Assembly (NCBI RefSeq): GCF_000504285.1
Contig: NZ_KI632511.1
Coordinates: 1,609,372-1,673,371 of the forward strand
DNA: 64,000 nucleotides
Source: Actinospica robiniae DSM 44927
GTDB taxonomy: Bacteria > Actinomycetota > Actinomycetes > Streptomycetales > Catenulisporaceae
Direction of reading: 5' to 3'
In this document: positions 1 to 64,000 of the stretch, in pieces
Position numbering within the stretch: position 1 is the first letter of the stretch
How the letters are laid out: every line of letters begins with the position of its first letter
Made by a program: the position numbers and the translations under genes
The notes under the pieces: generated by a model
The model's database searches: none
Seen by the model: the letters and a program-made list of their open reading frames with translations, nothing else
What the model was told of the DNA's origin: nothing

Positions 1-1
1 G

Positions 2-664
2 CCAGAGATGGCGGCTGAGCAGCTCGAATTGCAGCTGCGCGGGCTGCTGGCACGCTATCAGCACACGCTGCAGCCCGACCGGCGCGCGCTGGCCCAGGCG
101 TTCGAGTTCGTGGACATGGCACGAAAAGTGGTCGGCGTGGGCAGCGTGGGCACCCGGTGCTGGATCCTGCTGATGCGCGGGCACGGCGAGGGCGATCCGC
201 TCTTCCTCCAGGCCAAGGAGGCTCAGCGGTCGGTGTTGGCCGATTACGGCGGGCTCGGTGGTCCGCGCTTCAGGAACGAGGGCGAACGGGTGGTGAACGG
301 GCAGCGCCTGATGCAGGCGGCCAGCGACATCCTGCTGGGCTGGGAGACGGTGCAGGGGATCGACGGGAAGACCCGCGACTTCTACGTGCGCCAGCTCGCG
401 GACTGGAAGGGCTCGTTCGAGATCGAGGGCGCGCTGCCGTCCGGCCTGGCGCAGTACGGCCAGTTGTGCGGTTGGACGCTCGCCCGCGCACACGCCCGCT
501 CGGGCGACCGCGTGGCCATCGCGTCCTACCTCGGCGACGACTCCACCTTCGCCCACGCGATCGCGGAGTTCTCCGCGGCCTACGCGGACCAGAACGAACG
601 TGACTATGCCGCGCTCGAAAAGGCCGAGCGCGACGGCCGGATCACCGCGCGGTCCGGAGTCTGA
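2..664 (+). CDS. DUF2252 family protein, C-terminal part
   Basis: The frame is open at the window edge, so this is the C-terminal part (about 220 residues) of a longer protein. The segment VVGVGSVGTRCW followed by DPLFLQ.KEA..SVL is the conserved block of DUF2252, a family of uncharacterised actinobacterial proteins with a kinase-like look. The end, with GWTLARAHARSGD and a region ending YADQNERDYAAL, also fits that family. The true start lies upstream of the window. No biochemical role is established for the family. Confidence 0.85.
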   Translation, partial: PEMAAEQLELQLRGLLARYQHTLQPDRRALAQAFEFVDMARKVVGVGSVGTRCWILLMRGHGEGDPLFLQAKEAQRSVLADYGGLGGPRFRNEGERVVNGQRLMQAASDILLGWETVQGIDGKTRDFYVRQLADWKGSFEIEGALPSGLAQYGQLCGWTLARAHARSGDRVAIASYLGDDSTFAHAIAEFSAAYADQNERDYAALEKAERDGRITARSGV

Positions 665-744
665 CGGGCTGCTCCTGCCGGTTTCACCGCGAGTTGCCGG
701 CGTGTCCGCAGCGTGGGCTTCGTGATCGGAGTGCGGCCTTCGGC

Positions 745-1986
745 TCAGTCCAGGGTGGCGAGGTGGTCGGCGGCGCCCCCGAGCCACTCGATCATCAAGA
801 GGGTGGCGTCGTCGCTGGTCGTGCCGCCGCGTTGGTCCATCAGGGCGTGGGAGAGGGCGCGCACGACCGCGCGCACTCCCTTCTCCGCCCGTTCGATGTG
901 GTTGACCCAGCTCATGAGTTGTTCCTCGCCGAACTGCTCTTCGCCGGCATCGTGCTCCTCGATCAGGCCGTCGGTGAAGCACAGGACCCGGTCGCCGCGT
1001 CGGAGGGTCTGCTCGCTGATCAGGGGCTGTTCGCCACCGAAGCCGACCGGTAGGGTGGTTGGGCTCTTCAGCTTCTGGACCACCGCGTGGTTGCGGATCA
1101 GCAGCGGCGCGGGATGGCCGGCGTTGACCCATTGCAGGTGGCCGGTGGCGATGTCCAGGACCATCATCTGCGCGGTCACGAAGTGGTCGGGTCCGAACTG
1201 CTCGGCGATGGCCCGGTCCATGAACGCGTAGATCTCGGCCAGTCCGATCTCGGCGCGTCTCGCGTGCCGGTAGGCGCCGATGGCGACGGTAGCCATCGTG
1301 GCGGCGTCCAGGCCGTGGCCCATCGCGTCGATCATGGCCAGGTGCAGGATGTCGTCGTTGAGGGCGTAGTCGAAGCTGTCGCCGGCGACCTTGTACGCCG
1401 GCTCGAGGATTCCGGCGACCTTGACCTGGGGCACGGACATCGCCAGCGGGGGCAGCAGGGACCACTGGATCTCCGCGGCCAGGCTCATCGGTTCGCGGCG
1501 CCGGGCCTGGAAGAACCGGTCTGTGTAGCTGTGTTTGGTCACGATCGTGTCGGCGACCAAGCCGGCGAGGCGGCGCAACAGCCGCCGGTCATCGTCATCG
1601 ACGGTGTCCAGCGTCAGGGCCATCACCCCCACCTGGTCGCTACCGTCGAGCAACGGCAGATACAGCCGGACACCGTCGGCCTGCGGCACCTCCACAGCGG
1701 TCGTTTGCAGGAAGGCCGTGCCGGCGGGGGAGTCGCCGATCGGTTCGGGCTCGCCGACGGTCAGCCGCCTGCCCGGCAGCGGCACCAGCATCCGCTGGCC
1801 GTAGTCCTGCAGCAGAATCGAGACGTCGCGCCCGCCCACCCTGGCCACCTCTTCGGCGACCAGCGGGGCGATCAGCGCCGGGGGCATCTCGTGCGCCCGG
1901 TCCAGCAGCACTCCCAGCAGCCGTTCACCGAACCCTTCGGACCGGTCCACCATGGCCTTGTCAGGCCGCTGTTCGTCCCGCGCCAT
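745..1986 (-). CDS. GAF-SpoIIE protein phosphatase (RsbU-like, PP2C type)
   Basis: The 413-residue protein has an N-terminal GAF-like sensor (about residues 15-150) and a C-terminal SpoIIE/PP2C serine phosphatase domain (about 165-405). Metal-binding acidic motifs are visible: VAGDSFDY, DAMGHG and FTDGLIEE. Such enzymes dephosphorylate anti-sigma-factor antagonists in partner-switching stress circuits; no antagonist or anti-sigma gene is next to it, so its partner is unknown. I chose ATG at 1986 because a GAGGAGG ribosome site ends 6 nt before it, although GTG codons at 1992 and 1989 are also in frame. Complete, with no sign of decay. Confidence 0.85.
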   Translation of the reverse strand: MARDEQRPDKAMVDRSEGFGERLLGVLLDRAHEMPPALIAPLVAEEVARVGGRDVSILLQDYGQRMLVPLPGRRLTVGEPEPIGDSPAGTAFLQTTAVEVPQADGVRLYLPLLDGSDQVGVMALTLDTVDDDDRRLLRRLAGLVADTIVTKHSYTDRFFQARRREPMSLAAEIQWSLLPPLAMSVPQVKVAGILEPAYKVAGDSFDYALNDDILHLAMIDAMGHGLDAATMATVAIGAYRHARRAEIGLAEIYAFMDRAIAEQFGPDHFVTAQMMVLDIATGHLQWVNAGHPAPLLIRNHAVVQKLKSPTTLPVGFGGEQPLISEQTLRRGDRVLCFTDGLIEEHDAGEEQFGEEQLMSWVNHIERAEKGVRAVVRALSHALMDQRGGTTSDDATLLMIEWLGGAADHLATLD

Positions 1987-2358
1987 CACCACCTCCTCAT
2001 TCGGCGACCGCCAGAGCCGACTTCGCCGACCGCGTAGGTGTTCTGAAGGGCCGTTCGCGCGCCGGTGCGGTGTTCGACCGCGGAGGCTCGACGGAGCCGT
2101 TCAGGCTCACCTCGCGCCACGTGGCCGATGCCGCTCCGACAAGCGCGGATCGGTCCCGGCGGTCAGGGCAGATCGGCTCGAAGACCGCTTCATGCGGTCT
2201 GCGCCCCGGCTCCCCTTACAACCGTTCAACGCGTACAGAATGTCGTGGCTGACCTGTCGGAGGAGCTCATTGCTTCAAACGTGGCGTGTCGGGACCGCTG
2301 AGGCGCCGGTATGAACGATCTCCCGACAGCCGCCACTCGAAGAACTGCGGCTCTCTGG
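1987..2358. other. intergenic, 372 bp
   Basis: This stretch lies between the start of the phosphatase and the end of the MFS gene, both on the minus strand. It must hold the phosphatase promoter, but I see no convincing -35/-10 pair and no supported gene. Confidence 0.5.
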
Positions 2359-3993
2359 TCATCGGCCGGCTGTCCCTCCGTCGGTGTCCGGTTTCCTCTC
2401 GCCTGGCTGGGTGGTCGGGATCCGGGAAGTGAAGAAGAGCGCGATCAGTGAGGCGAGGGCGAGGATGGCGAGTGCGGCGCGTAGACCGTCGAGGCGGGCT
2501 GCAGAGTTCGCGTCGAGCGCGGCCTGCTTCACCTCCGGGCTCGCCGCGGCCTGGTCGAGGGCTGTGGTGAGTTGGGCGTCGGAGAGGAACGGCACTCCTG
2601 CCTCGAGGTTGGTGCTCGCCTTGTTCTTGACCTCCGCCGGCACCGCGGGGTTGTGCTCGATGCCGCTCAGGAACGAGGAGGTCAGTACCGCGATCAGGAT
2701 CGATCCGGCCAGGGCCGTGCCGATCGAGGCACCGAGGTTGGTGACGGCGTTCTGCACGCCACCGATCTCGGCGCTCTGCTCGTCGGGTACCGCGGAGACC
2801 GTGACCGCGCCGAGCTGGGACGCGAGCGCGCCCATGCCGAGCCCGATCAGCAGGAGCGGGAGCGTGACGATCTCCGGGCCCGCGTCGGCGTCGAGTGCCG
2901 CCGCCAGGGCCACGGCCCCGGCGAGGAGCGCGAGGATTCCCCACCGCACTACCCGGCGCGGCGAGACGTCCGGGAGCAGGCGCGGGATCAGGACCGCGGC
3001 GCCCAGCAGGGTGAGGGAGAGCGGCAGGATGCGCACTCCGGTGGCGAGCGCGGACAGGCCCAGGGCGATCGAGAGGTAGAGCGGGACGAGGAAGAACACG
3101 CCCATCTGCACGAGATACTGGAAGAAGAACATCGTCAGGCCGCCAGTCAGCTGGCGGTTGTGGAGAAGGGCCGGGTCCACCAGCGGCGACCCGCGGCGCG
3201 CTACCACGCGCGTCTCCCAGGCATAGAAGAGCCACATCAGGAACAGGCCGGCCAGCATGAGCCACACGGTCGGTGAGATTCCGAGAAGGGACGGTGCGCC
3301 GGTCTTCGGCAGGAACCAGCCCCACTCGCTCGAGCGCAGGACGCCGAACACGAAGGTCCCGAGTCCCAGGGCGCAGAGCGCGGCGCCGACCAGGTCGATG
3401 CGCTGGCGCTCCTCGCTCCTTGCGTCGGTGACGCGGCGGGCGAGCAGGAGGATGGCGAGCACCACGACGACCTCGCCGGCGAACACCCAGCGCCAGGAGA
3501 AGTAGGTCGTGGCGATACCGCCGACGAGCGGGCCGACGGCGATGGCCACGGCTCCGGCGGCCGCGACGAGTCCGTAGGCGGCCGGTCGGCGTTCGACGGC
3601 GAAGTTCACCGCGACGAGCGCCACGATCGCGGGCATGATCAGCGCCGCCCCGATCCCCTCGAGGAAGGACCAGCCGAGCAGCAGCACCGGCAGGCTCGGC
3701 GCGAGAGCGGTCGTGAACGAGCCTGCGCCATAGATGACGCAGCCGGCCGTGAAGGCGCGCTTGCGGCCGAAGAGCGCGCCGAGCTTGCCGCCGGGGACCA
3801 TGAACATCGCCATCACCAGCGTATACGCCGTGATCGCCCCCTGGACCCCGGTCACCGTGGTCCCCACGTCCCGCGCGACCGTCGCGATCGAGACGTTCAT
3901 CACGGAACTGTCGAGCGCCATGAGGAACTGCCCGGCCGCCAGCGTCGTCAAGACGAGCCGCGCGGAGGCCGAATGCCCTGCCCCGGTGCTCAT
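2359..3993 (-). CDS. MFS transporter, DHA2 (EmrB/QacA) drug:proton antiporter
   Basis: A 544-residue membrane protein with about 14 hydrophobic segments. The first helix, GQFLMALDSSVMNVSIATVA, carries the D-S-V-M-N-V motif of DHA2 antiporters; the loop GGKLGALFGRKRAF is the MFS motif A, and GPLVGGIATTYFSWRWVF is motif C, which marks efflux rather than uptake. The tail after helix 14 is short and charged. Such proteins export drugs and secondary metabolites with proton antiport. There is no TetR or MarR repressor beside it, which is unusual for the family. The ribosome site before ATG 3993 is weak, so the start is less sure than the identity. Confidence 0.88.
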   Translation of the reverse strand: MSTGAGHSASARLVLTTLAAGQFLMALDSSVMNVSIATVARDVGTTVTGVQGAITAYTLVMAMFMVPGGKLGALFGRKRAFTAGCVIYGAGSFTTALAPSLPVLLLGWSFLEGIGAALIMPAIVALVAVNFAVERRPAAYGLVAAAGAVAIAVGPLVGGIATTYFSWRWVFAGEVVVVLAILLLARRVTDARSEERQRIDLVGAALCALGLGTFVFGVLRSSEWGWFLPKTGAPSLLGISPTVWLMLAGLFLMWLFYAWETRVVARRGSPLVDPALLHNRQLTGGLTMFFFQYLVQMGVFFLVPLYLSIALGLSALATGVRILPLSLTLLGAAVLIPRLLPDVSPRRVVRWGILALLAGAVALAAALDADAGPEIVTLPLLLIGLGMGALASQLGAVTVSAVPDEQSAEIGGVQNAVTNLGASIGTALAGSILIAVLTSSFLSGIEHNPAVPAEVKNKASTNLEAGVPFLSDAQLTTALDQAAASPEVKQAALDANSAARLDGLRAALAILALASLIALFFTSRIPTTQPGERKPDTDGGTAGR

Positions 3994-4112
3994 GGAGTCA
4001 TGGTGCCAATGCTCCCGAACGGAGATTGCGCGACGCGCGCGGAAGTCAGCTCAATGGCGGTATGCGACGGCACCTTGCGTGACGTGGAACCGGTCGGCGA
4101 CGATCACCGCGT

Positions 4113-4313
4113 TCGACGGGACGTGCAGATGGCGGCCTTGAAGATGCTGCACGGATCGATCGCGACCCACGCCCGACCGGATCGACACAGCTCGGCGGCT
4201 CCGGAACCCACAGGCGCCTGCTGCTCGGCTACTTCCGCGTCCTGTACGCGGTCACCGACGAACCGCCGCTCGTGCGGAGCATCCTCGTTGGCCGGGCCGA
4301 CCAGCCCCGCTGA
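4113..4313 (+). pseudogene. RelE/ParE-type toxin, C-terminal fragment
   Basis: In the frame ending at TGA 4311-4313 the peptide reads DPRPTGSTQLGGSGTHRR then LLLGYFRVLYAVTD and VRSILVGRAD. This is the pattern of a RelE/ParE toxin C-terminus (DPRP..., ...L-x-G-x-[YF]-R-V-x-Y-x-[VI]..., ...V-x-x-x-x-V-G-[RH]-R). No upstream start or full N-terminal helix pair is present, and no antitoxin adjoins it, so I call it a remnant. A short divergent toxin cannot be excluded. Confidence 0.5.
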
Positions 4314-4409
4314 TTACAAACACGATTGCTCGCCACACCGAAGTGCACCACGGTCTGGGGAGCAGCCTCAACCAGGCTAGTTGCGGGACGGGTCAGCCTG
4401 CCGGGCAGA

Positions 4410-4613
4410 TCAACACCCCTGCAACTTACAGTTGCGTGAGTTCACCCGCCCGGCGCTGACCTGGCCGTACTCGGCGCCGCACAGCGCGTCGGCCTCGGCG
4501 CCCATCAGCTGCTGGGCGAAGAGGGCGACCATCGCCCGGAGCAAGTCGGGACTCGCCGACGCGAGGTTCTCCTCCAACGCGGCGGCGAACGGCAGACTGT
4601 CTACAGCGGTCAT
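4410..4613 (-). pseudogene. IS256-family (Mutator) transposase, N-terminal fragment
   Basis: The 67-residue frame carries the N-terminal region of an IS256-type transposase: an acidic first segment, then RAMVALFAQQLMGAEADALCGAEYG and VNSRN, which in full elements continues into the GYRERDWDTR block. Here similarity stops right after VNSRN. The DDE catalytic part is absent, so the fragment is dead. It lies immediately downstream of the decayed IS4 copy on the same strand. Confidence 0.75.
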
Positions 4614-4759
4614 CGATCTGATCCTGTCTTCGAGTTCTTGGTCGTTCTCGAAGGATCAGCCGGTGGCCGCCTCGCATTCGGGCACCACGCCCGCCATACG
4701 AGGCAGCATCACTCCATCGGGAAGATCAGCCCTACACCACGTCCCCAACGCCGCTGCGT

Positions 4760-6147
4760 TTAGCTTCGTGGCCGTGTGGCAACCCCCTCCTCCATAATCG
4801 CTATCTCGGCGTGGAAGGTGTAGTTCTGGCAGGTGGCGGGATGTTTCCCGAAGTTCGAGGCGTACTTGGTCATGGTCTTCAGGCTCCTGGCCTTCATCCG
4901 CCTGCGTGGTCGGGCCGGCAGCAGGCTCGCCAGCAGCACCCGGCCGATAGCGCCGACCAGTGCGACCGGTTCGTCCGGGAACACCCCGTGGGCCAGGACG
5001 ACCTGGTCGCGGGCCGTGCCGAGCAGGACGGTGAAGCTGAACCGGTCCATATCCAGCCGGGCGGCTCGCCGCGGCGTCCGCGGCGAGCCGGATCAGCGCC
5101 TGGTACACCGTCAGCACGCCCCACAGCTCCTGCTCGATCTCCTGCGGCCGGCCCGAGCGCAGCACCCGCCCGTCGATCAACCTCGTCTTCAAGTTCGCGT
5201 ACGCTGTCTCGGCCTGCCACCGATCGTGGTACAGCGCCAGCAGGTCCCCGGCCGGGTAGCGCCGGCGGTCGAGCAGATCGGTGATCAGGCGCCACTGCTC
5301 CCGGCGCACGCTCCCGTCCTGCAGCGTGACGGTCACCCAGGCCTCGATGACGCGCACCGCGAGCCTGCCGCCGCCGAGCCGGGCCAGGTACGAGCGGTCC
5401 GGCAGCCGGCTCTGGATCGTCGGGCAGCGCCTGGCGCCCGAGCGCACCAGATAGTGCGCCTGCGTGGCCTGCACGTCGCGCAGCAACTGCCAGCCGTCGA
5501 ACGCCGCGTCCATCAGCAGCAGCATCCCCGCGCCCAGCCGGTCAAGCAGCCGCGCCGCGTACACCTGCTCCCCTTCACACTCGGGGCCGAACACCGCGCC
5601 GATCACCGCACGCGTGCCGGTCTCCACCAGCAGAACCAGGCGCAGCAGCGGATATCCGGTCGCGCGGGCGCTCCCGCGCTCGGCGTAACGTGCGGTGACC
5701 GCCTCGCGGTCGGCCACCTGCAGTCCGGTGCCGTCGATCGCCACCGTGCGCAGCCCCCGCCAGCGCGTTCCCGGCATCTCGCGCCGGGCCACGGGGCCGG
5801 AGACCGCGTCGAACAGCGCCCTTGAGCGGCTCGGCACCCAGCCGACGCCGGGCACGGGCGAAGGAGGAGGAATGTGGGCACGTCGCAGCCAGCCCGCCCA
5901 GCGAGCAGGTCAGCTTGCCCCACACCGCCCGGCAGCCGCAGTCCTCGAACAGCGCCAACGCGAGCACGAAGTACACCACGACCCGCGCCGGTAGCAGCCG
6001 CACCCGCCGCTGCAGCACGCCGGCCTGCGCGATCACCGCGTCCACCAGGGCGAAATCGACGATCTGCGTCAGCTCGCCGAGCTGGCCGGGAGCAAACGCC
6101 CCCGCGGCTACCGCCACCACCCGCGTGATGACACACTTGTCCTGCAA
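4760..6147 (-). pseudogene. IS4-family transposase, frameshifted
   Basis: Three overlapping frames together make one IS4-family transposase. The N-terminal piece (TTG about 6147) reads VITRVVAVAAGAFAPGQLGELT; the middle piece (to about 5070) holds the catalytic parts VAIDGTGLQVAD, LLLMDAAFDGW and the Y-R-E-K signature YHDRWQAETAYANLK; the last piece, ending at 4760, is the conserved tail NYTFHAEIAIMEEG. At least two frameshifts are needed, near 5850 and 5070, so no full protein can be made without recoding. All three catalytic acids survive in the middle frame, so decay is recent. A 13-bp inverted repeat (6144-6203) overlaps the start. Confidence 0.85.
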
Positions 6148-6203
6148 CGGAACTCCTTGATCAGCCTTCTTGGTCGAAAGCTGATTTACCGGAGTTCCGT
6201 TGC
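6144..6203. repeat. 13-bp inverted repeat at IS4 start
   Basis: GCAACGGAACTCC (6144-6156) and its exact complement GGAGTTCCGTTGC (6191-6203) are separated by 34 nt. The left arm covers the presumed TTG start of the IS4 transposase. It may be part of the IS4 end or a structure from the junction with the next mobile remnant. Confidence 0.7.
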
Positions 6204-6206
6204 TGC

Positions 6207-7016
6207 TTGCAAGGCCGGGAACCGACTGGACAACTACTCATCAGCGCTAACGCGGCGGCGTTGACCACGTCCCCGGACGTAACCGTGCTGTGCTCCAGAT
6301 CCGGCTGGTGGACAGTGGCTGGGGGTACCGCGCTGCTCGGCATCGTCGTGGCGCCCTCGACCGCCTGGGAGATCCTCAAGCAGGCCGGCATCGACCCGGC
6401 GCCGCGGCGGCAGTCGACAACCTGGGCGCGGTTCCTGCACAGCCAGGCCGAAGTGATCGTGGCCTGCGGCTTCTTCGAGACCGTCACGCTGGCCGAACAG
6501 AAGATCTCCGGCCCGTCCCTGATCGAGCATGCCACCCGCCGCATCCGCATCCTGGGCTCCACCGCCCATCCGACCGCCGCATGGATGGCGCAGTCCGCCA
6601 AGAGTCTGATTCTGGACCTGGAAGACGTCGAAGCCGCCGTCCGATAGTTGATCCGCGACCGCGACGCGCGCTACCCGCCGTTCTTCGCCGAGATCGTGCG
6701 GCAGGCCGGCATCACGGTGGTGCTGTCCGGTGTGCGCATGGCGCACATGAACGCGATCATGGAACGCTGGATCGGCACCTGCCGACGCGAACTGCTCGAC
6801 CGGATGCTAGTCCGCAGCTGGGCACACCGCCTCAAGGCGCTGTACCAGTTCGAGATCTACTACGACCTCGACCGGCCGCACCGGGCCCCCAAACGAGGCG
6901 CGCCGCTGCGGGCGGAACCCGAACCGATCAACGACCGCGCCCAGGTCATCGATCTGCAGGTCCGAAGACGCGAGCGACTCGGCGGGATACTGCACGAATA
7001 AGACTATGCCGCCTAA
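6207..7016 (+). pseudogene. DDE integrase/transposase (rve domain) with nonsense codons
   Basis: From about 6340 the frame matches actinobacterial rve-domain transposases: APSTAWEILKQAGIDPAPRR, an FF-x-V-x-T strand, IEHATRRIRILG, LIRDRDARYPP, MNAIMERWIGTCRRELLDR and YYDLDRPHR. There are three defects. The first catalytic aspartate is missing (FFETVTL where the family has FFTVDT), an in-frame TAG lies at 6645-6647, and a TAA at 7002-7004 cuts off a last DYAA that the family pattern suggests once followed. The second Asp and the Glu (RDRDAR, NAIMERW) remain. The peptide before 6330 has no recognisable similarity and may be unrelated flank. Confidence 0.82.
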
Positions 7017-7213
7017 CCAGCACGGACGCATTATCTGCACCCACAGCGCTCCCACGCGGCGGGGTGAGCGGCGTTCCGGCATTCGGAGCAGTCGATCTCT
7101 CCTACCGCGCACCACACCGGTTGACTTGGTTGTAGCCCCGTCGGCGGGGATGAGGAGTGCCCCGCTGCCGCGCAGCCCGCGCGGAGCGGTACCGACGACG
7201 AATGCGAGACCCG

Positions 7214-8647
7214 ATGAAGGTGCTGGTGGTGGGAGGCGGTCCGGCGGGCATGTCGGCCGCCCTTCACGCATGCGAGCTCGGCGCGCAGGTCACGCTGCTG
7301 GAGGCCGATCAGGTCGGTGGGACGAGTCTGAACCGCGGCCCGGCGCCCGTGCGCACCCTCGCACGTGCGGCCCGCCTGGCCCGCGACTGGGGTTCCTGGA
7401 CGCGGTTCGGGCTCGAGGGTGCGCCGCCGGTGCCAAATCTCGCGGCGTTGCAGGGCAACGCCGCCCGCGTCGCCCGGTACGCACACGAACGCAAGCACCT
7501 CGCCGAGCATCTTCGCGCCAGCGGCATCGATCTGGTCGAAGGAACCGGAGTTGTGCGCTTCGCCGACGATCATACGATCCAAGCCGATGACGGACATGTC
7601 TGGACCGCGGACCGGGTGATCATCGCGGTCGGAGGGCGCGCCGCCGCGCTGCCGGTTCCCGGCGGTGAACTCGCCTCGACCTACGACGACCTGCTCACAC
7701 TCAAAGCCCTGCCCGAGCACGCCGTGATCATCGGCGGAGCGGACACCGGCTGCCAGATCGCCTCGATCCTGGGCGACTTCGGGATCCGGGTGACCGTGTT
7801 CGAGGCCACGCCCGCGCTGCTCGCGAGCGCCGACCCGGACGTGTCCGCCGGTATGCGCTCGGCGTTCGAAGCACGGGGTCTGACAATACACACCGGCACA
7901 CTTGTCGAGCGCCTTGAGAAGCACGCAAGCCGGATCACCGTCACCTACCGCGGCCCGAACGGATCGGACAGAGTCATCGGCGATGCGGTCTTCGCGGCGA
8001 TCGGCTGGCCGGCGAACATCGAGACGCTCGGTCTGGAACGGGCCGGGGTCGCCGCCGGACGCGGCGGGCTGGTGGTCGACGAGTATCTGCGCACGAACGT
8101 CGAGCACATCTTCGCCGCGGGAGACGTCACAGGGCACTACAAGCTGGTGCAGACCGCGCGCAGCGAGGGACGGATCGCCGGGCGCAACGCAGTACTCGGC
8201 CCGGTTCAGCGCGCCGATTACGAAATCATCCCCACCGGCAGTTTCACCGACCCCGAGTACGGTCAGGTCGGCCTTACCGAGCCTGCGGCCGCGTTGAACG
8301 GCGAGGTGGTGTCCGCGGTCGCGCGCTACGACGACCTGGTGCGCCCGGTTGTCGACGGGCGCCCGGACGGATTCTGCAAGCTCCTGGTCGACCGTTCCCA
8401 CCGCTCCGTGGTCGGCGCGCACGTGCTCGGCGAGTATTCTGCCGAAATCGTGCAGGTCGCCGCAGCGATGATGGCCGCCGGGATGACCATCGAACAGATC
8501 GCAGGCCTTTCCTATGCCTTCCCGACCGTGACCGAGGCTATCGGCATGGCCGCGCAGAATATCTGCCGACAGCTCGACCTCGGCGGATTTCCGCAGGTGT
8601 GGAGTGAGCTGGACGTCTCCCAGGAAAAGACGGCGAGGCTGCCGTAG
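7214..8647 (+). CDS. FAD/NAD(P)-dependent oxidoreductase, disulfide reductase fold without redox cysteines
   Basis: This 477-residue protein has the full class-I pyridine nucleotide-disulfide oxidoreductase layout: FAD site VVGGGPAGMSAALHA at the start, NAD(P) site VIIGGADTGCQIASILGD, second FAD motif TNVEHIFAAGDVTG, and a dimerisation domain from about residue 330. The active-site block, normally GGTCLNRGCIPSK, reads GGTSLNRGPAPVR, so both cysteines are lost, and the C-terminal His-Pro dyad reads YAFPTVTEA, without the usual histidine. It cannot be a normal dithiol reductase; it could be a quinone or dye reductase or a transhydrogenase-like enzyme, as in other cysteine-less members. In-frame ATG 7202 is an alternative start. 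The hsp20 remnant converges on it. Confidence 0.85.
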   Translation: MKVLVVGGGPAGMSAALHACELGAQVTLLEADQVGGTSLNRGPAPVRTLARAARLARDWGSWTRFGLEGAPPVPNLAALQGNAARVARYAHERKHLAEHLRASGIDLVEGTGVVRFADDHTIQADDGHVWTADRVIIAVGGRAAALPVPGGELASTYDDLLTLKALPEHAVIIGGADTGCQIASILGDFGIRVTVFEATPALLASADPDVSAGMRSAFEARGLTIHTGTLVERLEKHASRITVTYRGPNGSDRVIGDAVFAAIGWPANIETLGLERAGVAAGRGGLVVDEYLRTNVEHIFAAGDVTGHYKLVQTARSEGRIAGRNAVLGPVQRADYEIIPTGSFTDPEYGQVGLTEPAAALNGEVVSAVARYDDLVRPVVDGRPDGFCKLLVDRSHRSVVGAHVLGEYSAEIVQVAAAMMAAGMTIEQIAGLSYAFPTVTEAIGMAAQNICRQLDLGGFPQVWSELDVSQEKTARLP

Positions 8648-8692
8648 GAGCAGGTGGGGCTCCCCCGTGTATCTCGACACCTGGATAATGGG

Positions 8693-9129
8693 CCACCCGG
8701 TCAACTGATGGGGCTCGTCCGCGCTGGTGATCGCAATCTTGCGGGGTTTCGCGCCGAGCGCGATCGGGATCCGCAAGGTCAGCACCCCGCCGCGGTAGTC
8801 CGCAGCGATGCGCTCGGCATCCAACGTCTCACTCAGGAATAGCTGGCGGGAGAACACGCCGACGGGCCGCTCGCCCACCTGCATCTCGACATCCTTGCCG
8901 ACTTGCACCGGGCGCCACTCGGCCTTGACCGTCAGCACGTTGCGCTCGATGCCCAGATCGATCGCCTCCAGCGAGATGCCGGGCAGATCGAAACAGGCCA
9001 CGAACTGATCGCCCTCGCGGAAAGCGTCCATGGGAATCGGGTTCGGATGCGCGGGTTACCGGTGCCCGTACCCAGCAACTGCGAGGCCACCCGTTCGAGC
9101 TCACGGAACGGATCAGTGCGCATCAACAT
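8693..9129 (-). pseudogene. Hsp20/Hsp18 small heat-shock protein, frameshifted
   Basis: Start ATG 9129 follows a GGAGG site by 8 nt. The peptide begins MLMRTDPFRELERVASQLLG, as in Streptomyces Hsp18. Near 9035-9055 the reading moves to another frame, which gives the alpha-crystallin core: MDAFREGDQFVACFDLPG, IERNVLTVKAEWRP, FSRQLFLSETLD and GGVLTLRIPIALGAKPRKI. The end reads HQLTG then TGG where family members usually stop, so the frame runs on antisense through the oxidoreductase gene; a TGA-to-TGG change is my guess. A chaperone of this family would hold unfolding proteins in the cytoplasm; this copy is probably not made intact. Confidence 0.8.
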
Positions 9130-9185
9130 GACACTCGCCTCCAGGTCATCGACAGTGCCGATGCGCTCACGCCTTCGATTTAACG

Positions 9186-9204
9186 TGTCATCGAAACGAT
9201 GACA
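9186..9204. promoter_or_regulatory. RheA-type operator upstream of hsp20
   Basis: TGTCATC-N5-GATGACA, perfect and fully palindromic but for the central base (arms TGTCATCG/CGATGACA around AAA), lies 57 nt upstream of the hsp20 start. To my recollection this is the operator of RheA, the heat-sensing repressor of Streptomyces albus hsp18. No rheA gene lies beside it; ISAs1 begins about 150 bp further on. Confidence 0.8.
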
Positions 9205-9356
9205 AGTGGGCATGTCGGCGAAAAGGTGACTGCTACGCTGCGCGATCGCTGCAGACAAGGAGCTCCTCTCGCCCGGGCCAGCAGCGGGACGAGAAACGGG
9301 GCAGATCGACGATGCGGCCGCCCAACGGCGGGCGCGGCCACAGCCAGCCTCAGTCT

Positions 9357-10775
9357 CAGGGCCTCTGCGTTCTCAGTTGATGGACGGGGTGAGGTTGGCG
9401 CGGACGGCTTGAGCTCTGTGGCGGGTTGATGTCAGCCCAGAGGTTTGATGTAGGCGGGCACGGTCCCTGATGATCGTCTGGTTCTCGAGGCCATGCGATC
9501 CAAGGAGCCGTGCCCGCGTGTCATCTTCCCTCATCGAGGTCGTGTCCGGCCAGTTGGCCGCAGCCGGGGTGGAGGCGGTGGAGCTTGATGACGGACAGGT
9601 GATGGCCTTGATCGAGGTGCTCGGGCTGATCCCGGACCGGCGCCGGGCCCGGGGGCGGCGCTACCGGCTCGGCTTCCTGCTGGCCGCTGCGTTGACGGCG
9701 GTGCTGGCCGGGGCGAAGTCCATGGTCGAGGTGGTTCGGCGTACCCGCAGCGCCGACGACGAGTTCCTGTATCGGCTCGGCGCCACCGGCCGGAATCTGC
9801 GCCCTGCCGACACCACCTTCGGTCGGGCGCTGAAGGTGCTCGACGGGGACGAGGTGGACATGCTGTGCGGGTCGTGGCTGGCCGGGATGCTGCGAAGCAC
9901 CGAGCGTGATGCCCTTCGCCCGAGGAACGCCGGCGCCCAGGCCGACGGGGCACGGCTGCCGGTGGCCGCCGCGGACGGCAAGAGCGTGCGCGGCGCGGCA
10001 AGGCCCGACGGCACCCGCCCGCACCTGGTCTCGCTCTACCGGCCCGAGGCCGGCTGCGTGATCGGGCAAGTCCAGGTCGCCGACAAGAGCAACGAGATCC
10101 CGGCGCTGCCGGACCTGCTCGGCCGGGTCGATCTCACGGGCCTGCTGGTTACCGCGGACGCCTTGCACGCCCAACGCGCCACCGCCGAGGCCGTCGTCGC
10201 AGCAGGCGGGCATTACCTGCTGTTCCTGAAGGATAATCAACCCTCGATCCTGCGTCAGGCCCAGGACCTGCTCGCTCCCGGTTCCCACGCCGAGCACGAG
10301 CGGGCCGGCACGAGCGCCGAGACGTTCGATATCGGCCACGGGCGGCGGGAGAGGCGCATCACCCGCACCGCGCCGTGCGACGGCATCGACTTCCCGCACG
10401 CCGCACAGGTCATCCGGATCACCCGCCGTCGCGCCGTAGGCAAGGCGCCCGGGGCCGGGACCAAGGAGGTCGCCTACGCGATAACCAGCCTCACCTCCGA
10501 GCAGGCCGGGCCGGTCAAGCTCGGCCAGGCCGCCCGCGAGCACTGGGGCATCGAGGCAATGCACCACATCAGAGACGTGACCTGGCGCGAGGACGCCAGC
10601 CGGATCCGCACCGGCAGCACCCCGCGCGTCATGGCCGGCCTCCGCAACCTCGCACTCGCGCTACTCAAGCTCCTGGGTTGGACCAACATCGCAGCCGCCA
10701 CCGACCACATGCGCGACCACCGCAACGACACCCTCGCACTCCTCGGTCTCAGCCACTGAGAACGCAGAGGCCCTG
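9357..10775 (+). mobile_element. ISAs1-family insertion sequence, complete, with target duplication
   Basis: The element is 1419 bp. Its ends are a perfect 21-bp inverted repeat (9357-9377 and 10755-10775; core GGCCTCTGCGTTCTCAGT). It is flanked by an exact 10-bp direct repeat, GCCTCAGTCT, at 9347-9356 and 10776-10785, which is the target duplication. Intact ends and duplication show a recent insertion. Confidence 0.95.
9518..10759 (+). CDS. ISAs1-family transposase
   Basis: The 413-residue transposase fills the element, and its last codons run into the right inverted repeat. Catalytic residues of the ISAs1 DDE domain are present: VAAADGKSVRG, LLVTADALHAQ and REHWGIEAMHHIRDVTW. The N-terminal LIEVLGLIPDRRRARGRRY with LGFLLAAALTAVLAGAKS is the family-specific domain. 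GTG 9518 is preferred because AAGGAG lies 10 nt before it; an in-frame ATG at 9470 has no ribosome site. No stop or frameshift is seen, so it is probably active. Confidence 0.92.
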   Translation: MSSSLIEVVSGQLAAAGVEAVELDDGQVMALIEVLGLIPDRRRARGRRYRLGFLLAAALTAVLAGAKSMVEVVRRTRSADDEFLYRLGATGRNLRPADTTFGRALKVLDGDEVDMLCGSWLAGMLRSTERDALRPRNAGAQADGARLPVAAADGKSVRGAARPDGTRPHLVSLYRPEAGCVIGQVQVADKSNEIPALPDLLGRVDLTGLLVTADALHAQRATAEAVVAAGGHYLLFLKDNQPSILRQAQDLLAPGSHAEHERAGTSAETFDIGHGRRERRITRTAPCDGIDFPHAAQVIRITRRRAVGKAPGAGTKEVAYAITSLTSEQAGPVKLGQAAREHWGIEAMHHIRDVTWREDASRIRTGSTPRVMAGLRNLALALLKLLGWTNIAAATDHMRDHRNDTLALLGLSH

Positions 10776-10785
10776 GCCTCAGTCT

Positions 10786-11328
10786 GCGCCCGGCGAATGG
10801 GGCATCACCCGCACCCCTGCGGACGTCTTGCTTCAGTTCCGAGTGCTGATCTTGATACAGCGCCCCAGATAGCGCCCTCGCCGGGGCGCAGTATATCAGA
10901 TCTCTAAGATGTGGAAAATCTGGTGAAGATGCCGCGCGAAAACCGGTAGCGGACGGCAGTGATCCGCACAGAATCAAAGCATCCTGCTGGGTGGGAGCCA
11001 GTGGCCTATGAATACTCGTAGGCCACTGGCTCCCACGAGCTACAGGAGAGATTATGCGTGATAGTGTGCGACCAATCGACTACGTTCCGCACCATGCCTG
11101 TGGCCTGCATGTTCCTGTTTCACCCATGAAATTGCTGTCCGATTCCGTCCGTTTGCCTGGGTCGCCATCGAGCGTGCACTGCGCCGTGCCGCTCAAGCTC
11201 GCACAAGCCACATGGCGCTGACCTGCGGGTTCGACTGCCGCTACCCTTATCATGCATAACGTTGGCCAACCATGATTCGCGGCTGACATGCGTGGTTTCA
11301 GTCCTTCGCCACCTATTTACATGAGAGC
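10786..11328. other. intergenic, about 540 bp, with a strong hairpin
   Basis: I see no supported gene between the ISAs1 target duplication and the dehydrogenase fragment. The only clear structure is the hairpin at 10991-11036. Confidence 0.5.
10991..11036. terminator. 18-bp perfect stem-loop
   Basis: GTGGGAGCCAGTGGCCTA (10991-11008) pairs perfectly with 11019-11036 around a 10-nt loop. There is no T tract on either side. It could be a GC-rich bidirectional terminator of the kind common in streptomycetes, but no gene ends directly beside it. Confidence 0.6.
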
Positions 11329-11814
11329 GTGGGCTCCGACTGCGGCCTGGCTGCTCCGGCGCTCCGCGACCATCGCCCTGGTCCCCGGCCCTGGCTCGAA
11401 CTGCCCGACCTGGTCGCCCGCAGCGACGTACTCGTCGTGGCGATCCCGCTGGTCGACGACACCCGTGGACTGTTCTCCGGCGATCTGCTCGGGCGCCTGC
11501 CTCAGGATGCGGTCCTGGTCAACGTCGGCCGGGGCGGCATCGTCGACGAGGAGGCGGTCGCCCGGATGGTGCGCGGCGGCAGGCTGGCGGCGGCGTTCGA
11601 CGTCTTCCAGACCGAGCCCTTGCCCGCGGACAGTCCCCTGCTTCGCGACCGGCGGATCCTGCTTCACCCGCATGCAGCCGGCACGACCCGGCAGAGCCGG
11701 GACCGGCTGCTGGCCGGCATCCGCGCGGCGGCTGAACGCGTCGTGCGCGAGGAACCGCTGGAGCACGTCGTCAACAGAGTCGACCCGCTCGTGCGTCGCC
11801 GATCATCTCCATGA
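11329..11814 (+). pseudogene. D-isomer 2-hydroxyacid dehydrogenase, C-terminal half
   Basis: The 161-residue frame starts in the middle of the NAD-binding domain. LVVAIPLVDDTRGLF, NVGRGGIVDEEAV, AAAFDVFQTEPLP and LHPHAAGTT are the conserved later blocks, including the Glu and His of the catalytic set. The substrate-binding N-terminus and the first half of the Rossmann fold (GxGxxG) are missing, so it is 5'-truncated. Full enzymes of this kind reduce glyoxylate, hydroxypyruvate or 2-ketogluconate. The convergent gluconokinase suggests a former gluconate/ketogluconate unit, which is inference. Confidence 0.8.
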
Positions 11815-11833
11815 CCTCCGGGCCAAGAGCTCG

Positions 11834-12418
11834 CTACGCGCGGAGCTGGATGATGAAGTCGAGTGTCCGCTTGACGTTCTCGTCGGGGTCGGCGAGCGCG
11901 TCGAGGACGATGCCCGGTTCCTCCGGGGCAAGCGGCTCGAATTGGTCGAACTGCGAGTCGACCAGTTCGGACGGCATGAAGTGGTCGGCACGGTGCGAGA
12001 CGCGTTCCAAGGCCGCTTCCTTCTCGATGGCCAACAGGACGAAGTACACGTCCGCCGACGCTGAGGCCAGCGCCGTGCGATACACCCGCTTGAGCGCCGA
12101 GCAGGCCATCACCCCGCCGGTTTCCACCGCCATCGCGCCAAGCCGCGCGGACAGCGCGGTCAACCAGGGCAACCGGTCGTTGTCGCTCAACGGCCGACCG
12201 GCCTCCATATTGGCGATGTTCCCCGATACGTGCAGGTCGTCGCCCTCGACGAACGGAGTGCGCAGCTCGCGCGCCACGCGTCGGCCGATGGTGCTCTTTC
12301 CGCAACCGGACACGCCGCAAAAGATCAGCTCCGGAGGCTTCGCGACCCTCGTATCGGCGCGCGGCCAGGTAGAGGCCCAGTCATCCCGCGAAACCCAAGC
12401 ATCCAAAGAACTCCCCAT
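11834..12418 (-). CDS. gntK: Gluconokinase
   Basis: A 194-residue P-loop kinase that phosphorylates D-gluconate to 6-phosphogluconate with ATP, feeding the pentose phosphate pathway. The Walker A motif GVSGCGKST lies near residues 34-42. The family blocks EGDDLHVSGNIANMEAGRPLSDNDRLPWL and ACSALKRVYRTAL follow, as does an acidic C-terminus (LEPLAP-like EPLAPEEPG). The N-terminus is some 30 residues longer than in typical GntK, and no better internal start is seen. It converges on the broken 2-hydroxyacid dehydrogenase with 19 bp between the ends. Complete and probably functional. Confidence 0.9.
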   Translation of the reverse strand: MGSSLDAWVSRDDWASTWPRADTRVAKPPELIFCGVSGCGKSTIGRRVARELRTPFVEGDDLHVSGNIANMEAGRPLSDNDRLPWLTALSARLGAMAVETGGVMACSALKRVYRTALASASADVYFVLLAIEKEAALERVSHRADHFMPSELVDSQFDQFEPLAPEEPGIVLDALADPDENVKRTLDFIIQLRA

Positions 12419-12467
12419 ACATCGTTAGCGTACTCTCCGCGTCGCCATATGTCGCAAAGGCGACGAA

Positions 12468-13422
12468 TCATCGCTCTTCAGGCAGCCGTCGCACGCCCGG
12501 CGCGCCGGGCGTGCGACGCCATGCCCACCGCTGTACACGCAGCGCGATCGCGCCGGCCAGGATCAGCACGACGACGTTGAGCAGCAGCTGCAGCACCGAG
12601 CCGCAGGCTTCCGACCAGCTTTCGAACGCGAGGGAGACGCCCACGTCCGCAGCAGCCGGGATCGTGGTGACGGAGATGAACACGCCCAACAGCGCGCTCG
12701 TGCGCAACTCGGCCAACGAGACGATGCCGACGATCCCGGCCAGCAGCGCCACCAAGAAGGACAGGAAGTTCGGCGTGTTGATCAAGTCCGAGACCGGCCG
12801 GAGAGCGTGAACGCCTTCGACTGCTGATCCAAGCCGCGCACCCGGAGACTGAAGAGGAACGCTGCGACGATGGCCGCAAGTAAGCCGAAGAACAGGGCGG
12901 CGAGCCCTCGGCTACCCGCCGCCAGACGCGCTGGTCGAGGCCCTGGGCGACGCTGGTAATCGCCCCGTACTCCGGGCCGACGACCATCGCGGCGACGATC
13001 AGATCTGCGAGTTGCTGACGATGCCGATGGCGGCGATCAGCCCGGCGATCACGAGGAGCAGGAAGAGGCTGGGGACGAAGCTCGCCTCGGCCTCGATCCG
13101 TGCATCGAGGTCGACCCACCACGGAGCCGACGCGAGCTTGCCGAGCCGCGCCGTCTCAGTATCCGAGGCCAGCCGGCAGGCGGCGAGCTCGATGAACTTC
13201 ACCGTGATCGACCCGCGCTCCTCGAGCCCCATGGCCCGCAGCGAGCCGAGCACCTCGTTCACCGCGCTGGTCAGCACATCGCACTCGACGCTCGCCGTCC
13301 GGGCTGCGCGCCGCGCCACGTGCGACGTCGAGGGCGAAGACGCACGGATTGCCGGAGAGCACCTGATCGACCTGGTCGATCAGCGCGGACGGGCTGACGG
13401 CCCGCACGTGCACCATCTGCAT
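12468..13422 (-). pseudogene. DUF389 membrane protein, multiple frameshifts
   Basis: Four successive reading frames rebuild one DUF389 protein. ATG 13422 gives MQMVHVRAVSPSALIDQVDQ; the next frame holds the ferredoxin-like part (ITVKFIELAACRLASDTETA) and the first helix (VPSLFLLLVIAGLIAAIGI); the third gives LIVAAMVVGPEYGAITSVAQGL, the family hallmark; the last, ending at 12468, has three helices starting NTPNFLSFLVALLAGIVGIV. At least three frameshifts break it, so it is clearly dead. The function of DUF389 is unknown. Confidence 0.82.
12488..12517. terminator. 30-bp perfect palindrome near the end of the DUF389 remnant
   Basis: GTCGCACGCCCGGCG followed directly by its complement lies within the last codons of the broken gene and upstream of gntK on the same strand. 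It is likely a factor-independent terminator or a recombination relic. No T tract follows. Confidence 0.5.
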
Positions 13423-13487
13423 CGCCAGCCTCCCAGCAGCCCGTGGCTCGATTTCGTCGTTTGATTTCTTCCGACGAACCGTCAGTT

Positions 13488-14744
13488 CTAATTAGTGATC
13501 TGCCGCATGGCTCCGCCCGGAACCCGCTCGGGCGGGTTGGCGGTGGCCGGCTCCGGGAATCGGGCGGAGGCGTGCCATAGATGTTCGAGGTCGTCTGTGA
13601 GCCGGAGGATCATGCCTGGGGTGTGGTGCTCGTAGCGCCCTTGGACTCCGCGCGGTAGGTGGCCCAGCCGGTAGTCCTGGAGCGAGGCGGACGTGTGCAA
13701 TTCCGCCATCCACGTCTTGTGAGAGTGCCTGAGCCCGTGGAAGGTCATCGACCCGAGCAGCGTTTGACCTCGGGCCGCATCCACGTGCCCTGGATCGCCG
13801 GCGAGCGCGGGCAGCCACACCTGTCTGCGAAACGCGCTCCGGTGCCACCAGCCTCCGCGCCCGCCCGTGAACACATACGGGTAAGGGTGCTGATCGAGGT
13901 GGGCCGCGAGCATCTCGGCAAGGAACGGCGGAAGGTGCACCAGGCGCGCGCCCGCGCCGGTCTTCGGCGGCCCCAGTTCCAACCGGCCGGCCACCTCGTG
14001 CAGCGCCCCGCAGAGTGGATCGACTCTGATGAACGGCGCGACCCCGTGCGGCTGGTACCCGCGACGTGAGGCCAGCACGAGGCTGTCGCGGTGCAGCCCG
14101 GCCAGTTCGCCCCACCTCATCCCCGTGTACGCCGCGGTCACCGTCATCAGCCCGGCGCCGCCCGGCATCCGCGCCGCCAGCATGCGCAGTTGCCGCGGCT
14201 CGGCCACAGCGCGCTCCTGCGGGCGGTCCGAGGCCGCGCGCAGCCGCAGCGCCGGATTGAACGGCATCAGCCCCTCGCGCACCGCCTCGGCAAGAATCCC
14301 GCAGAACAAAGCGAGAATCGAGCACACCGACGAGCCGTGCATCGACTCGGCCAGCACACCCGCCCACGACTTGATCTCCACCCTGCTCAGCTGCGAGAGC
14401 CGTACCCGCCCGAACCGCGGCAGGATGTGAACACGCAGATGCGAGTCGTACTTCGCCGCGGTTGAGGCCCGCACGCACAGCCCGGCCCGCCACGCCACCA
14501 CCCACCCCTCCACACTCGGATCAGAGCCCGGCCGGGGACGAACCGCGCCCTGCCACACCGCCAGCGAACGCGCCAGCTCACGCCGCGCCCGCCTGGCCGC
14601 CGCATCGACCGGCACCCCCGGCACCGCCAACACGACCCCATACGCCTCCTCCCACGTCCCGCACTTCGCGATCGACACCGTCCGCCCCTCAGACGTCCGC
14701 ATCCGCACCCGGAAAACCGCCCCATGCCGCTCCACCCACGCCAC
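13488..14744 (-). CDS. Tyrosine site-specific recombinase (phage-type integrase)
   Basis: The 418-residue integrase has an N-terminal arm-type part, a core-binding SAM-like domain (YDSHLRVHILPRFGRVRLSQLS) and a C-terminal catalytic domain. Catalytic residues are R210 (GMRWGEL), H336 and R339 (HGLRH), a histidine in LGHLPRG, and nucleophile Y371 (VQGRYEHHT). The enzyme would integrate or excise a genomic island or phage. GTG 14744 follows GGAGG by 6 nt; GTG 14747 is equally possible. A tRNA-Val 3' fragment 1.04 kb away fits an attachment site for such an enzyme. No excisionase or replication gene is recognisable nearby, so the island it belonged to is worn down or lies to the left. Confidence 0.88.
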   Translation of the reverse strand: MAWVERHGAVFRVRMRTSEGRTVSIAKCGTWEEAYGVVLAVPGVPVDAAARRARRELARSLAVWQGAVRPRPGSDPSVEGWVVAWRAGLCVRASTAAKYDSHLRVHILPRFGRVRLSQLSRVEIKSWAGVLAESMHGSSVCSILALFCGILAEAVREGLMPFNPALRLRAASDRPQERAVAEPRQLRMLAARMPGGAGLMTVTAAYTGMRWGELAGLHRDSLVLASRRGYQPHGVAPFIRVDPLCGALHEVAGRLELGPPKTGAGARLVHLPPFLAEMLAAHLDQHPYPYVFTGGRGGWWHRSAFRRQVWLPALAGDPGHVDAARGQTLLGSMTFHGLRHSHKTWMAELHTSASLQDYRLGHLPRGVQGRYEHHTPGMILRLTDDLEHLWHASARFPEPATANPPERVPGGAMRQITN

Positions 14745-15787
14745 CACACACCTCCACACGCAACAACCGCCACAACCGCGCCGAGCCGCAGTCACGGCCC
14801 TCCAGCAGTCAGCCGCCCATCCGGGCCGGCGAGCAGGCATCTGCCCCCGCGCCAGGCGCGCAACTCGCCCGGACAGCCGGCAGCCGCATGAACACAACCC
14901 TGAACGGTGAATAAGCCCTGATAAAAGACTCACCCGTGCACTACAGGCCAATCGGCACCGGCCCCGGGCTCGCTCACGCCAGGGACCGCCGAGCCGCACG
15001 GCCACAGCGGAACCACCCGATGGGGTCGAACACGCCGACTTCTCAGTCACGCGGCGCCTACAAGCCAACACCCGACAGCCACAACCGCGCTCACAGCATC
15101 TCACCGAAATCGGCTGCTCATGCCGATGACCTGGGGCGATTCCATCTCCCCTATCTCGGGGGCAGCACCCGTGAACTCTTACGCACCGCTGCAGTACCCG
15201 AAATGATCGCAGGGCCTTGGGAGCAAGATACGTCGTCCGCCTTCTCCGCACGTACGTCCCACCCGCGCCAACCTGGGCAAAACGCATCCACGACACCTTC
15301 CGTGCCCGAGGAAGAGTTCGGCCGCCCCCACATTCTGGGAGCAGTCGCAACACGGTCGTCCGACACGCGCATACCTATGCCCCCGGCCACGACCCCCGCC
15401 GTTTCTTGCGGCGCCAACGCCGCGACGATCCGCGTCAGCACGTCATCAACCTCACCGCGCCGGAAAGATATCCGCAGCCGGCCCCCGGCGAACAGCTGAC
15501 TCCCGTCCTGGTCAGCGACCGGCAGCCCGGTCCTTTGAGACATCCGCGCCGAACTCGCCGGCGACACCTCGTGGCCGCCGCCACGCCCGAGGCCCGGCCA
15601 TCAGCGCCGCGCGAACGTGGGAGCACAGACGACCAACGATGGGACCTGGCACACCATCAGATCAACGCCCTACAGCGTCGAACGCGACAACTCGCCGTGG
15701 ACGCTATAATGGGAGCAGGATCCATGCAGGTCACAGCCACAATAAAGATATCTCTATGTTGATATAAGGTGAACGCTTCTTTTTTTT
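14745..15787. other. about 1.04 kb without a supported gene
   Basis: Several open frames exist on both strands between the integrase and the tRNA fragment, but none shows recognisable domains or a convincing ribosome site. Just before 15788 come a lower-GC run and a tract of ten T, which mark the junction with the tRNA fragment. Confidence 0.5.
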
Positions 15788-15832
15788 TTCACACGGAAGA
15801 GGTCACTGGTTCGATCCCAGTATCGCCCACCA
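15788..15832 (+). tRNA. tRNA-Val(CAC) 3' fragment, probable att site
   Basis: The sequence matches the 3' half of an actinobacterial tRNA-Val: anticodon loop TTCACAC, GAAGAGGTC, T-arm ACTGGTTCGATCCCAGT with five perfect pairs, acceptor strand ATCGCCC, discriminator A and encoded CCA. The D-arm and acceptor 5' strand are absent; a poly-T tract replaces the loop boundary, although GAACGCTTC just upstream still resembles the 5' anticodon stem. A truncated tRNA end followed by its own terminator and near an integrase is typical of an attachment-site duplicate. Confidence 0.8.
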
Positions 15833-15848
15833 CGAAGTCACAGGTCAG

Positions 15849-15882
15849 GGCCGGTCTCAGATAACTCTGAGGCCGGTCTTTT
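15849..15882 (+). terminator. Intrinsic terminator after the tRNA fragment
   Basis: A stem of about 12 pairs (15849-15860 with 15867-15878, G-T wobbles) around a 6-nt loop is followed by TCTTTT. It was probably the native terminator of the tRNA-Val gene. Confidence 0.75.
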
Positions 15883-16080
15883 GATCGTTTGTCAGCCATA
15901 TGCCAGCAGACACGAAAAACGAGACAGTCCCCGTGGCCGTACGGCCAGCGCAGAGAGCCACCGAGTCCGGCGGCCGGTCCGCGCAGTCCGCTCGTAAGGG
16001 TCTCCGTGGAACAGACTTCGGCAAGGGATTTCACGCGTTGCTGACGCATCGGAGCTCGGTACCTCGGTCGCTCTGGACGG

Positions 16081-16170
16081 GTCGTCCCCGCGTTCGCGGG
16101 GGTAGTTCCGTGGCGGTGCCGGTCGCGTCGACTCCGGCCCGGTCGTCCCCGCGTTCGCGGGGGCAGTTCT
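16081..16170. CRISPR. Minimal type I-E-like CRISPR: two repeats, one spacer, no cas genes
   Basis: Two 29-nt repeats (16081-16109 and 16142-16170) share the actinobacterial I-E core GTCCCCGCGTTCGCGGGGG and differ at two late positions (TAGTTCC versus CAGTTCT), as a terminal repeat does. They are exactly 61 bp apart, which leaves a 32-nt spacer, the standard I-E geometry. I see no third repeat at the expected positions either side and no cas gene in the window. Confidence 0.85.
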
Positions 16171-16324
16171 TTACCATAGGCGCCGTTAGTGGGCACCTTG
16201 GGACAGTTTGGAGTGTCTGCTACATAAATCGAGGTTCCTGCCAGGTGGGCGTGGAGTTGCCCGTAAGGGCTCGGCCCATGATGCCGATTATCGACCAATG
16301 GATCATTGCCTGTGAGCCTTCCTG

Positions 16325-17055
16325 TCATGTCTCGTAGTCGCGAGCCAGGCGGCGGTGAAGCATGAACCAGCCGAAGGTGCGTTCGACCACCCACCGGCGT
16401 GGCAGCACCTTGAAGCTGGCGAACGCTGTGTCGCGGCGTACGACCTCGACGTCGACGCCGAGGTCCACGCCGTGTTCGAGGACCTTCGCGTTGTACCCGC
16501 CGTCGACCCACGCCTTCGTCACGCTCGGGGTGAGGTGGTCGAGGACCTGCCGGCCGACCGTGGAGTCGCCGAGGCTCGCCGCGGAGACGCCGAGCACGAT
16601 CGGCAGGCCGATGGTGTCGACGGCGATGTGCAGCTTGCCGCCCTTGGTCTTCTTGTTCCCGTCGTATCCGACGGTCTCGGCCTGCGCGTTCGCGGCGGCT
16701 TTGACGGTCTGGGAGTCGATGGCCACCGCGCCCGGCTCCTCGGTGCGTCCGCGTGCCCGGCGTAGCCGGCGGCGCAACACGTCGTGGATGTGCTCGCTCG
16801 TGCCGTCGTCGCGCCAGGCGGCGAAGTACCCGTAGACCGTCTTGAGGGCGGGAAGTCGTGCGGGATGTACTCCCAGGCCCATCCCGTGCGGTTGACGTAC
16901 AGGACCGCGTTCACGATCTCACGCAAATCGTGCAGAGGGTGATTCGAGCTGACCTTCCGCTCGAGCCGAGGCGCACGCCACGCGGCCAGCTCCGGCTCGA
17001 TCACCGCCCGCTCGGCGTCCGACAGATCGCTGCGATACGGCTTGCGCGTCGTCAT
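16325..17055 (-). pseudogene. IS5-family transposase, one frameshift
   Basis: ATG 17055 opens MTTRKPYRSDLSDAERAVIEP, the IS5-family N-terminal domain, through GWAWEYIPHDFPP. At about 16855 the reading changes frame to LKTVYGYFAAWRDDGT and carries the DDE core: VAIDSQTVKAA, the KTKGGKLHIAVDT block, TKAWVDGGYNA and RRWVVERTFGWFM, ending at 16325. Adding one C in the CCGCCC run restores the frame. Some IS5 groups use programmed frameshifting, but no slippery A/T run is present here, so a one-base deletion is more likely. I did not find clear terminal repeats. Confidence 0.85.
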
Positions 17056-17174
17056 CCTCAGTTCAGCGCAGCCGTCCCGAGCCCGCGGACGATTCAGTCC
17101 GAGATCAGCCGATCGTGCGAAAGCCGCCCCGCAAACCATCCCAAGATGCCTACCTATCAGCTCGCGTAACCGAG

Positions 17175-18401
17175 CTACGCGCTCACAAGGACCGCTGTCA
17201 GCGCCTCCGGGAGGCGTTCGAGGACGAGGGCTGCGGCGCCGCGGACGCTGGCGCTGTCGCCTAGGGCACTGCGGACGATGCTGAGGGTGTCGGAATGGGA
17301 GACCATCGTGTTGCGGGCGATGGCGCGGCGCATGGGTTCGAACAGCGTCTCGCCCCCAGCCGCCAGTTCTCCGCCGACGACGATCAACCGCGGGTTGAGC
17401 AGCATCACGGCGATCGCCAGCGCCCGGCCGACGGCGTCGCCCGCGTCCTCGATCGCCCGCAGGGCTCCTCGGTCATGGGCGGCGAGCAGGGCGGGTAGGT
17501 CCTCGGCTCCCACCGGCCGGCCCCAACTGCGCGCGAGCAGCTGCGCGATCGCGGGGGGCGAGGCCACCGTCTCCAGGCAGCCGCGGTTGCCGCACCGGCA
17601 CAGCAAGCCTGCGGGGTCGACGACGATGTGACCGAGCTCGCCGGCGATGCCGCCGTGGCCCAACAGCATCCGGCCGGCGCAGACGGCGCCGGCGCCGATG
17701 CCGGAGGACAGGCGCAGATAGAGCACGTCGTCGCATCCGCGCGCGGCGCCGAAGCGGCGCTCGGCCAGGACCCCGGCGTTGGCGTCGTTGACGATCTGCA
17801 CGGGCAGCCCGGTACGGTCGGCCAGCTCGTCCAGCGGACGTATGCCGACCCAGCCCTTCATGATGCCCTGCGCATGCAGGCGTCGCCCGTCCTTGTCGAC
17901 TGGGCAGGCGATGCCAGCGCCGATGCCCAGGATCTTCTCTCGCGGGACTCCTACCTCTGATATCGCGGCTTCGACCAATCCACCCGCGGCGTCCAGAGCG
18001 TGTTCGGGCTCTGCGTCGACGGCTACCCGCTTGGAGTCTTCCCAGCGCACAGTTCCGATGGCATCGGCCAGAATCGCGCGCACGCCGTCGTGGCCGATGT
18101 CGAGCCCGAGGGCATATGCGACCGTCGGCTCAAGCGAGAGCAGTTGTGGCGGCCGCCCGCTCCGCGTGCCGACGGGCCCGATCGAGCCGGCCGTGTGAGT
18201 TTCGCGCACCAGGCCTGCGCTTATCAGCTCGTAGATGACCGAGCCCACGGTCGCCCTGGCCAGCCCGGTGCGGCCGACGATCTCGGATCTGGTCAGCCGG
18301 GGACCGTCCGCCAAGGCACGCAGGATGCGCACCCGGCCCAAATCGTTCAGGCTGATCGGGGCCTCCGCCGCAGCGGGCGCGGTCTCGTCGTCGACGTGCA
18401 C
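17175..18401 (-). CDS. ROK-family transcriptional regulator (NagC/XylR type)
   Basis: The 408-residue protein has an N-terminal winged HTH (RILRALADGPRLTRSEIVGRTGLARATVGSVIYEL) and a C-terminal sugar-kinase-like ROK domain with ALGLDIGHDGVRA, NDANAGVLAERRFGAA and the zinc motif LLCRCGNRGCLETVAS after GGIAGELGH. ROK repressors bind sugars and release their operators. GTG 18401 is the best start because in-frame sequence upstream does not look coding. It sits at the edge of the secreted-enzyme island on the same strand and is the only sugar-responsive regulator in the window, so it is a candidate, not a proven, controller of the enzymes. Its own upstream region has no GTTCCGGAAC site. Confidence 0.88.
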   Translation of the reverse strand: MHVDDETAPAAAEAPISLNDLGRVRILRALADGPRLTRSEIVGRTGLARATVGSVIYELISAGLVRETHTAGSIGPVGTRSGRPPQLLSLEPTVAYALGLDIGHDGVRAILADAIGTVRWEDSKRVAVDAEPEHALDAAGGLVEAAISEVGVPREKILGIGAGIACPVDKDGRRLHAQGIMKGWVGIRPLDELADRTGLPVQIVNDANAGVLAERRFGAARGCDDVLYLRLSSGIGAGAVCAGRMLLGHGGIAGELGHIVVDPAGLLCRCGNRGCLETVASPPAIAQLLARSWGRPVGAEDLPALLAAHDRGALRAIEDAGDAVGRALAIAVMLLNPRLIVVGGELAAGGETLFEPMRRAIARNTMVSHSDTLSIVRSALGDSASVRGAAALVLERLPEALTAVLVSA

Positions 18402-18479
18402 GAAGTCACAGTACCTGGCGTCACAGAGGTTTGTCTTACACTGCCATCGGCTCCCGTTCAGCTCGAACCCGGCCGAATG

Positions 18480-18519
18480 TCGATGCGCCCGGACAGCAGA
18501 CCCCGTCCGGGCGCATCGA
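18480..18519. terminator. Terminator of the GH54 gene
   Basis: A perfect 15-bp stem (18480-18494 with 18505-18519, TCGATGCGCCCGGAC arm) and a 10-nt loop lie 28 nt past the GH54 stop. Confidence 0.8.
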
Positions 18520-18547
18520 CTGCGCTGCAGAACCCTGCGACGGCCGT

Positions 18548-20452
18548 TCAGTCGAAGATCAGGTCGAACTCTTCGGCCGTGCCGAGCGTGGCCGCGTCCG
18601 CGATCAGCGATGTGGTGCTGTTCGCGGCGTCGACATACTTGCTGTTCGCGTGGGACTTGAGACTGATGCTCCCATCGGTGTTCGCGATCAGGTCGTACTC
18701 CTCCCACGGGCCGATCGCCGTGCGGTTCGCGATCAGGGCGGATGCGCCCGCGTTGTCGGCGGTGACGTAGTCGCCGTCCGCGTGCGAGCGGAAGCTGACG
18801 CTGCCGTCGCTGTTGTGGATCAGGTCGAACGTCTCCCAGCCCCCGATCGCGGTGCGGTTCGCGATCAGTGCGGCGGCTCCGGCGTTCTCCGCGGTGACGT
18901 AGTCGTTGTCCGCGTGGGCGCGCAGGCTCACCGGCACGGTGTCGTAGACGAGGTCGAACTCCTCCCACGGGCCGATCGCGGTGCGATTGGCGATCAGCGC
19001 CGACGCGCCCGCGTTCTCGGCGGTGACGATCTTCTGGTCGTTGTATGCACGGAAGCTGACGCTGCCGTCGGAGTTATGGATCAGGTAGAAGGTCTCCCAC
19101 GGCCCCGGGGCCCCGCGGTTCGCGATCAGCGGCGAGCTGCCGTTGCTCTCGGCGGTGACCCAGTCGCCGTCGGAGTGGGCTCGCAGATTCAGCGTGCCGT
19201 TCTCGTCGAGGAACATGTCGAAGGTCTCGTTCGTGCCGATCGAGGTGGCGTCCGCGATCAGCGAGGTCGTGCTGTTGGCCGCGTCGACGTACTTGCCGTT
19301 GGCGTGGGCGTGCAGGCTGATCACAGACTCGGTGTTCGGTGCGAACGTGGTGGTGTTGTTCGTGTAGCCGGCGGCAACGATGTTCGCCTGCACGGCGTTC
19401 TCGGTGGCGTCGGTGGGGAACCCGGCGGTGACGGCGCCTTCGAAGAACTCACCCTTGCCCTTCGGGCTGTTGTCCCCGCCGGTGCCCAGCTCGATCGAGG
19501 GCTGCACCTTCATCGGGTTGTAGCCGTTGGGCAGCGCGCCCGAGTACGACTGGGTCAGCCCGCCGGACTGCCCGTTGCCGTACTTCAGCGTGAAATTCGT
19601 GGTGCCGTTGTTCTTCTCCCACGCCGAAACGAAGGAGCCGGTCTCGCTGGGGATGCTCGACGGGTTGGGGCCGGCGTTGCTGAAGTACATGCCGTTCTCG
19701 AGGTCGCCGCCGACCCAGGGGCCGGAGCCGGAGCAGCCGCCGGTCCAGCACGCCGTGCCCCAGTAGATGGCGTTCATGGTCGAGTCGCCGTCGTCCGAGT
19801 CGTTGGTCTCGGCCGAGCCGAAGTCGAAGCAGCACAGTCCACTGGTGAGGTTCGACGAGGTCAGCATGTACATGCCCTCAGGCTGCGAGCCGGTGGGCAC
19901 GTTCTTGACGTTGTTGTTGCGGTAGCCGGTGCCGATGTTGTTGACCAGGACGCCGTAGGCCGGCTGACCGCCGATGGTGACCGGCAGCGCCATCGCGTCC
20001 GCGCCGATGTCGGCGCCGTTGGTGCCAGGCCCGGCGAGGCCGCTCGAGCAGCCGGAGCAGGAAGTGCCGGGCGAGATCGGCAGGTTGTTCACATTGCCGG
20101 TCTGGTCGTAGAGCAGGGTGATCGTGCAGGTCGTGCCGGAGCAGAAGGAGACCTGCGGCGCCGAATTGACGACCCCGCCGGCTGCCTGGAGGCTGATGTT
20201 CAGGGTGCTGTTATCCGAGGCGCGCTGGATCTGGTAGAGCGGACCGTTGTAGGAGGCGAACATTGCGCGGGTGGTGCTATAGGCCGCCTCGCACGGCGTG
20301 CCGCCGGACGCGTAGATGTCGCAGGGCAGGGCGGAAGCGGCGGCAGCGGCCCGCGGCGCGGCCGTACCGGATAACGGCACTGCGATCGCCAAGGCCAGCA
20401 GCAGTGCGAACAACAGCCGCGCGCGCCGTCGGACTGGGTTCAGGACATGCAC
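18548..20452 (-). CDS. Secreted GH54 alpha-L-arabinofuranosidase with six fascin-type repeats
   Basis: The 634-residue preprotein starts at GTG 20452, 6 nt after GGAGG. Residues 1-45 are a Sec signal peptide (RRRARLLFALLLALAIAVPL...). The GH54 catalytic domain (about 46-365) opens PCDIYASGGTPCEAAYSTTRA. E252 in DLENGMYFS and D327 in GGDNSPKG match the nucleophile and acid/base of fungal AbfB. Fungal GH54 enzymes carry a CBM42 at the C-terminus; this one instead has six units of about 43 residues (378-634, motif VTAENAGASALIANRTAIGPWE), i.e. two fascin-like beta-trefoils, likely carbohydrate binding. It would release arabinose from arabinan or arabinoxylan outside the cell. A GTTCCGGAAC site controls its promoter. 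Confidence 0.92.
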   Translation of the reverse strand: MHVLNPVRRRARLLFALLLALAIAVPLSGTAAPRAAAAASALPCDIYASGGTPCEAAYSTTRAMFASYNGPLYQIQRASDNSTLNISLQAAGGVVNSAPQVSFCSGTTCTITLLYDQTGNVNNLPISPGTSCSGCSSGLAGPGTNGADIGADAMALPVTIGGQPAYGVLVNNIGTGYRNNNVKNVPTGSQPEGMYMLTSSNLTSGLCCFDFGSAETNDSDDGDSTMNAIYWGTACWTGGCSGSGPWVGGDLENGMYFSNAGPNPSSIPSETGSFVSAWEKNNGTTNFTLKYGNGQSGGLTQSYSGALPNGYNPMKVQPSIELGTGGDNSPKGKGEFFEGAVTAGFPTDATENAVQANIVAAGYTNNTTTFAPNTESVISLHAHANGKYVDAANSTTSLIADATSIGTNETFDMFLDENGTLNLRAHSDGDWVTAESNGSSPLIANRGAPGPWETFYLIHNSDGSVSFRAYNDQKIVTAENAGASALIANRTAIGPWEEFDLVYDTVPVSLRAHADNDYVTAENAGAAALIANRTAIGGWETFDLIHNSDGSVSFRSHADGDYVTADNAGASALIANRTAIGPWEEYDLIANTDGSISLKSHANSKYVDAANSTTSLIADAATLGTAEEFDLIFD

Positions 20453-20640
20453 GAACAACCTCCGTACATCGGTTTTGAGCCCGCCTGCCGCGCAGGACGG
20501 GAGTGGGGCGGGGGCCGGGCTGTCACGCCGAAGCGCCATGCGCCATCGCCGGTGGGCGACGAGGGCGAGTCGTCGAATGCTTCCGGGACGGCTTCGCGGT
20601 GATCTGCGGGTACGCGGAGGCGTCCGGTGACGCAGCACAC

Positions 20641-20692
20641 ATATTCAGCCGACCATGGACATAAGTCAAGAGACTGGCCAGGTTCCGGAACC
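20641..20692 (-). promoter_or_regulatory. GH54 promoter with GGTTCCGGAACC operator
   Basis: On the minus strand TTGACT (20669-20664) and GAATAT (20646-20641) are 17 nt apart. The 12-bp palindrome GGTTCCGGAACC (20681-20692) ends 11 nt upstream of the -35 box. The same spacing recurs at the GH18 and GH3 promoters. Confidence 0.75.
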
Positions 20693-20761
20693 AGATGTCC
20701 TCTCCGGTTCTGCGCGAAGTCGGTCCAACGCGGAAGGTGGCGGCATTCGACCCCGCAAGCC

Positions 20762-20786
20762 TTGACAACTCGATTGGACTAGACCA
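20762..20786 (+). promoter_or_regulatory. GH19 chitinase promoter with DasR-like site
   Basis: TTGACA (20762-20767) is followed by TGGACTAGACCA (20775-20786), one mismatch from the DasR consensus TGGTCTAGACCA, between -35 and -10. Twenty-nine bases from TTGAC onward align without gaps with the GH18 chitinase promoter. Confidence 0.7.
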
Positions 20787-20930
20787 CCCTCGCACCGTAC
20801 GGAGGCTCGGCGCAGCGCTGTCATGCCCTACCCACCCCACGCTCGTGGCAGAGGCCGCCGAAGGTTCCGTGGTCGCGCACCTGTATCAGGGCTCGATTCC
20901 CACCACGCCATGAAGCGAGGGACCCACCGG

Positions 20931-22058
20931 ATGAGACCGACGAAGCATTCATTCACCCACGCCGTCCGCCGCCGCGCCGTAGCCGTCCTCGGAGCGCTCG
21001 CGCTCCTGACCGGCATCGGCGTCGGCACCGCCACCGTCGCCCAGGCCGCCAGTACCGGGGCGATCACCGGCTACCAGGGGCTCTGCCTCGATGACCGCAG
21101 CGCCAGCACCGCGCTGTTCAACCCGATCCAGGTCTACACCTGCAACGGCACGAACGCCCAGCAGTGGACCGTGCAGTCCAACGGCACCCTCCAGGTGCTC
21201 GGCATGTGCCTCGACGTGTCCGGCGCCGGCACCGCGAACGGCACCCTGGTCGACCTCTACACCTGCAACAACACCGTCGCGCAGGTCTGGCAGCCCGGCG
21301 GGAACGGGGTGCTGATCAACCCGAACTCCGGCAAGTGCCTGGACGACACCGGGTGGGGCGGTTCGGGCACTCAGGTCCAGATCTGGGCGTGCTCCGGAGG
21401 GGCCAACCAGTCCTGGACCGTGCCCGGCGGCGGCAGCACCGCCGGCGGCGGCTCGTTCGTGGTCAGCGAGGCGCAGTTCGACCAGATGTTCCCGAGCCGC
21501 AACTCGTTCTACACCTACAGCGGGCTCGTCGCAGCACTGAATTCGTACCCTGCCTTTGCCACCACCGGCGGCACCACGGTCGAGAAGCAGGAGGCTGCGG
21601 CGTTCCTGGCCAACGTCGACCACGAGACCGGCGGACTGGTCTACGTCAACGAGATCGACCAGTCCGGGGACTACTGCGCCTCCGAGTCCTACGGCTGCCC
21701 GGCCGGCACCTACGCCTACTACGGCCGCGGCCCGCTGCAGATCTCGTGGAACTTCAACTACGAAGCCGCCGGCCAGGCCATCGGCCAGGACCTGCTCGAC
21801 AACCCCAACCTGGTCTCCACCAACGCGGCCATCGCCTGGGAGACAGCACTCTGGTACTGGTTCACCGGCACCGGAAACGGCTCCGTCACCTCCCACCAGG
21901 CCATGACCGGCGGCTCAGGCTTCGGCGCCACCATCCGCGCCATCAACGACATCGAATGCAACGGCGGCAACACCGCCGAGATGCAGGACCGGGTCAACGA
22001 CTACGAATCCTTCACCTCCATCCTCGGCGTCTCCCCCGGCGGCAACCTCACCTGCTGA
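20931..22058 (+). CDS. Secreted GH19 chitinase with N-terminal ricin-type (CBM13) lectin
   Basis: The 375-residue preprotein starts at ATG 20931 after GAGGG; an upstream in-frame ATG at 20910 lacks a ribosome site. A Sec signal (AVRRRAVAVLGALALLTGIG...) ends near residue 40. The ricin-B lectin (about 43-165) shows repeated CLD and QxW elements (GKCLDDTGWGGSGTQVQIW). After a glycine-rich linker comes the GH19 domain (about 180-370) with catalytic E232 in FLANVDHETGG and YYGRGPLQISWN. It hydrolyses chitin by inversion. It is divergent from GH54 and shares its 478-bp control region; the DasR-like site would tie it to GlcNAc/chitosugar sensing. Confidence 0.93.
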   Translation: MRPTKHSFTHAVRRRAVAVLGALALLTGIGVGTATVAQAASTGAITGYQGLCLDDRSASTALFNPIQVYTCNGTNAQQWTVQSNGTLQVLGMCLDVSGAGTANGTLVDLYTCNNTVAQVWQPGGNGVLINPNSGKCLDDTGWGGSGTQVQIWACSGGANQSWTVPGGGSTAGGGSFVVSEAQFDQMFPSRNSFYTYSGLVAALNSYPAFATTGGTTVEKQEAAAFLANVDHETGGLVYVNEIDQSGDYCASESYGCPAGTYAYYGRGPLQISWNFNYEAAGQAIGQDLLDNPNLVSTNAAIAWETALWYWFTGTGNGSVTSHQAMTGGSGFGATIRAINDIECNGGNTAEMQDRVNDYESFTSILGVSPGGNLTC

Positions 22059-22079
22059 CCCGGTGACCTGACACGCCTT

Positions 22080-22109
22080 TTCCCCGGCAGCGCCTCCGCT
22101 GCCGGGGAA
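22080..22109. terminator. Bidirectional terminator between GH19 and SGNH genes
   Basis: A 13-bp perfect stem (TTCCCCGGCAGCG arm, 4-nt loop) is centred between two convergent stops. It has T-rich flank on the GH19 side. Confidence 0.85.
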
Positions 22110-22131
22110 CAGGCCGCTCCGAAACCAGGGC

Positions 22132-23760
22132 TCAGTTGTCGACGATCAGGTCGCACTCCTCCCAGCCGCCGATGGCTGTGCGGTTGGCGATCAGAGACTG
22201 GGCACCGGCGGCCTCGGCGGTGACGTAGTCGCCGTTCGCGTCGGCCTTCAGGCTGACGCTGCCGTCCGCGTTGTGGATCAGCTGGAAGGTCTCCCAGGCG
22301 CCGACGACGGTCCGGTTGGCGATCAGCGGCTGCGCGCCGGCGGCTTCGGCGGTGACGAGCAGGCCGTTGGCGTGGGCGCGCAACGCGATGGCGCCGCTGC
22401 CCTCGTCGATCTCGTCGAACTGCTCCCAATAGCCGATCGCGGTCCGGTTGGCGATCAGCGCGGATCCGCCGCCGTTCTCCGCGGTGACGTAGTCGCCGTT
22501 CGCGTGTGCCCGCAAGGAGATCACCGGCAGGTTCGGCGGGGTGAACAGGCCGAGGTTCACCGCGTTGGCGATGGCCTGGTAGCCGGCGTCGTTCGGGTGC
22601 AGGTGGTCGCCGCTGTCGTAGGCGGGCAGGTACCAGGTCGGATTCGACGGGTCGTGCGTCGCGGCGTCCTGGTCGATCACCCCGTCGCAGCCGCTACCCG
22701 AGCCGCGGATGAAGGCGTCGATCGCCTCCCGGGCCGATTCGCCCGAGGAGTTCCAATAGCCCGCACCCTGATACGGGGTGAGCGTGGAGCAGATGAACTT
22801 GATGCCGTTCTGGTGCGCCAGCGCGATCAACTGCTGAACACCGGCGATCAATTGCGCGGCGGTGGGTTGCGGACTGGTCGAACCCAAATCGTTGATCGGG
22901 TCGTCGGAGAAGATCACCCAACGCACGCCCGGCTGCCCGAGCACGTCCCGGTCGAAGCGGCCCAGCGCGCTCTGCCCGCTGCCGTCCACCAGCAGCCGAT
23001 TACCGCTGATGCCTTCGTTGATCACCCCGACGGTGTCTCCCGCCCCCACGAGCCGCGAGGCGAGGTCGTTGGGCCATCGCGTGTTCGCGTTCTGACTTGA
23101 GGCGTACCCGTCGGTGATCGATGCTCCGAAGGTCACCACGGAGCCCTGCGAGGCGGAGTTGAGCACGTCGAGGTTGGACAGGAAGTAGTAGCTGCCCGTG
23201 GTCTGGGCACCGGAGAGGCTCGCGGCACCGGCGACGTCGCCGGACGCGATGTAGTTGGTCTGCGTGCCCTGCCGGTGATAGGTCGAGGCGCCCGTCGAGT
23301 TGGGCAGGTAGAAGCTGACGGTGAGGTTCGTCAGCGCGGGCACGGCGTAGCTCACCGGGTCGCTGAAGCCAGTGCCTCCGGCGGGGATGGTGATAGTGGC
23401 CGACCCGCCGAAGGTCAACGAGGTGTCCGTGCCGGCCGTGATCGAGGAGCCGGAGCCGGACCGGGCCAGGTGGACGTCGGTCACGGTCAGGGGCGCGCTG
23501 CCGAAGACGTTCGAGATCTGGATCCGCGCCTCGGTTCCGCTGATGCTCGTGTGCACGATCTGACGGATGGTCTGCCCGCTGAAGGACGCACCCCCGCTCT
23601 CGGGTGCCGCGCCCCAGGTCCCGGTCCAGTAGCCGCTGGTGGGATCGGCCGCAGCAGCGCGGGCCGTGGTCGCGAGCCCGGTGCTGAGGAACGCCGATGC
23701 GGTGACGAGCGCCGTGGCGTAGGCGGTTACGCGGCGAGCGAGTGTCGATGGGATAGGCAT
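22132..23760 (-). CDS. Secreted SGNH/GDSL hydrolase with a fascin-type trefoil
   Basis: The 542-residue preprotein starts at ATG 23760, after GGGGA. Following a Sec signal (to about residue 40) come a beta-sandwich part (WTGTWGAAPESGG...) and an SGNH hydrolase domain. Block I is VVTFGASITDGYAS with S214 as nucleophile; block III N lies in GISGNRLL; block V is DSGDHLHPND with Asp and His. Residues from about 415 form three fascin-like units (VTAENGGGSALIANRTAIGYWE). It probably removes acyl groups from polysaccharides. Its start lies 15 bp after the stop of the GH71/99 gene, so the two form an operon. Confidence 0.88.
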   Translation of the reverse strand: MPIPSTLARRVTAYATALVTASAFLSTGLATTARAAAADPTSGYWTGTWGAAPESGGASFSGQTIRQIVHTSISGTEARIQISNVFGSAPLTVTDVHLARSGSGSSITAGTDTSLTFGGSATITIPAGGTGFSDPVSYAVPALTNLTVSFYLPNSTGASTYHRQGTQTNYIASGDVAGAASLSGAQTTGSYYFLSNLDVLNSASQGSVVTFGASITDGYASSQNANTRWPNDLASRLVGAGDTVGVINEGISGNRLLVDGSGQSALGRFDRDVLGQPGVRWVIFSDDPINDLGSTSPQPTAAQLIAGVQQLIALAHQNGIKFICSTLTPYQGAGYWNSSGESAREAIDAFIRGSGSGCDGVIDQDAATHDPSNPTWYLPAYDSGDHLHPNDAGYQAIANAVNLGLFTPPNLPVISLRAHANGDYVTAENGGGSALIANRTAIGYWEQFDEIDEGSGAIALRAHANGLLVTAEAAGAQPLIANRTVVGAWETFQLIHNADGSVSLKADANGDYVTAEAAGAQSLIANRTAIGGWEECDLIVDN

Positions 23761-23775
23761 GGATGTCCCCTGCAA

Positions 23776-25395
23776 TCAGTGCCCTGCGGTTCCGGTGCTC
23801 CACAGGACGGTTCCGGCCGAGTTGTATATGACGGTGTTGCCATCGTTCTGCACGGAGAGGTAGGCGCCGTTGTCGCCGGCGGTGTTGCTGGCCCACAGCG
23901 GGCTGCCGGAGGCGTTGTAGATGACGAAGTTGCCGTCGCCCTGCATGATCGCCTTGGCGCTGGCCTGGCCGGCGGTGCCCGAGGCCCACAGCGCGGTGCT
24001 GCCCTGGTAGAGCACGAGGTTGCCGTCGCCGCCGAGGATCAGTTGGAACCGGCCGTCGCACGAGGTGATGGACTGGTTCACGGTGATCTGCTGGTTGCCG
24101 GTCATCTGGCCGCACCCGGGGGTGGCGCCACCGGTGGAGGAGCCGGGGTTGGGCACGGTGGGCCGGGTGGCGGTGAGCGCGATCTGGCCCTTGAGCATCC
24201 GGCCGCCGTCGTTCGTCAGGCGCATGTAGTAGTCGGCGGAGCAGGCGGTGCCGTCCTCATCCAGGGAGAGCAGGCCGGAGCCGGCGGGCACGGCGGCTTG
24301 GGTGGCGGCGGTGTGCAGGATCTGGTTGCCCTCGCCGTACTCGTCGAACATCGAGATGTAAATACCCTGAGCGCCGACGCGCACCATGTTGTAGAACTGG
24401 CCCCACATGAAGTCGCCGTGCGCGCGCTGGCGGGCGGAGAGGTCCCCGGGCAGAACACACGGCTGGTAGTCGATCCCGTTGCCGTTGCAGGAGGACTGGT
24501 CGCCGACGTTGACGTTGTTGTAGAAGTTGTTCGAATCCGCGACCGTCCCGATCCGCCCGACCATCCACGGCGAGATCATGTTGAAGGCGTTGTACACGCT
24601 GGAGTACCCGGCCCGCGAGTCGCTCACGCCGGTGCGCCAGTACGTGGGGACGCCGCCCATCACGTAGCAGCCCTGGCTCTTGAACCAGTCGATCACGGAC
24701 AGGCAATCGGAGGCGGACCAGGGGTGGTTGGAGTCGTTGAAGCCGAAGCCCCAGATACCGACGACGGGCTTGCCGTTCTGGTGCGCGTAGGCGGATGACG
24801 ACGTGTACTGCTTCATGTTGGCCGTCCAGTCGGCCGGCATCTCGGTGGCCATGTTCGTCCACCCGCTCGCGTCGTACATGATGTAGAACTTCCGGCCGTT
24901 GGCCTGCGCGGCGGTGTTCACCCTGGCCGTCACCGCGTTGCGGGTCGGTCCTTCGGAGCCGTTCGGGTCGAACCGCTGCAGCGCCGCGGTGTCACACCCG
25001 TTCGCCGCCATCAGCGCGAAATGCTCGTTGACCGTGGACTGGTCGTAGGAGGAGAACAGCGTGGCCTGGGATCCGTTGCCGAGATTCGCGTACCCGGTCT
25101 CATAACCCTTGCTGTAGACCGTCATGTCCGGCCAGGCTTTGATGTTGTTGTTGCTCGGGGACGGAGCCTGCCCCCAGTTGTCGCTCCAGTGCCACCAGCC
25201 GTTGATCGGCGCCCCGTCGCCGATGCACGCGAACCAGCCCTGATAGCCGACGGTGATCTTGCCGACCACGTCGCCGGCGGGCGAGGCGGCGCTGGCCGGG
25301 CTGGTCAGGGCGGAGATGAGCTCGGTTGCGCCCACGGCCGCGACCGTGGTGCCGGCGAGCGCGGTGGACAGAAGCCTGCGTCGAGAGATCGTCAT
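23776..25395 (-). CDS. Secreted GH71/99-like glycoside hydrolase with bulb-type lectin
   Basis: The 539-residue protein has a twin-arginine signal, MTISRRRLLSTALAGTTVAA. The catalytic domain (about 38-400) has the GH71/GH99-like pattern: VGKITVGYQGWFACIGDG, CDTAALQRFDPNGSEGPTRN, KFYIMYDASGWTNM, VVGIWGFGFNDSNHPW, YVMGGVPTYWRTG and QGIYISMFDEYGEGNQI. Related families cut alpha-1,3-glucan or alpha-mannan; the substrate here is not determined. The C-terminus (about 435-539) is a B-type mannose-binding lectin with LGGDGNLVLY and GDGNFVIY. It is the first gene of a two-gene operon with the SGNH hydrolase. The paralogue at 31998-34184 shares the catalytic domain but has CBM6 modules. Confidence 0.82.
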   Translation of the reverse strand: MTISRRRLLSTALAGTTVAAVGATELISALTSPASAASPAGDVVGKITVGYQGWFACIGDGAPINGWWHWSDNWGQAPSPSNNNIKAWPDMTVYSKGYETGYANLGNGSQATLFSSYDQSTVNEHFALMAANGCDTAALQRFDPNGSEGPTRNAVTARVNTAAQANGRKFYIMYDASGWTNMATEMPADWTANMKQYTSSSAYAHQNGKPVVGIWGFGFNDSNHPWSASDCLSVIDWFKSQGCYVMGGVPTYWRTGVSDSRAGYSSVYNAFNMISPWMVGRIGTVADSNNFYNNVNVGDQSSCNGNGIDYQPCVLPGDLSARQRAHGDFMWGQFYNMVRVGAQGIYISMFDEYGEGNQILHTAATQAAVPAGSGLLSLDEDGTACSADYYMRLTNDGGRMLKGQIALTATRPTVPNPGSSTGGATPGCGQMTGNQQITVNQSITSCDGRFQLILGGDGNLVLYQGSTALWASGTAGQASAKAIMQGDGNFVIYNASGSPLWASNTAGDNGAYLSVQNDGNTVIYNSAGTVLWSTGTAGH

Positions 25396-25572
25396 GGTAG
25401 TTCCTCAAACGCGCGAAGCGTGTGTGTGGGTGAGTGAGGGTTCTGCAGGCGGATGAACATGTGGGGTGTCCGCGTCGCCAACGTAGCAGCGCTATTCAGC
25501 TGGATACAGTCAAAACTTCACCAAGACAACCGTTTCCCAAAGGAGCCCGAGGATATGGCTCTAAACAGGTCA

Positions 25573-25582
25573 GTTCCGGAAC
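25573..25582. promoter_or_regulatory. GTTCCGGAAC operator of the GH71/99-SGNH operon
   Basis: The 10-bp palindrome (AGTTCCGGAACC in context) lies 178 nt upstream of the GH71/99 start. A TTGACT further down, at 25514-25509 on the minus strand, may be the -35 box, but it is not 11 nt from the site. The core matches the other five copies exactly. Confidence 0.65.
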
Positions 25583-25662
25583 CTGCCAGCCGCTTCCGGC
25601 TCAACTGAGGCTGCGGCAGTAATACGGAATTCGGTTCGTCAACATCCAGAATTCGGATGGAA

Positions 25663-25694
25663 CCGTGCGGCCCGAGGCATCCCGGGCCGCACGG
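25663..25694. terminator. Terminator of the GH18 gene
   Basis: A 12-bp perfect stem (CCGTGCGGCCCG arm, 8-nt loop) lies 10 nt past the GH18 stop. Confidence 0.8.
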
Positions 25695-25703
25695 CCAGAG
25701 GTG

Positions 25704-27164
25704 TCAGGCCACGTGCCACTGCTGGTTCGAAGTGTCTCCGCACGACCAGATCTGCACCTGGGTGCCCGAGCCGCCGTAGCCGGTGTCGTCGAGGCACTTG
25801 CCCGAGTTCGGGTTGATGAGCTCGCCGTTGGACTGCGCCTGCCACTGCTGCGCGCCGGTGCCGTTGCAGGTGTAGAGCTGCACCTTCGTGCCGTTGGCGG
25901 TCCCCGCTGCGGACACGTCCAGGCACTTGCCGAGCGCCTGGAGCGTGCCGTTCGAGGCCACCGTCCACTGCTGCGCGTTGGTGCCGTTACAGGTGTAGAC
26001 CTGCACGGGCGTGCCGTCAGCGCTGCTCGCGCTACGCACGTCCAGGCACAGCCCCTGATACCCGGTGACCGGTCCGGTCGCGCCGGAGCCGCCGGTGCTG
26101 CCGCCACCGCCACCGGTGCTGCCGCCGCCACCTCCGCTGCCCAGGAAGCCCTTGGTGAACGCGCCGGTGCTCTGCGAAACTCCGCTGCAGGTGGAGGACG
26201 CGGCCCCGCCGGTGCCGCCGGGGCAGGCCTGGTCGCGGTCGACCGACCAGAAGGCGAGTCGCCCGATTCCGTTGCTTTCGGCCCAACTCGCGACCGTGGA
26301 GGCGTCGGAGAGGGTGAAGGTGGAGGCGTCGGAGAGGGTGAAGGTGGAGCCGTCGTCGTTGACGCCGATCATCGGCGTGATGCCGACGTTCGCGTACGAG
26401 TAGGCGGAGTTCACCGCCTTCATCTGGCTGAGCGTGGCCTGCGCCGCGCTGATGGCGGCCTGGCCCATCTCGATGTTGCCCTGGTAGTAGTCCATCGTCA
26501 TGACGTTGACGACGGGGATGGTCACACCCATGTTCTTGGCGTCCTGGAGCAGCGCGGTGCCGTAGTTGTCCAGGCCGCTGGGCAGGACGGGCACGGTGAC
26601 CGACCAGACCAGGCCGGGGTTCGAGGCCTTGAGGTCCTTCATGGCCTGGAAGGTCTGGTCGATGCCGGTGGTGTTGGCGATCGCGGCGCCTTCGATGTCG
26701 AAGTCGAGGTACTGGGTGCCGTAGTCGTTGATGATCGCCTGGTAGCCGGCGTCGATCGTGCTCTGATTGGTGCAGGTGAACGACAGCGGCAGGCCCGCCG
26801 CGCCGCCGGAGGAGACGATGACCTGCGCGCCGGCCGCCTTGGCCGAGGAGATCTCGCCGCCGATGGTCGGGTCCGACCCGATCGGCAGGGTGTCGCCCCA
26901 GATGTCGCTGCAGCCCTCGCCGATGGCGAAGGCCGCGGTGTAGGCGTGCAGGCCGTCCGCGGAGATGACGGAGTTGAGCACGCTCTCCTGCGAGTTGGAC
27001 ATGTCGACGTAGGGCGCGACGTACATCGAACTGGCGGCCTGAGCCGGGCCGGCCAGGGCGACGATGCCTCCGGCCGCCAGTGCGAGCGTGCCGGCGGCGA
27101 TCACCGCCGCGCCTCCGTACCGCGCCGCGCGCGGGCCGAGACCTCCGAGGTTGTCAGGTTTCAT
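25704..27164 (-). CDS. Secreted GH18 chitinase with C-terminal ricin-type (CBM13) lectin
   Basis: The 486-residue preprotein has a Sec signal (to about residue 43), a GH18 barrel (about 45-330) and, after a Gly/Ser linker, a ricin-B lectin (about 365-486). The catalytic DxDxE reads LDFDIEG with E158 as acid; VIVSSGGAAG is the preceding GH18 strand and MTMDYYQ the later one. The lectin resembles that of the GH19 chitinase closely (GYQGLCLD, CNGTNAQQWTV). It cuts chitin with retention. A perfect in-frame duplication of 24 bp gives the octapeptide STFTLSDA twice. The promoter carries both a DasR-like site and the GTTCCGGAAC operator. Start ATG 27164. Confidence 0.92.
   Translation of the reverse strand: MKPDNLGGLGPRAARYGGAAVIAAGTLALAAGGIVALAGPAQAASSMYVAPYVDMSNSQESVLNSVISADGLHAYTAAFAIGEGCSDIWGDTLPIGSDPTIGGEISSAKAAGAQVIVSSGGAAGLPLSFTCTNQSTIDAGYQAIINDYGTQYLDFDIEGAAIANTTGIDQTFQAMKDLKASNPGLVWSVTVPVLPSGLDNYGTALLQDAKNMGVTIPVVNVMTMDYYQGNIEMGQAAISAAQATLSQMKAVNSAYSYANVGITPMIGVNDDGSTFTLSDASTFTLSDASTVASWAESNGIGRLAFWSVDRDQACPGGTGGAASSTCSGVSQSTGAFTKGFLGSGGGGGSTGGGGGSTGGSGATGPVTGYQGLCLDVRSASSADGTPVQVYTCNGTNAQQWTVASNGTLQALGKCLDVSAAGTANGTKVQLYTCNGTGAQQWQAQSNGELINPNSGKCLDDTGYGGSGTQVQIWSCGDTSNQQWHVA
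26296..26343. repeat. 24-bp perfect tandem duplication in GH18
   Basis: Two identical 24-bp units (26296-26319 and 26320-26343) add eight residues in frame between the barrel strands near residue 275. It looks like a recent slippage or duplication event that spares the reading frame. Confidence 0.9.
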
Positions 27165-27352
27165 GGCGCATCCCGATTCTGTGAGGAGAAGCCATCCGGG
27201 CAGCCCGGCATGAGCCCCGGGCGCTGGAGTGGGATTGGTCTCGCCACGGCCGGCCGGGCTCCCGAGTCCTCTGCGCGCGGGCTACGCGCTCTGACACAGA
27301 GGTCCGATGTCCCGGCCGTCATACCGCGGGCACAAGGTGACGCCACGTACGG

Positions 27353-27399
27353 TGGTCTAAACCAATCGGCGCGTCAAGGCTTTTGCGGGGTTCCGGAAC
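27353..27399 (-). promoter_or_regulatory. GH18 promoter: DasR-like site plus GTTCCGGAAC operator
   Basis: On the minus strand GTTCCGGAAC (27390-27399) ends 11 nt (counted from the GGAACC end) before TTGACG (27377-27372). TGGTTTAGACCA, the complement of TGGTCTAAACCA (27353-27364), follows and matches the DasR consensus at 11 of 12 positions. Two control inputs therefore overlap one promoter. Confidence 0.75.
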
Positions 27400-27428
27400 T
27401 GGACCGCCCGGATTCGCCGCATTCATCC

Positions 27429-27630
27429 GGGCGGGTGTCGGCCGGGACCGCGGCGTGTACGGCACGGAGCTGCTCGATGGCCATGACGCCGTGCAGTGGC
27501 TACAGAACGCCAGCTCCGACCAGCAGTGGCAGCTGATCGCCCCAGGAGCTGCTCAATCGCAACTCAGGCCTCGTCCTCACTGCTTCCGGCGCCTCGACGA
27601 CCAACGGCGCGCTCGTACAGCACAGGCCTG
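27429..27630 (+). pseudogene. Ricin-type lectin domain remnant
   Basis: One frame reads DAVQWLQNASSDQQWQLIAPG and, after a frameshift near 27550, the next reads LLNRNSGLVLTASGASTTNGALVQH. Together this is a ricin-B/CBM13 repeat unit (QW...QQWQL...NRNSG...L). No start or enzyme domain remains. It lies in the leader region of the GH18 gene, in opposite orientation. Confidence 0.6.
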
Positions 27631-27650
27631 AGGACTGTGTGCAGGGCCCG

Positions 27651-27684
27651 TGTGGGGCCCGCCGAGTTCTCGGCGGGCCCCACA
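27651..27684. terminator. Terminator of the large GH3 gene
   Basis: A perfect 15-bp stem (27651-27665 with 27670-27684) and a 4-nt loop lie 9 nt past the GH3 stop. Confidence 0.85.
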
Positions 27685-27692
27685 GGTAACCC

Positions 27693-30600
27693 TCAGGACC
27701 CGCTTGCCGGCATCAGTTGGGCCATGTTGAACCCGGCCACATCCTTGCTGGTGCCGATGCCGTCGCCCCACTGGATGAAGCCCTTGCGCGCCCCGGCGTC
27801 CTTGTCGTTGACGATCAGCGAGAAGGAGAACACGGTGTCCGCGGTCGGCTGGACCGAGGTGAGGTCGGTCCAGGGGATGGCGAGTTCGTAGAGGGTGGTG
27901 TGGGTCGTCTCGTCCCTGGTGACATTCACCGCCGCATCGGTGACCTGACCGCTGCCTTCGGTCGGGGCGGTCCACCGGTAGAGCTGGGAGCCGAGCGAGG
28001 TGAGCGCGGCTCCGTACTCGTAGTGGCCGTCGACCGATGCGGTGCTTTCGGAGGCCGACGCTCCGGGGACGCCCGAGGTGGCAGCGATCTGCAGGCAGTC
28101 GCCCTGCCAGATGTTGACGCCGGTCGCCGGTTCGGAGAACACGTCGTCAGTCAGGTCGGCAGTGATGTAAAGGTTCGTCGAATCCCAGTCGAGCCAGACC
28201 TTGCCCGACAGGTCGGCGTCGCCGCCGTACGGCTGGCTGCCGTCCAGCGACACCCACTTGCCGTCGGCGGTGGTGCTCAGGTCGATCGCCGGGCCGTCCT
28301 GGACCTGGGCGAGCGTCCAGGAGCTGCCCAGGCTCTTATTGACCACGGGCATGAAGGTGACGTGGCCGGAGAGCGACTCCGAGGACAGACCGCCGGAGAT
28401 GACGCTCGTGACGGTGAACGGGTAGATGGTGGCGAAGCCGACGCTGGTCACCGGCACGTCCACGGTGGCAGTCCCCTGCGGGGCGATGGTGGCGCTCGCG
28501 GGCGCGGTGCCCGATTCATCGCCGAGCTTCCAGTTCACGCCCGTTACGGTGGTGGGCGTGTCCGACGGGTTGTGCAGGACCACCTGAAGCTCACCGGCGG
28601 GCGGGCTCGTCCCGGTGACCACCGGCGTTACCTGTTCGGGTGTGGCGCCCGAGGTCGCGGTGAGGGTACTGACGGCGTTCTCGGAGTACGGCCCAGCCGC
28701 GCCGGAGAAGCGCGCCGTCGCGTCCAACTCCGCGGTGGCGCCCGGCTTGACCGTGCTCGGGATCGCCACGGTCCAGGTCGCCGTCACCTTCTGGCCGGGG
28801 GCGATGTCGGACCCTGATGACGGCGGGTTCGCCGTGACGCTCCAGCCGCTGGGCGCGGTCAAGCTGGTCGCCAGGTCGCGGACGTCGCGGGTGCCGGAGT
28901 TGGTGAACGTGGCGGTCGCCGTGATGGTGGTGTTGGGCTTGACGACGCTCGGAGCCTGGAGGGCGAACGGCTCCTGCACGACGATCGGAGCCGTGCCGGT
29001 GACGCCGTTGACGGTGACCTCGATCGTCGCGGCACCGGCCGCGCGCATGGTCACCACCCCGGCGGCACTGACCGAGGCGACCTGAGGATCCGTGGATCGG
29101 TAGGTGACGTGAGCCTTGGAGAGGTCCGCGAAAGACTGGTCGTTGTCGGCGGCCTCGATGATGCTGTCCGCAGTGGCGTGGGGCTGCTCGAGCGAGGCGT
29201 CGGTGTCCGGGGCGATCCACGGGTTGGTGCCGGTCAGGTCGAAGGTGTCGCCGGCATTGAAGACCACCTGACCCGGCTGAACGGTGACTGTCTGCACCCG
29301 CGGGGTGATGGCGCCGCGGATCCGTACCGTGGCGGAACCCGCTGCAGTGGTGGAGTCAGGTCCGATGGCGAACTTGTACGCGCCGGGATAGACGACCTGC
29401 TTGAGGGCGCTCTCGTCCCACTGACTCAGATCGGAGGCCTTGACGGACAGCTCGACGTGCTGGGTCTTCCCAGGCGCGAGCACCTTCGTCTTCTGGAAGC
29501 CCATCAGCTGCTCCTGCGGCAGCTCCACACCGGAGACGGAGAACTGCGGCGAGGCGTAGAGCTGCGCGACCGTCGACCCGGCGACCGTGCCGGTGTTGGT
29601 GACGTCGACGCCGATTTTCACCGTGCCGTCGGCGGAGACGGATCCGGGCCCGACGTGAAGGTCGGAGTACTTGAACCGCGAGTAGGACAGGCCGTACCCG
29701 AACGGGTAGGTGGGCTTGCCGGTGAAGTACATGTAGGTGCGGCCGAGCCCGCTGGTCTGGGACGGGGTGAGGCCGTAGTCGTTCATGTCAGGAAGCTGGG
29801 AGTCGTCCGCGTACCAGGTGAAGTCCAGGTGCCCGTCAGGGTTCTGCTGCCCGAACAGCACCTGGGCCAGCGCGGTGCCCTGGCTCTCGCCGTTGTAGCC
29901 GCTGAACACGATGGCCGGGAAATCCTTCTGGGCGTCCTGGATGCCGTAGGGGCCGTCGGCCTGCATGACCAGCGCCGTCCGCGGGTTGCCGAGGGCCGCG
30001 ACCTGGCTGATCAGCGAGTCGTAGTCGCCGGGCAGGGCCAGCGTGCCCCGGTCGGTGCCCTCATCGGCCACCCCGAGGTCCGAGCCGACGAACACGATCA
30101 CCAGGTCCGCCGTCTTGATGGCGGTCTGGGTCGCGGCCGAACACGCCGCGGGCGTCGTGGCGGAGGCGGAGGTGCCGCAGGAATCGAAGGTGACCGTCGC
30201 CGAGGGGTTGGCCGCCTTGACCGCTGCGGTGATCCCCTGGACGGCGTCGACCTTCAGCGTCGGGTCGCCGGAGTACCCGCCGAGGGTGGTGGTGTTCGCC
30301 AGGTCGCCGACGATGACGATGTGGTTCAGCGTGGCCGGAGCGACCGGCAGCAGCGGAGCGGACGTGCCGGATACCTTGTCGTTCTGCAGCAGAACGAGAT
30401 CCTGCGCCGCGACCTTCTCGGCCAACGCCTGGTGCGCGGGCGACTCGATCTGCGCCTTCGTGATCCCGGTGTAGGCGACCTTGCTCGCCGGATCGAACTC
30501 GCCGGTCTCCATCCGCAGCGTGAAGAGCTTGGTCAACGCGCCGTCGATCACCCCGGTGGAGAGCAGCCCCAGCGAGATCGCGGCGTCGATGTTCGCGGTG

Positions 30601-31760
30601 GTCAGCTCACCGCCGGAGCAGTTGAGCTGGGTGCCGGCCCGCAGCGCGAACGCCTGACCGCCGGCCGCGGCGGAGATCTGCTTGCCGGTGGCGGAGTTCG
30701 TCCACGTCGTACCGTTGGTCGTCCACCCGGGCGGCGCCCAGTCGTGGGCGCCGGAGGAGTAGACGTCGCCGATCGCGCCGCAGTCGGAGGTGGTGTATCC
30801 GTCGAAGCCGTAGGTCGCCTGCAGCAGTTCGTCCACTGTGTAGGTGTCGGCCGGCGACGGGGTGCCGTTGACCGCGTTATAGGAGGTCATCACGCCGGAC
30901 ACGTGCGCGTTCTGCACAAGGCTGGCGAACTGCTTGGTGTAGTAGTCCCTGATGTTCGCGTCGGTGGTGTCCGCGCTCTGCGTGTGGCGGACGTCCTCGT
31001 CGTTGTTGAGCGCATAGTGCTTGGCGGTGGCCGCGACCTTCAGGTAGGGCGTCATCGGCTGGCCGGTCATCGTCTCACCCTGATACCCGTCGACGAACGC
31101 GTCGGCCATCGTGGATGCCAGGTACGGGTCCTCGCCGAAGGACTCGTTGGTCCGTCCCCACCGCGGATCACGGTCCATGTTCACCGTCGGCGCCCAGAAG
31201 GTGAGGTCCCCGTAGTCCGAGGCCGAAGGACCGAGGTTGTTCTGGCCGGTCCCGAACAGCGACTTGTCGAGGAACCCGCGCGCCTCGTCCGAGATCGCCG
31301 TCGTCTCCTGGTAGGTCAACTGCGGGTCCCAGGACATCGTGGCGGCGAAGTTCACCGGAAAACTGGTCGCCGCCGGATTGAGCTCGCCTTGGCTGCTCGC
31401 CGCGGTGTCGGCGCCCAGCCGGTTGACGCCGTGCTGGCCCTCACTCCAGTACGTGTACTGCTGGACCCCTAGCCGCGGGATCGCCGGAGCGTTGTTCGTC
31501 TGCAGCTGCGCGACCTTCTCGGCCAGCGTCATCCGCGATACCAGGTCGGCCGCCCGCTCGGCGAACGAGTAGTGGGTGTTCAGATAGATCGGCTGCGCGG
31601 AGGTGGCGGCGGCTGTCTGTGCGGAAGCCGCCGAGTTCGCCCGCGCGCCCGCGGCCGGCACCCCGGCCGCCAAAGCCGCGGCCACGGCGGTGGCGATGAC
31701 TCGTCGTGTCGTCGAACTGATTCTTCGGGAGTGCTTCCTCGGCCCGAGGAGGGATGACAA
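27693..31760 (-). CDS. Secreted multi-domain GH3 enzyme (beta-xylosidase/glucosidase type), 1355 aa
   Basis: TTG 31760 is chosen because AAGGAG precedes it by 8 nt; a GTG at 31781 is also in frame. After a signal region (to about 45) come GH3 N- and C-domains (about 58-650): ADLVSRMTLAEKVAQLQ, RDPRWGRTNESFGEDPYL, KHYALNNDE and nucleophile D326 in GYTTSDCGAIGD. Then a Fn3-like domain (about 705-820), a Big_2-like Ig fold (about 850-930), a NEW3-like sandwich (about 930-1020) and a CBM9/DOMON-like module (about 1160-1355: KVWLDWDSTNLYITADLTDD, WQGDCLQI). The N-terminal pattern is nearest to beta-xylosidases, so it may finish xylan-derived chains. It is the only island enzyme without a GTTCCGGAAC site upstream. 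Confidence 0.88.
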   Translation of the reverse strand: MSSLLGPRKHSRRISSTTRRVIATAVAAALAAGVPAAGARANSAASAQTAAATSAQPIYLNTHYSFAERAADLVSRMTLAEKVAQLQTNNAPAIPRLGVQQYTYWSEGQHGVNRLGADTAASSQGELNPAATSFPVNFAATMSWDPQLTYQETTAISDEARGFLDKSLFGTGQNNLGPSASDYGDLTFWAPTVNMDRDPRWGRTNESFGEDPYLASTMADAFVDGYQGETMTGQPMTPYLKVAATAKHYALNNDEDVRHTQSADTTDANIRDYYTKQFASLVQNAHVSGVMTSYNAVNGTPSPADTYTVDELLQATYGFDGYTTSDCGAIGDVYSSGAHDWAPPGWTTNGTTWTNSATGKQISAAAGGQAFALRAGTQLNCSGGELTTANIDAAISLGLLSTGVIDGALTKLFTLRMETGEFDPASKVAYTGITKAQIESPAHQALAEKVAAQDLVLLQNDKVSGTSAPLLPVAPATLNHIVIVGDLANTTTLGGYSGDPTLKVDAVQGITAAVKAANPSATVTFDSCGTSASATTPAACSAATQTAIKTADLVIVFVGSDLGVADEGTDRGTLALPGDYDSLISQVAALGNPRTALVMQADGPYGIQDAQKDFPAIVFSGYNGESQGTALAQVLFGQQNPDGHLDFTWYADDSQLPDMNDYGLTPSQTSGLGRTYMYFTGKPTYPFGYGLSYSRFKYSDLHVGPGSVSADGTVKIGVDVTNTGTVAGSTVAQLYASPQFSVSGVELPQEQLMGFQKTKVLAPGKTQHVELSVKASDLSQWDESALKQVVYPGAYKFAIGPDSTTAAGSATVRIRGAITPRVQTVTVQPGQVVFNAGDTFDLTGTNPWIAPDTDASLEQPHATADSIIEAADNDQSFADLSKAHVTYRSTDPQVASVSAAGVVTMRAAGAATIEVTVNGVTGTAPIVVQEPFALQAPSVVKPNTTITATATFTNSGTRDVRDLATSLTAPSGWSVTANPPSSGSDIAPGQKVTATWTVAIPSTVKPGATAELDATARFSGAAGPYSENAVSTLTATSGATPEQVTPVVTGTSPPAGELQVVLHNPSDTPTTVTGVNWKLGDESGTAPASATIAPQGTATVDVPVTSVGFATIYPFTVTSVISGGLSSESLSGHVTFMPVVNKSLGSSWTLAQVQDGPAIDLSTTADGKWVSLDGSQPYGGDADLSGKVWLDWDSTNLYITADLTDDVFSEPATGVNIWQGDCLQIAATSGVPGASASESTASVDGHYEYGAALTSLGSQLYRWTAPTEGSGQVTDAAVNVTRDETTHTTLYELAIPWTDLTSVQPTADTVFSFSLIVNDKDAGARKGFIQWGDGIGTSKDVAGFNMAQLMPASGS

Positions 31761-31831
31761 CGTTGTCTCCTTGTTCACGGAGCGCCGCCCGCGGCGGATC
31801 GCTCGTCGGAGTAATGAGAACTCGTAGATAC

Positions 31832-31859
31832 TGTTTAGCCGCGATCGAGCAGAAGTCAA
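31832..31859 (-). promoter_or_regulatory. Promoter of the large GH3 gene
   Basis: On the minus strand TTGACT (31859-31854), a 16-nt spacer and TAAACA (31837-31832) lie about 75 nt upstream of the TTG start. No GTTCCGGAAC palindrome adjoins it. Confidence 0.55.
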
Positions 31860-31920
31860 GGTCTGTCCAGCCATTGGGCCGCAGATTCAGACTAGGGTCG
31901 GTTGAATGAGCCTGTGCCCT

Positions 31921-31966
31921 GCGGGTGCGTGTCCGGAGCAGAGCTCTGCTCCGGACACGCACCCGC
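31921..31966. terminator. 46-bp perfect palindrome, terminator of the GH95 operon
   Basis: The sequence reads the same on both strands for 46 bp, centred on AGAGCTCT, without a loop. It lies 32 nt past the stop of the GH71/99-CBM6 gene and upstream of the GH3 promoter, so it would end the operon and insulate the next gene. Confidence 0.85.
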
Positions 31967-31997
31967 CGTGCATACACCAGGGCTCTGAAGCCGCGGC

Positions 31998-34184
31998 CTA
32001 AGAGAACGTCATGGAGTTGAGGTTCCAGCCGCCGTTGTCCTGGTTGAGGGTGAGGGTCTGGCGACCGGCGGGGAGCGTGACGCTCGCGGTAACCGTCGTC
32101 CAGGTCTGCCATCCTCCGGTCGCGGCAAGGTTCACGTTGCCGCTCAGGTTGGTTCCCGAGGCGTTGGACAGGTGGAACGCGTCGGTGACCGAGGAGGGTG
32201 CCGCGACGCGGAAGCTGACGGTGTGCGTGCCGGCGGTGGCTACGTTGACGGTGTACTTGAACCACTGCCCCGTCGCAGTCCAGCCCAGGTCATAGCCGCC
32301 ACCGGTGTCTGAGGTCGTCTCCAGGTCCACACCATCGGCGCGGTAGCTGTTGCCTGAGCCGTTGACCGAGGTGACGTTGTACCCCACGCCCTGCCCGCCG
32401 GTGTCGTAGTTCTCCGCCTGCACCGTGCCGGGGATCGCCGCCGGGCTGCCGCCGTACGGACTCTGCGTAGACGCGAACGTGGCGTAGTTGAGGTTCCAGC
32501 CGCCGTTGTCCTGGTTGAGGGTGAGGGTCTGGCGACCGGCGGGGAGCGTGACGCTCGCGGTAACCGTCGTCCAGGTCTGCCATCCTCCGGTCGCGGCAAG
32601 GTTCACGTTGCCGCTCAGGTTGGTTCCCGAGGCGTTGGACAGGTGGAACGCGTCGGTGACCGAGGAGGGTGCCGCGACGCGGAAGCTGACGGTGTGCGTG
32701 CCGGCGGTGGCTACGTTGACGGTGTACTTGAACCACTGCCCCGTCGCAGTCCAGCCCAGGTCATAGCCGCCACCGGTGTCTGAGGTCGTCTCCAGGTCCA
32801 CACCGTCGGCACGGTAGCCGTTGCCGGAGCCATTGACCGAGGAGACGTTGTAAGCCACGCCCGACCCACCGGTGTCGTAATTCTCCGCATGCACAGTGCC
32901 CGGAATCGCGGCCGGGCTGCCGCCGTACGGACCTTCGCCGCTGAGTACGGGCACGGTGGGGCGTACGTTGGTCAAAGCGATCTGGCCTTTGAGCATCCGG
33001 CCGCCGTCGTTGGTCAGCCGCAGGTAGTAGTCGGCCGAGCAGGCGGTGCCGTCCTGGTCCAGGGACTGCAGGCCCGAGTTGGTGGGCACGCCCGCCTGGG
33101 TGGCGGCGGTGTTGAGGATCTGGTTGCCCTCGCCGTACTCGTCGAACATGGAGATGTAGATGCCCTGCGCGCCGACGCGCACCATGTTGTAGAACTGCTC
33201 CCACATGAAGTCGCCGTGGACACGCTGGCTGGCCGAGAGGTCGCCCGGCAAGACACAAGGCTGGTAATCGATGCCGTTGGAGTTGCAGTAGGCCTGATCG
33301 CCGACGTTGACGTTGGTGTAGAAGCTGTCGGAGTCGGCCTTGGTGCCGATGCGTCCCACCATCCACGGCGAGATCATGTTGAACGCCGAGTACACGCTCG
33401 AGTAGCCGGCGCGCGAGTCGCTGACCCCAGTGCGCCAGTACGTCGGCACCCCGCCCATCACGTAGCAGCCCTGACTCTGAAACCACTGGACCACCGACAG
33501 GCAGTCGGCGGCCGACCAGGGGTGGTTGGTGTCGTTGAACCCGAAGCCCCAGATCCCGACGACCGGCTTGCCGTTCTGGTGCGCGTAGGCCGAGGACGAG
33601 GCGTACTGGGACATCACGTTGGTCCAGTCCGCGGGCGTCTCGGTCTTCATGTTCGTCCAGCCCGAGGCGTCGTACATGATGTAGAACTTCCGGCCGTAGG
33701 TCTGGGCGGCGGTGTTGACCATCCTGGTGACCTCGTTGCGGCTGGGGCCCTCCGAGCCGTTCGGGTCGAAGCGCTGCAGGGCCGCGGTGTCGCAGCCGTT
33801 CTGCTGCATCAGGCTGAAGTGGGCGTTGACGACCTGCTGGTCGACCGAGGAGAACAGGGTGGCCGGCTGGCCGTTGCCGAGGTTGGCGTAGCCGGTCTGG
33901 TAGCCCTTGCTGTAGATGGTCATGTCGGGCCACGCCTTGATGTTGTTGTTGCTCGGCGACGGCGCCTGCGCCTGGTTCTGGCTCCAGTGCCACCACGCGT
34001 TGATCGGCGCCCCGTCGCCGATGCACGCGAACCAGCCCTGGTAACCGACGGTGATCTTGCCGACGACGTCGCCGACACCGCTCGCGGCGCTGGCCGCCGG
34101 CGCTTCGGCGAGCTGCGCGACGGCCGCCCCGGCCAACGGGATCCCGGCCGCCGAGACAAGCAGCTTCCTGCGGGTGATACCCAT
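31998..34184 (-). CDS. Secreted GH71/99-like glycoside hydrolase with two CBM6 modules
   Basis: The 728-residue protein has a twin-arginine signal (MGITRRKLLVSAAGIPLAGAA). The catalytic domain (about 34-411) is a close paralogue of that at 23776-25395, with the same blocks (VGYQGWFACIGDG, CDTAALQRFDPNGSEG, FDEYGEGNQIL). Two CBM6-type modules follow (about 416-568 and 571-728), each starting YGGSPAAIPGT and containing AENYDTGG, GGGYDLGWTATGQWFKYTV and TLTLNQDNGGWNLN. A 319-bp block of the two modules is identical at DNA level. It starts 24 bp after the GH95 stop and is the second gene of that operon. The substrate is not known; CBM6 suggests beta-glucan or xylan binding. Confidence 0.83.
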   Translation of the reverse strand: MGITRRKLLVSAAGIPLAGAAVAQLAEAPAASAASGVGDVVGKITVGYQGWFACIGDGAPINAWWHWSQNQAQAPSPSNNNIKAWPDMTIYSKGYQTGYANLGNGQPATLFSSVDQQVVNAHFSLMQQNGCDTAALQRFDPNGSEGPSRNEVTRMVNTAAQTYGRKFYIMYDASGWTNMKTETPADWTNVMSQYASSSAYAHQNGKPVVGIWGFGFNDTNHPWSAADCLSVVQWFQSQGCYVMGGVPTYWRTGVSDSRAGYSSVYSAFNMISPWMVGRIGTKADSDSFYTNVNVGDQAYCNSNGIDYQPCVLPGDLSASQRVHGDFMWEQFYNMVRVGAQGIYISMFDEYGEGNQILNTAATQAGVPTNSGLQSLDQDGTACSADYYLRLTNDGGRMLKGQIALTNVRPTVPVLSGEGPYGGSPAAIPGTVHAENYDTGGSGVAYNVSSVNGSGNGYRADGVDLETTSDTGGGYDLGWTATGQWFKYTVNVATAGTHTVSFRVAAPSSVTDAFHLSNASGTNLSGNVNLAATGGWQTWTTVTASVTLPAGRQTLTLNQDNGGWNLNYATFASTQSPYGGSPAAIPGTVQAENYDTGGQGVGYNVTSVNGSGNSYRADGVDLETTSDTGGGYDLGWTATGQWFKYTVNVATAGTHTVSFRVAAPSSVTDAFHLSNASGTNLSGNVNLAATGGWQTWTTVTASVTLPAGRQTLTLNQDNGGWNLNSMTFS
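32015..32804. repeat. Direct repeat of CBM6 DNA, 319 bp identical, 471-bp period
   Basis: Positions 32015-32333 and 32486-32804 are identical base for base by my reading. The 471-bp period equals 157 codons, so a whole module was duplicated or converted in frame. Just outside this block the copies differ (for example CATCGGCG against CGTCGGCA). Confidence 0.9.
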
Positions 34185-34208
34185 GATCGCAATCCTCTCC
34201 GTCTCCGC

Positions 34209-37200
34209 TTACGAGACCGTCATGAAGTTGATGTTCCAGCCGCCGTTGTCCTCGTTGAGGGTCAGGGTCTGCTGGCCGGCGGGGAGCGTGACGGTGGCGG
34301 TCACCGTCTCCCAGGTCTGCCAGCCTCCGGTGGCGGCGACGTTGACGTTTCCGCTCAGGTTGGTGCCGGAGGCGTTGGACAGGTGGAAGCCGTCGGTGAC
34401 CGCGGACGGCGCCGCCACGCGGAAGCTGATCGTGTGTGTCCCGGCGGTGGCGACGTTGACGGTGTATTTGAACCACTGTCCGGTCGCGGTCCAGCCCAGG
34501 TCGTCACCGCCACCGGTGTCCGAGGTGGTCTCCAGGTCCACCCCGTCGGGCCGGTAGGCGGTGCCGTTTCCGTTGACCGAGGTGACGTTGTACGCCACGC
34601 CCTGCCCGCCGGTGTCGTAGTTCTCCGCCTGGAGCGTGCCGGGGATCGCGGCGGCGGTACCACCGTACGGGCCCTGCGACGATGCGAAGGTGAGGGCATT
34701 GATGTTCCAGCCGCCGTTGTCCTCGTTGAGGGTCAGGGTCTGCTGGCCGGCCGGGAGGGTGAGGTTCGCGGTCACGGTCTCCCAGGTCTGCCATCCTCCG
34801 CTCGAAGCGATGTTCACATTGCCGCTCAGGTTCGTCCCTGCGGAGTTGGACAGGTGGAACGCGTCGGTCACCCCGGACGGCGCCGCGACCCGGAAGCTGA
34901 CTTGATACGTACCGGCGGTCGCGACGTTGACGGCGTACTTGAACCACTGCCCGGTCCCGGTCCAGCCCAGGTCGTCACCACCACCGGTATCCGACGTCGT
35001 CTCCAGATCCACCCCGTCGGCCCGGTACGCGGTGCCGTTGCCGTTGACCGAGGTGACGTTGTACGCCACGCCCTGCCCGCCGGTGTCGTAGTTCTCCGCC
35101 TGCACCGAACCCGGGACCGCAGCCGCGCTACCGCCATACGGAGACTCCGCGCCGGCGCCCGTGGTCGCCATCGCGAAGACGTGGATCGCCGCAGTGCCCG
35201 ACGTCAGCGCTCCGCCGGACGGCAGGGTCACCGAGGCGACCGGCTTGCCCGATGTGAGTGTGATCGGGATCGAGAAGATGTCACCGGTTTGGGCGTAGGT
35301 CGTGTTGTTGGCGCGGTTCTGATAGGCCGACGTGACCGCGACCGCGCCGCCGGATGGCGCCGTGGTGGACCACCAGTCCGGGACGTTGAGCGTGTAACTC
35401 TGGGTGCTGCCGTCGGTGTAGGTGATGGTGCCGCTGCCGGTGGCGGGGCCGTAGCTGGCCGAGACCAGGAACCCGAGCGTGCCCGAGCCGGACATGGTGA
35501 TCTTCTGCCCCTGTGCGACAGTGTTGTCGTTCGTGCTGCCTGCCACGTTCGGCATCGTGAACGCGACGCCGGACGAGGTGACCGTCGCGCCGGGGCCGGC
35601 ACCCGCGTTGGTGAGCGCGGTCTCCGAGAAGCTCGCGCCGCCACCGTCGTAGTTGCCGGGGTTGGTGTTGTTGTCGGCGGTGATGGCGACGTCGTTGAAG
35701 GATGCGGCCAGGTTCGGGTAGCTGCTCGAGACGCTGTTGCCCGGCAGGCCGATCTGCACCTTGCCGCCGAGCGTCCGGTACGTGGTCGCGGCCGTGCCGG
35801 TGACCTGGGCGAAGGCCATCGAGGTGGTCGGGTTCGAGGGCTGCTCGACCAGGTACGAGGTCCCGGCCGTCATCGGGAGGCTGAAGGTGGCCGCGGTGGT
35901 CGGCGAGACGATCACCGCGCCGGACGAGCCGTTGACGACCTGCGCCTGCTGACCCGGCCACGGGTTCTTGACCGTGATCGTGCTGTTGGAGCCGGCCTGG
36001 ATCGCGGCCGTGGCCAGGGTGCCGCTCTCGACCTGGACGTCCACCTTCGTGCCGCCCTGGACGTACACGGTGCCGGACCCGTCCCAGTTGGACGGCCAGG
36101 CCGGCGCGAAGCGCAGCGTGCCGTCGTACTGCGTGGCGAGAGCCTCATCCATCGCGGTGGCGACAGTGGACTGCTGCTCGATGTACGAGTTGGTGCCGAC
36201 GCTGCCGTTGAAGAGGTTGGCCAGACCACTGATGTAGGCCTGGTAGTTCTCGGTCACCGTGGTCAGATCGTTAGCGACCTCGCTGCCCAGGTCGAGCCGG
36301 GCGGCCTGGACCGCGTCGAAGTTCCAGTCGGGATTGGTCTTGTTCGGCCGGTTGGTGTACGTGCGATCCGCCAGGGCGGTGAGGTTGTCGCCGTTGACCA
36401 CGGTGTTGTCGCCGATCTGGCCGTAGGGCCAGACCGTCTCCAAGCCGATGTTCTCGCCGTTGTGGGTGGCCGCGCTCGGCTGGTAGGACATGCCGATCAC
36501 GTCCGCCCCGCCGGAATCCGCGCTCGCGGCCGCCGACGCGGAGGTCGGCTGGCTGTTGAGCAACTGCGTCTGGTTCGACTGGTTGACGCGCGGATACGGC
36601 TCGATCTCGGTCAGCGCGGTGCGCATCTGCGAGACCAGGCTCGCGTCCGTGTTGAGCGCAGTCGCCGCGTTGATCTCGATGTTGAACAGCGCCTGGTCGG
36701 CCACCAGGTCGTCGGTCGGGTCCTGGACGGCCCACTGCGTCTCGTGCGCGTTGGCCACCGCGTGCAGGAACCCGTCGGAGCCGAGGCTCTGGTAGTTGTA
36801 CAGGAAGGTCGCGGTCTGCTGGATGATCGGGTAGTACTTCTGCAGGAAGCTGATGCTGCCGGTGTCCTGATACTGCTGCCATACGTACAACGCCAGTTCC
36901 GCGCCGCTGGTGACATTCTCCGCGTTGTAGTTCGGACTGGCGGCGAGAGCGCAGGAACTGCCGGAGGCGACGGATCCGCCGTTGTAGTAGCCGTTGCCGT
37001 TGAAGCGCATGGTCTCGGGCACACACGCGCCCGGCTTTCCGCCCATCTGCGCGCTGGTCCACGATTCGGTCGTCGGCAGGTCGTTGAGGTACATGTCGAA
37101 GATCGGGGTGTTGAGCGCGAAGTTGCCCGAAGACTCGTTGGCGGTGATCTGGCCGCGCAGGTTCCACATCCAGTAGCCGGCCGGGTACCAGTCCTGCTGG

Positions 37201-38222
37201 TCCTCGTTCCAGTTGAACATGTTCGCCACGCCCGCCTGGCTGCCGGGCAAATTGCCCGCCTTCATGCTGGCGGCCTCGTCATAGAGATAGAGCGTGCGAA
37301 GGTTCTCCAAGTACTGCGCGGTGCCGTCCGAGGAGTTCGCCTCGATCAGACCGCTGTTGGCCCAGAAGCCGTTCCACCACGCGGACTGGGTGGACAACAG
37401 CGAGGCCGCCGTCGACGAGGTGTCGCCGCCGATCAGCGACTGCGCCGTCGTGGTCGCGTTGCCGCCGGTCCACTGGGGCGAAGCGACCACGACCCGGAAC
37501 GAGCCGTCGCTGTTCGGGTTGAAGGTGACCTTAACCTGGGTGCCGTTGACCACCGACGCGCTGACGTTCTGGCCGCCCGCGGTCAGCGCGGCCATCGCGC
37601 CGAAGGTCTGGTTGGAGTAGCCGGCCTGCGAGTTGTCCACCCACGTCTGCGCGAAGCTTGCGATCGCGCCTGACGCGGCGGTCGACGGAGACCGACCGCT
37701 CCACAGGTTGAGCGTCGCGCTCTCCTGCGTGCTCGGGTTCGCACCGGTGACGTTGACGACGAGCTCGTCCTTGCCCGCCGGCACCCACGCCTGCAGCGTC
37801 ATACCGCCGCCGGACTCGTCGAGCACGCCGTTGTAGAGGTCCAGGTAGCCGCTGAAGTTCGAGGCGGAGGTCATCGCGGACAGCCCGGGAATGTTCACCT
37901 GACCGGGAGAGAGCCGGTACGGCATGGTGTCGCTGCGATTCAGCTGCGCGGTGAAGCCGTTGGCGGCCCACGCGGCCACACCGAGCGAGCCGTTGCCCAG
38001 CGGCAGCGACTGGCTGTTCGCCGTGTTCGGGCTGCCGAGCACGATGTCCGAACGGGAGACCACGCCGCCGGTGTTCACCGAGAACGCACCGTTCTGCCAG
38101 GCCGTGGTCAGGCTCGCGGCAGCGGCCGGCTGGGATAACCCGAAGACCACGGTGAAGAGCGAGCCCGTCAGAGTCAGGGCACTTCCGAGTGCTAGTAAGC
38201 GAAATGGGCGTCGAGCATCCAA
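34209..38222 (-). CDS. Secreted GH95-type glycoside hydrolase with two CBM6 modules, 1337 aa
   Basis: TTG 38222 follows GGAGG by 8 nt and opens a signal peptide, MDARRPFRLLALGSALTLTG. The catalytic part (about 41-745) has the GH95 marks LPLGNGSLGVAAWA, LNRSDTMPY, a (alpha/alpha)6 region with DQQDWYPAGYWMWNLRGQ, and ENIGLETVWPYGQIGD. GH95 enzymes are alpha-L-fucosidases or alpha-L-galactosidases. A beta-sandwich segment (about 790-1024) and two CBM6 modules (about 1027-1181 and 1184-1337, with AENYDTGGQGVAYNVTSVNG and TLTLNEDNGGWNIN) follow. These CBM6 modules are homologous to those of the next gene, but less alike at DNA level. It leads a two-gene operon and has a pair of GTTCCGGAAC sites far upstream. 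Confidence 0.85.
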   Translation of the reverse strand: MDARRPFRLLALGSALTLTGSLFTVVFGLSQPAAAASLTTAWQNGAFSVNTGGVVSRSDIVLGSPNTANSQSLPLGNGSLGVAAWAANGFTAQLNRSDTMPYRLSPGQVNIPGLSAMTSASNFSGYLDLYNGVLDESGGGMTLQAWVPAGKDELVVNVTGANPSTQESATLNLWSGRSPSTAASGAIASFAQTWVDNSQAGYSNQTFGAMAALTAGGQNVSASVVNGTQVKVTFNPNSDGSFRVVVASPQWTGGNATTTAQSLIGGDTSSTAASLLSTQSAWWNGFWANSGLIEANSSDGTAQYLENLRTLYLYDEAASMKAGNLPGSQAGVANMFNWNEDQQDWYPAGYWMWNLRGQITANESSGNFALNTPIFDMYLNDLPTTESWTSAQMGGKPGACVPETMRFNGNGYYNGGSVASGSSCALAASPNYNAENVTSGAELALYVWQQYQDTGSISFLQKYYPIIQQTATFLYNYQSLGSDGFLHAVANAHETQWAVQDPTDDLVADQALFNIEINAATALNTDASLVSQMRTALTEIEPYPRVNQSNQTQLLNSQPTSASAAASADSGGADVIGMSYQPSAATHNGENIGLETVWPYGQIGDNTVVNGDNLTALADRTYTNRPNKTNPDWNFDAVQAARLDLGSEVANDLTTVTENYQAYISGLANLFNGSVGTNSYIEQQSTVATAMDEALATQYDGTLRFAPAWPSNWDGSGTVYVQGGTKVDVQVESGTLATAAIQAGSNSTITVKNPWPGQQAQVVNGSSGAVIVSPTTAATFSLPMTAGTSYLVEQPSNPTTSMAFAQVTGTAATTYRTLGGKVQIGLPGNSVSSSYPNLAASFNDVAITADNNTNPGNYDGGGASFSETALTNAGAGPGATVTSSGVAFTMPNVAGSTNDNTVAQGQKITMSGSGTLGFLVSASYGPATGSGTITYTDGSTQSYTLNVPDWWSTTAPSGGAVAVTSAYQNRANNTTYAQTGDIFSIPITLTSGKPVASVTLPSGGALTSGTAAIHVFAMATTGAGAESPYGGSAAAVPGSVQAENYDTGGQGVAYNVTSVNGNGTAYRADGVDLETTSDTGGGDDLGWTGTGQWFKYAVNVATAGTYQVSFRVAAPSGVTDAFHLSNSAGTNLSGNVNIASSGGWQTWETVTANLTLPAGQQTLTLNEDNGGWNINALTFASSQGPYGGTAAAIPGTLQAENYDTGGQGVAYNVTSVNGNGTAYRPDGVDLETTSDTGGGDDLGWTATGQWFKYTVNVATAGTHTISFRVAAPSAVTDGFHLSNASGTNLSGNVNVAATGGWQTWETVTATVTLPAGQQTLTLNEDNGGWNINFMTVS

Positions 38223-38565
38223 GGTAAGGTCCTCCGATACGTGGTGGGCATTTCGGGAGGTTTCAAGCCTTGCTGTCGCTTCCGGAGTGGGCTGCCGGAG
38301 ATCGTTGCAACCGATGCGACTCTTAAACTCAGGGACACGATACATCCGATGTCAAGAAGAGGCGTCAGGTGAAAGAAGGTCCAAATCTCCGCAAAGATCG
38401 AGCGCAGCCCTGCAGACTTACAGCGCAGCGCTGTCATCCAGCGCTGACATGCGAGAAAGCGTCAGGATCGCCGGGCGGCACGGACGCACTTGATCAAGCC
38501 TGTGCCGGATAGTTCCTGCATCGAATGGACAAACATCGGTTCTTTCGGCCCTTCGCGGTCGTCTG

Positions 38566-38599
38566 GTTCCGGAACTTCGCAACCTGAGGTTCCGGAACC
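38566..38599. promoter_or_regulatory. Two GTTCCGGAAC operators upstream of the GH95 operon
   Basis: GTTCCGGAAC occurs at 38566-38575 and again, as GGTTCCGGAACC, at 38588-38599. The centres are 23 bp apart, a little over two helix turns. They lie about 345 nt upstream of the GH95 start; the only -35-like TTGACA nearby on that strand is at 38355-38350. The pair is the sole double site in the window. Confidence 0.65.
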
Positions 38600-38802
38600 A
38601 GCCGCCCTCGGGAAGCCGGCCTCACCCGAACCTGATCTCTCCCCGACGCCGCGGTAGAAGAGCATTGATTTATGTTCCTGCGCCGTGCAATCTGCGGGTG
38701 CAGAGCCCGAGAAGCTCCAAATCTCCCGCGGAATAACGCCGATGACGCACATAACCGGACGTCGGACGGGGTTTCAGAGCCTCCAGGTTCCTGGAAAACG
38801 TC

Positions 38803-39783
38803 TCAGACACGGGGTCGGCCGTGGCGGATCAAGCCGGTGCGCTTCGCGGTGGCGAGTAGCGGCGTCGTCTCCACTGCGGTGATCTGGCTCAGCGGACCGA
38901 GCGTGCTGGTCAGGAACGCGTAGAGCGCGTCGAGATCGGCGGCCGCCAGTGCGACCAGCAGGTTGGAGGGGCCGGTGGTGGCCGCGGCAAACCGCACGCC
39001 CGGGTGCTCGGTCAGCGCGTACGCGGTCTGCTCGAGCGCTCCCGGCTGCACACTGATCCAGAGCAGGGCCTCGGCGTGGATGCCGAGCAGCGCGAGGTCC
39101 ACCTCGGTCGCCAGCCGCAGGACCTGGGCGCTCAGCAGCGCCTCGAGACGCCGCCGGGCGGTGAGCGGCGTGGTGCCGGCTCGGTGTGCGATCTCTGCGT
39201 AGCTGGCCCGTCCGTCCTCGGTTAGAGCTTCGATGAGTGCAGGGTCGAACGCGAGCGGTGCGGGCGCGGAAGCCATCGTTGCCTCGGCGGAGTGCAGGCC
39301 GCTCGTCTCCTCGGCGGAAAGTAGCCCGGCGGTCCAACGGAACGCGGTCGGGTAGACCCGCAGCAGCGTGTACGCGCTCCACGCCTGGACTGCGTCGGTG
39401 GCGGGCAGGTCGCGCAGAAGCAGAGTGTTGCGGGCCTCTGGGCTTTCCAGGAAGAAGACTGCGGAGATCTCATCGCCCCCGCCGAGGATGTCGACCCAGA
39501 CGGTGTCGTCGCGTCGGGCGAGTGCGCCCGCAACGCTGCGGACCTTGTCCGGGCGGGCGCGGATCCGCAGCGCGAGCGGGATCACGCCGGGGAATCGCGC
39601 CGGGTTGCGGACCACGGTGGCGCGCAGGGTGCCGTCTGCGTAGAGGGGCGCGGCTCTGCGCACGACGGTGCGCTCCGACAGGTCAAGACGCCGCCCGACC
39701 TCGCGCCAAGAGGCGCGCGGCGCGGCCAGTAGGAGAGCCGCGATGCGGCGGTCAGTTTCATCCAGGTCTTGGCGCACATCCAT
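38803..39783 (-). CDS. Lrp/AsnC-family transcriptional regulator (tandem type)
   Basis: The 326-residue protein contains two Lrp/AsnC units. The first HTH is DLDETDRRIAALLLAAPRASWREVGRRLDLSERTVVRR, and a second, FDPALIEALTEDGRASYAEIAHRAGTTPLTARRRLEAL, starts near residue 180. Each is followed by a RAM-like ligand domain (VWVDILGGGDEISAVFFLES; VRFAAATTGPSNLLVALAAAD). It is divergent from the amidohydrolase gene with 120 bp between the starts, the usual place for a regulator of its neighbour. The intergenic half-sites ATGGCGTTA and ATAACGCG are a possible operator. The ligand is unknown. ATG 39783 gives the family-typical N-terminus. Confidence 0.87.
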   Translation of the reverse strand: MDVRQDLDETDRRIAALLLAAPRASWREVGRRLDLSERTVVRRAAPLYADGTLRATVVRNPARFPGVIPLALRIRARPDKVRSVAGALARRDDTVWVDILGGGDEISAVFFLESPEARNTLLLRDLPATDAVQAWSAYTLLRVYPTAFRWTAGLLSAEETSGLHSAEATMASAPAPLAFDPALIEALTEDGRASYAEIAHRAGTTPLTARRRLEALLSAQVLRLATEVDLALLGIHAEALLWISVQPGALEQTAYALTEHPGVRFAAATTGPSNLLVALAAADLDALYAFLTSTLGPLSQITAVETTPLLATAKRTGLIRHGRPRV

Positions 39784-39903
39784 CACTCTAAGGCCAGGCG
39801 ATGTCGTGTTCTCTTCGATTCCCACTCGGTATATGGCGTTAATCATGTGCAAGGCCATATGACGGTGCCATAACGCGAGCTGAGCCGAGTGGAGGAGAAC
39901 ACG

Positions 39904-41553
39904 ATGTCTGATCATGGTGCCGATCTGCTGATCCGGGCGGCGGACATCCACACGCTGGTGCCGGGCCAACCCCCACAGCGGGCCTTGGCGGTGCGGGGCG
40001 ACCGCATCGTCGCCCTCTCCCCTGATCCGCACGGACTCGACGCGTGGATCACCGAGCGGACCGCCGTACACGACCTGCCCGAATCCACGGTGCTGCCGGC
40101 ATTCGACGACACCCACACGCATCTGATCTTCGCCGGACACAGCGCGCACGACGTCCCCGTCCACCAGGCCCGCACCATCGCGCAGTTTCTCGACCTGATC
40201 GGGCAGCGCGCCGCCGTCACACCCGAGGGCGAATGGATCCGCACCACGACCAACTGGCAGGAACTCAACCTCGCCGAGCGGCGCATGCCGACCGCGGACG
40301 AACTCGACCAGGCCACCGACCGTCACCCCGTCCTGGTCAAGCGCGGCGGCCACAACGACGTCGTCAACACCTACGCCCTGCGCCTGGCGGGCATTACCGA
40401 GGACACCCCCGTACCGGCGGGCGGCGTGATCGGCCGCGACGCCGACGGCCGGCTCAACGGGCGCCTGATCGACAACGCCCAGCGCCTAGTCGAGCGTCTT
40501 CTCCCCGCGCCCGACCGGGCAGAACAGGTCGAAGGCCTGCGCCTGGCGAGCCGTCAGTTCGCCGCCACGGGCATCGGCACCGTACGCGACTGCGCCGTCT
40601 TCCCCCACGACTACGCCGTCCTGCTCGAAGCCCGAAAGGCAAGCGCACTCCACACAAGGGTGCGCGCATTGATCGCAACCTTCGGGCTCACCTCCGCACG
40701 GGAAGTCGAGGACCTGCTCGATGTCATGGAGGGGTGGCGCTACGACGCCGACCCGTGGCTGCACGTGTGGGGCGTGAAATTCGGACTCGACGGCGGCCTC
40801 GAAGCCGGCGCCACCGAAGAGCCCTACGCCTGCGACCACGCCTTCTCCGGCACCCTCATCTGGGACCCCGACGAACTGACCAGGGCGGTCACCGCCGTCG
40901 TCCGCCGCGGCTGGCGCGTGGGCACCCACGCATACGGCGACCGCGCGGTGCGCGTGCTCATCGACGTCTACGAGCGCGTCCTGCGCGAGAACCCCGGTCT
41001 GCCCCAGGGCACCCTCGTCATGGAACACGCTGGCCTGGCCTCACCCGAACAGCAGGACCGCGCCGTCGCCCTCGGTATCCCCGTGACTATCCAGCAGCCG
41101 CTGCACCACGACACCGCCGAGGTCGAACGCGAGTTCTGGGGACCGGAGCGCGTCGCCGAACTCTTCCCCGCGCGCGGCTGGCTGGACCGCGGAGCGCAGG
41201 TCAGCGCCGGATCGGACTTCCCCGTAGGCCAGTTCGGCGCGATGCGCTCCATCTGGGGCATGACGACGCGTCAGACCGTCATAGGCGTTCAGGGCCCGCA
41301 GCACGCCATCACCTACGACGAGGCGCTCACCCTGCACACCACCGCCGCAGCCGCCCTCAACAGCGAAAGCGACCTGCGCGGACAGCTCACCCCCGGCCGC
41401 CTCGCCGACCTGACCATCTGGGACCGCGACCCCGCTCAGTGCGCGGACGACGACCTGCGCGACCTGAACCCCACCCACACCATCCTCGGCGGCAGATTCG
41501 TCCACGAGCTCGAGCACGCAGCCGACGGTCAATTCAGGACGCATGCTCGTTGA
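39904..41553 (+). CDS. Amidohydrolase family 3 protein (YtcJ-like)
   Basis: The 549-residue enzyme starts at ATG 39904 after GGAGGAG. It has the YtcJ-type layout: an N-terminal beta-sandwich (ADLLIRAADIHTLVPGQPP), metal motif DDTHTHLIFAGHSAHDV, VKRGGHNDVVNTYALRLAGI, KFGLDGGLEAGATEEPY, GTHAYGDRAVRVLIDVYE, MEHAGLAS, SAGSDFPVGQF and a closing GRLADLTIWDRDPAQ. Relatives hydrolyse N-acyl or cyclic amide bonds; the substrate here is unknown. No signal peptide is present, so it is cytoplasmic. Its 3' end overlaps the convergent SnoaL-like gene by 20 bp. The divergent Lrp/AsnC regulator probably controls it. Confidence 0.87.
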   Translation: MSDHGADLLIRAADIHTLVPGQPPQRALAVRGDRIVALSPDPHGLDAWITERTAVHDLPESTVLPAFDDTHTHLIFAGHSAHDVPVHQARTIAQFLDLIGQRAAVTPEGEWIRTTTNWQELNLAERRMPTADELDQATDRHPVLVKRGGHNDVVNTYALRLAGITEDTPVPAGGVIGRDADGRLNGRLIDNAQRLVERLLPAPDRAEQVEGLRLASRQFAATGIGTVRDCAVFPHDYAVLLEARKASALHTRVRALIATFGLTSAREVEDLLDVMEGWRYDADPWLHVWGVKFGLDGGLEAGATEEPYACDHAFSGTLIWDPDELTRAVTAVVRRGWRVGTHAYGDRAVRVLIDVYERVLRENPGLPQGTLVMEHAGLASPEQQDRAVALGIPVTIQQPLHHDTAEVEREFWGPERVAELFPARGWLDRGAQVSAGSDFPVGQFGAMRSIWGMTTRQTVIGVQGPQHAITYDEALTLHTTAAAALNSESDLRGQLTPGRLADLTIWDRDPAQCADDDLRDLNPTHTILGGRFVHELEHAADGQFRTHAR

Positions 41554-41899
41554 CGAACGTGTAGAGCTCGACGATGCGGCCCTCCTTGCAGCGGGCGATG
41601 TCCATCCCGGTCGCAACCGGCGGTTGGCCCGCGGGGCCGAACCGGAAGCCGAGGTGGCCGAGGTCGTCGTTAACCGAGACGGGGCCGTCCGGGCGGAAGA
41701 CGAAGTCCGGGGCCTGCGCGCGCAACTCGGTCGCCCGTTCGGCGAGCGCCCCGCGGCCGTGGAGGACGCGGTCGGGCTCGTGCCACACGACGTCCTCGAC
41801 GTAGGTCTGCGCGATCGCAGCGCTGCGCCGGTCCGGGTCCGGCTCGTTGAAGACCTCGAGGAGGTTACGGCGCATCAGGTCGGTGACGGTGACGTCCAC
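41534..41899 (-). CDS. SnoaL-like (NTF2 fold) protein
   Basis: A 121-residue single-domain protein of the NTF2/SnoaL superfamily: an N-terminal helix pair (MRRNLLEVFNEPDPDRRSAAIAQTY), VEDVVWHEPDRVLHGRGALAERATEL, FVFRPDGPVSVNDDLGHLGFRFGP and a last strand GRIVELYTFVNE. Such small folds are cyclases, isomerases or ligand pockets; nothing here tells which. It overlaps the end of the amidohydrolase gene tail to tail. Confidence 0.8.
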   Translation of the reverse strand: MDVTVTDLMRRNLLEVFNEPDPDRRSAAIAQTYVEDVVWHEPDRVLHGRGALAERATELRAQAPDFVFRPDGPVSVNDDLGHLGFRFGPAGQPPVATGMDIARCKEGRIVELYTFVNEHAS

Positions 41900-42290
41900 G
41901 GGTGGTCCTCCGAGTCAGCGTGTCAGGTCTCTGTAGGGACGAGTACAGCGTCCTGGTTCAATAGCCTGACGCAGCCGATTGCGCTGAGCGCGGCGTGTGG
42001 CAGACCATCACACCATCGTGTCCGGCGACGGGAGTACCCGCCGCGCGGCCACGCGGCTCACGGGCGCACAGCGAGGCGATGGTCGTTCATTCATCGAACA
42101 CACTGATGACAGAGTGCTGTATTCTCACTGTGCCCCGGGCAAGCCCACGGGAAGCGTCGTCGGCGATCGGGCCGGCGTAGGTCGCGTGGTGGATTTCGAC
42201 GGGTAGAGGCTAAAATGGAAGTGGCTACGTCACATTCTCGAGCCGACAGCTGCCACCCGTCGCGGACGCCGCAGGTCGAGGAGGTGGAAC
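41900..42290. other. intergenic, about 390 bp
   Basis: Between the SnoaL-like start and the FIST start, which are divergent. It should hold both promoters. The FIST ribosome site GAGGAGG is clear at its right end; no gene is supported. Confidence 0.5.
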
Positions 42291-43475
42291 ATGGGTGCCA
42301 TCGAGACCGGAGAGCGCCGACGCTGGATGGGTGTCGGCCGAGCGGACGACGCGGACGCGCGGTCAGCGGCGAAGCAGGCCGCGCATCAGGCCGTTCAGGG
42401 AGATGACCCCAAGCTGCTGGTGGTGTTCTCCGCGATCACCTACGACCCGGCCGGCGTCGTTGGCGGGCTGCGCGAGGCCGCTCCCGGCGTGCCGGTGGTC
42501 GGCTGTACCACGCACGGCGAGCTCGGGCCCGGCGGGCCCACGGACGGCACGGTCACGGTCGCGGCGCTCGGCGGGCCGGGCTTCAGCGTCTCGGTGGCGG
42601 TGGCCGAGCAGGTCGCGGGGCGCCAGCGTGAGGCCGGGGCCGAGGTGGCCTGCTGCGGGGACCAGGTCGCGCCGCTGCCGTACCGGGTTCAGCTGCTGCT
42701 GACCGACGCGATGATCCGTGACCAGGAGGCGATCCTGCGCGGCGTATACAGCGTCGTGGGGGCCGCCGTGCCGCTGTTCGGCGGTGCGTGCGGGGACGGC
42801 TGGCGGATGACCGGCGGCTACCTGATCGCGGGCGAGCGCGTCCTGACCGACTCTGTGATCGCGGTGACGATCGCGTCGGAGGGGCCGCTGTCGGTCGCGG
42901 TGCACCACGGCTGGCGGAAGGTGGGCGAGCCGATGATCGTGACCCGCAGCGGCAACGGGCGGGTCTACACCTTGGACGACGCCCCCGCCCTGGACAACTA
43001 CCTCGACCAGCTCCGCGCCCCGGTCGAGGCGTACACCGACGCGGACGCGTTCATGGCCTTCGCGATGAGCAGGCCGCTCGGGGTCCAGCGCCGCCACGGG
43101 GTCGAGGCACGGAACCTGAGCACCGAGATCGACCTCGAGGGCCGCTCCATCGGCGGCGGAAGCGCGATCGACCACGGCGGGCTGACCTGGGCAATGGAGG
43201 GGGACGAGGCGTCCATCCTGGCGGCCACGGACGCCGCCTGCCGCGAGGCGACCGAGGGCCTGGACGGCCAGCCGCTGGTGGGCATGCTGACCTTCAGCTG
43301 CGCGGCGCTGCGCGCGGTACTCGGCGACGACGGGATCAGGCGCGAGGGCGAGCGGCTGGAGCAGTGGGCGGGCGAAGCCCCGTTCGCCGGCTTCTACACC
43401 TACGGCGAGATAGCCCGCGTGCGCGGGATCGACGGCTTCCACAACCAGACCCTCGCCGTCCTGGCGCTGGGCTGA
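42291..43475 (+). CDS. FIST-domain sensory protein
   Basis: The 394-residue protein has FIST_N (about 40-230) and FIST_C (about 235-385) domains: PKLLVVFSAITYDPAGVVGGLREAAPGVPVVGCTTHGELG, VVGAAVPLFGGACGDGWRM, and in the C-part NLSTEIDLEGRSIGGG and PFAGFYTYGEIARV. FIST domains are predicted small-ligand, possibly amino-acid, sensors linked to signalling proteins. The ribosome site is GAGGAGG before ATG 42291. Three bases separate its stop from the GAF-GGDEF gene, so the pair is an operon in which FIST may feed ligand state to the diguanylate cyclase. Confidence 0.9.
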   Translation: MGAIETGERRRWMGVGRADDADARSAAKQAAHQAVQGDDPKLLVVFSAITYDPAGVVGGLREAAPGVPVVGCTTHGELGPGGPTDGTVTVAALGGPGFSVSVAVAEQVAGRQREAGAEVACCGDQVAPLPYRVQLLLTDAMIRDQEAILRGVYSVVGAAVPLFGGACGDGWRMTGGYLIAGERVLTDSVIAVTIASEGPLSVAVHHGWRKVGEPMIVTRSGNGRVYTLDDAPALDNYLDQLRAPVEAYTDADAFMAFAMSRPLGVQRRHGVEARNLSTEIDLEGRSIGGGSAIDHGGLTWAMEGDEASILAATDAACREATEGLDGQPLVGMLTFSCAALRAVLGDDGIRREGERLEQWAGEAPFAGFYTYGEIARVRGIDGFHNQTLAVLALG

Positions 43476-43478
43476 GCG

Positions 43479-45029
43479 ATGACCGGTCCCGCAGCGTCAC
43501 CGGAGACCCAGCAGTTGCTGGAGCTCCTGGCCGTGGTGACCTCCTTCACCGACGAGCCCTCCGCGGTCCAGGCCGCGGCGGAGCGCGCCGCCCAGGCGCT
43601 GGAGGCGGAGGTCGCCGCAGTCGTGCTGGACGACGAGGTGGTGGCGGCGGTCGGCTTTCCGGCCGGAAGAACGCAGACCGAGGATCTGCTGGCGATCGCC
43701 CGCGGCGAGCGGGACTGGATCGAGGTGCCCGGGCTGGCGAAGTGCCAGGCCATCGTGTCGCGCTGGTCCGGAACCCACCCCGGCCGGCTGATCATCGCGC
43801 GTTGGGGAAGCGAGCCGTTCTCGGTCGAGGAACGCAACCTGGTGCGGGGCATGGGCCGGCTCATGGAGCTCACGCTCACCGTGCTGCGCACCCTCGAGGC
43901 CGAGCACCGGATGCGGCGCGAATCGGAACGGCAGGCCGCCGAGAACGCCCGGCTGCTGCGTTCGCTGCGCGAGCAGCAGCGGCTCCAGCTGCAGGTTTCG
44001 GTGATCCAGCGCGCGATCTCCCGGCGCGATCCGCTCCAGCAGATCCTCGAGACGATCACCGCGGCGGCCCAGGACCTGCTGGGCGACGAGATCGTCGGGC
44101 TGTGGATCAGGGATCACGGCGCGCCGGACCGGGCGACGCTGCTCGCGGCGGTGGGCCTGGACGTGCTCGGGTTGCCGAGCGTCCCGCTGGCCGATGCGGG
44201 CGCGGCGGGCGAGGCGATGCGCCGCAACCAGGTGGTCACGCTCTCCGGATACGAGCGGGCCGCGCCGGTGATCCGGGAGCTGACCGGTGGGCGGCTGCAC
44301 GCCTCGATGGCGGCGCCGGTGCACGAGAGCGGCGAGGTCTCCGGCGGCCTGCTGGTCGCCTCGTACGATCCGGAGCGCCGGTACCAGGAGCCGGAGGCCG
44401 ACACGCTGCGGACGTTCGCGCAGAACGTCAGCCTCGCGCTCACCGACGCGCGCACCTTCGAGAAGATGAACCGGGCCGTGCACGACACGCTGACCGGCCT
44501 GGCTGGGCGGGGCCTGTTCATGGACCAGGTCGCCGAGCAGCTTGCCCGCGGCGAGGAGGCGGCGCTGCTGTTCATCGACCTGGACGGGTTCAAGTCGGTC
44601 AACGACACGCTCGGGCACGCCGCGGGCGACGAACTGCTGGCGATCGCCGCGCAGCGGATCACCTCCCAGCTGCGCCCCTCCGACATCGCCGGGCGCTTCG
44701 GCGGGGACGAGTTCACCGTGCTGCTGACCAGCCTGTCCGACGCGCGGGCGGCGACGACCGTGGCGAGCCGAATCATCAGGGCTCTGAGTGACCCGATACG
44801 GGTGGCCGGCCGGAGCCTGAACGTCGGCGCGAGTGTCGGGATCGCGATGACCCTGCCGGATCTACCCGAACCGGTGGACCTGTTGCGCCGCGCTGACATG
44901 GCCATGTACCAAGCCAAGCGCAACGGCCGCGGGAGGTACGAGGTCTTCACTCAGGAGGCTGTCTCGCGCGATTCGCAGCAGCGGCGCAGCGACCCCTCGC
45001 AGTTTCGCTGGGGATCGAGCCTCGGCTAG
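43479..45029 (+). CDS. GAF-GGDEF diguanylate cyclase
   Basis: The 516-residue protein has an N-terminal GAF-like region (about 20-140), a coiled linker (MRRESERQAAENARLLRSLREQQRLQLQ), a second GAF (about 180-325) and a GGDEF domain (about 340-500). The signature GGDEF is at 408-412 (GRFGGDEF). RPSD at 399-402, five residues before it, is the RxxD inhibitory c-di-GMP site. LFIDLDGFKSVNDTLGHAAGDELL carries the metal-binding Asp. It should make c-di-GMP from two GTP and be product-inhibited. There is no EAL domain and no membrane segment. c-di-GMP governs development in mycelial actinobacteria. Confidence 0.92.
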   Translation: MTGPAASPETQQLLELLAVVTSFTDEPSAVQAAAERAAQALEAEVAAVVLDDEVVAAVGFPAGRTQTEDLLAIARGERDWIEVPGLAKCQAIVSRWSGTHPGRLIIARWGSEPFSVEERNLVRGMGRLMELTLTVLRTLEAEHRMRRESERQAAENARLLRSLREQQRLQLQVSVIQRAISRRDPLQQILETITAAAQDLLGDEIVGLWIRDHGAPDRATLLAAVGLDVLGLPSVPLADAGAAGEAMRRNQVVTLSGYERAAPVIRELTGGRLHASMAAPVHESGEVSGGLLVASYDPERRYQEPEADTLRTFAQNVSLALTDARTFEKMNRAVHDTLTGLAGRGLFMDQVAEQLARGEEAALLFIDLDGFKSVNDTLGHAAGDELLAIAAQRITSQLRPSDIAGRFGGDEFTVLLTSLSDARAATTVASRIIRALSDPIRVAGRSLNVGASVGIAMTLPDLPEPVDLLRRADMAMYQAKRNGRGRYEVFTQEAVSRDSQQRRSDPSQFRWGSSLG

Positions 45030-45097
45030 GCGAGGGCGCCGACGCGCTCGTGGATGATGCCCGTAGTACCTCCAAAACTCCCGACGACCACCCCAAC

Positions 45098-45334
45098 ATG
45101 ATCCCATTCCCGGCACCGACGGATCAGATACGTCGGCTCACCATCGACATGATCGATGGTCGTGCTCGTCTCCTTGGTCGTAGGCCTGGCCGAAGGCGAC
45201 GCGTCTTCGTGCTCACCGACGGCGTGGCCGACCCCGACCCCGAAGTCGACCGGGTCCTGGTGGACAAGGTCTTCCCCTCCCGAGCCCACCTCATCGACAC
45301 CGCCGGACTCCGCGGACTGCTCCAGGCCGCCTGA
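45098..45334 (+). CDS. Small hypothetical protein
   Basis: A 78-residue frame (MIPFPAPTDQIRRLTIDMIDG..., VFVLTDGVADPDPEVDRVLVDK..., LIDTAGLRGLLQAA). I do not recognise it. In its favour, its stop is 26 nt before a very strong hairpin, and its codon use looks coding. Against it, there is no clear ribosome site, and an in-frame ATG at 45050 is also possible. Confidence 0.35.
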   Translation: MIPFPAPTDQIRRLTIDMIDGRARLLGRRPGRRRRVFVLTDGVADPDPEVDRVLVDKVFPSRAHLIDTAGLRGLLQAA

Positions 45335-45360
45335 CCGCCGATCAGCATCCTGCGAGAGTC

Positions 45361-45396
45361 GACCGCGTCCCACGGACTCGTCCGTGGGACGCGGTC
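45361..45396. terminator. 16-bp perfect stem-loop terminator
   Basis: GACCGCGTCCCACGGA pairs perfectly with 45381-45396 around a 4-nt loop. It ends the FIST/GGDEF transcription unit (with the small gene) and precedes the truncated MFS. Confidence 0.85.
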
Positions 45397-45434
45397 GTTC
45401 GCCTTGGCCAGCTCATCTGTGGGACAAGTCTGCG

Positions 45435-46775
45435 ATGGCTGTGGTCAGCGGTGCGCTCGCGGTGCTCAGTGCGGCTAGCCTCGTCACACCGGCCACCCTG
45501 ATCACCATCACCCTGCTACTCGGCATCTGCCAAGCCCTGACCAGCCCCGGCTGGCAGGCGATCCAACCCGAACTCGTCCCTCGCGCGCAGCTACCCGCCG
45601 CCGCGGCACTCGGCAGCCTGAACGTGAACGTCGCACGCGCCATCGGCCCTGCCCTGGCCGGCCTCGTGCTCGCCGTGAGCAGCCCGGCCGTCGTCTTCGG
45701 CATCGACGCTATCTCCGACCTCGCCGTCGTCGGCGCGGTACTCGCCTGGAAGCGGCAGGCCAACGCACCGGCCGCCGCCGAACCGATGGCGCCCGCGCTG
45801 CGGGCCGGGGTGCGCTACGTCCGCAACGCACCCGGCATCCGCCGGATCCTGGTGCGCGCCGCACTGTTCGTCCTGCCCGCATCAGCCCTCTGGGGTCTGC
45901 TCCCCGTCGTAGCCAGCAAGCGTCTCGGCCTCGGCTCCGGCGGCTATGGCCTGCTGCTCGGCGCCCTCGGCGTCGGCGCGGTCGTCGGTGCGCTGCTGAT
46001 CAAAACCCTGCGAGCGCACCTCGGCCGCAACACCCTGCTCGGCGCCGCCACCGTCGCCTACGCCGTCGGCGGCCTGGCCTGCGCCACGCTGCACCACTGG
46101 GGCGCGGTCGCAGCGCTCTTGCTGCTGGCCGGAGTCGGCTGGCTGGTGAGCCTGTCCACCCTCAACACGACGCTCCAACTCGCACTGCCCACGTGGGTCC
46201 GCGCCCGCGGCCTGGCCGTCTACCTGATGGTGTTCATGGGCGGTCAAGGTGTCGGCGCACTGGTGTGGGGCCTGATCGCAGGCGCCATCGGAACCGTCGA
46301 CACGCTGCTCGCCGCGAGCGCGCTCCTGCTCGTCGGCGTCGCGCTACTCCCGGTCGTCCCGATCCGCGCACTCACCGGCACCCTCGAGCGCACCGTCGTC
46401 AGCCCATGGATGGAACCGGAGATCGGCGCCGTCGCCGGCCACCACGAGGAGCCCGACCCCGCCGCCGGCCCCGTCCTGGTCGAAGTCTCCTACCGCGCCG
46501 CCCCCGAAAACTCCGCGCAACTCCTCGAAGCCCTCCACGCCCTCGGCACCTCCCGCCGCCGCACCGGCGCCGCCCGCTGGGCCGTCTACCGCGACGTCGC
46601 CGACCTCGAGCGATACTTGGAAGTGTTCGAAGTGCCCAGCTGGGGCGAGCACCAAAGACAGCACCACGAACGCACCACCGGCTACGATGCCGACCTCTAC
46701 CGCAGAGCCGCCGCCCTCGCTGCCGAACCACCCCGCGCCCGCCACCTTCTCCCACCTCTGCACGACCAGCGATGA
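45435..46775 (+). pseudogene. MFS transporter (MFS_3 type) with C-terminal monooxygenase-like domain, 5'-truncated
   Basis: From MAVVSGALAVLSAA the protein matches MFS_3 exporters from about the third helix on: LLGICQALTSPGWQAIQPELVPRAQLPAAAALGSLNVNVARAIGPALAG, LPASALWGLLPVVASKRLGLGSGGYGLLLGALGVGAVVG, and so on. The C-terminal 100 residues (VLVEVSYRAAPENSAQLLEAL... WAVYRDVADLERYLEVFEVPSW) form the antibiotic-monooxygenase-like tail typical of these transporters. The first two or so helices, with the start and ribosome site, are missing, and a terminator hairpin lies directly upstream. It is therefore probably not translated as a working exporter. Confidence 0.8.
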
Positions 46776-46998
46776 GCGACCGGCGTATGTGTTTGAGGTC
46801 TGCGATGTTGCCGTTTCACACCAGGCGCCGACGATGCTGAACCGGGGTCAGGTAATTCGGCGATGTCGTCGAGGAGCAATAGTCTCGATGATTAAGATGT
46901 CCTGGCCGGTCATGGGATTGCTACTTTCTGTTCGGCGTTTCACTGGGTTTGAAGTGGCCGGGGCGGGCTGGGCGTTTGGGTCCGCACCACCCGAGGCC

Positions 46999-48622
46999 CA
47001 ATGCCGCTCAGCGTAGTGGGATCATGCTTGTGACCTGTGTGTTCGTGCGGTGATTGGTGGGGCGTTACGGTCGGGGGGTGTCGCATAGTGCTGTGGAGGG
47101 CCTGTCGGGCCGTTTGACGGATCATGTGTCGGTCGGGTTGTTGGCGGCGGCGGTGCCGCGTGTGGTGATCGATGACGCGGTGGCGGAGTTCGGCAGGGGT
47201 GCGAAGCGGGCGGATGCGAAGCTTCCGGCGCATGTCATGGTGTATTTCGCGATGGCGATGGCGTTGTTCGCGGACGAGGACTATCAGGAGGTCCTGACCC
47301 GGTTGACCGAGGTCCTGAAGGATTGGGGGCGTTGGGACGCCGGGTGGGAGTGTCCCGGGTCGGGCGGGATCACCCAGGCGCGCAAGCGTCTGGGTTCTGA
47401 CGTGGTCCGGGAGGTGTTCGAGCAGGTTGCGCAGCCGGTGGCGGGGATGCTGACGCGGGGGGCGTGGCTGGCGGGCAGGCGGATGGTCTCGATCGACGGG
47501 TTCGAGTGGGATGTGCCGGACAGTGCGGCGAACGCGGGGTACTTCGGGTACGCCGGTTCGGGCGGCAACCGGTCGGCGTTCCCGAAGATGCGGGTGGTGA
47601 CGTTGGTCGAGTGCGGCTCGCGGGCTCCGATCGGCGCGGACGCGGGGCCGTGCGGCGGCAAGGGCAGCGGGGAGCAGTCCGCGGCGCGTCGGCTCTACCG
47701 GTTCCTCGACCAGGACATGCTGTTGTTGGCCGATCGCAACTTCTACTCGTTCGCCGACTGGTGTCAGGCGTCGCAGACGGGTGCTGAGCTGCTGTGGCGC
47801 CTGGGTGACACGATTGCGCTGCCGCTGGTCGCCAAGCTCGGGGACGGCTCGTACACCTCGGTGGTGTTCGCGTCGCGTACCTCGGCGAAGGTCCGTGAGC
47901 AGGTCCTGGCGGCGGCTCGGGCGGGGGCGGATCTGGAGGAGTTCGAGGATCGCGCGCGGCTGGTTCGGGTGGTGGAGTACGAGGTGGCGGACCGGGGCAC
48001 CGCTGGGGAGCGGGAGCTGTTTTGCCTGCTGACGACGCTGCTGGATGCGCGCAGTGCCCCGGCCGCGCTGCTGGCGGCGGGATATCACGAGCGGTGGGAG
48101 CACGAGCAGGCGAACGCGCAGGCCAAGACGGTTCTACGGGGACCGGGGAAGGTCATGCGGTCCCAGAGCCCTGACATGGTGATCCAGGAGCTCTACGGCT
48201 ACCTGCTCACCCACTATGCGATCAACTCCCTGATCTGTCGGGCCGCGACCGAGGCGGACATCGACCCGGACCGGGTGAAGTTCACCAACGCGGTCCGCAT
48301 CATCCGCCGCCGGATCGATGATCCGGCGGCCTTTTCCCCCTGAGGGCCTGGCGGCCCTGCTCGAGCGGTTCAACACGGAGATCACCGCACCGCGCGAGCT
48401 GCATCGCGAGCGGCGCCACCGTTCCTACCCGCGCGTGGTCAAACGGGCACGTCACAACCAGTACGCCGTGAAGAAGGCCACTGATGTCGGGGTACGCCAC
48501 GCCGGGCCGCCGACCCTACGCATCGCCAACCTCCCGCCGGCACGCCAAGTGCTGCATCCGGGACGGATCAGCACGGGAAACCTCGAACTCACCGCATGAT
48601 CAATCTACCGTGAGCGGCATTG
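46999..48622 (+). mobile_element. IS4-family insertion sequence with 10-bp target duplication
   Basis: The element is 1624 bp. Ends are 17-bp inverted repeats with two mismatches (CAATGCCGCTCAGCGTA at 46999-47015 against CAATGCCGCTCACGGTA, the complement of 48606-48622). An exact 10-bp direct repeat, ACCCGAGGCC, flanks it at 46989-46998 and 48623-48632. The ends are intact even though the transposase is frameshifted. Confidence 0.93.
47054..48599 (+). pseudogene. IS4-family transposase, one frameshift near the C-terminus
   Basis: The first frame (47054-48343) gives 429 residues with the N-terminal DUF4372-like part and the catalytic motifs MVSIDGFEWDVPD, MLLLADRNFYSF and the Y-R-E-K signature YHERWEHEQANAQAK. 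It stops at PAAFSP. The next frame continues the family sequence, EGLAALLERFNTEITAPRELH through HNQYAVKK and ends at 48599. The switch occurs at TTTTCCCCCTGAG, so one slipped base joins them. This may be a true mutation, or recoding on the T/C run. GTG 47078 is a likely start. Catalytic residues all precede the break. Confidence 0.85.
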
Positions 48623-48632
48623 ACCCGAGGCC

Positions 48633-49174
48633 GGTCAGGAGGTCGCAGTCATGAAGATCTCCTGGGATTGATGACAGGGGCGTCGTGGACTTCCTCAACC
48701 ACTCCCACGAACTCACCCGGCGCCGGATCGAAGCCCTGCGCACCATTGCCCAACCGACCCGCCCCAAGACCCCCACCTCGAATGTGGGCAGTCAGCCAGC
48801 TGTCGCAGCGAACAGCGCCGGCTCGCTGAGCCGGGCAAGGCGCCGCGCAGCGTCTCCTGCTTCCCGGGGCGCTGTCGCACTTCCGGAGGTAACGTCAGTG
48901 TGGTGACGACGGAGTCAAGCTTCTCCGCCACCGCATACTCCTCAGCTGACCCTCAACGAACCAGCCCGCGCTCGGCCGCGCGTACGTCTGCCTCTCGCCG
49001 CGAGGGCGGGTACAGGTCGCTTAGCTTCGCGGCCCCGCGTTCCGAGGATGGCCGCGTGGGATCTCGCACATGTCGGGGATGGACGTGGAAGTCCGCAAAC
49101 GCCTGCTTCCCTTTAGCACGATCCCCCTGCAAGCTCGTAGCAACAGGACATTCACCCCCAGCACGAAGGGCATC
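48633..49174. other. about 540 bp without a supported gene
   Basis: This lies between the IS4 target duplication and the small gene before DUF6879. Open frames are short and unrecognised; nothing is supported. Confidence 0.45.
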
Positions 49175-49408
49175 ATGACCCGGATCCCTGAGACCCCGAA
49201 CACCAACTCACCGCCCGTCTGGCGCGACGAGACGAATGGCGACCTGATCGTGCAGAACTCCAAGGCACCCGAAGAGGACCACACGGAGGCAGAGGTCGCG
49301 GGCTCCGTCCCTGGGCGTCACCCCAGCATCGCGCGAATCCCCGGCCACGAAGCCATCGTGCGCCTCCCGGCCTCGACCATCCCCGCGCTGAAGGCGGCGC
49401 TGGGGTGA
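49175..49408 (+). CDS. Small protein coupled to DUF6879
   Basis: A 77-residue protein (MTRIPETPNTNSPPVWRDETNGDLIVQNSKAPEE...; ending IPGHEAIVRLPASTIPALKAALG). ATG 49175 follows AAGGG. The pattern GDLIVQ...IPGHEAIVRLP resembles the small actinobacterial proteins found just before DUF6879 genes. Its stop overlaps the next start as GTGA, so translation is coupled. The function is unknown; such pairs often accompany HTH regulators in streptomycetes. Confidence 0.65.
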   Translation: MTRIPETPNTNSPPVWRDETNGDLIVQNSKAPEEDHTEAEVAGSVPGRHPSIARIPGHEAIVRLPASTIPALKAALG

Positions 49409-49932
49409 CCGACCCGTTCTTCGACCGTCTCGAGACCACGCGGCTGACCGCCTACCACCTCGAGCAACGCGACACGTGGGTTCTCGACAGCAACCTCTAC
49501 CGCGCGTCATACGACGACTTCATCGCCGGGGGCGTCCCCGACGTTGACCCCGAGAGCACCTTCTGGAGCGAGTGGAGTGCCGCGATTCGCGAAGCGACCG
49601 CGCGGGGAGTGGAAGTCAGGAGGCTGAGGATCGTCTCCGAGCCGTTGACCGACTACATCCGCTGGGAGCACTCCATCACATCCGCGAACGTCGCCGCGGG
49701 CGAGCTGGTCCGCTGGCTTCCCCGCTCAGCTTGTGTCGACCTGCTCGTAGTACCGGTGGACTTTTGGGTCTTCGACTCCACGTCAGTCCTGTTCGGGCAC
49801 TTCTCCGGTAACGGCGACGTGGTGCGACACGAGCTGCGCATCGAGCCGGACATCGCGAAGCTGGCGACCGAATGCTTCGAGGCTGCCTGGAACCGCGGCA
49901 TCCCGCACGAGTACTACACTCCCAGCGCCTAG
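49405..49932 (+). CDS. DUF6879 family protein
   Basis: The 175-residue protein begins at GTG 49405 inside the previous stop. TAYHLEQRDTWVLDSN, a central GVEVRRLRIVSEPLTDYIRWEHSIT, and VDFWVFDSTSVLFGHFSGNGDV are the conserved parts of DUF6879, an actinobacterial family of about this size that is tied to DUF397/HTH regulatory gene sets. No catalytic motif is known. The usual HTH partner is not next to it here; an IS4 insertion lies 0.8 kb upstream. Confidence 0.8.
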   Translation: MTDPFFDRLETTRLTAYHLEQRDTWVLDSNLYRASYDDFIAGGVPDVDPESTFWSEWSAAIREATARGVEVRRLRIVSEPLTDYIRWEHSITSANVAAGELVRWLPRSACVDLLVVPVDFWVFDSTSVLFGHFSGNGDVVRHELRIEPDIAKLATECFEAAWNRGIPHEYYTPSA

Positions 49933-50485
49933 GACCCGTTGCCCGCATCGCCTCACCGATCCGTGCAGAACACGCGAGACTGCTCGCGGCTCGTCTGGTC
50001 CGAGAACGACATCAGGGCATGGTGTTCTGCTTGCGGTGCTGAGCAGGAGGTAGCCGGCATCATCGCCTATCCTCGACGAGCACGTGCGATGGACCCGATT
50101 CGCCGACTTGGCTGACAAGTATGCCACCACGACCACGAGGCCTGGCTCTGGCGCGGGTTCCGTGATCCGTGCTCGCCGATTTTCACGCGCGGGCCAGCAC
50201 TCGCTTTCTGAGAAGGTCCGGCTTCGCCCGTCCGAACATCCTTCTTTTCAATATCTTGATGCGTTCGCAATCACAGGCTGGCCCGCACCGGCGCTCGCCG
50301 CGTACGATCGCCCCGTGAACACGTACTGGCATGTCGTTCTGCCGCCGCTCTGCGCCTGATCGGGCGCAGACACCGACGACTCGACCCTCCGACACCGACC
50401 GACTCCCCGAGTGGCCGTATGTGATGTCGTGCGCCCGTTTCGACGAACCCGTCCCTGACGCTTTCGACAACGGAAGAACACGACC
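49933..50485. other. about 550 bp without a supported gene
   Basis: Between DUF6879 and the EamA transporter. Short frames on both strands lack recognisable domains. It must contain the EamA promoter. Confidence 0.45.
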
Positions 50486-51475
50486 ATGCCGAATGACACA
50501 TCCCTGATACCTCATGACCCGGTCACGACCATCCCGGCTGCCGCTCGTGCACGCGCCGGCCTGAACTCCGCGTTCGCCGGCCCGGCACCGATCCTCATCG
50601 CGGCGGTACTGTGGGGAACGACGGGCACCACCAGCTCCCTGGCCCCCTCTGCCGCGCCACCCGCGGCGATCGGCTGTGCCGGACTCGTCCTCGGCGGCCT
50701 ACTGCTGTTCCTCACCTCGCCCGGCGCCCGCCCCCTGCCCGCCGCCTGCACCCGCGCCGAGCGGGGCCTGCTGGCCATGGGCGCCATCGCCGTCGCCGGA
50801 TACCCCGTCAGCTTCTACCCTGCGGTTCACCGCATCGGAGTGGCCGTCGCCACGGTAATCGCACTGGGCAGCGCGCCCGTCTTCACCGGCCTCCTGGCCT
50901 GGATCATCGACAAGTCCCGACCGAACGGGCGCTGGGCCGCCGCGACCACTGCCGCGGCAGTCGGCTGCGTGCTGCTGGCGCTGGGCCCAGGGCACGGCCA
51001 CGGCCACGGCCACGGCCACGGCACATCTGTGGACGCGGCCGGCATCGCAATGGCCGCATGCGCCGGATTGTCCTACGCCGCCTACTCGTTCATCGGTGCC
51101 AGACTCGTCGGCCGGAGCCACGCCTCGGCAAGCGTCTTCGGCGTCATGTTCGGCGCCGCCGCGCTACTCGTCGCACCGCTCGTACTCGGCTCTGACCCGC
51201 GCTGGCTGGCCACCGTCCGCGGATCGCTGGTCACGCTGCATCTGGCCGTATTCACCGTCTACGTGGCGTACCGTCTCTTCGGTCACGGCCTACGCCACAC
51301 CACGGCTGCCACCGCCACGACGCTCACCCTCGCCGAACCCGCCGTCGCCGCGGTTCTCGGCGTCACCGTCCTCAGCGAACGCCTCCCAGCGGTCTCGTGG
51401 GTCGGACTAGCCATCCTCGGGGCAGGCCTCGCTATCCTCACCGTTCGGAGTGCCGAGAAGACTCGAAAGCGGTAG
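50486..51475 (+). CDS. EamA/DMT-family transporter
   Basis: The 329-residue protein has about ten membrane segments in two EamA repeats (APILIAAVLWGTTGTTSSL; AAGIAMAACAGLSYAAYSFIGARLV) and the late family pattern TLTLAEPAVAAVLGVTVLSERLPAVSWVGLAILGAGL. DMT carriers export metabolites, amino acids or drugs. Between the repeats sits GHGHGHGHGHG (about 169-179), a five-histidine loop that could bind metal. ATG 50486 is preceded by GGAAGAACACGACC. No repressor adjoins it. Confidence 0.85.
   Translation: MPNDTSLIPHDPVTTIPAAARARAGLNSAFAGPAPILIAAVLWGTTGTTSSLAPSAAPPAAIGCAGLVLGGLLLFLTSPGARPLPAACTRAERGLLAMGAIAVAGYPVSFYPAVHRIGVAVATVIALGSAPVFTGLLAWIIDKSRPNGRWAAATTAAAVGCVLLALGPGHGHGHGHGHGTSVDAAGIAMAACAGLSYAAYSFIGARLVGRSHASASVFGVMFGAAALLVAPLVLGSDPRWLATVRGSLVTLHLAVFTVYVAYRLFGHGLRHTTAATATTLTLAEPAVAAVLGVTVLSERLPAVSWVGLAILGAGLAILTVRSAEKTRKR
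50990..51022 (+). repeat. GGCCAC hexanucleotide tandem repeat (Gly-His loop)
   Basis: The 6-bp unit GGCCAC runs about five times and encodes alternating Gly and His in the mid-loop of the EamA carrier. Such hexamers can change copy number by slippage without shifting the frame. Confidence 0.9.
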
Positions 51476-51826
51476 CCCGTCGACGCGCGGCCCGGCCGCG
51501 GTAGGGCGTCCCCCTCCCACGGCCGGCCGGCGAATGCAAAGCACGAAAATCCTTCCTTGGGCACGTCGATGTGCCTGTACCGGTCGAATGTCGGCCACCG
51601 GCTTGACCTGCGGATTCAGCGGCGACACGATCGGCCGTCGTGCTCGTGTCCCTGACCTATCGGCTACTGGTTACGGTGCTGTCCGGGCTGGCGCTGCCGC
51701 ATGAAGTTCTTGAACGCTCCGTTCCGCCGGGTCATGGCGTCGAAGGATTCTGCGATACCGCCATAGATCGAGAGCGTCAGCCGGGACGCCAGGCAGGCCG
51801 CGCCGAGCGCGTGACGGTGAACGAGA

Positions 51827-51859
51827 TCGCGGCCCACGGGTTGAACCCGTGGGCCGCGA
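51827..51859. terminator. Terminator of the 1527-aa GH3 gene
   Basis: A 14-bp perfect stem (51827-51840 with 51846-51859; CGGCCCACGGG core) and a 5-nt loop lie 24 nt past the GH3 stop. The rest of 51476-51883 shows no gene. Confidence 0.85.
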
Positions 51860-51883
51860 CCAGCCGCTCCTCCTTGCCGGTCG

Positions 51884-54800
51884 CTACAGAGCGGCCGTGA
51901 GGTATGCCTTGGTCAGCTTTGCGATCGCGGTCGTCGCGTCGCCGCTCATCAGGGCGTGTTCGGCGTCGGCCGTTGTCGCGGCGGTGCGGGTCATCGCCGT
52001 CGCGCCGCCCGCGACGATCGCGTTCTGTGCGATGTCGCGCACGACCGACACCAGCAGATTCGCGTTGGCCTCGGCGGCTGGGGAAGTGCCCTGGACCGCG
52101 GGGCTCGCCGCGGCTATGAGCGCCAGCGCGGCACCCGTGTGGGCCAGCGAGCCGTCGGCGTTCCAGTTGCCCTTGCCGTTCAGCAGCGCGGTCAGCAAGG
52201 TCGCGGCGACCTTCGAGGTCTGATCCTTCTGCTTGGCCAGCGCATCGCGCACGGTGGTGATCCGGGTCCGCTCCGAGTCGGTGCGCAGACCCCAGCCGTA
52301 CGGGTAGAGCGGGTCGTAGGCGCCGGTCGTGGCCGGGATGCCGACATCGACCGGAGTGGTCGTCGCGTCGATCTGCTTGGCCCACGTGTCCGGCAGGCGG
52401 CCGGTGAACGGCGACTTGCCGAACAGTGTGTCCGCCACTCCCTCGCCCTCGCTGCCCGGCAGCCAGGACTCCACGATCGCGTTCGCCTCGGACTGGATCG
52501 GCGCGATGTTCATCGGCCGGCCCGACACGATCAGCACGACGCACCGCATCGCGGCGCAGACCTTGTCCACCGCCGCCTTGTCCCCCGCCGACAGATCGAC
52601 GGTGCGGCTGCCGTTGCCGACATCGCCCACGCCTTCCGCGTACGGGGTTTCGCCGACCACGACGACGCCCACATCAGAGCCCGTCATCGGAGCCGAGGCG
52701 TCCGCGGAGTAGGTGATGTGCGCGTTCGGAGCGTCCGCCTGCATGCCTTGCAGGATCGTGGTGCCGACGTCGGTGTTGTTGCCCGAACCGCCCTGCCACG
52801 TCACGCTCCAGCCGCCGAGCTGGTTGCCCAGGTCGTTCGCGTTGCTGCCGGCCACGTAGATGTTCGCGGTCGCCGACAGCGGGAGCGCCGCGGTGCCGGT
52901 CGCGGTCGAGACCGCGTTCTTCAGCAGCACCTGCGACTCGGCCGCCGCCTGCCGCGCCACGGCCCGGTGCGCCGCGTCGCCGATCGTCGAGGCGTTGGTC
53001 CGGTCCGCGTACGGCTGCTCGAAAAGGCCGAGCCGGAACTTCTGGGTCAGGATCCGGGTAACCGCGTCGTCGATCCGCGACTCGCTGACGAGGCCCTTGT
53101 TCACCAGGTCCTTGAGATCGTTCTCGAAGTTGACGTACTGATCGGGGACCATGATCATGTCGAGGCCTGCGTTGATCGAGGTCTCGATGTCGGTCTCGTA
53201 GTCCGGGCCGAGCTGGTTGATGGCCTGCCAGTCGCTGATGACGATGCCGGTGAAACCGTACTGCTGCTTGAGCACCCCGGTGATCATGTCGGCGCGGGCG
53301 TGCATCTTGATCGGTGCGGCGTCCTGGCCGATGATCTGCAGGCTCGAGTACGACGGCATGACCGAACCGATGTCGTGCTGCTGCACCGCCGCCTGGAACG
53401 GCGCCAGGTACAGCGCCTGCAACTGGGCCGGCGTCACCGTGGTGACACCCTGGTCGAGTTTGTACGAGCCCGAGGTGGAGGAGCCGTACGTGGTACCGCC
53501 GTCGCCGACGAAGTGCTTGGCGGTGGCCAACACGCTGGTGTCCTTGCTGAGCGCGCCGTCGCCCTGGAGCCCGTCGATGATGGTCTCCATCTGGGTGACC
53601 AGCGCCGGGTCCTCACCGAAGGACTCGTAGGTGCGACCCCAGCGCTCGTCCCGCGCCACGCACACGCAGGGCGAGAACGCCCAGGTGACGCCGGTGGCCC
53701 GGGTCTCGGTCGCGGTGATCTGGCCGTCCTGCTTGACCAGCGCCGGGTCGCGCGTCGCGCCCAGGGCGATATTCTGCGGGAAGACCGTCGCGCCGACCAG
53801 GTTGTTGTCTCCGTGTACGGAGTCCTCGCCGTAGATCAGGGGGATCTGCAGCGGGGTGGCCTGCGCCCGCGCCTGGAAGGAGTCGATCATGTCGGCCCAT
53901 CCCTGCGGCGTGTTCGGCGTCGGGGTCGAGCCGCCGCCGCTGAGCAGAGAGCCGAGCGCGTCGCCGGTGATGTCCGACTGGTGCGTGAGGTCGCCGCGCT
54001 CCGCCTGGGTCATCTGGCCGATCTTCTCCTCCAGCGTCATCCGCGAGAGCAGGTCCGCCACCCTCGTGGCGACCGGCAGGGACGAGTCGAGGTACGGCAG
54101 GCCGTGCGCGTTGATCACCACGACCGGGTTGTCGGCGCTCACGTCCGCGCCGGTCGGCGCGAGTTGGAGCGGGATCGTCTTCGCAGTGGACGCGGTCGTG
54201 TTCGGCAGCGTCTGCACGGTGAAGGACTGCGTGCTGCCCGAGGCGGATCCGGCGGGGAAGGTCAGGGTTCCGCTGGTGTCGGTGTAGTCGGTGCCCGCCG
54301 TCGCGGTGCCGCCGCCAAGCGCGTAGCCGACGGTCACATCGTGGTCCAGCGCCTTGCCGCCGTCCGTGCTCAGCGTGACCCCGACCGTGGCCGTACCGCC
54401 CGGGTTGACCGCGTAGACCGCCTGCGCGGTGCTCACGTGCGCGTTGATGGTTCCCGTGTTGATTCCGTAGATCGCGAACTGGTCGACGTCGAACTCACCC
54501 GCGGTCGTGCCGGCGGGCTCGGTGAGCGCGAAGCCGCGCATCGCGGTGAGATCGATGGAGGTGTTGGTGGGCGCACCGGAGGGCTGGAAGTCGCTGCGGT
54601 GCTTGAGCGAGGCGAACGGGACCTGGATCAGGTGCCAGCCCTGCCAGTCGTCGGTGAAGAAGGTCTGCCACAGCTCCGAGTGCTCGCCATCAGCGCCACC
54701 CATCTTCACCTCGAACTCGTACGTGGGCCCGGAGCCGGGCACCGCGTCGTTGCTCGGGTTGTGGCCGTAGAACCAGAACTCGATGCCGGCGTACGCGCTC

Positions 54801-56467
54801 CAGTCCTCGGGCGCGGTCGTGGCCAGGTCGTAGCTGATGCCGCCGTAGCTGCTGTCGTCGGCCCAGGTGCCGCGCAACGCGTGGTTGTCCGTCACGCCGG
54901 GCCGGTCCAACTGGGCGATACTCAGCGTCGGGGTGCTCTCCGTGTTGCCGCCCCACGAGAACACCCCGGTGTTCGCCAGCGCGCCGTCGGTGTCGGTGAT
55001 CGGGTTCGACCCTTCGAAGCCCTGCAGGATCTGCAGCGACTGGTAGATCTGCACGTCGTCGAACACCAGCGTGTTGCTCGAGCTGCCAGGCAGATTGACG
55101 GCGTAGCCCCACATGCTGGTCAGCGAGATCTGCGCGTCGTTCGGCGCGCCGGCCGGCTGGTAGTCCGCCCGCTTCTTCAGGTTCGCGAAGCCGACCTGCA
55201 CCTTCTTCCAGCCGTTGACGTCGTCGGTGAAGAAGGACTGCCACAGCTCGGCGTGCTCGCCGTCCGCTCCGCCCATCTTCACCTCGAACTCGATCTTCTG
55301 GCCCGAGCCGGTTCCCTTCACCCAGAAGCTGAACCCGTCGTACGCGCTCCAGTCCTGCGCGGTGGCGAAGTCACGGGAGAACCCGCCCCACCCGGAGATC
55401 TTGTACGCGACCTGCAACGCCTGGTTGCCGCTCGCCGCGCCGGGCACGTCCGGAGCCGCGACCTGCGTCAGCGCCGGGTTCGAAGCGGTGTCCGAGCCGA
55501 AGGTGAACAGGCCGGGATTGCCGCTGCTGAACGGGATGGTGCCGTCGAAGCCGTCGATGCTCTGCACCGCGCCGTCGGTCGGCACCGGGTTCTCGTTCAG
55601 GATGCTGACAGTCGTGGTAGCCCGCGGGCCGACTGAGGTCCCGGACGGGCTCGCGTTCGCCAGCGTCACGCTGAACGTCTTGGTCGGCCCGTTCAGCGGG
55701 TCGGGCAGTGCCGTGAGGTGGATCGTCTGCGAGGTCTGTCCGGGCGCGAAGGTCAACGTTCCAGCCGCGGCGGCGTAGTCGGTGCCCGCGACCGCACTGC
55801 CGTCCGTGGTCGCGTAGTCGACCGTGACTGGAGCGGTGGAAGCCGTGTTCAGCTTCACCGGAAGGTCGATGGACGAGCCCTGCTGCAGGCTGGCGGCGTC
55901 GACGCCCGCGCTCACGCCCTCCTGGGTGAAGTGCCCGAGCACCTGGAACTCATAGATCGAATATCCGTACTGCGCGCCCGAGATGGTCGTGCGTGCGGTG
56001 CCGGTCAGCCGCACGTAGCGGCCGGTGGTACCGGATGGAGCCGAGAAGGACTCGGTTCCGCCGGCGCCCGAGGTGGTCGAGTAGACCTGCGTCCACGTCG
56101 TCGCGTCGCTAGAGACCTCGACGTGGTACGCGGTGGCGAAGGCGGCTTCCCACTGGATGGAGAAACCGGAGATCGCCGCGTTCGCACCGAGGTCGACCTG
56201 CAACCACTGCGGATCGCTCCACGCGGAAGACCAGCGGGTCGTGGCATCGCCATCGACCGCCGCGGAGGCCGGGGTGTCGGAACCCTGTGCCGAGGACGCG
56301 GTCGCCTCGGCGCCAAGGGCTATGTTCGTGTCAGAGGCCGTGTCGGCCACGGCGATCTGCTGGAATCCAAAGGTGAGCAGACCCGCGAGCAGCGCGAGCA
56401 CCACTACGTGGACGGGCGCGCGGCGCCGGGTGCGGTATCGGCTGCGGTCAGCGGCGGGAAGGAACAT
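51884..56467 (-). CDS. Secreted multi-domain GH3 beta-glucosidase-type enzyme, 1527 aa
   Basis: ATG 56467 follows GGAG by 8 nt; ATG 56497 has no ribosome site. Order of domains: signal/TM (14-45); F5/8-type C discoidin (about 45-180); Calx-beta (about 182-290); two related CBM11/CIA30-like modules (about 302-476 and 486-666, both with FEVKMGGADGEH); second Calx-beta (about 672-786); GH3 N (about 790-1155) with RMTLEEKIGQM, DERWGRTYESFGEDP, KHFVGDGGT and nucleophile D1079 in GIVISDWQAI; GH3 C (about 1180-1372); and a helical tail. The pattern is that of bacterial beta-glucosidases acting on beta-glucans. It lies 13.7 kb from the island but carries the same GTTCCGGAAC promoter element. Confidence 0.92.
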   Translation of the reverse strand: MFLPAADRSRYRTRRRAPVHVVVLALLAGLLTFGFQQIAVADTASDTNIALGAEATASSAQGSDTPASAAVDGDATTRWSSAWSDPQWLQVDLGANAAISGFSIQWEAAFATAYHVEVSSDATTWTQVYSTTSGAGGTESFSAPSGTTGRYVRLTGTARTTISGAQYGYSIYEFQVLGHFTQEGVSAGVDAASLQQGSSIDLPVKLNTASTAPVTVDYATTDGSAVAGTDYAAAAGTLTFAPGQTSQTIHLTALPDPLNGPTKTFSVTLANASPSGTSVGPRATTTVSILNENPVPTDGAVQSIDGFDGTIPFSSGNPGLFTFGSDTASNPALTQVAAPDVPGAASGNQALQVAYKISGWGGFSRDFATAQDWSAYDGFSFWVKGTGSGQKIEFEVKMGGADGEHAELWQSFFTDDVNGWKKVQVGFANLKKRADYQPAGAPNDAQISLTSMWGYAVNLPGSSSNTLVFDDVQIYQSLQILQGFEGSNPITDTDGALANTGVFSWGGNTESTPTLSIAQLDRPGVTDNHALRGTWADDSSYGGISYDLATTAPEDWSAYAGIEFWFYGHNPSNDAVPGSGPTYEFEVKMGGADGEHSELWQTFFTDDWQGWHLIQVPFASLKHRSDFQPSGAPTNTSIDLTAMRGFALTEPAGTTAGEFDVDQFAIYGINTGTINAHVSTAQAVYAVNPGGTATVGVTLSTDGGKALDHDVTVGYALGGGTATAGTDYTDTSGTLTFPAGSASGSTQSFTVQTLPNTTASTAKTIPLQLAPTGADVSADNPVVVINAHGLPYLDSSLPVATRVADLLSRMTLEEKIGQMTQAERGDLTHQSDITGDALGSLLSGGGSTPTPNTPQGWADMIDSFQARAQATPLQIPLIYGEDSVHGDNNLVGATVFPQNIALGATRDPALVKQDGQITATETRATGVTWAFSPCVCVARDERWGRTYESFGEDPALVTQMETIIDGLQGDGALSKDTSVLATAKHFVGDGGTTYGSSTSGSYKLDQGVTTVTPAQLQALYLAPFQAAVQQHDIGSVMPSYSSLQIIGQDAAPIKMHARADMITGVLKQQYGFTGIVISDWQAINQLGPDYETDIETSINAGLDMIMVPDQYVNFENDLKDLVNKGLVSESRIDDAVTRILTQKFRLGLFEQPYADRTNASTIGDAAHRAVARQAAAESQVLLKNAVSTATGTAALPLSATANIYVAGSNANDLGNQLGGWSVTWQGGSGNNTDVGTTILQGMQADAPNAHITYSADASAPMTGSDVGVVVVGETPYAEGVGDVGNGSRTVDLSAGDKAAVDKVCAAMRCVVLIVSGRPMNIAPIQSEANAIVESWLPGSEGEGVADTLFGKSPFTGRLPDTWAKQIDATTTPVDVGIPATTGAYDPLYPYGWGLRTDSERTRITTVRDALAKQKDQTSKVAATLLTALLNGKGNWNADGSLAHTGAALALIAAASPAVQGTSPAAEANANLLVSVVRDIAQNAIVAGGATAMTRTAATTADAEHALMSGDATTAIAKLTKAYLTAAL

Positions 56468-56526
56468 GGCGAGAGCTCCATTGCTGGTCAGAACCATCGG
56501 TACAGCTTCGTGGGCAGTGCTGGGGA

Positions 56527-56579
56527 GTATCGCGGCGGCGGAGAACCGATGTCAATGGACTGGCTCGGTTCCGGAACCG
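56527..56579 (-). promoter_or_regulatory. Promoter of the 1527-aa GH3 gene with GTTCCGGAAC operator
   Basis: On the minus strand the 14-bp palindrome CGGTTCCGGAACCG (56566-56579) has its GGAACC end 11 nt upstream of TTGACA (56555-56550). A -10 CGATAC (56532-56527) follows after 17 nt. The leader is about 55 nt. The operator-to--35 distance equals that at the GH54 and GH18 genes. Confidence 0.8.
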
Positions 56580-56590
56580 GGCGTCCCTCC

Positions 56591-57110
56591 TCACCCCTTG
56601 ACCGACCCGCTGAGCATGCCGCGCTCGAACAGACGCTGTATGACCTGTTAGAGCAGCACGCTCGGCACCATCAGGATGGCCGCGGCGGCCAGCCGCACGC
56701 CGTCGCCGAGTTCCTGGGAGGACTGCAGCGAGGTCACCACGACCGTCAGGGGGTTCATCGACGGCGTCTGGATGACGAGGAGCGGCAGCAGGTACTGGTC
56801 CCAGATCATCAGGAAGCCGAAGACCGCACACGTGCCGAGCGCGGGCTTGCACAGGGGCAGCACGATCCTCAGGAAGATGCGCAGATCGCCGGCGCCGTCC
56901 ACGCGGGCCTGCTCCTCCAGTGCGAGCGGGATGCGCTTCATGAACCCGGTCAGGATGTAGATCGGCAGCCTCCATGACCGCGGAGTTGAGCAGCCCTCGG
57001 CTGACGCCGTTGTTCCAGGCCTGCGAGAGGTTCGACGCGCTCAGCCCTGCGTCCACAGGTCCATCCGGCCGAGCTGGTTCTGCGCCGCGCTGAACGCGGT
57101 GGCGATCATC
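56591..57110 (-). pseudogene. Sugar ABC transporter permease (MalG type), deleted and with a stop codon
   Basis: The right part reads GLSASNLSQAWNNGVSRGLLNSAV, the periplasmic segment of a MalG-type permease. It then jumps, by internal deletion and frame change near 56965, to the EAA loop MKRIPLALEEQARVDGAGDLRIFLRIVLPL and helices up to AAAAILMVPSVLL. An in-frame TAA (56650-56648) precedes the true end QVIQRLFERGMLSGSVKG (stop 56591). At least three lesions make it dead. Intact homologues import oligosaccharides. It adjoins the GH3 gene, so an uptake system for GH3 products was once here. Confidence 0.8.
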
Positions 57111-57293
57111 GACCACAGCGCCGCGCAGTTGGCCACCAAGCACTCAAGGAGCGCGCCGGCGCGTCACCTGGGTATCGTCACACACGTGCGGAGACTCGAT
57201 GCGGCTACGAGCAACTTGTCACCTGGCGAGCGGCGGTCGTGCGGCGCTGTACTGAGCACGCAACTGGACCGCGCGGCCTGCCTCGCGGAACGC

Positions 57294-57551
57294 ATGCGTG
57301 GAGTGCTGCTCGCACAACAACTGAATGGCCGCTCGGATCTCCACTGCTTCACCGGCTCCGGCTCGGTCGGCGACTGCCTTGCCTCCTACAAGCTGCACGT
57401 CGACTATACCTACCAGCCCCCCGGCGACTTCTGGGCACTGCAATGGTGTGAGACTGGCATCTACCTCGCGCTCGCCGCACTAGTGAGCGGCGCCTGCTTC
57501 TGGCGACCGGCCAGAGCGCACCGCCGCCTCGCACTCGTCAGCCACGCTTGA
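57294..57551 (+). CDS. Hypothetical membrane protein or fragment
   Basis: The frame gives MRGVLLAQQLNGRSDLHCFTGSGSV..., then YTYQPPGDFWALQWCETGIYLALAALVSGACFWR. The C-terminal FW-x-x-Q-W-x-E-x-GIY-x-AL helix is a pattern I know from short uncharacterised actinobacterial membrane proteins. The expected N-terminal helix is absent, so it is probably 5'-truncated. No function is known. Confidence 0.4.
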   Translation: MRGVLLAQQLNGRSDLHCFTGSGSVGDCLASYKLHVDYTYQPPGDFWALQWCETGIYLALAALVSGACFWRPARAHRRLALVSHA

Positions 57552-57770
57552 CGAAACCCATAGAGGCCCCCCGGACGACGGCTCCGGTCGCCGTGGTGCC
57601 TGTCTCATTAGACGTGTCCGACTCGACCGGTTGACCGAGAAGGGCTGAAAGTCATATTTTGGGTTGGGCTTGCGGACCTGTGCGGCTGCTGCTCGAGATG
57701 ATCGGCTGGAGTGAGCGGGCCGCAGGGGGCACGGCCTTTACTCAAAGTCGTCAACGAAGGGTCGATCACC

Positions 57771-58556
57771 ATGTCGAGCCTCGGCGTCGCCGTCGTGCGG
57801 CAATATGAACGCGGAGTCGTGTTCCGGTTGGGGCGGCTGCGTAACGTACGAGAACCCGGAATCCGGCTGATGATTCCGCTCGCGGATCGGATGGTCAAGG
57901 TCACGTTGCGGACGGTGACCATGCCGATCGCGTCGCAACAGGTGATCACCCAGGACAACGTCTCGATCGGTGTGGCCGGGGTCGCATATTTCCGCCGCGT
58001 CGATCCGGTCAAATCGATTATCGAAATCGAAGACGTCTCGTCGGCCGTCGCGCAGATCGCCCAGACCACCGTGCGTAACGTGGTCGGCCGCTCTCTCCTC
58101 GATCAGGTGCTGACCGATACCGAGACGCTCAACAAGCGGATCAGGGAGATCCTGGACGAGCTCACCAAGCCATGGGGCGTAGACGTCCTGCTGGTGGAAC
58201 TCAAAGACATCGAACTGCCGAACACCATGCAGCGCGCGATGGCGCGGCAGGCCGAGGCGGAGAGGGAGAAAAGGGCCAAGATCATCGCAGCTGAGGGCGA
58301 AGCCCTCAGCGCCGACCGACTCGCCGATGCCGCCGACGTCATCGCGAACCACCCGGTCGCCCTCCAGTTGCGCAACCTGCAGATCCTCGCGGACGTCGCC
58401 GCGGAGAAGAATTCGACGATCGTCTTCCCAGCCCAGTTCCTTGAGAGCGTCCGGGCAATCGGCCGCTTCGTCGAACGCGAGGCTCCAGCCGAAGCGCCCG
58501 AGACCCATTCCCAAGGCATTCCTGGCGGGAAACCGGCGACTTCGTCACGGAAGTGA
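57771..58556 (+). CDS. Slipin (SPFH/band 7 protein) lacking the N-terminal membrane anchor
   Basis: The 261-residue protein starts at ATG 57771 after AAGGG. It has the slipin core from the first residues: [67 protein letters not shown], the [19 protein letters not shown] block, [16 protein letters not shown] and an alpha-helical [23 protein letters not shown]. Slipins scaffold membrane microdomains and usually begin with a hydrophobic hairpin or helix of about 25 residues; here none precedes the core, and the sequence upstream is not hydrophobic. Either the anchor was lost or the protein is peripheral. The partner NfeD protease gene is not adjacent. Confidence 0.87.
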
Positions 58557-58724
58557 GACTGGCGCTAGAAGTCCGAGATGCGGGCGCGCGCGCCACGCTC
58601 CACGTCTCGAACTCCCTCGCTATGATCACCGCGGCGCAGGTGCTGCATGTGGCGGTTTCGCGGGTGGCGGAGTGGGCATTAGGCGATGCGGTCGATGTCA
58701 TCGCGGGGGCGGCAGACGTCCGGT

Positions 58725-58913
58725 TCATACCGTGAGGCTGTAGGTGATCGCTGGTGTCGGCTCGTCGGTCCCCGGTAGGTCGTACATGCTCGGGCGAAAC
58801 CGGAACTCTGCATCGAACCGGTCCCACAGCCGCTGGGCCTCCTCGTCCCTGACCTGTGCCCAGGCGGCCGAGTCCCATCAGTGGCTCGCCACCCATGTGT
58901 CCCAGTTGCTCAT
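58725..58913 (-). pseudogene. Small hypothetical protein with in-frame TGA
   Basis: ATG 58913, two bases from the stop of the upstream gene, opens MSNWDTWVASH, then TGA (58880-58878), then continues in the same frame WDSAAWAQVRDEEAQRLWDRF and FRFRPSMYDLPGTDEPTPAITYSLTV. The Trp-rich, coding-like sequence after the stop suggests a TGG-to-TGA change. I do not recognise the family. Confidence 0.55.
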
Positions 58914-58914
58914 G

Positions 58915-59433
58915 TCAAGAACTCCGACGCATCGGCCACGGCGCGGCCACGCGAAGCTGTTCGGAGCATCTGGCCTCGACCTCGGCTTTCAGATCCGCTG
59001 AGGTGCGGCCCCACCCGCCTTCCCACTCATCGTCGAGGCCGTAGAGGTGGCCGAGCGGCAGGTTAAGCACGTCGTCGTCGTACTGCGCCTGAACGATGAC
59101 CTGCTCGACGCGCTTGACCACCCACTGCGGGTCAGCCCGGCGCAAGAGGAGCATTTCGGCCAGGTCACGGAAGGATGCGGTAGCCGCAGCCAGGCGCGTG
59201 GGCAGTATTTCGACGCCCGTCTCGGCCAGGGCCGTCGGCAGCAGATCGCGCACTGCGTGCGAGTCTTTGCCGTTCAAGCCGGCCAACTCCCGTAGTGCGT
59301 GACCGTCGTGGCCGTCGGCCAGCCATTGCGCGGCCCACCATGGCGTGCGCTCCACCGCAAGCGTCTCAAGTACGAGCCAGACCGCTACCGCGTGGGGCGA
59401 TGGCACTTGATCCCGGGCAGTCGGCTCACTCAT
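58915..59433 (-). CDS. Conserved actinobacterial hypothetical protein
   Basis: A 172-residue soluble protein: VERTPWWAAQWLADGHDGHALRELAGLNGKDSHAVRDLLPTAL, FRDLAEMLLLRRADPQWVVKRVEQVIV and a tail LPLGHLYGLDDEWEGGWGRTSADLKAEV. I have seen this pattern in streptomycete hypothetical proteins without a function. It is probably the first gene of a two-gene unit with the nonsense-bearing gene just downstream. No signal or membrane segment. Confidence 0.7.
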   Translation of the reverse strand: MSEPTARDQVPSPHAVAVWLVLETLAVERTPWWAAQWLADGHDGHALRELAGLNGKDSHAVRDLLPTALAETGVEILPTRLAAATASFRDLAEMLLLRRADPQWVVKRVEQVIVQAQYDDDVLNLPLGHLYGLDDEWEGGWGRTSADLKAEVEARCSEQLRVAAPWPMRRSS

Positions 59434-59496
59434 CCCTGTTCACCACGAGGGCGAGCGTACCGGCGGCGCGGTCGATCAAGAACTGATTTTCCGCCG

Positions 59497-59518
59497 CGGA
59501 AGAGGTCATTGGTTCGAT
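59497..59518 (+). repeat. Second tRNA-Val-like 3' fragment (22 bp)
   Basis: CGGAAGAGGTCATTGGTTCGAT matches 15794-15815 of the tRNA-Val fragment at 21 of 22 bases, in the same orientation. It breaks off in the T-loop. It could be a second attachment-site relic. Confidence 0.6.
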
Positions 59519-60927
59519 GTATCGGCAATGGTTCCTCCACCTGACTGTGGCTCAGGCGAACGAGGCGTTCGGCCCTCGGCTGAGGAGCACGCTCCCACCC
59601 TGCTCCCCGTTCTCATCGTCGTCGCGCTGGCTCCGACGCGGGGGGAAGGACACTCCTCGAAGTCTCACTTCGAGCACATCAACCCAGGTCGAGAGGCCCG
59701 CCAGTCGTCGCCTGGAGCGCGGACACTGGGCTGCAGAACGCCACCGGGCCGCCGGATGCACACGCCTGACGGCGCATCAGAGTAAGGAGGTTGCGGTGAG
59801 AAGAGTTCACCCGCCGGCCAGCCCCGCGGGGAGCGCCGCGGGGAGCCGAACCAGGGAGCATGCTCCCCAGCGAATGCGCTGAACTGCGCTCAACCGCACG
59901 GGTTACGGGCTATCAGATTCCAGGCTAGGGCCGATGGTCGTCTATTGCAGCAGACTTCCAACACATGCTCCACGGATCAAAGCTGTCGCCTGGATGCAGT
60001 CGGGCGGGTCGGCGCACCGCGGCTAAAGCGACCTACGACCCGGGAAGGCGGGCAGAAGCGCCACCTTTCCTGATTCAGCGGGCCCGATGTCGAGGCGCTG
60101 GATCTCGCTGGTGCCCTCGAAGATGGTGTAGATCTTGCGGTGACGATCTGAGTGCCGCTGACGCTACGTCGAAACCAGACCCGACCTGCGGTTTCCATGC
60201 CGCACCCTTTCCGTCTGCCGTAGGTACTTTTCATACTCTCGCGGAACAGGGACAGAACAGACTGGGCGGACGGGGAGGTCGCCTACCTCGCTCGCCAGCC
60301 ATTCATCCAGGCTATCGCGGCTCTATAAAATACTACCACCTAATATCAATAGATTGGCTTACGATCGCCCTGCCGTCCGCTGCATGCGCCTAGCTTCAGG
60401 CTAAGTACCATTGAGCATACTTCACAGTTTGGCGATAAGGCGCAATACTGCGGCCTCTGATTAATATCGCCATAATATCCTGCGGACTGACTATCCCGGC
60501 CAACACTATTGCCGCGGCAGAAGCGCGCTGGTGCCGTATCAGGCTACGCTCACCCGGTCCTGGTGGGACGATTGCATCTCGATGTGCAGTATCCGTTGGC
60601 TGTCGTTGAACTGATCGACCGCTGCTGCATACTGCCTGCCAAGCTTGCCGCGCGCAGCCCGATTCACTTGACGAAGACTGCAGGGGCACTCCCGGCGCAC
60701 TCAGTGCCGCGCTTATGTCCGGCTGGACGCCATTCGGGCTTCTGCGCTGACGCGCTGGATGATAGCCCGGTGCGGTCAGCGCGCCACAGAAGCGGTCTCG
60801 TTCCAAGAGTGGATTCGGCAAGGGCCTGAGAGCACCGCACCTACGTGGGTTGATCGGCTACGATGCCGGAAACGCCTGGGTGGAGGCGGCGGAACGGGCA
60901 GAAGGGCCGTCATCGGTGCCAACCAAC
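59519..60927. other. about 1.4 kb of decayed DNA without an intact gene
   Basis: No intact gene is supported. The stretch contains the acyl-CoA dehydrogenase scrap at 60076-60139 and a lower-GC part near 60300-60480 (TAATATCAATAG, GATTAATATCGCC) that is unlike the rest of the window and suggests foreign or degenerate sequence. Confidence 0.5.
60076..60139 (-). pseudogene. Acyl-CoA dehydrogenase C-terminal scrap
   Basis: The peptide RKIYTIFEGTSEIQRLDIG is the FAD/substrate-site motif (I-Y-x-I-F-E-G-T-[SA]-x-I-Q-R) near the C-terminus of acyl-CoA dehydrogenases. Nothing else of the gene remains in frame on either side. Confidence 0.6.
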
Positions 60928-61755
60928 ATGCACGTCGAGTTGCTGATCGACGTGGGCGGGGATGAAGCATACCGAGCGGTGGTTTCCGATTGGCTGGCAT
61001 CGGCGATCACAGCGGTCTTCCCGGAGGTCCCGGGTGCTGCCTACCCGCATTCCTCGTTGGGCGCGGCCTCCCTTCAGTTCGGTGGGAGGAGCCGGAGCCG
61101 CAAGTTCACGGCGGCGAACCTTGACTGGGCGTTGAACGAGGCCGTGGCCGGCTGCTCGATCTGGTGGGCGGTGACGCGTTCCGGCGTGCGGGACCATGCC
61201 ATGGCGCGTGTGCGGCGTGACGATGTGGACAAGTCATTCGCCCAGCTGATCCTGGACGTCCCGGAGGAGCTCTTCGTGGACCGGTCCGTCCAGCAACGGG
61301 TGTTGGAAGTGGTGCGTGAGCTAGCGGACATCACCGATTCGGTGTTCGGTGCGGTCGGCTACGGGGGCGATGCCACGCGCACGGAGCTGGAGTACGCGTT
61401 GAGATCTTACGGGGTGTTCAGCGAGTACCCGGCGGCTCGGCAATACCTTCGCGGCTATGACTGGGTGACAGTGGTTCCGAAGGAGATCGCGGCGGACCTG
61501 GGCGGCGTTGGCGCATTGACGGACAGCGGGGCGTTTCATCGCGTTGTGGGCCTGGCGTCCGGCGCAGTGGTGCTCGTCGCGACCGAGGAGTTCTCCGAAT
61601 ACGGGGACGTGGCTGCGCGCCGTGTGTTCGAGACTGTAGCCCGCGTGCTGAAACCCGGCCTTCCGCGACCTCGGCCTCAGTTGGGTGTGCCGCGTCCCAG
61701 GACCCCATTGGTGCTCCAGGACGCAGCAGACTACGGAGCTGATCTACGTACATAG
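60928..61755 (+). CDS. DUF3396-like protein (type VI immunity family pattern)
   Basis: A 275-residue soluble protein. The late part, TRTELEYALRSYGVFSEYPAARQYLRGYDWVTVVPKEIAADLGGVGAL, then GAFHRVVGLASGAVVLVATEEFSEYGDVAARRVFETVARVLKPG, resembles DUF3396 proteins, some of which are immunity partners of secreted effectors. The assignment rests on pattern memory. No toxin gene is next to it. The start is unsure: ATG 60928 is used; the frame is open to 60850. It sits between decayed mobile DNA on both sides. Confidence 0.55.
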   Translation: MHVELLIDVGGDEAYRAVVSDWLASAITAVFPEVPGAAYPHSSLGAASLQFGGRSRSRKFTAANLDWALNEAVAGCSIWWAVTRSGVRDHAMARVRRDDVDKSFAQLILDVPEELFVDRSVQQRVLEVVRELADITDSVFGAVGYGGDATRTELEYALRSYGVFSEYPAARQYLRGYDWVTVVPKEIAADLGGVGALTDSGAFHRVVGLASGAVVLVATEEFSEYGDVAARRVFETVARVLKPGLPRPRPQLGVPRPRTPLVLQDAADYGADLRT

Positions 61756-61782
61756 CAGCTGCCTGTAGGCACGGCTTCGCGA

Positions 61783-62182
61783 TCATGTCGCTAGGGTGAG
61801 GCGTGTGCGGTGGTGGTGCCAGCGGGCGCGGGCTTGGTGGCGTCGACGCCAGTCAGACCAGGCTAGATGGAGATTCTCGTTCTGGTTCGCCGGTGCTCGT
61901 TGGGCATTGGTCGTGATCAGTATGCGCTGGATCTCGGGGACGGTCAGTGCGGTCATGCCGCAGTCGACGGGTGCTTTCCGGTCGTCGGGGTTGGTGGGCA
62001 GGGGCTTCGGGGTCTTCGCCTTGGGTCGCTTGTTGGGCCGGTAGCTGGGTCCGTTCGTGAAGACCTGGTGGCTGGTGTTGATGATCCGGTCGAGCAAGGA
62101 CTCCGCGACAACGGGGTTGGGGAACGGCCCGTACCAGTCCTGGGGTGCCCGGTTAGCGGTGACGGCCAACCGACGTGCTCGG
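61783..62182 (-). pseudogene. IS21-family IstB, C-terminal fragment
   Basis: The frame reads TANRAPQDWYGPFPNPVVAESLLDRIINTSHQVF then NGPSYRPNKRP, the conserved end of IstB ATPases. It is followed by a basic WSDWRRRHQARARW tail like an IS end. The P-loop domain is absent. It pairs with the N-terminal istB fragment at 63053-63404; foreign DNA separates the two. Confidence 0.8.
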
Positions 62183-62325
62183 CCTCGCCTGCTTACAAGG
62201 CCGCCGCCCAGATCAAAGTATGCGCGTAGTCTGATGTACAGGTATCTTTGATGGAAGACGGCACTCGCGAGCGTGGGCTTCCGAACGTCGTTACGTCATG
62301 AGGTGCACGAGCACGAGGGGGCAAG

Positions 62326-62628
62326 ATGACACAGGATCCACGAGGTATCTATGAGCAACCGTCTGAACAGGCGACGATGCGGTGCCCGAATTGCCACGGC
62401 ACAGGCGAGATTCCCATCCCGACCCCTACGGGAGTGGTGCGGAACAGATGCGAAATATGCGGCGGAACGGGAAATATTCCCGAGACGGCTGAGAATATAG
62501 CATTTGCGGGGCAATTGCACCGTTCGCGGGCGCGCGCACGGGGCTGTTTCTGGCTGGTAGTGCTTGCGCTCATAGCGCTGATACTCATGCTGCTTGTAAT
62601 CGGCGGACTCATCATTAAGAGCCAATAG
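62326..62628 (+). CDS. Zinc-ribbon (DnaJ CR-like) membrane protein
   Basis: The 100-residue protein starts at ATG 62326 after GAGGGGGCAAG. It has two CxxCxGTG units (CPNCHGTGEI and CEICGGTGNI, about residues 20-52), as in the DnaJ cysteine-rich domain, so it probably binds one zinc. A basic stretch (HRSRARARG) and a single C-terminal membrane helix (FWLVVLALIALILMLLVIGGLII) follow. The ribbon would face the cytoplasm by the positive-inside rule. It lies inside DNA that interrupts the istB remnant. Complete, function unknown. Confidence 0.7.
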   Translation: MTQDPRGIYEQPSEQATMRCPNCHGTGEIPIPTPTGVVRNRCEICGGTGNIPETAENIAFAGQLHRSRARARGCFWLVVLALIALILMLLVIGGLIIKSQ

Positions 62629-62964
62629 CCAAGTATTGAGGCTGCCCGCGCACAGCCACGCAGTCAGCCACGCCCGTCGCCGCGCGCCCTGCCAACCTCA
62701 TCGGGCGGTGAACCTTTCTTCACCTCATCTAGTATCTGGCCCAGACCTGCGCCCTCTTCACCCACTCCACGGCCGGATGAAGGGGGCACAGTGCTGCTGC
62801 GCGAACCCCAGCAGCGCCGCACCCCCGGCGCCAGGCCATCGAAACCCAGCCCACTCGCCAGGCCGCCCGCCGGCCCACTTGCATGTGGGAGAGCATCGAA
62901 ACTGTGCCAGTCTATTGGGACGAAGCGGTTGCGGACCTGTGACTCAGCGCGCTGCAATAGAGCC

Positions 62965-63078
62965 ATGCAGTGGGGTGGATGTAGACGCTACGTTCTTATT
63001 GGGGCCCTGGCCGCAGCGGTAATTGTGATATTTGCTATCATGTACGGTGAACTGCCCTGGTGGGAGACGAGTTCGTAG
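62965..63078 (+). CDS. Small single-pass membrane protein, 37 aa
   Basis: ATG 62965 gives MQWGGCRRYVLIGALAAAVI and then VIFAIMYGELPWWETSS, one basic turn plus one membrane helix. The last residues run into istB sequence, so the natural C-terminus may have been lost at the junction near 63053. No ribosome site is obvious (GAGCC). It may be a truncated gene of the inserted DNA. Confidence 0.35.
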   Translation: MQWGGCRRYVLIGALAAAVIVIFAIMYGELPWWETSS

Positions 63079-63404
63079 AGGTCGTCGGCCTGCTGGGCGG
63101 TGACGGCGTGGAGCCAGCGCAGGGCGGCGAGGTCGCGGATCTGGACCGCGGGCAGCGTCGGGGAGGCGGTGAAGTCGAAGCCTTCGAGGGTGGCGGCGGT
63201 ATCGAAGCGGGCGCGGTGCAGGCGGCGGGCCATGCCCTGGGCCTCGCGCCGGGCGATCTCGTCGTCGCACAGGATCTGGAAGGACTCGAGGTGCCCGAGG
63301 TCGCCGCCGTGGGCTTTCGCCAGGCGGGCGTCGAGGGTTTCGAGCATGCCGGAGAGTTTGAGGGTGTTGAGGCTGTCTGCGAGGCCGGGGCGCAGCACGG
63401 TCAC
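63053..63404 (-). pseudogene. IS21-family IstB, N-terminal fragment with internal deletion
   Basis: GTG 63404 opens MTVLRPGLADSLNTLKLSGMLETLDARLAKAH. IstB sequence continues to LAALRWLHA, then joins directly to TAQQADDLYELVS. Normal IstB has over 100 residues between these, with the Walker A and B motifs; they are deleted. Similarity ends at about 63053, where inserted DNA begins. It overlaps the istA end as GTGA, as in live IS21 elements. Confidence 0.82.
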
Positions 63405-63570
63405 CGGCTCTCGTCCTTCGTCGCGGGTGAGGGTGCGGCGGTAAGCAGAGTGCGGAGGGGTTCGGCGTGCAGGCCGGCGGCAGCGAAGAGCATGTCGACG
63501 GCGCCGCGGTAGCCGAAGTGCTCATCGAGGGCGTCGGCGCCGGCGGGGTTCCGCCCACCCCGCGCTGATG
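63401..63570 (-). pseudogene. IS21-type transposase (IstA) C-terminal scrap
   Basis: The frame ending at TGA 63403-63401 reads NPAGADALDEHFGYRGAVDM then LFAAAGLHAEPLRTLLTAAP. Its position and GTGA overlap with istB fit the end of istA. The catalytic part is absent. Confidence 0.5.
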
Positions 63571-63680
63571 GTCACGCGCCGCGCCGGATGCAACCGGCAC
63601 GACTGGAACGCGGCGCGCCGGGCAATCGCGGGCCGCTGTACAGACAGCCGCACCCTATGCAGGGTGCGGATGGTTCGGTT

Positions 63681-63721
63681 CGCCCCGAGGGATTCGAACC
63701 TCTCACCATTTGATCCGTAGC
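63681..63721 (-). tRNA. tRNA-Arg(ACG)-like 3' fragment
   Basis: On the minus strand GCTACGGATCAAATGG, GTTCGAATCCCTC and GGGGCG resemble the anticodon loop (CTACGGA), T-arm and acceptor end of tRNA-Arg(ACG). The T-stem has mismatches, no D-arm or encoded CCA is present, and the upstream half is replaced. It is a relic or attachment site, not a working gene. Confidence 0.45.
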
Positions 63722-64000
63722 TGAGGCGGATCAGCTATCGAATATGCCAGCTTGGGCTGTGACGTCCGATCTCCCGCGCTCCGGTCCGGTCGCCCGCCGC
63801 CATCCCGTCCTACCGGTAGCCGATCGTGCCGCGCCGTCCGCGCCCATCCGCTCGCCCGCCGCTCGCCCAGCGTTCGAAATCCGGCCGCTCCGTGGTGCGC
63901 ACTTCCGACACGTCCTAGAGGGCCGTCACGTGCCGTCCGCTGAACGCGCGCCTAGCTCGGCGCCACCGGCATCGAGCCGAACCCGTCGAACAGGTAGGCG
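63722..64000. other. window end, no supported gene
   Basis: I see no recognisable coding sequence or structure in the last 279 bp. Confidence 0.4.

Follow-up and report, generated by a model that had tools for sequence, protein, structure and literature searches.

A 319-bp identical tract in a tandem CBM6 pair of Actinospica robiniae probably reflects recent gene conversion in an old duplication

Two tandem CBM6 modules share an identical tract

A 728-residue protein encoded by Actinospica robiniae DSM 44927 (gene B; 31998..34184, minus strand) ends in two tandem CBM6 modules that are identical over 319 bp and diverged on both sides of this tract. We consider it probable that the modules form an old tandem pair in which module 2 was recently converted onto module 1. 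The gene lies in the 64,000-nucleotide stretch of DNA analyzed here (the window), which belongs to an assembly consisting of a single contig of 9,918,887 bases.

Gene B was delineated from its open reading frame, two stretches matching the Pfam CBM_6 profile and a fold match to GH99. A GH99-like catalytic domain (about residues 32-415; 32940..34091, minus strand, as are all parts of the gene), defined by the confident part of the predicted model, Foldseek and an alignment of 24 sequences, is followed by CBM6 module 1 (B1; 32472..32930), the four-residue linker STQS (32460..32471), delimited by linker comparison, and CBM6 module 2 (B2; 32001..32459). Both modules were placed by profile match and module alignment; each has 153 residues and, with the 4-residue linker, the period is 471 bp. 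The protein scored 142.9 bits against PF03422 (CBM6; Pfam cut-off 28.9) in two stretches of its C-terminal half, and the related profile CBM_35_2 was also above its cut-off (77.4 vs 23). The predicted model is confident for the catalytic part only and poor for the CBM tail, where from residue 411 onward the confidence averaged over 10 residues stays under 75. A consensus promoter scan found no promoter-like sites, and the single terminator-like site in the scan was within shuffle expectation.

Direct comparison confirmed the central observation of a first-pass annotation, which had reported two identical 319-bp copies with a 471-bp period and differing flanks. Positions 32015-32333 in B2 (the presumed donor) and 32486-32804 in B1 (the presumed recipient), both assigned from the repeat scan and from diagnostic sites described below, match for exactly 319 bp at an offset of 471 bp, with mismatches just outside on both sides. 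The copies are in frame as stated (471 = 3 x 157), and both lie inside the open reading frame 31998-34184(-). The CBM6 modules of the neighboring GH95-like gene (gene A) also proved, as had been claimed, homologous yet diverged, with 82.1-86.5% nucleotide identity between A and B modules. Tandem Repeats Finder reported an array at 32015-32932 with period 471, 1.9 copies and 96% matches. With 60-bp words, the only direct repeats in the 64-kb window were the 319-bp pair and one 62-bp pair in gene A (34570-34631 with 35041-35102), the offset of which is likewise 471 bp.

B1 and B2 differ at 23 of 459 bases, with 0 of 319 mismatches inside the tract and 23 of 140 outside it (16%). At this flank rate, the chance of zero mismatches in 319 bases is about 1e-25. 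The matching run takes in 112 of 163 variable sites (23 of them mismatches), a length reached in 0 of 100,000 shuffles, and 102 of the 145 variable third positions fall in one matching run. Under a null with site-specific rates the pair gave p = 0.00005 both for all variable sites and for third positions, a value that is the floor of the 20,000 draws used. An identical run of this length between repeats that are diverged on either side of it is what a gene conversion tract would look like. In the protein, the tract spans module residues 43-148, and the eight residue differences between B1 and B2 are at positions 14, 23, 26, 30, 38, 149, 150 and 153.

Age of the module pair

The first-pass annotation had read the pair as a recent in-frame duplication, and the comparison of orthologues for one or two modules that it proposed gives two. 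The orthologue of gene B in Actinospica durhamensis (89% amino acid identity over 1-728) has two CBM6 modules (D1 and D2) with the same 471-bp period and the linker SSEG, and, like gene B, it adjoins a GH95-like gene. Moreover, near-identity over the whole unit is absent: B1 and B2 mismatch at its two ends and nowhere else. Recent duplication is therefore not well supported, and we dropped it. Where the annotation had left the choice between module doubling and gene conversion, the identity run, its flanks and positional signatures speak for the latter, and the two-module tail of the sister species speaks against recent doubling.

Several of these signatures are shared beyond gene B. The linkers have four residues in B (STQS), D (SSEG) and gene A (SSQG), and further in one pair each of the loci L071 (SSEG), L030 (SNEG) and L031 (GNSG). 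At codon 153 of the three Actinospica pairs, module 1 has A or V and reads into the linker, while module 2 has S followed by the stop. The 140 loci listed plus the window gave 95 distinct full-length modules, in which residues 79-80 are YQ only in A1 and D1 and HT only in A2, B1, B2 and D2; automated parsing read all but 7 of the modules, and a text comparison of the region took in all 95. Because of the shared architecture, linker, 3' end and YQ/HT patch, the B1/B2 pair looks like an old cassette, and the doubling of the CBM6 modules was probably not recent. Divergence between B1 and B2 in their first 126 bp is 13.5%, with a dS of about 0.45 (an estimate from 42 codons only); the dS of the catalytic domain between the two Actinospica species is 0.32. 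Against positional orthology, the modules group by gene in these 5' 126 bp.

The tract itself is, judged by its divergence, far younger than the species split, because zero changes in 319 sites bound its divergence at 0.9% (95% upper bound), which is about 7% of the B2-D2 divergence over the same stretch.

Relationships among the modules

Identical bases out of 459 number 436 for B1-B2 and 427 for D1-D2, compared with 385 for B1-D1 (74 differing sites) and 397 for B2-D2 (62 differing sites). Modules within a species are closer to each other than to their positional counterparts in the sister species, a pattern that would be consistent with concerted evolution. On the whole module, the AU test rejected both a B1+D1 clade (p 1.7e-8) and a B2+D2 clade (p 2.5e-7). 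The module tree was built from 23 modules (22 short-class modules from tandem proteins and E1, with L073 left out); over the whole module it places A with B (82/84). The tree of the 5' 126 bp joins B1 with B2 (88/73) and D1 with D2 (94/85). For this part the clades B2+D2 (p 0.033), A1+B1+D1 (p 0.0005) and A2+B2+D2 (p 0.003) were rejected and B1+D1 was not (p 0.14), and trees of the 5' part alone show no sign of a shared origin of the pair. This grouping by gene would be explained equally well by concerted evolution and by independent doubling; the position-specific residues favor concerted evolution.

The dS between A2 and D2 (0.38) is lower than that between B2 and D2 (0.50), which points to another order of descent among the A, B and D pairs than does the placement of A with B in the whole-module tree. 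Between the species (31998-34184 compared with L038 8001-10199), the dS of the CBM6 tract is about 0.6 and exceeds the 0.32 of the catalytic domain; exchange with other CBM6 genes could have raised it.

Direction and donor of the proposed exchange

At five sites within the tract, A1 and D1 share one base and A2 and D2 another, and B1 agrees with module 2 at every one of them. Outside the tract, at site 456, B1 carries the module-1 base. Because B1 has module-2 bases inside the tract and a module-1 base outside it, these diagnostic sites suggest that conversion likely ran from B2 to B1. A span of 18 bp holds four of the five, three of which alter residues 79-80 from YQ to HT. There is also a counter-signal in the tract, where A and D are divided crosswise at 2 sites and the modules go together by gene at 17.

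No closer donor was found in the same genome among 7 DNA matches, with 40 of 130 preliminary candidates scored. The best other DNA match is the pair of the neighboring gene A, at 84%, and a donor elsewhere in the genome was rejected for the candidates scored.

Proposed explanation and its rivals

We propose that an old tandem pair of CBM6 modules formed the tail of the GH99-like enzyme in Actinospica, and that homologous recombination within the gene recently replaced part of B1 with the corresponding sequence of B2, over a length of at least 319 bp. Such an exchange would have left the module copy number unchanged, i.e. it would be gene conversion. The simplest molecular route would be a non-reciprocal homologous exchange, as opposed to a transient third module that was then lost. 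Most of the CBM6 core is identical in both copies, because the tract corresponds to residues 43-148 and the matches of B2 to most of the solved CBM6 chains listed start at residues 38-50 (at 13 for CtGH5-CBM6 enzymes). The effect would be two like-binding sites; both modules may recognize one and the same ligand, and their pairing may raise avidity.

The main rival is independent doubling in each lineage. The tail would have been single when the Actinospica species split and would have doubled separately afterwards and in gene A, so that the tract is the unmutated remnant of a recent duplication. Clustering of the modules by gene, over their full length as well as in the 5' part by itself, fits this scenario, as does the rejection of the A1+B1+D1 and A2+B2+D2 clades in the 5' part. 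We regard it as decidedly unlikely, since linker length and period are common to B, D, A and three further pairs, the position-specific YQ/HT patch and codon 153 are common to A, B and D, and mismatches between B1 and B2 are confined to the two ends of the unit (16% there), a distribution for which a fresh duplication would need a second event. Unequal crossing-over, in which a transient three-module allele collapsed to two modules and left a hybrid module with an identical tract, is an unlikely alternative route. Copy number does change among these proteins, a three-module relative being located beside a two-module neighbor in A. durhamensis (L071), but both known gene B orthologues have exactly two modules. 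This route also needs two events and conversion one, although sequence alone hardly separates them.

It is very improbable that the tract is an assembly or consensus artefact, with one copy overwritten via mis-mapped reads or a wrong join. Short-read polishing could fail at a 319-bp repeat with a 471-bp period; on the other hand, the genome is a single contig, the reading frame is intact, the independent A. durhamensis assembly also shows two copies and conversion-type runs were found in other genomes too. The conservation of CBM6 core residues between species raises the further question of whether strong selection on sequence or codons could keep the modules alike without recombination. This was effectively ruled out by the third positions of the tract, 106 of 106 of which agree between B1 and B2 though 62 of them vary among five other modules compared; over the same 319 sites there are 49 differences between B1 and D1 and 44 between B2 and D2. 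Conversion of an old pair is the reading that we retain.

Possible recurrence in other tandem CBM6 pairs

The loci listed are a sample of the matches and no census; they contain 24 adjacent CBM6 pairs including two duplicates (L073 is the same as L032, and L037 as L027), leaving 22 distinct pairs, to which we applied a multiple-test threshold of 0.05/22. Cut copies of window genes (L002 and L008) and L042, in which the modules are far apart, are not part of this set. At third positions, six of the 22 pairs pass with equal as well as site-specific rates, namely the B pair, L030, L031, L032 (and its duplicate L073), L075 and L076. Six pairs also pass with all variable sites and site-specific rates, L071 modules 2-3 (p 0.00175) replacing L031 (p 0.019), so that five of 22 pass on both site sets. 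Neither D1-D2 (third positions 0.14; all sites 0.0038) nor A1-A2 (0.085 and 0.0051) has a tract under 0.05/22.

These results suggest that conversion between tandem CBM6 modules is recurrent. The tracts of L030, L031, L032 and L076 all fall in one 5' region of the module, and those of related pairs may go back to a single event. Homogenization is not universal, because L033 and L032 (the latter the same as a Catenulispora rubra locus) cluster according to position and not to gene. It is a tentative and rather doubtful extension that recurrent conversion represents a general mode in Actinobacteria, by which the two binding cores would stay matched to one ligand as the pair drifts together and bivalent binding would evolve as a unit.

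A protein of the acidobacterium Silvibacterium bohemicum (L072, open reading frame from 7782) has three CBM6 modules of this type. Of the other modules compared, those of Actinospica match them best, with 70-72% nucleotide identity, and transfer between phyla is possible.

Relation to known systems

Gene B resembles cases of bacterial intragenic gene conversion and concerted evolution in that its in-frame repeats are closer within the gene than between species and an identical tract is flanked by diverged sequence. It differs from those cases in what is repeated, here the globular CBM6 modules within a glycoside hydrolase. Our searches of the open-access literature listed no paper that links CBM modules to gene conversion, to concerted evolution or to the duplication of modules. 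A paper on assembly-line synthetases, which have repeated modules in long genes, names homogenization by gene conversion and concerted evolution (PMC9205934); the modules concerned there are biosynthetic, whereas those of gene B bind carbohydrates. The process is already known, and the gene B tract is a clear new instance of it.

Tandem CBMs that are alike are easily mistaken for recent copies. In gene B the duplication looks old, and recombination appears to have reset the sequence; similarity within a gene would therefore be an unreliable clock for duplications of CBMs. Should the phenomenon be general, it becomes testable whether matched bivalent binding is selected or whether recombination alone keeps the modules alike. 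If it is not, gene B shows concerted evolution in a clear but ordinary form.

Among solved structures, module B2 matches the CBM6 modules of the CtGH5-CBM6 arabinoxylanase (2y8k, E 5.6e-29) and Cellulase B (1uxz, E 7.9e-20), which have catalytic partners other than that of gene B.

Catalytic domain and neighboring genes

Neither Pfam (E up to 0.001) nor NCBIfam (E up to 0.01) gave a catalytic match for residues 1-415 of gene B. Foldseek with the confident part of the model pointed to the GH99 fold, with target-normalized TM of 0.68-0.80 and 14-16% identity to the GH99 chains among the 50 matches listed; the top match by E-value was 4qaw, a CBM-bearing xylanase with a poor TM of 0.32. The predicted catalytic fold is the same as that of GH99 endo-alpha-mannosidases and mannanases (e.g. 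4ad1 and 5m3w). Two glutamates, E349 and E352, are invariant in the alignment of 24 sequences; PDB titles of GH99 structures name mutated E333/E336, which have the same spacing as the gene B pair. Because no curated family profile matches the predicted catalytic domain, we label it GH99-like only.

The catalytic alignment and model used 22 of 24 references plus the window and L038 proteins, drawn from 60 distinct open reading frames with a catalytic match. Among these 60, in the loci listed, our CBM6 profile matched only gene B (present as a full and a cut copy), the orthologue in A. durhamensis and L042, a Bacteroidetes MAG protein with CBM6 modules far apart. The tail is the variable part of proteins with this catalytic domain. 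A search of plasmids found only the catalytic part, on two Streptomyces plasmids.

Gene A (34209..38345, minus strand) encodes a GH95-like enzyme with two CBM6 modules, as identified from its open reading frame, Pfam and similarity to the neighbor gene in A. durhamensis. Modules A1 (34683..35141) and A2 (34212..34670), both on the minus strand, were placed by profile match and module alignment. The protein scores 20.9 against Glyco_hydro_95_C, under the cut-off of 27.6. Its A. durhamensis counterpart (72% amino acid identity over 863 aligned columns) scores 31.6 against Glyco_hydro_95_cat, with a cut-off of 27. The tails of these orthologues differ, gene A having two CBM6 modules and the A. 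durhamensis gene (L038 4138-7572) a single CBM6 and, after it, a lectin domain of the ricin type.

Other copies of the GH99-like catalytic domain are present in the same genome. A paralogue at 23776-25395 has a lectin-like tail, which scores 28.1 against B_lectin (cut-off 32.4) and is far under the cut-off of a lectin-like bacteriocin profile. Another copy is located at G000:C1:80865-82142. A fragment at G000:C1:9699843-9700355 shares 78% amino acid identity over residues 254-424, contains one in-frame TAG and is probably a decayed copy. Two further repeats in the window were observed elsewhere. Within the gene 25704-27164(-), a 24-bp unit at 26296-26355 is repeated in 2.5 copies with 97% match, giving an in-frame doubled FTLSDAST peptide, and positions 18663-19186 contain diverged tandem repeats of about 132 bp.
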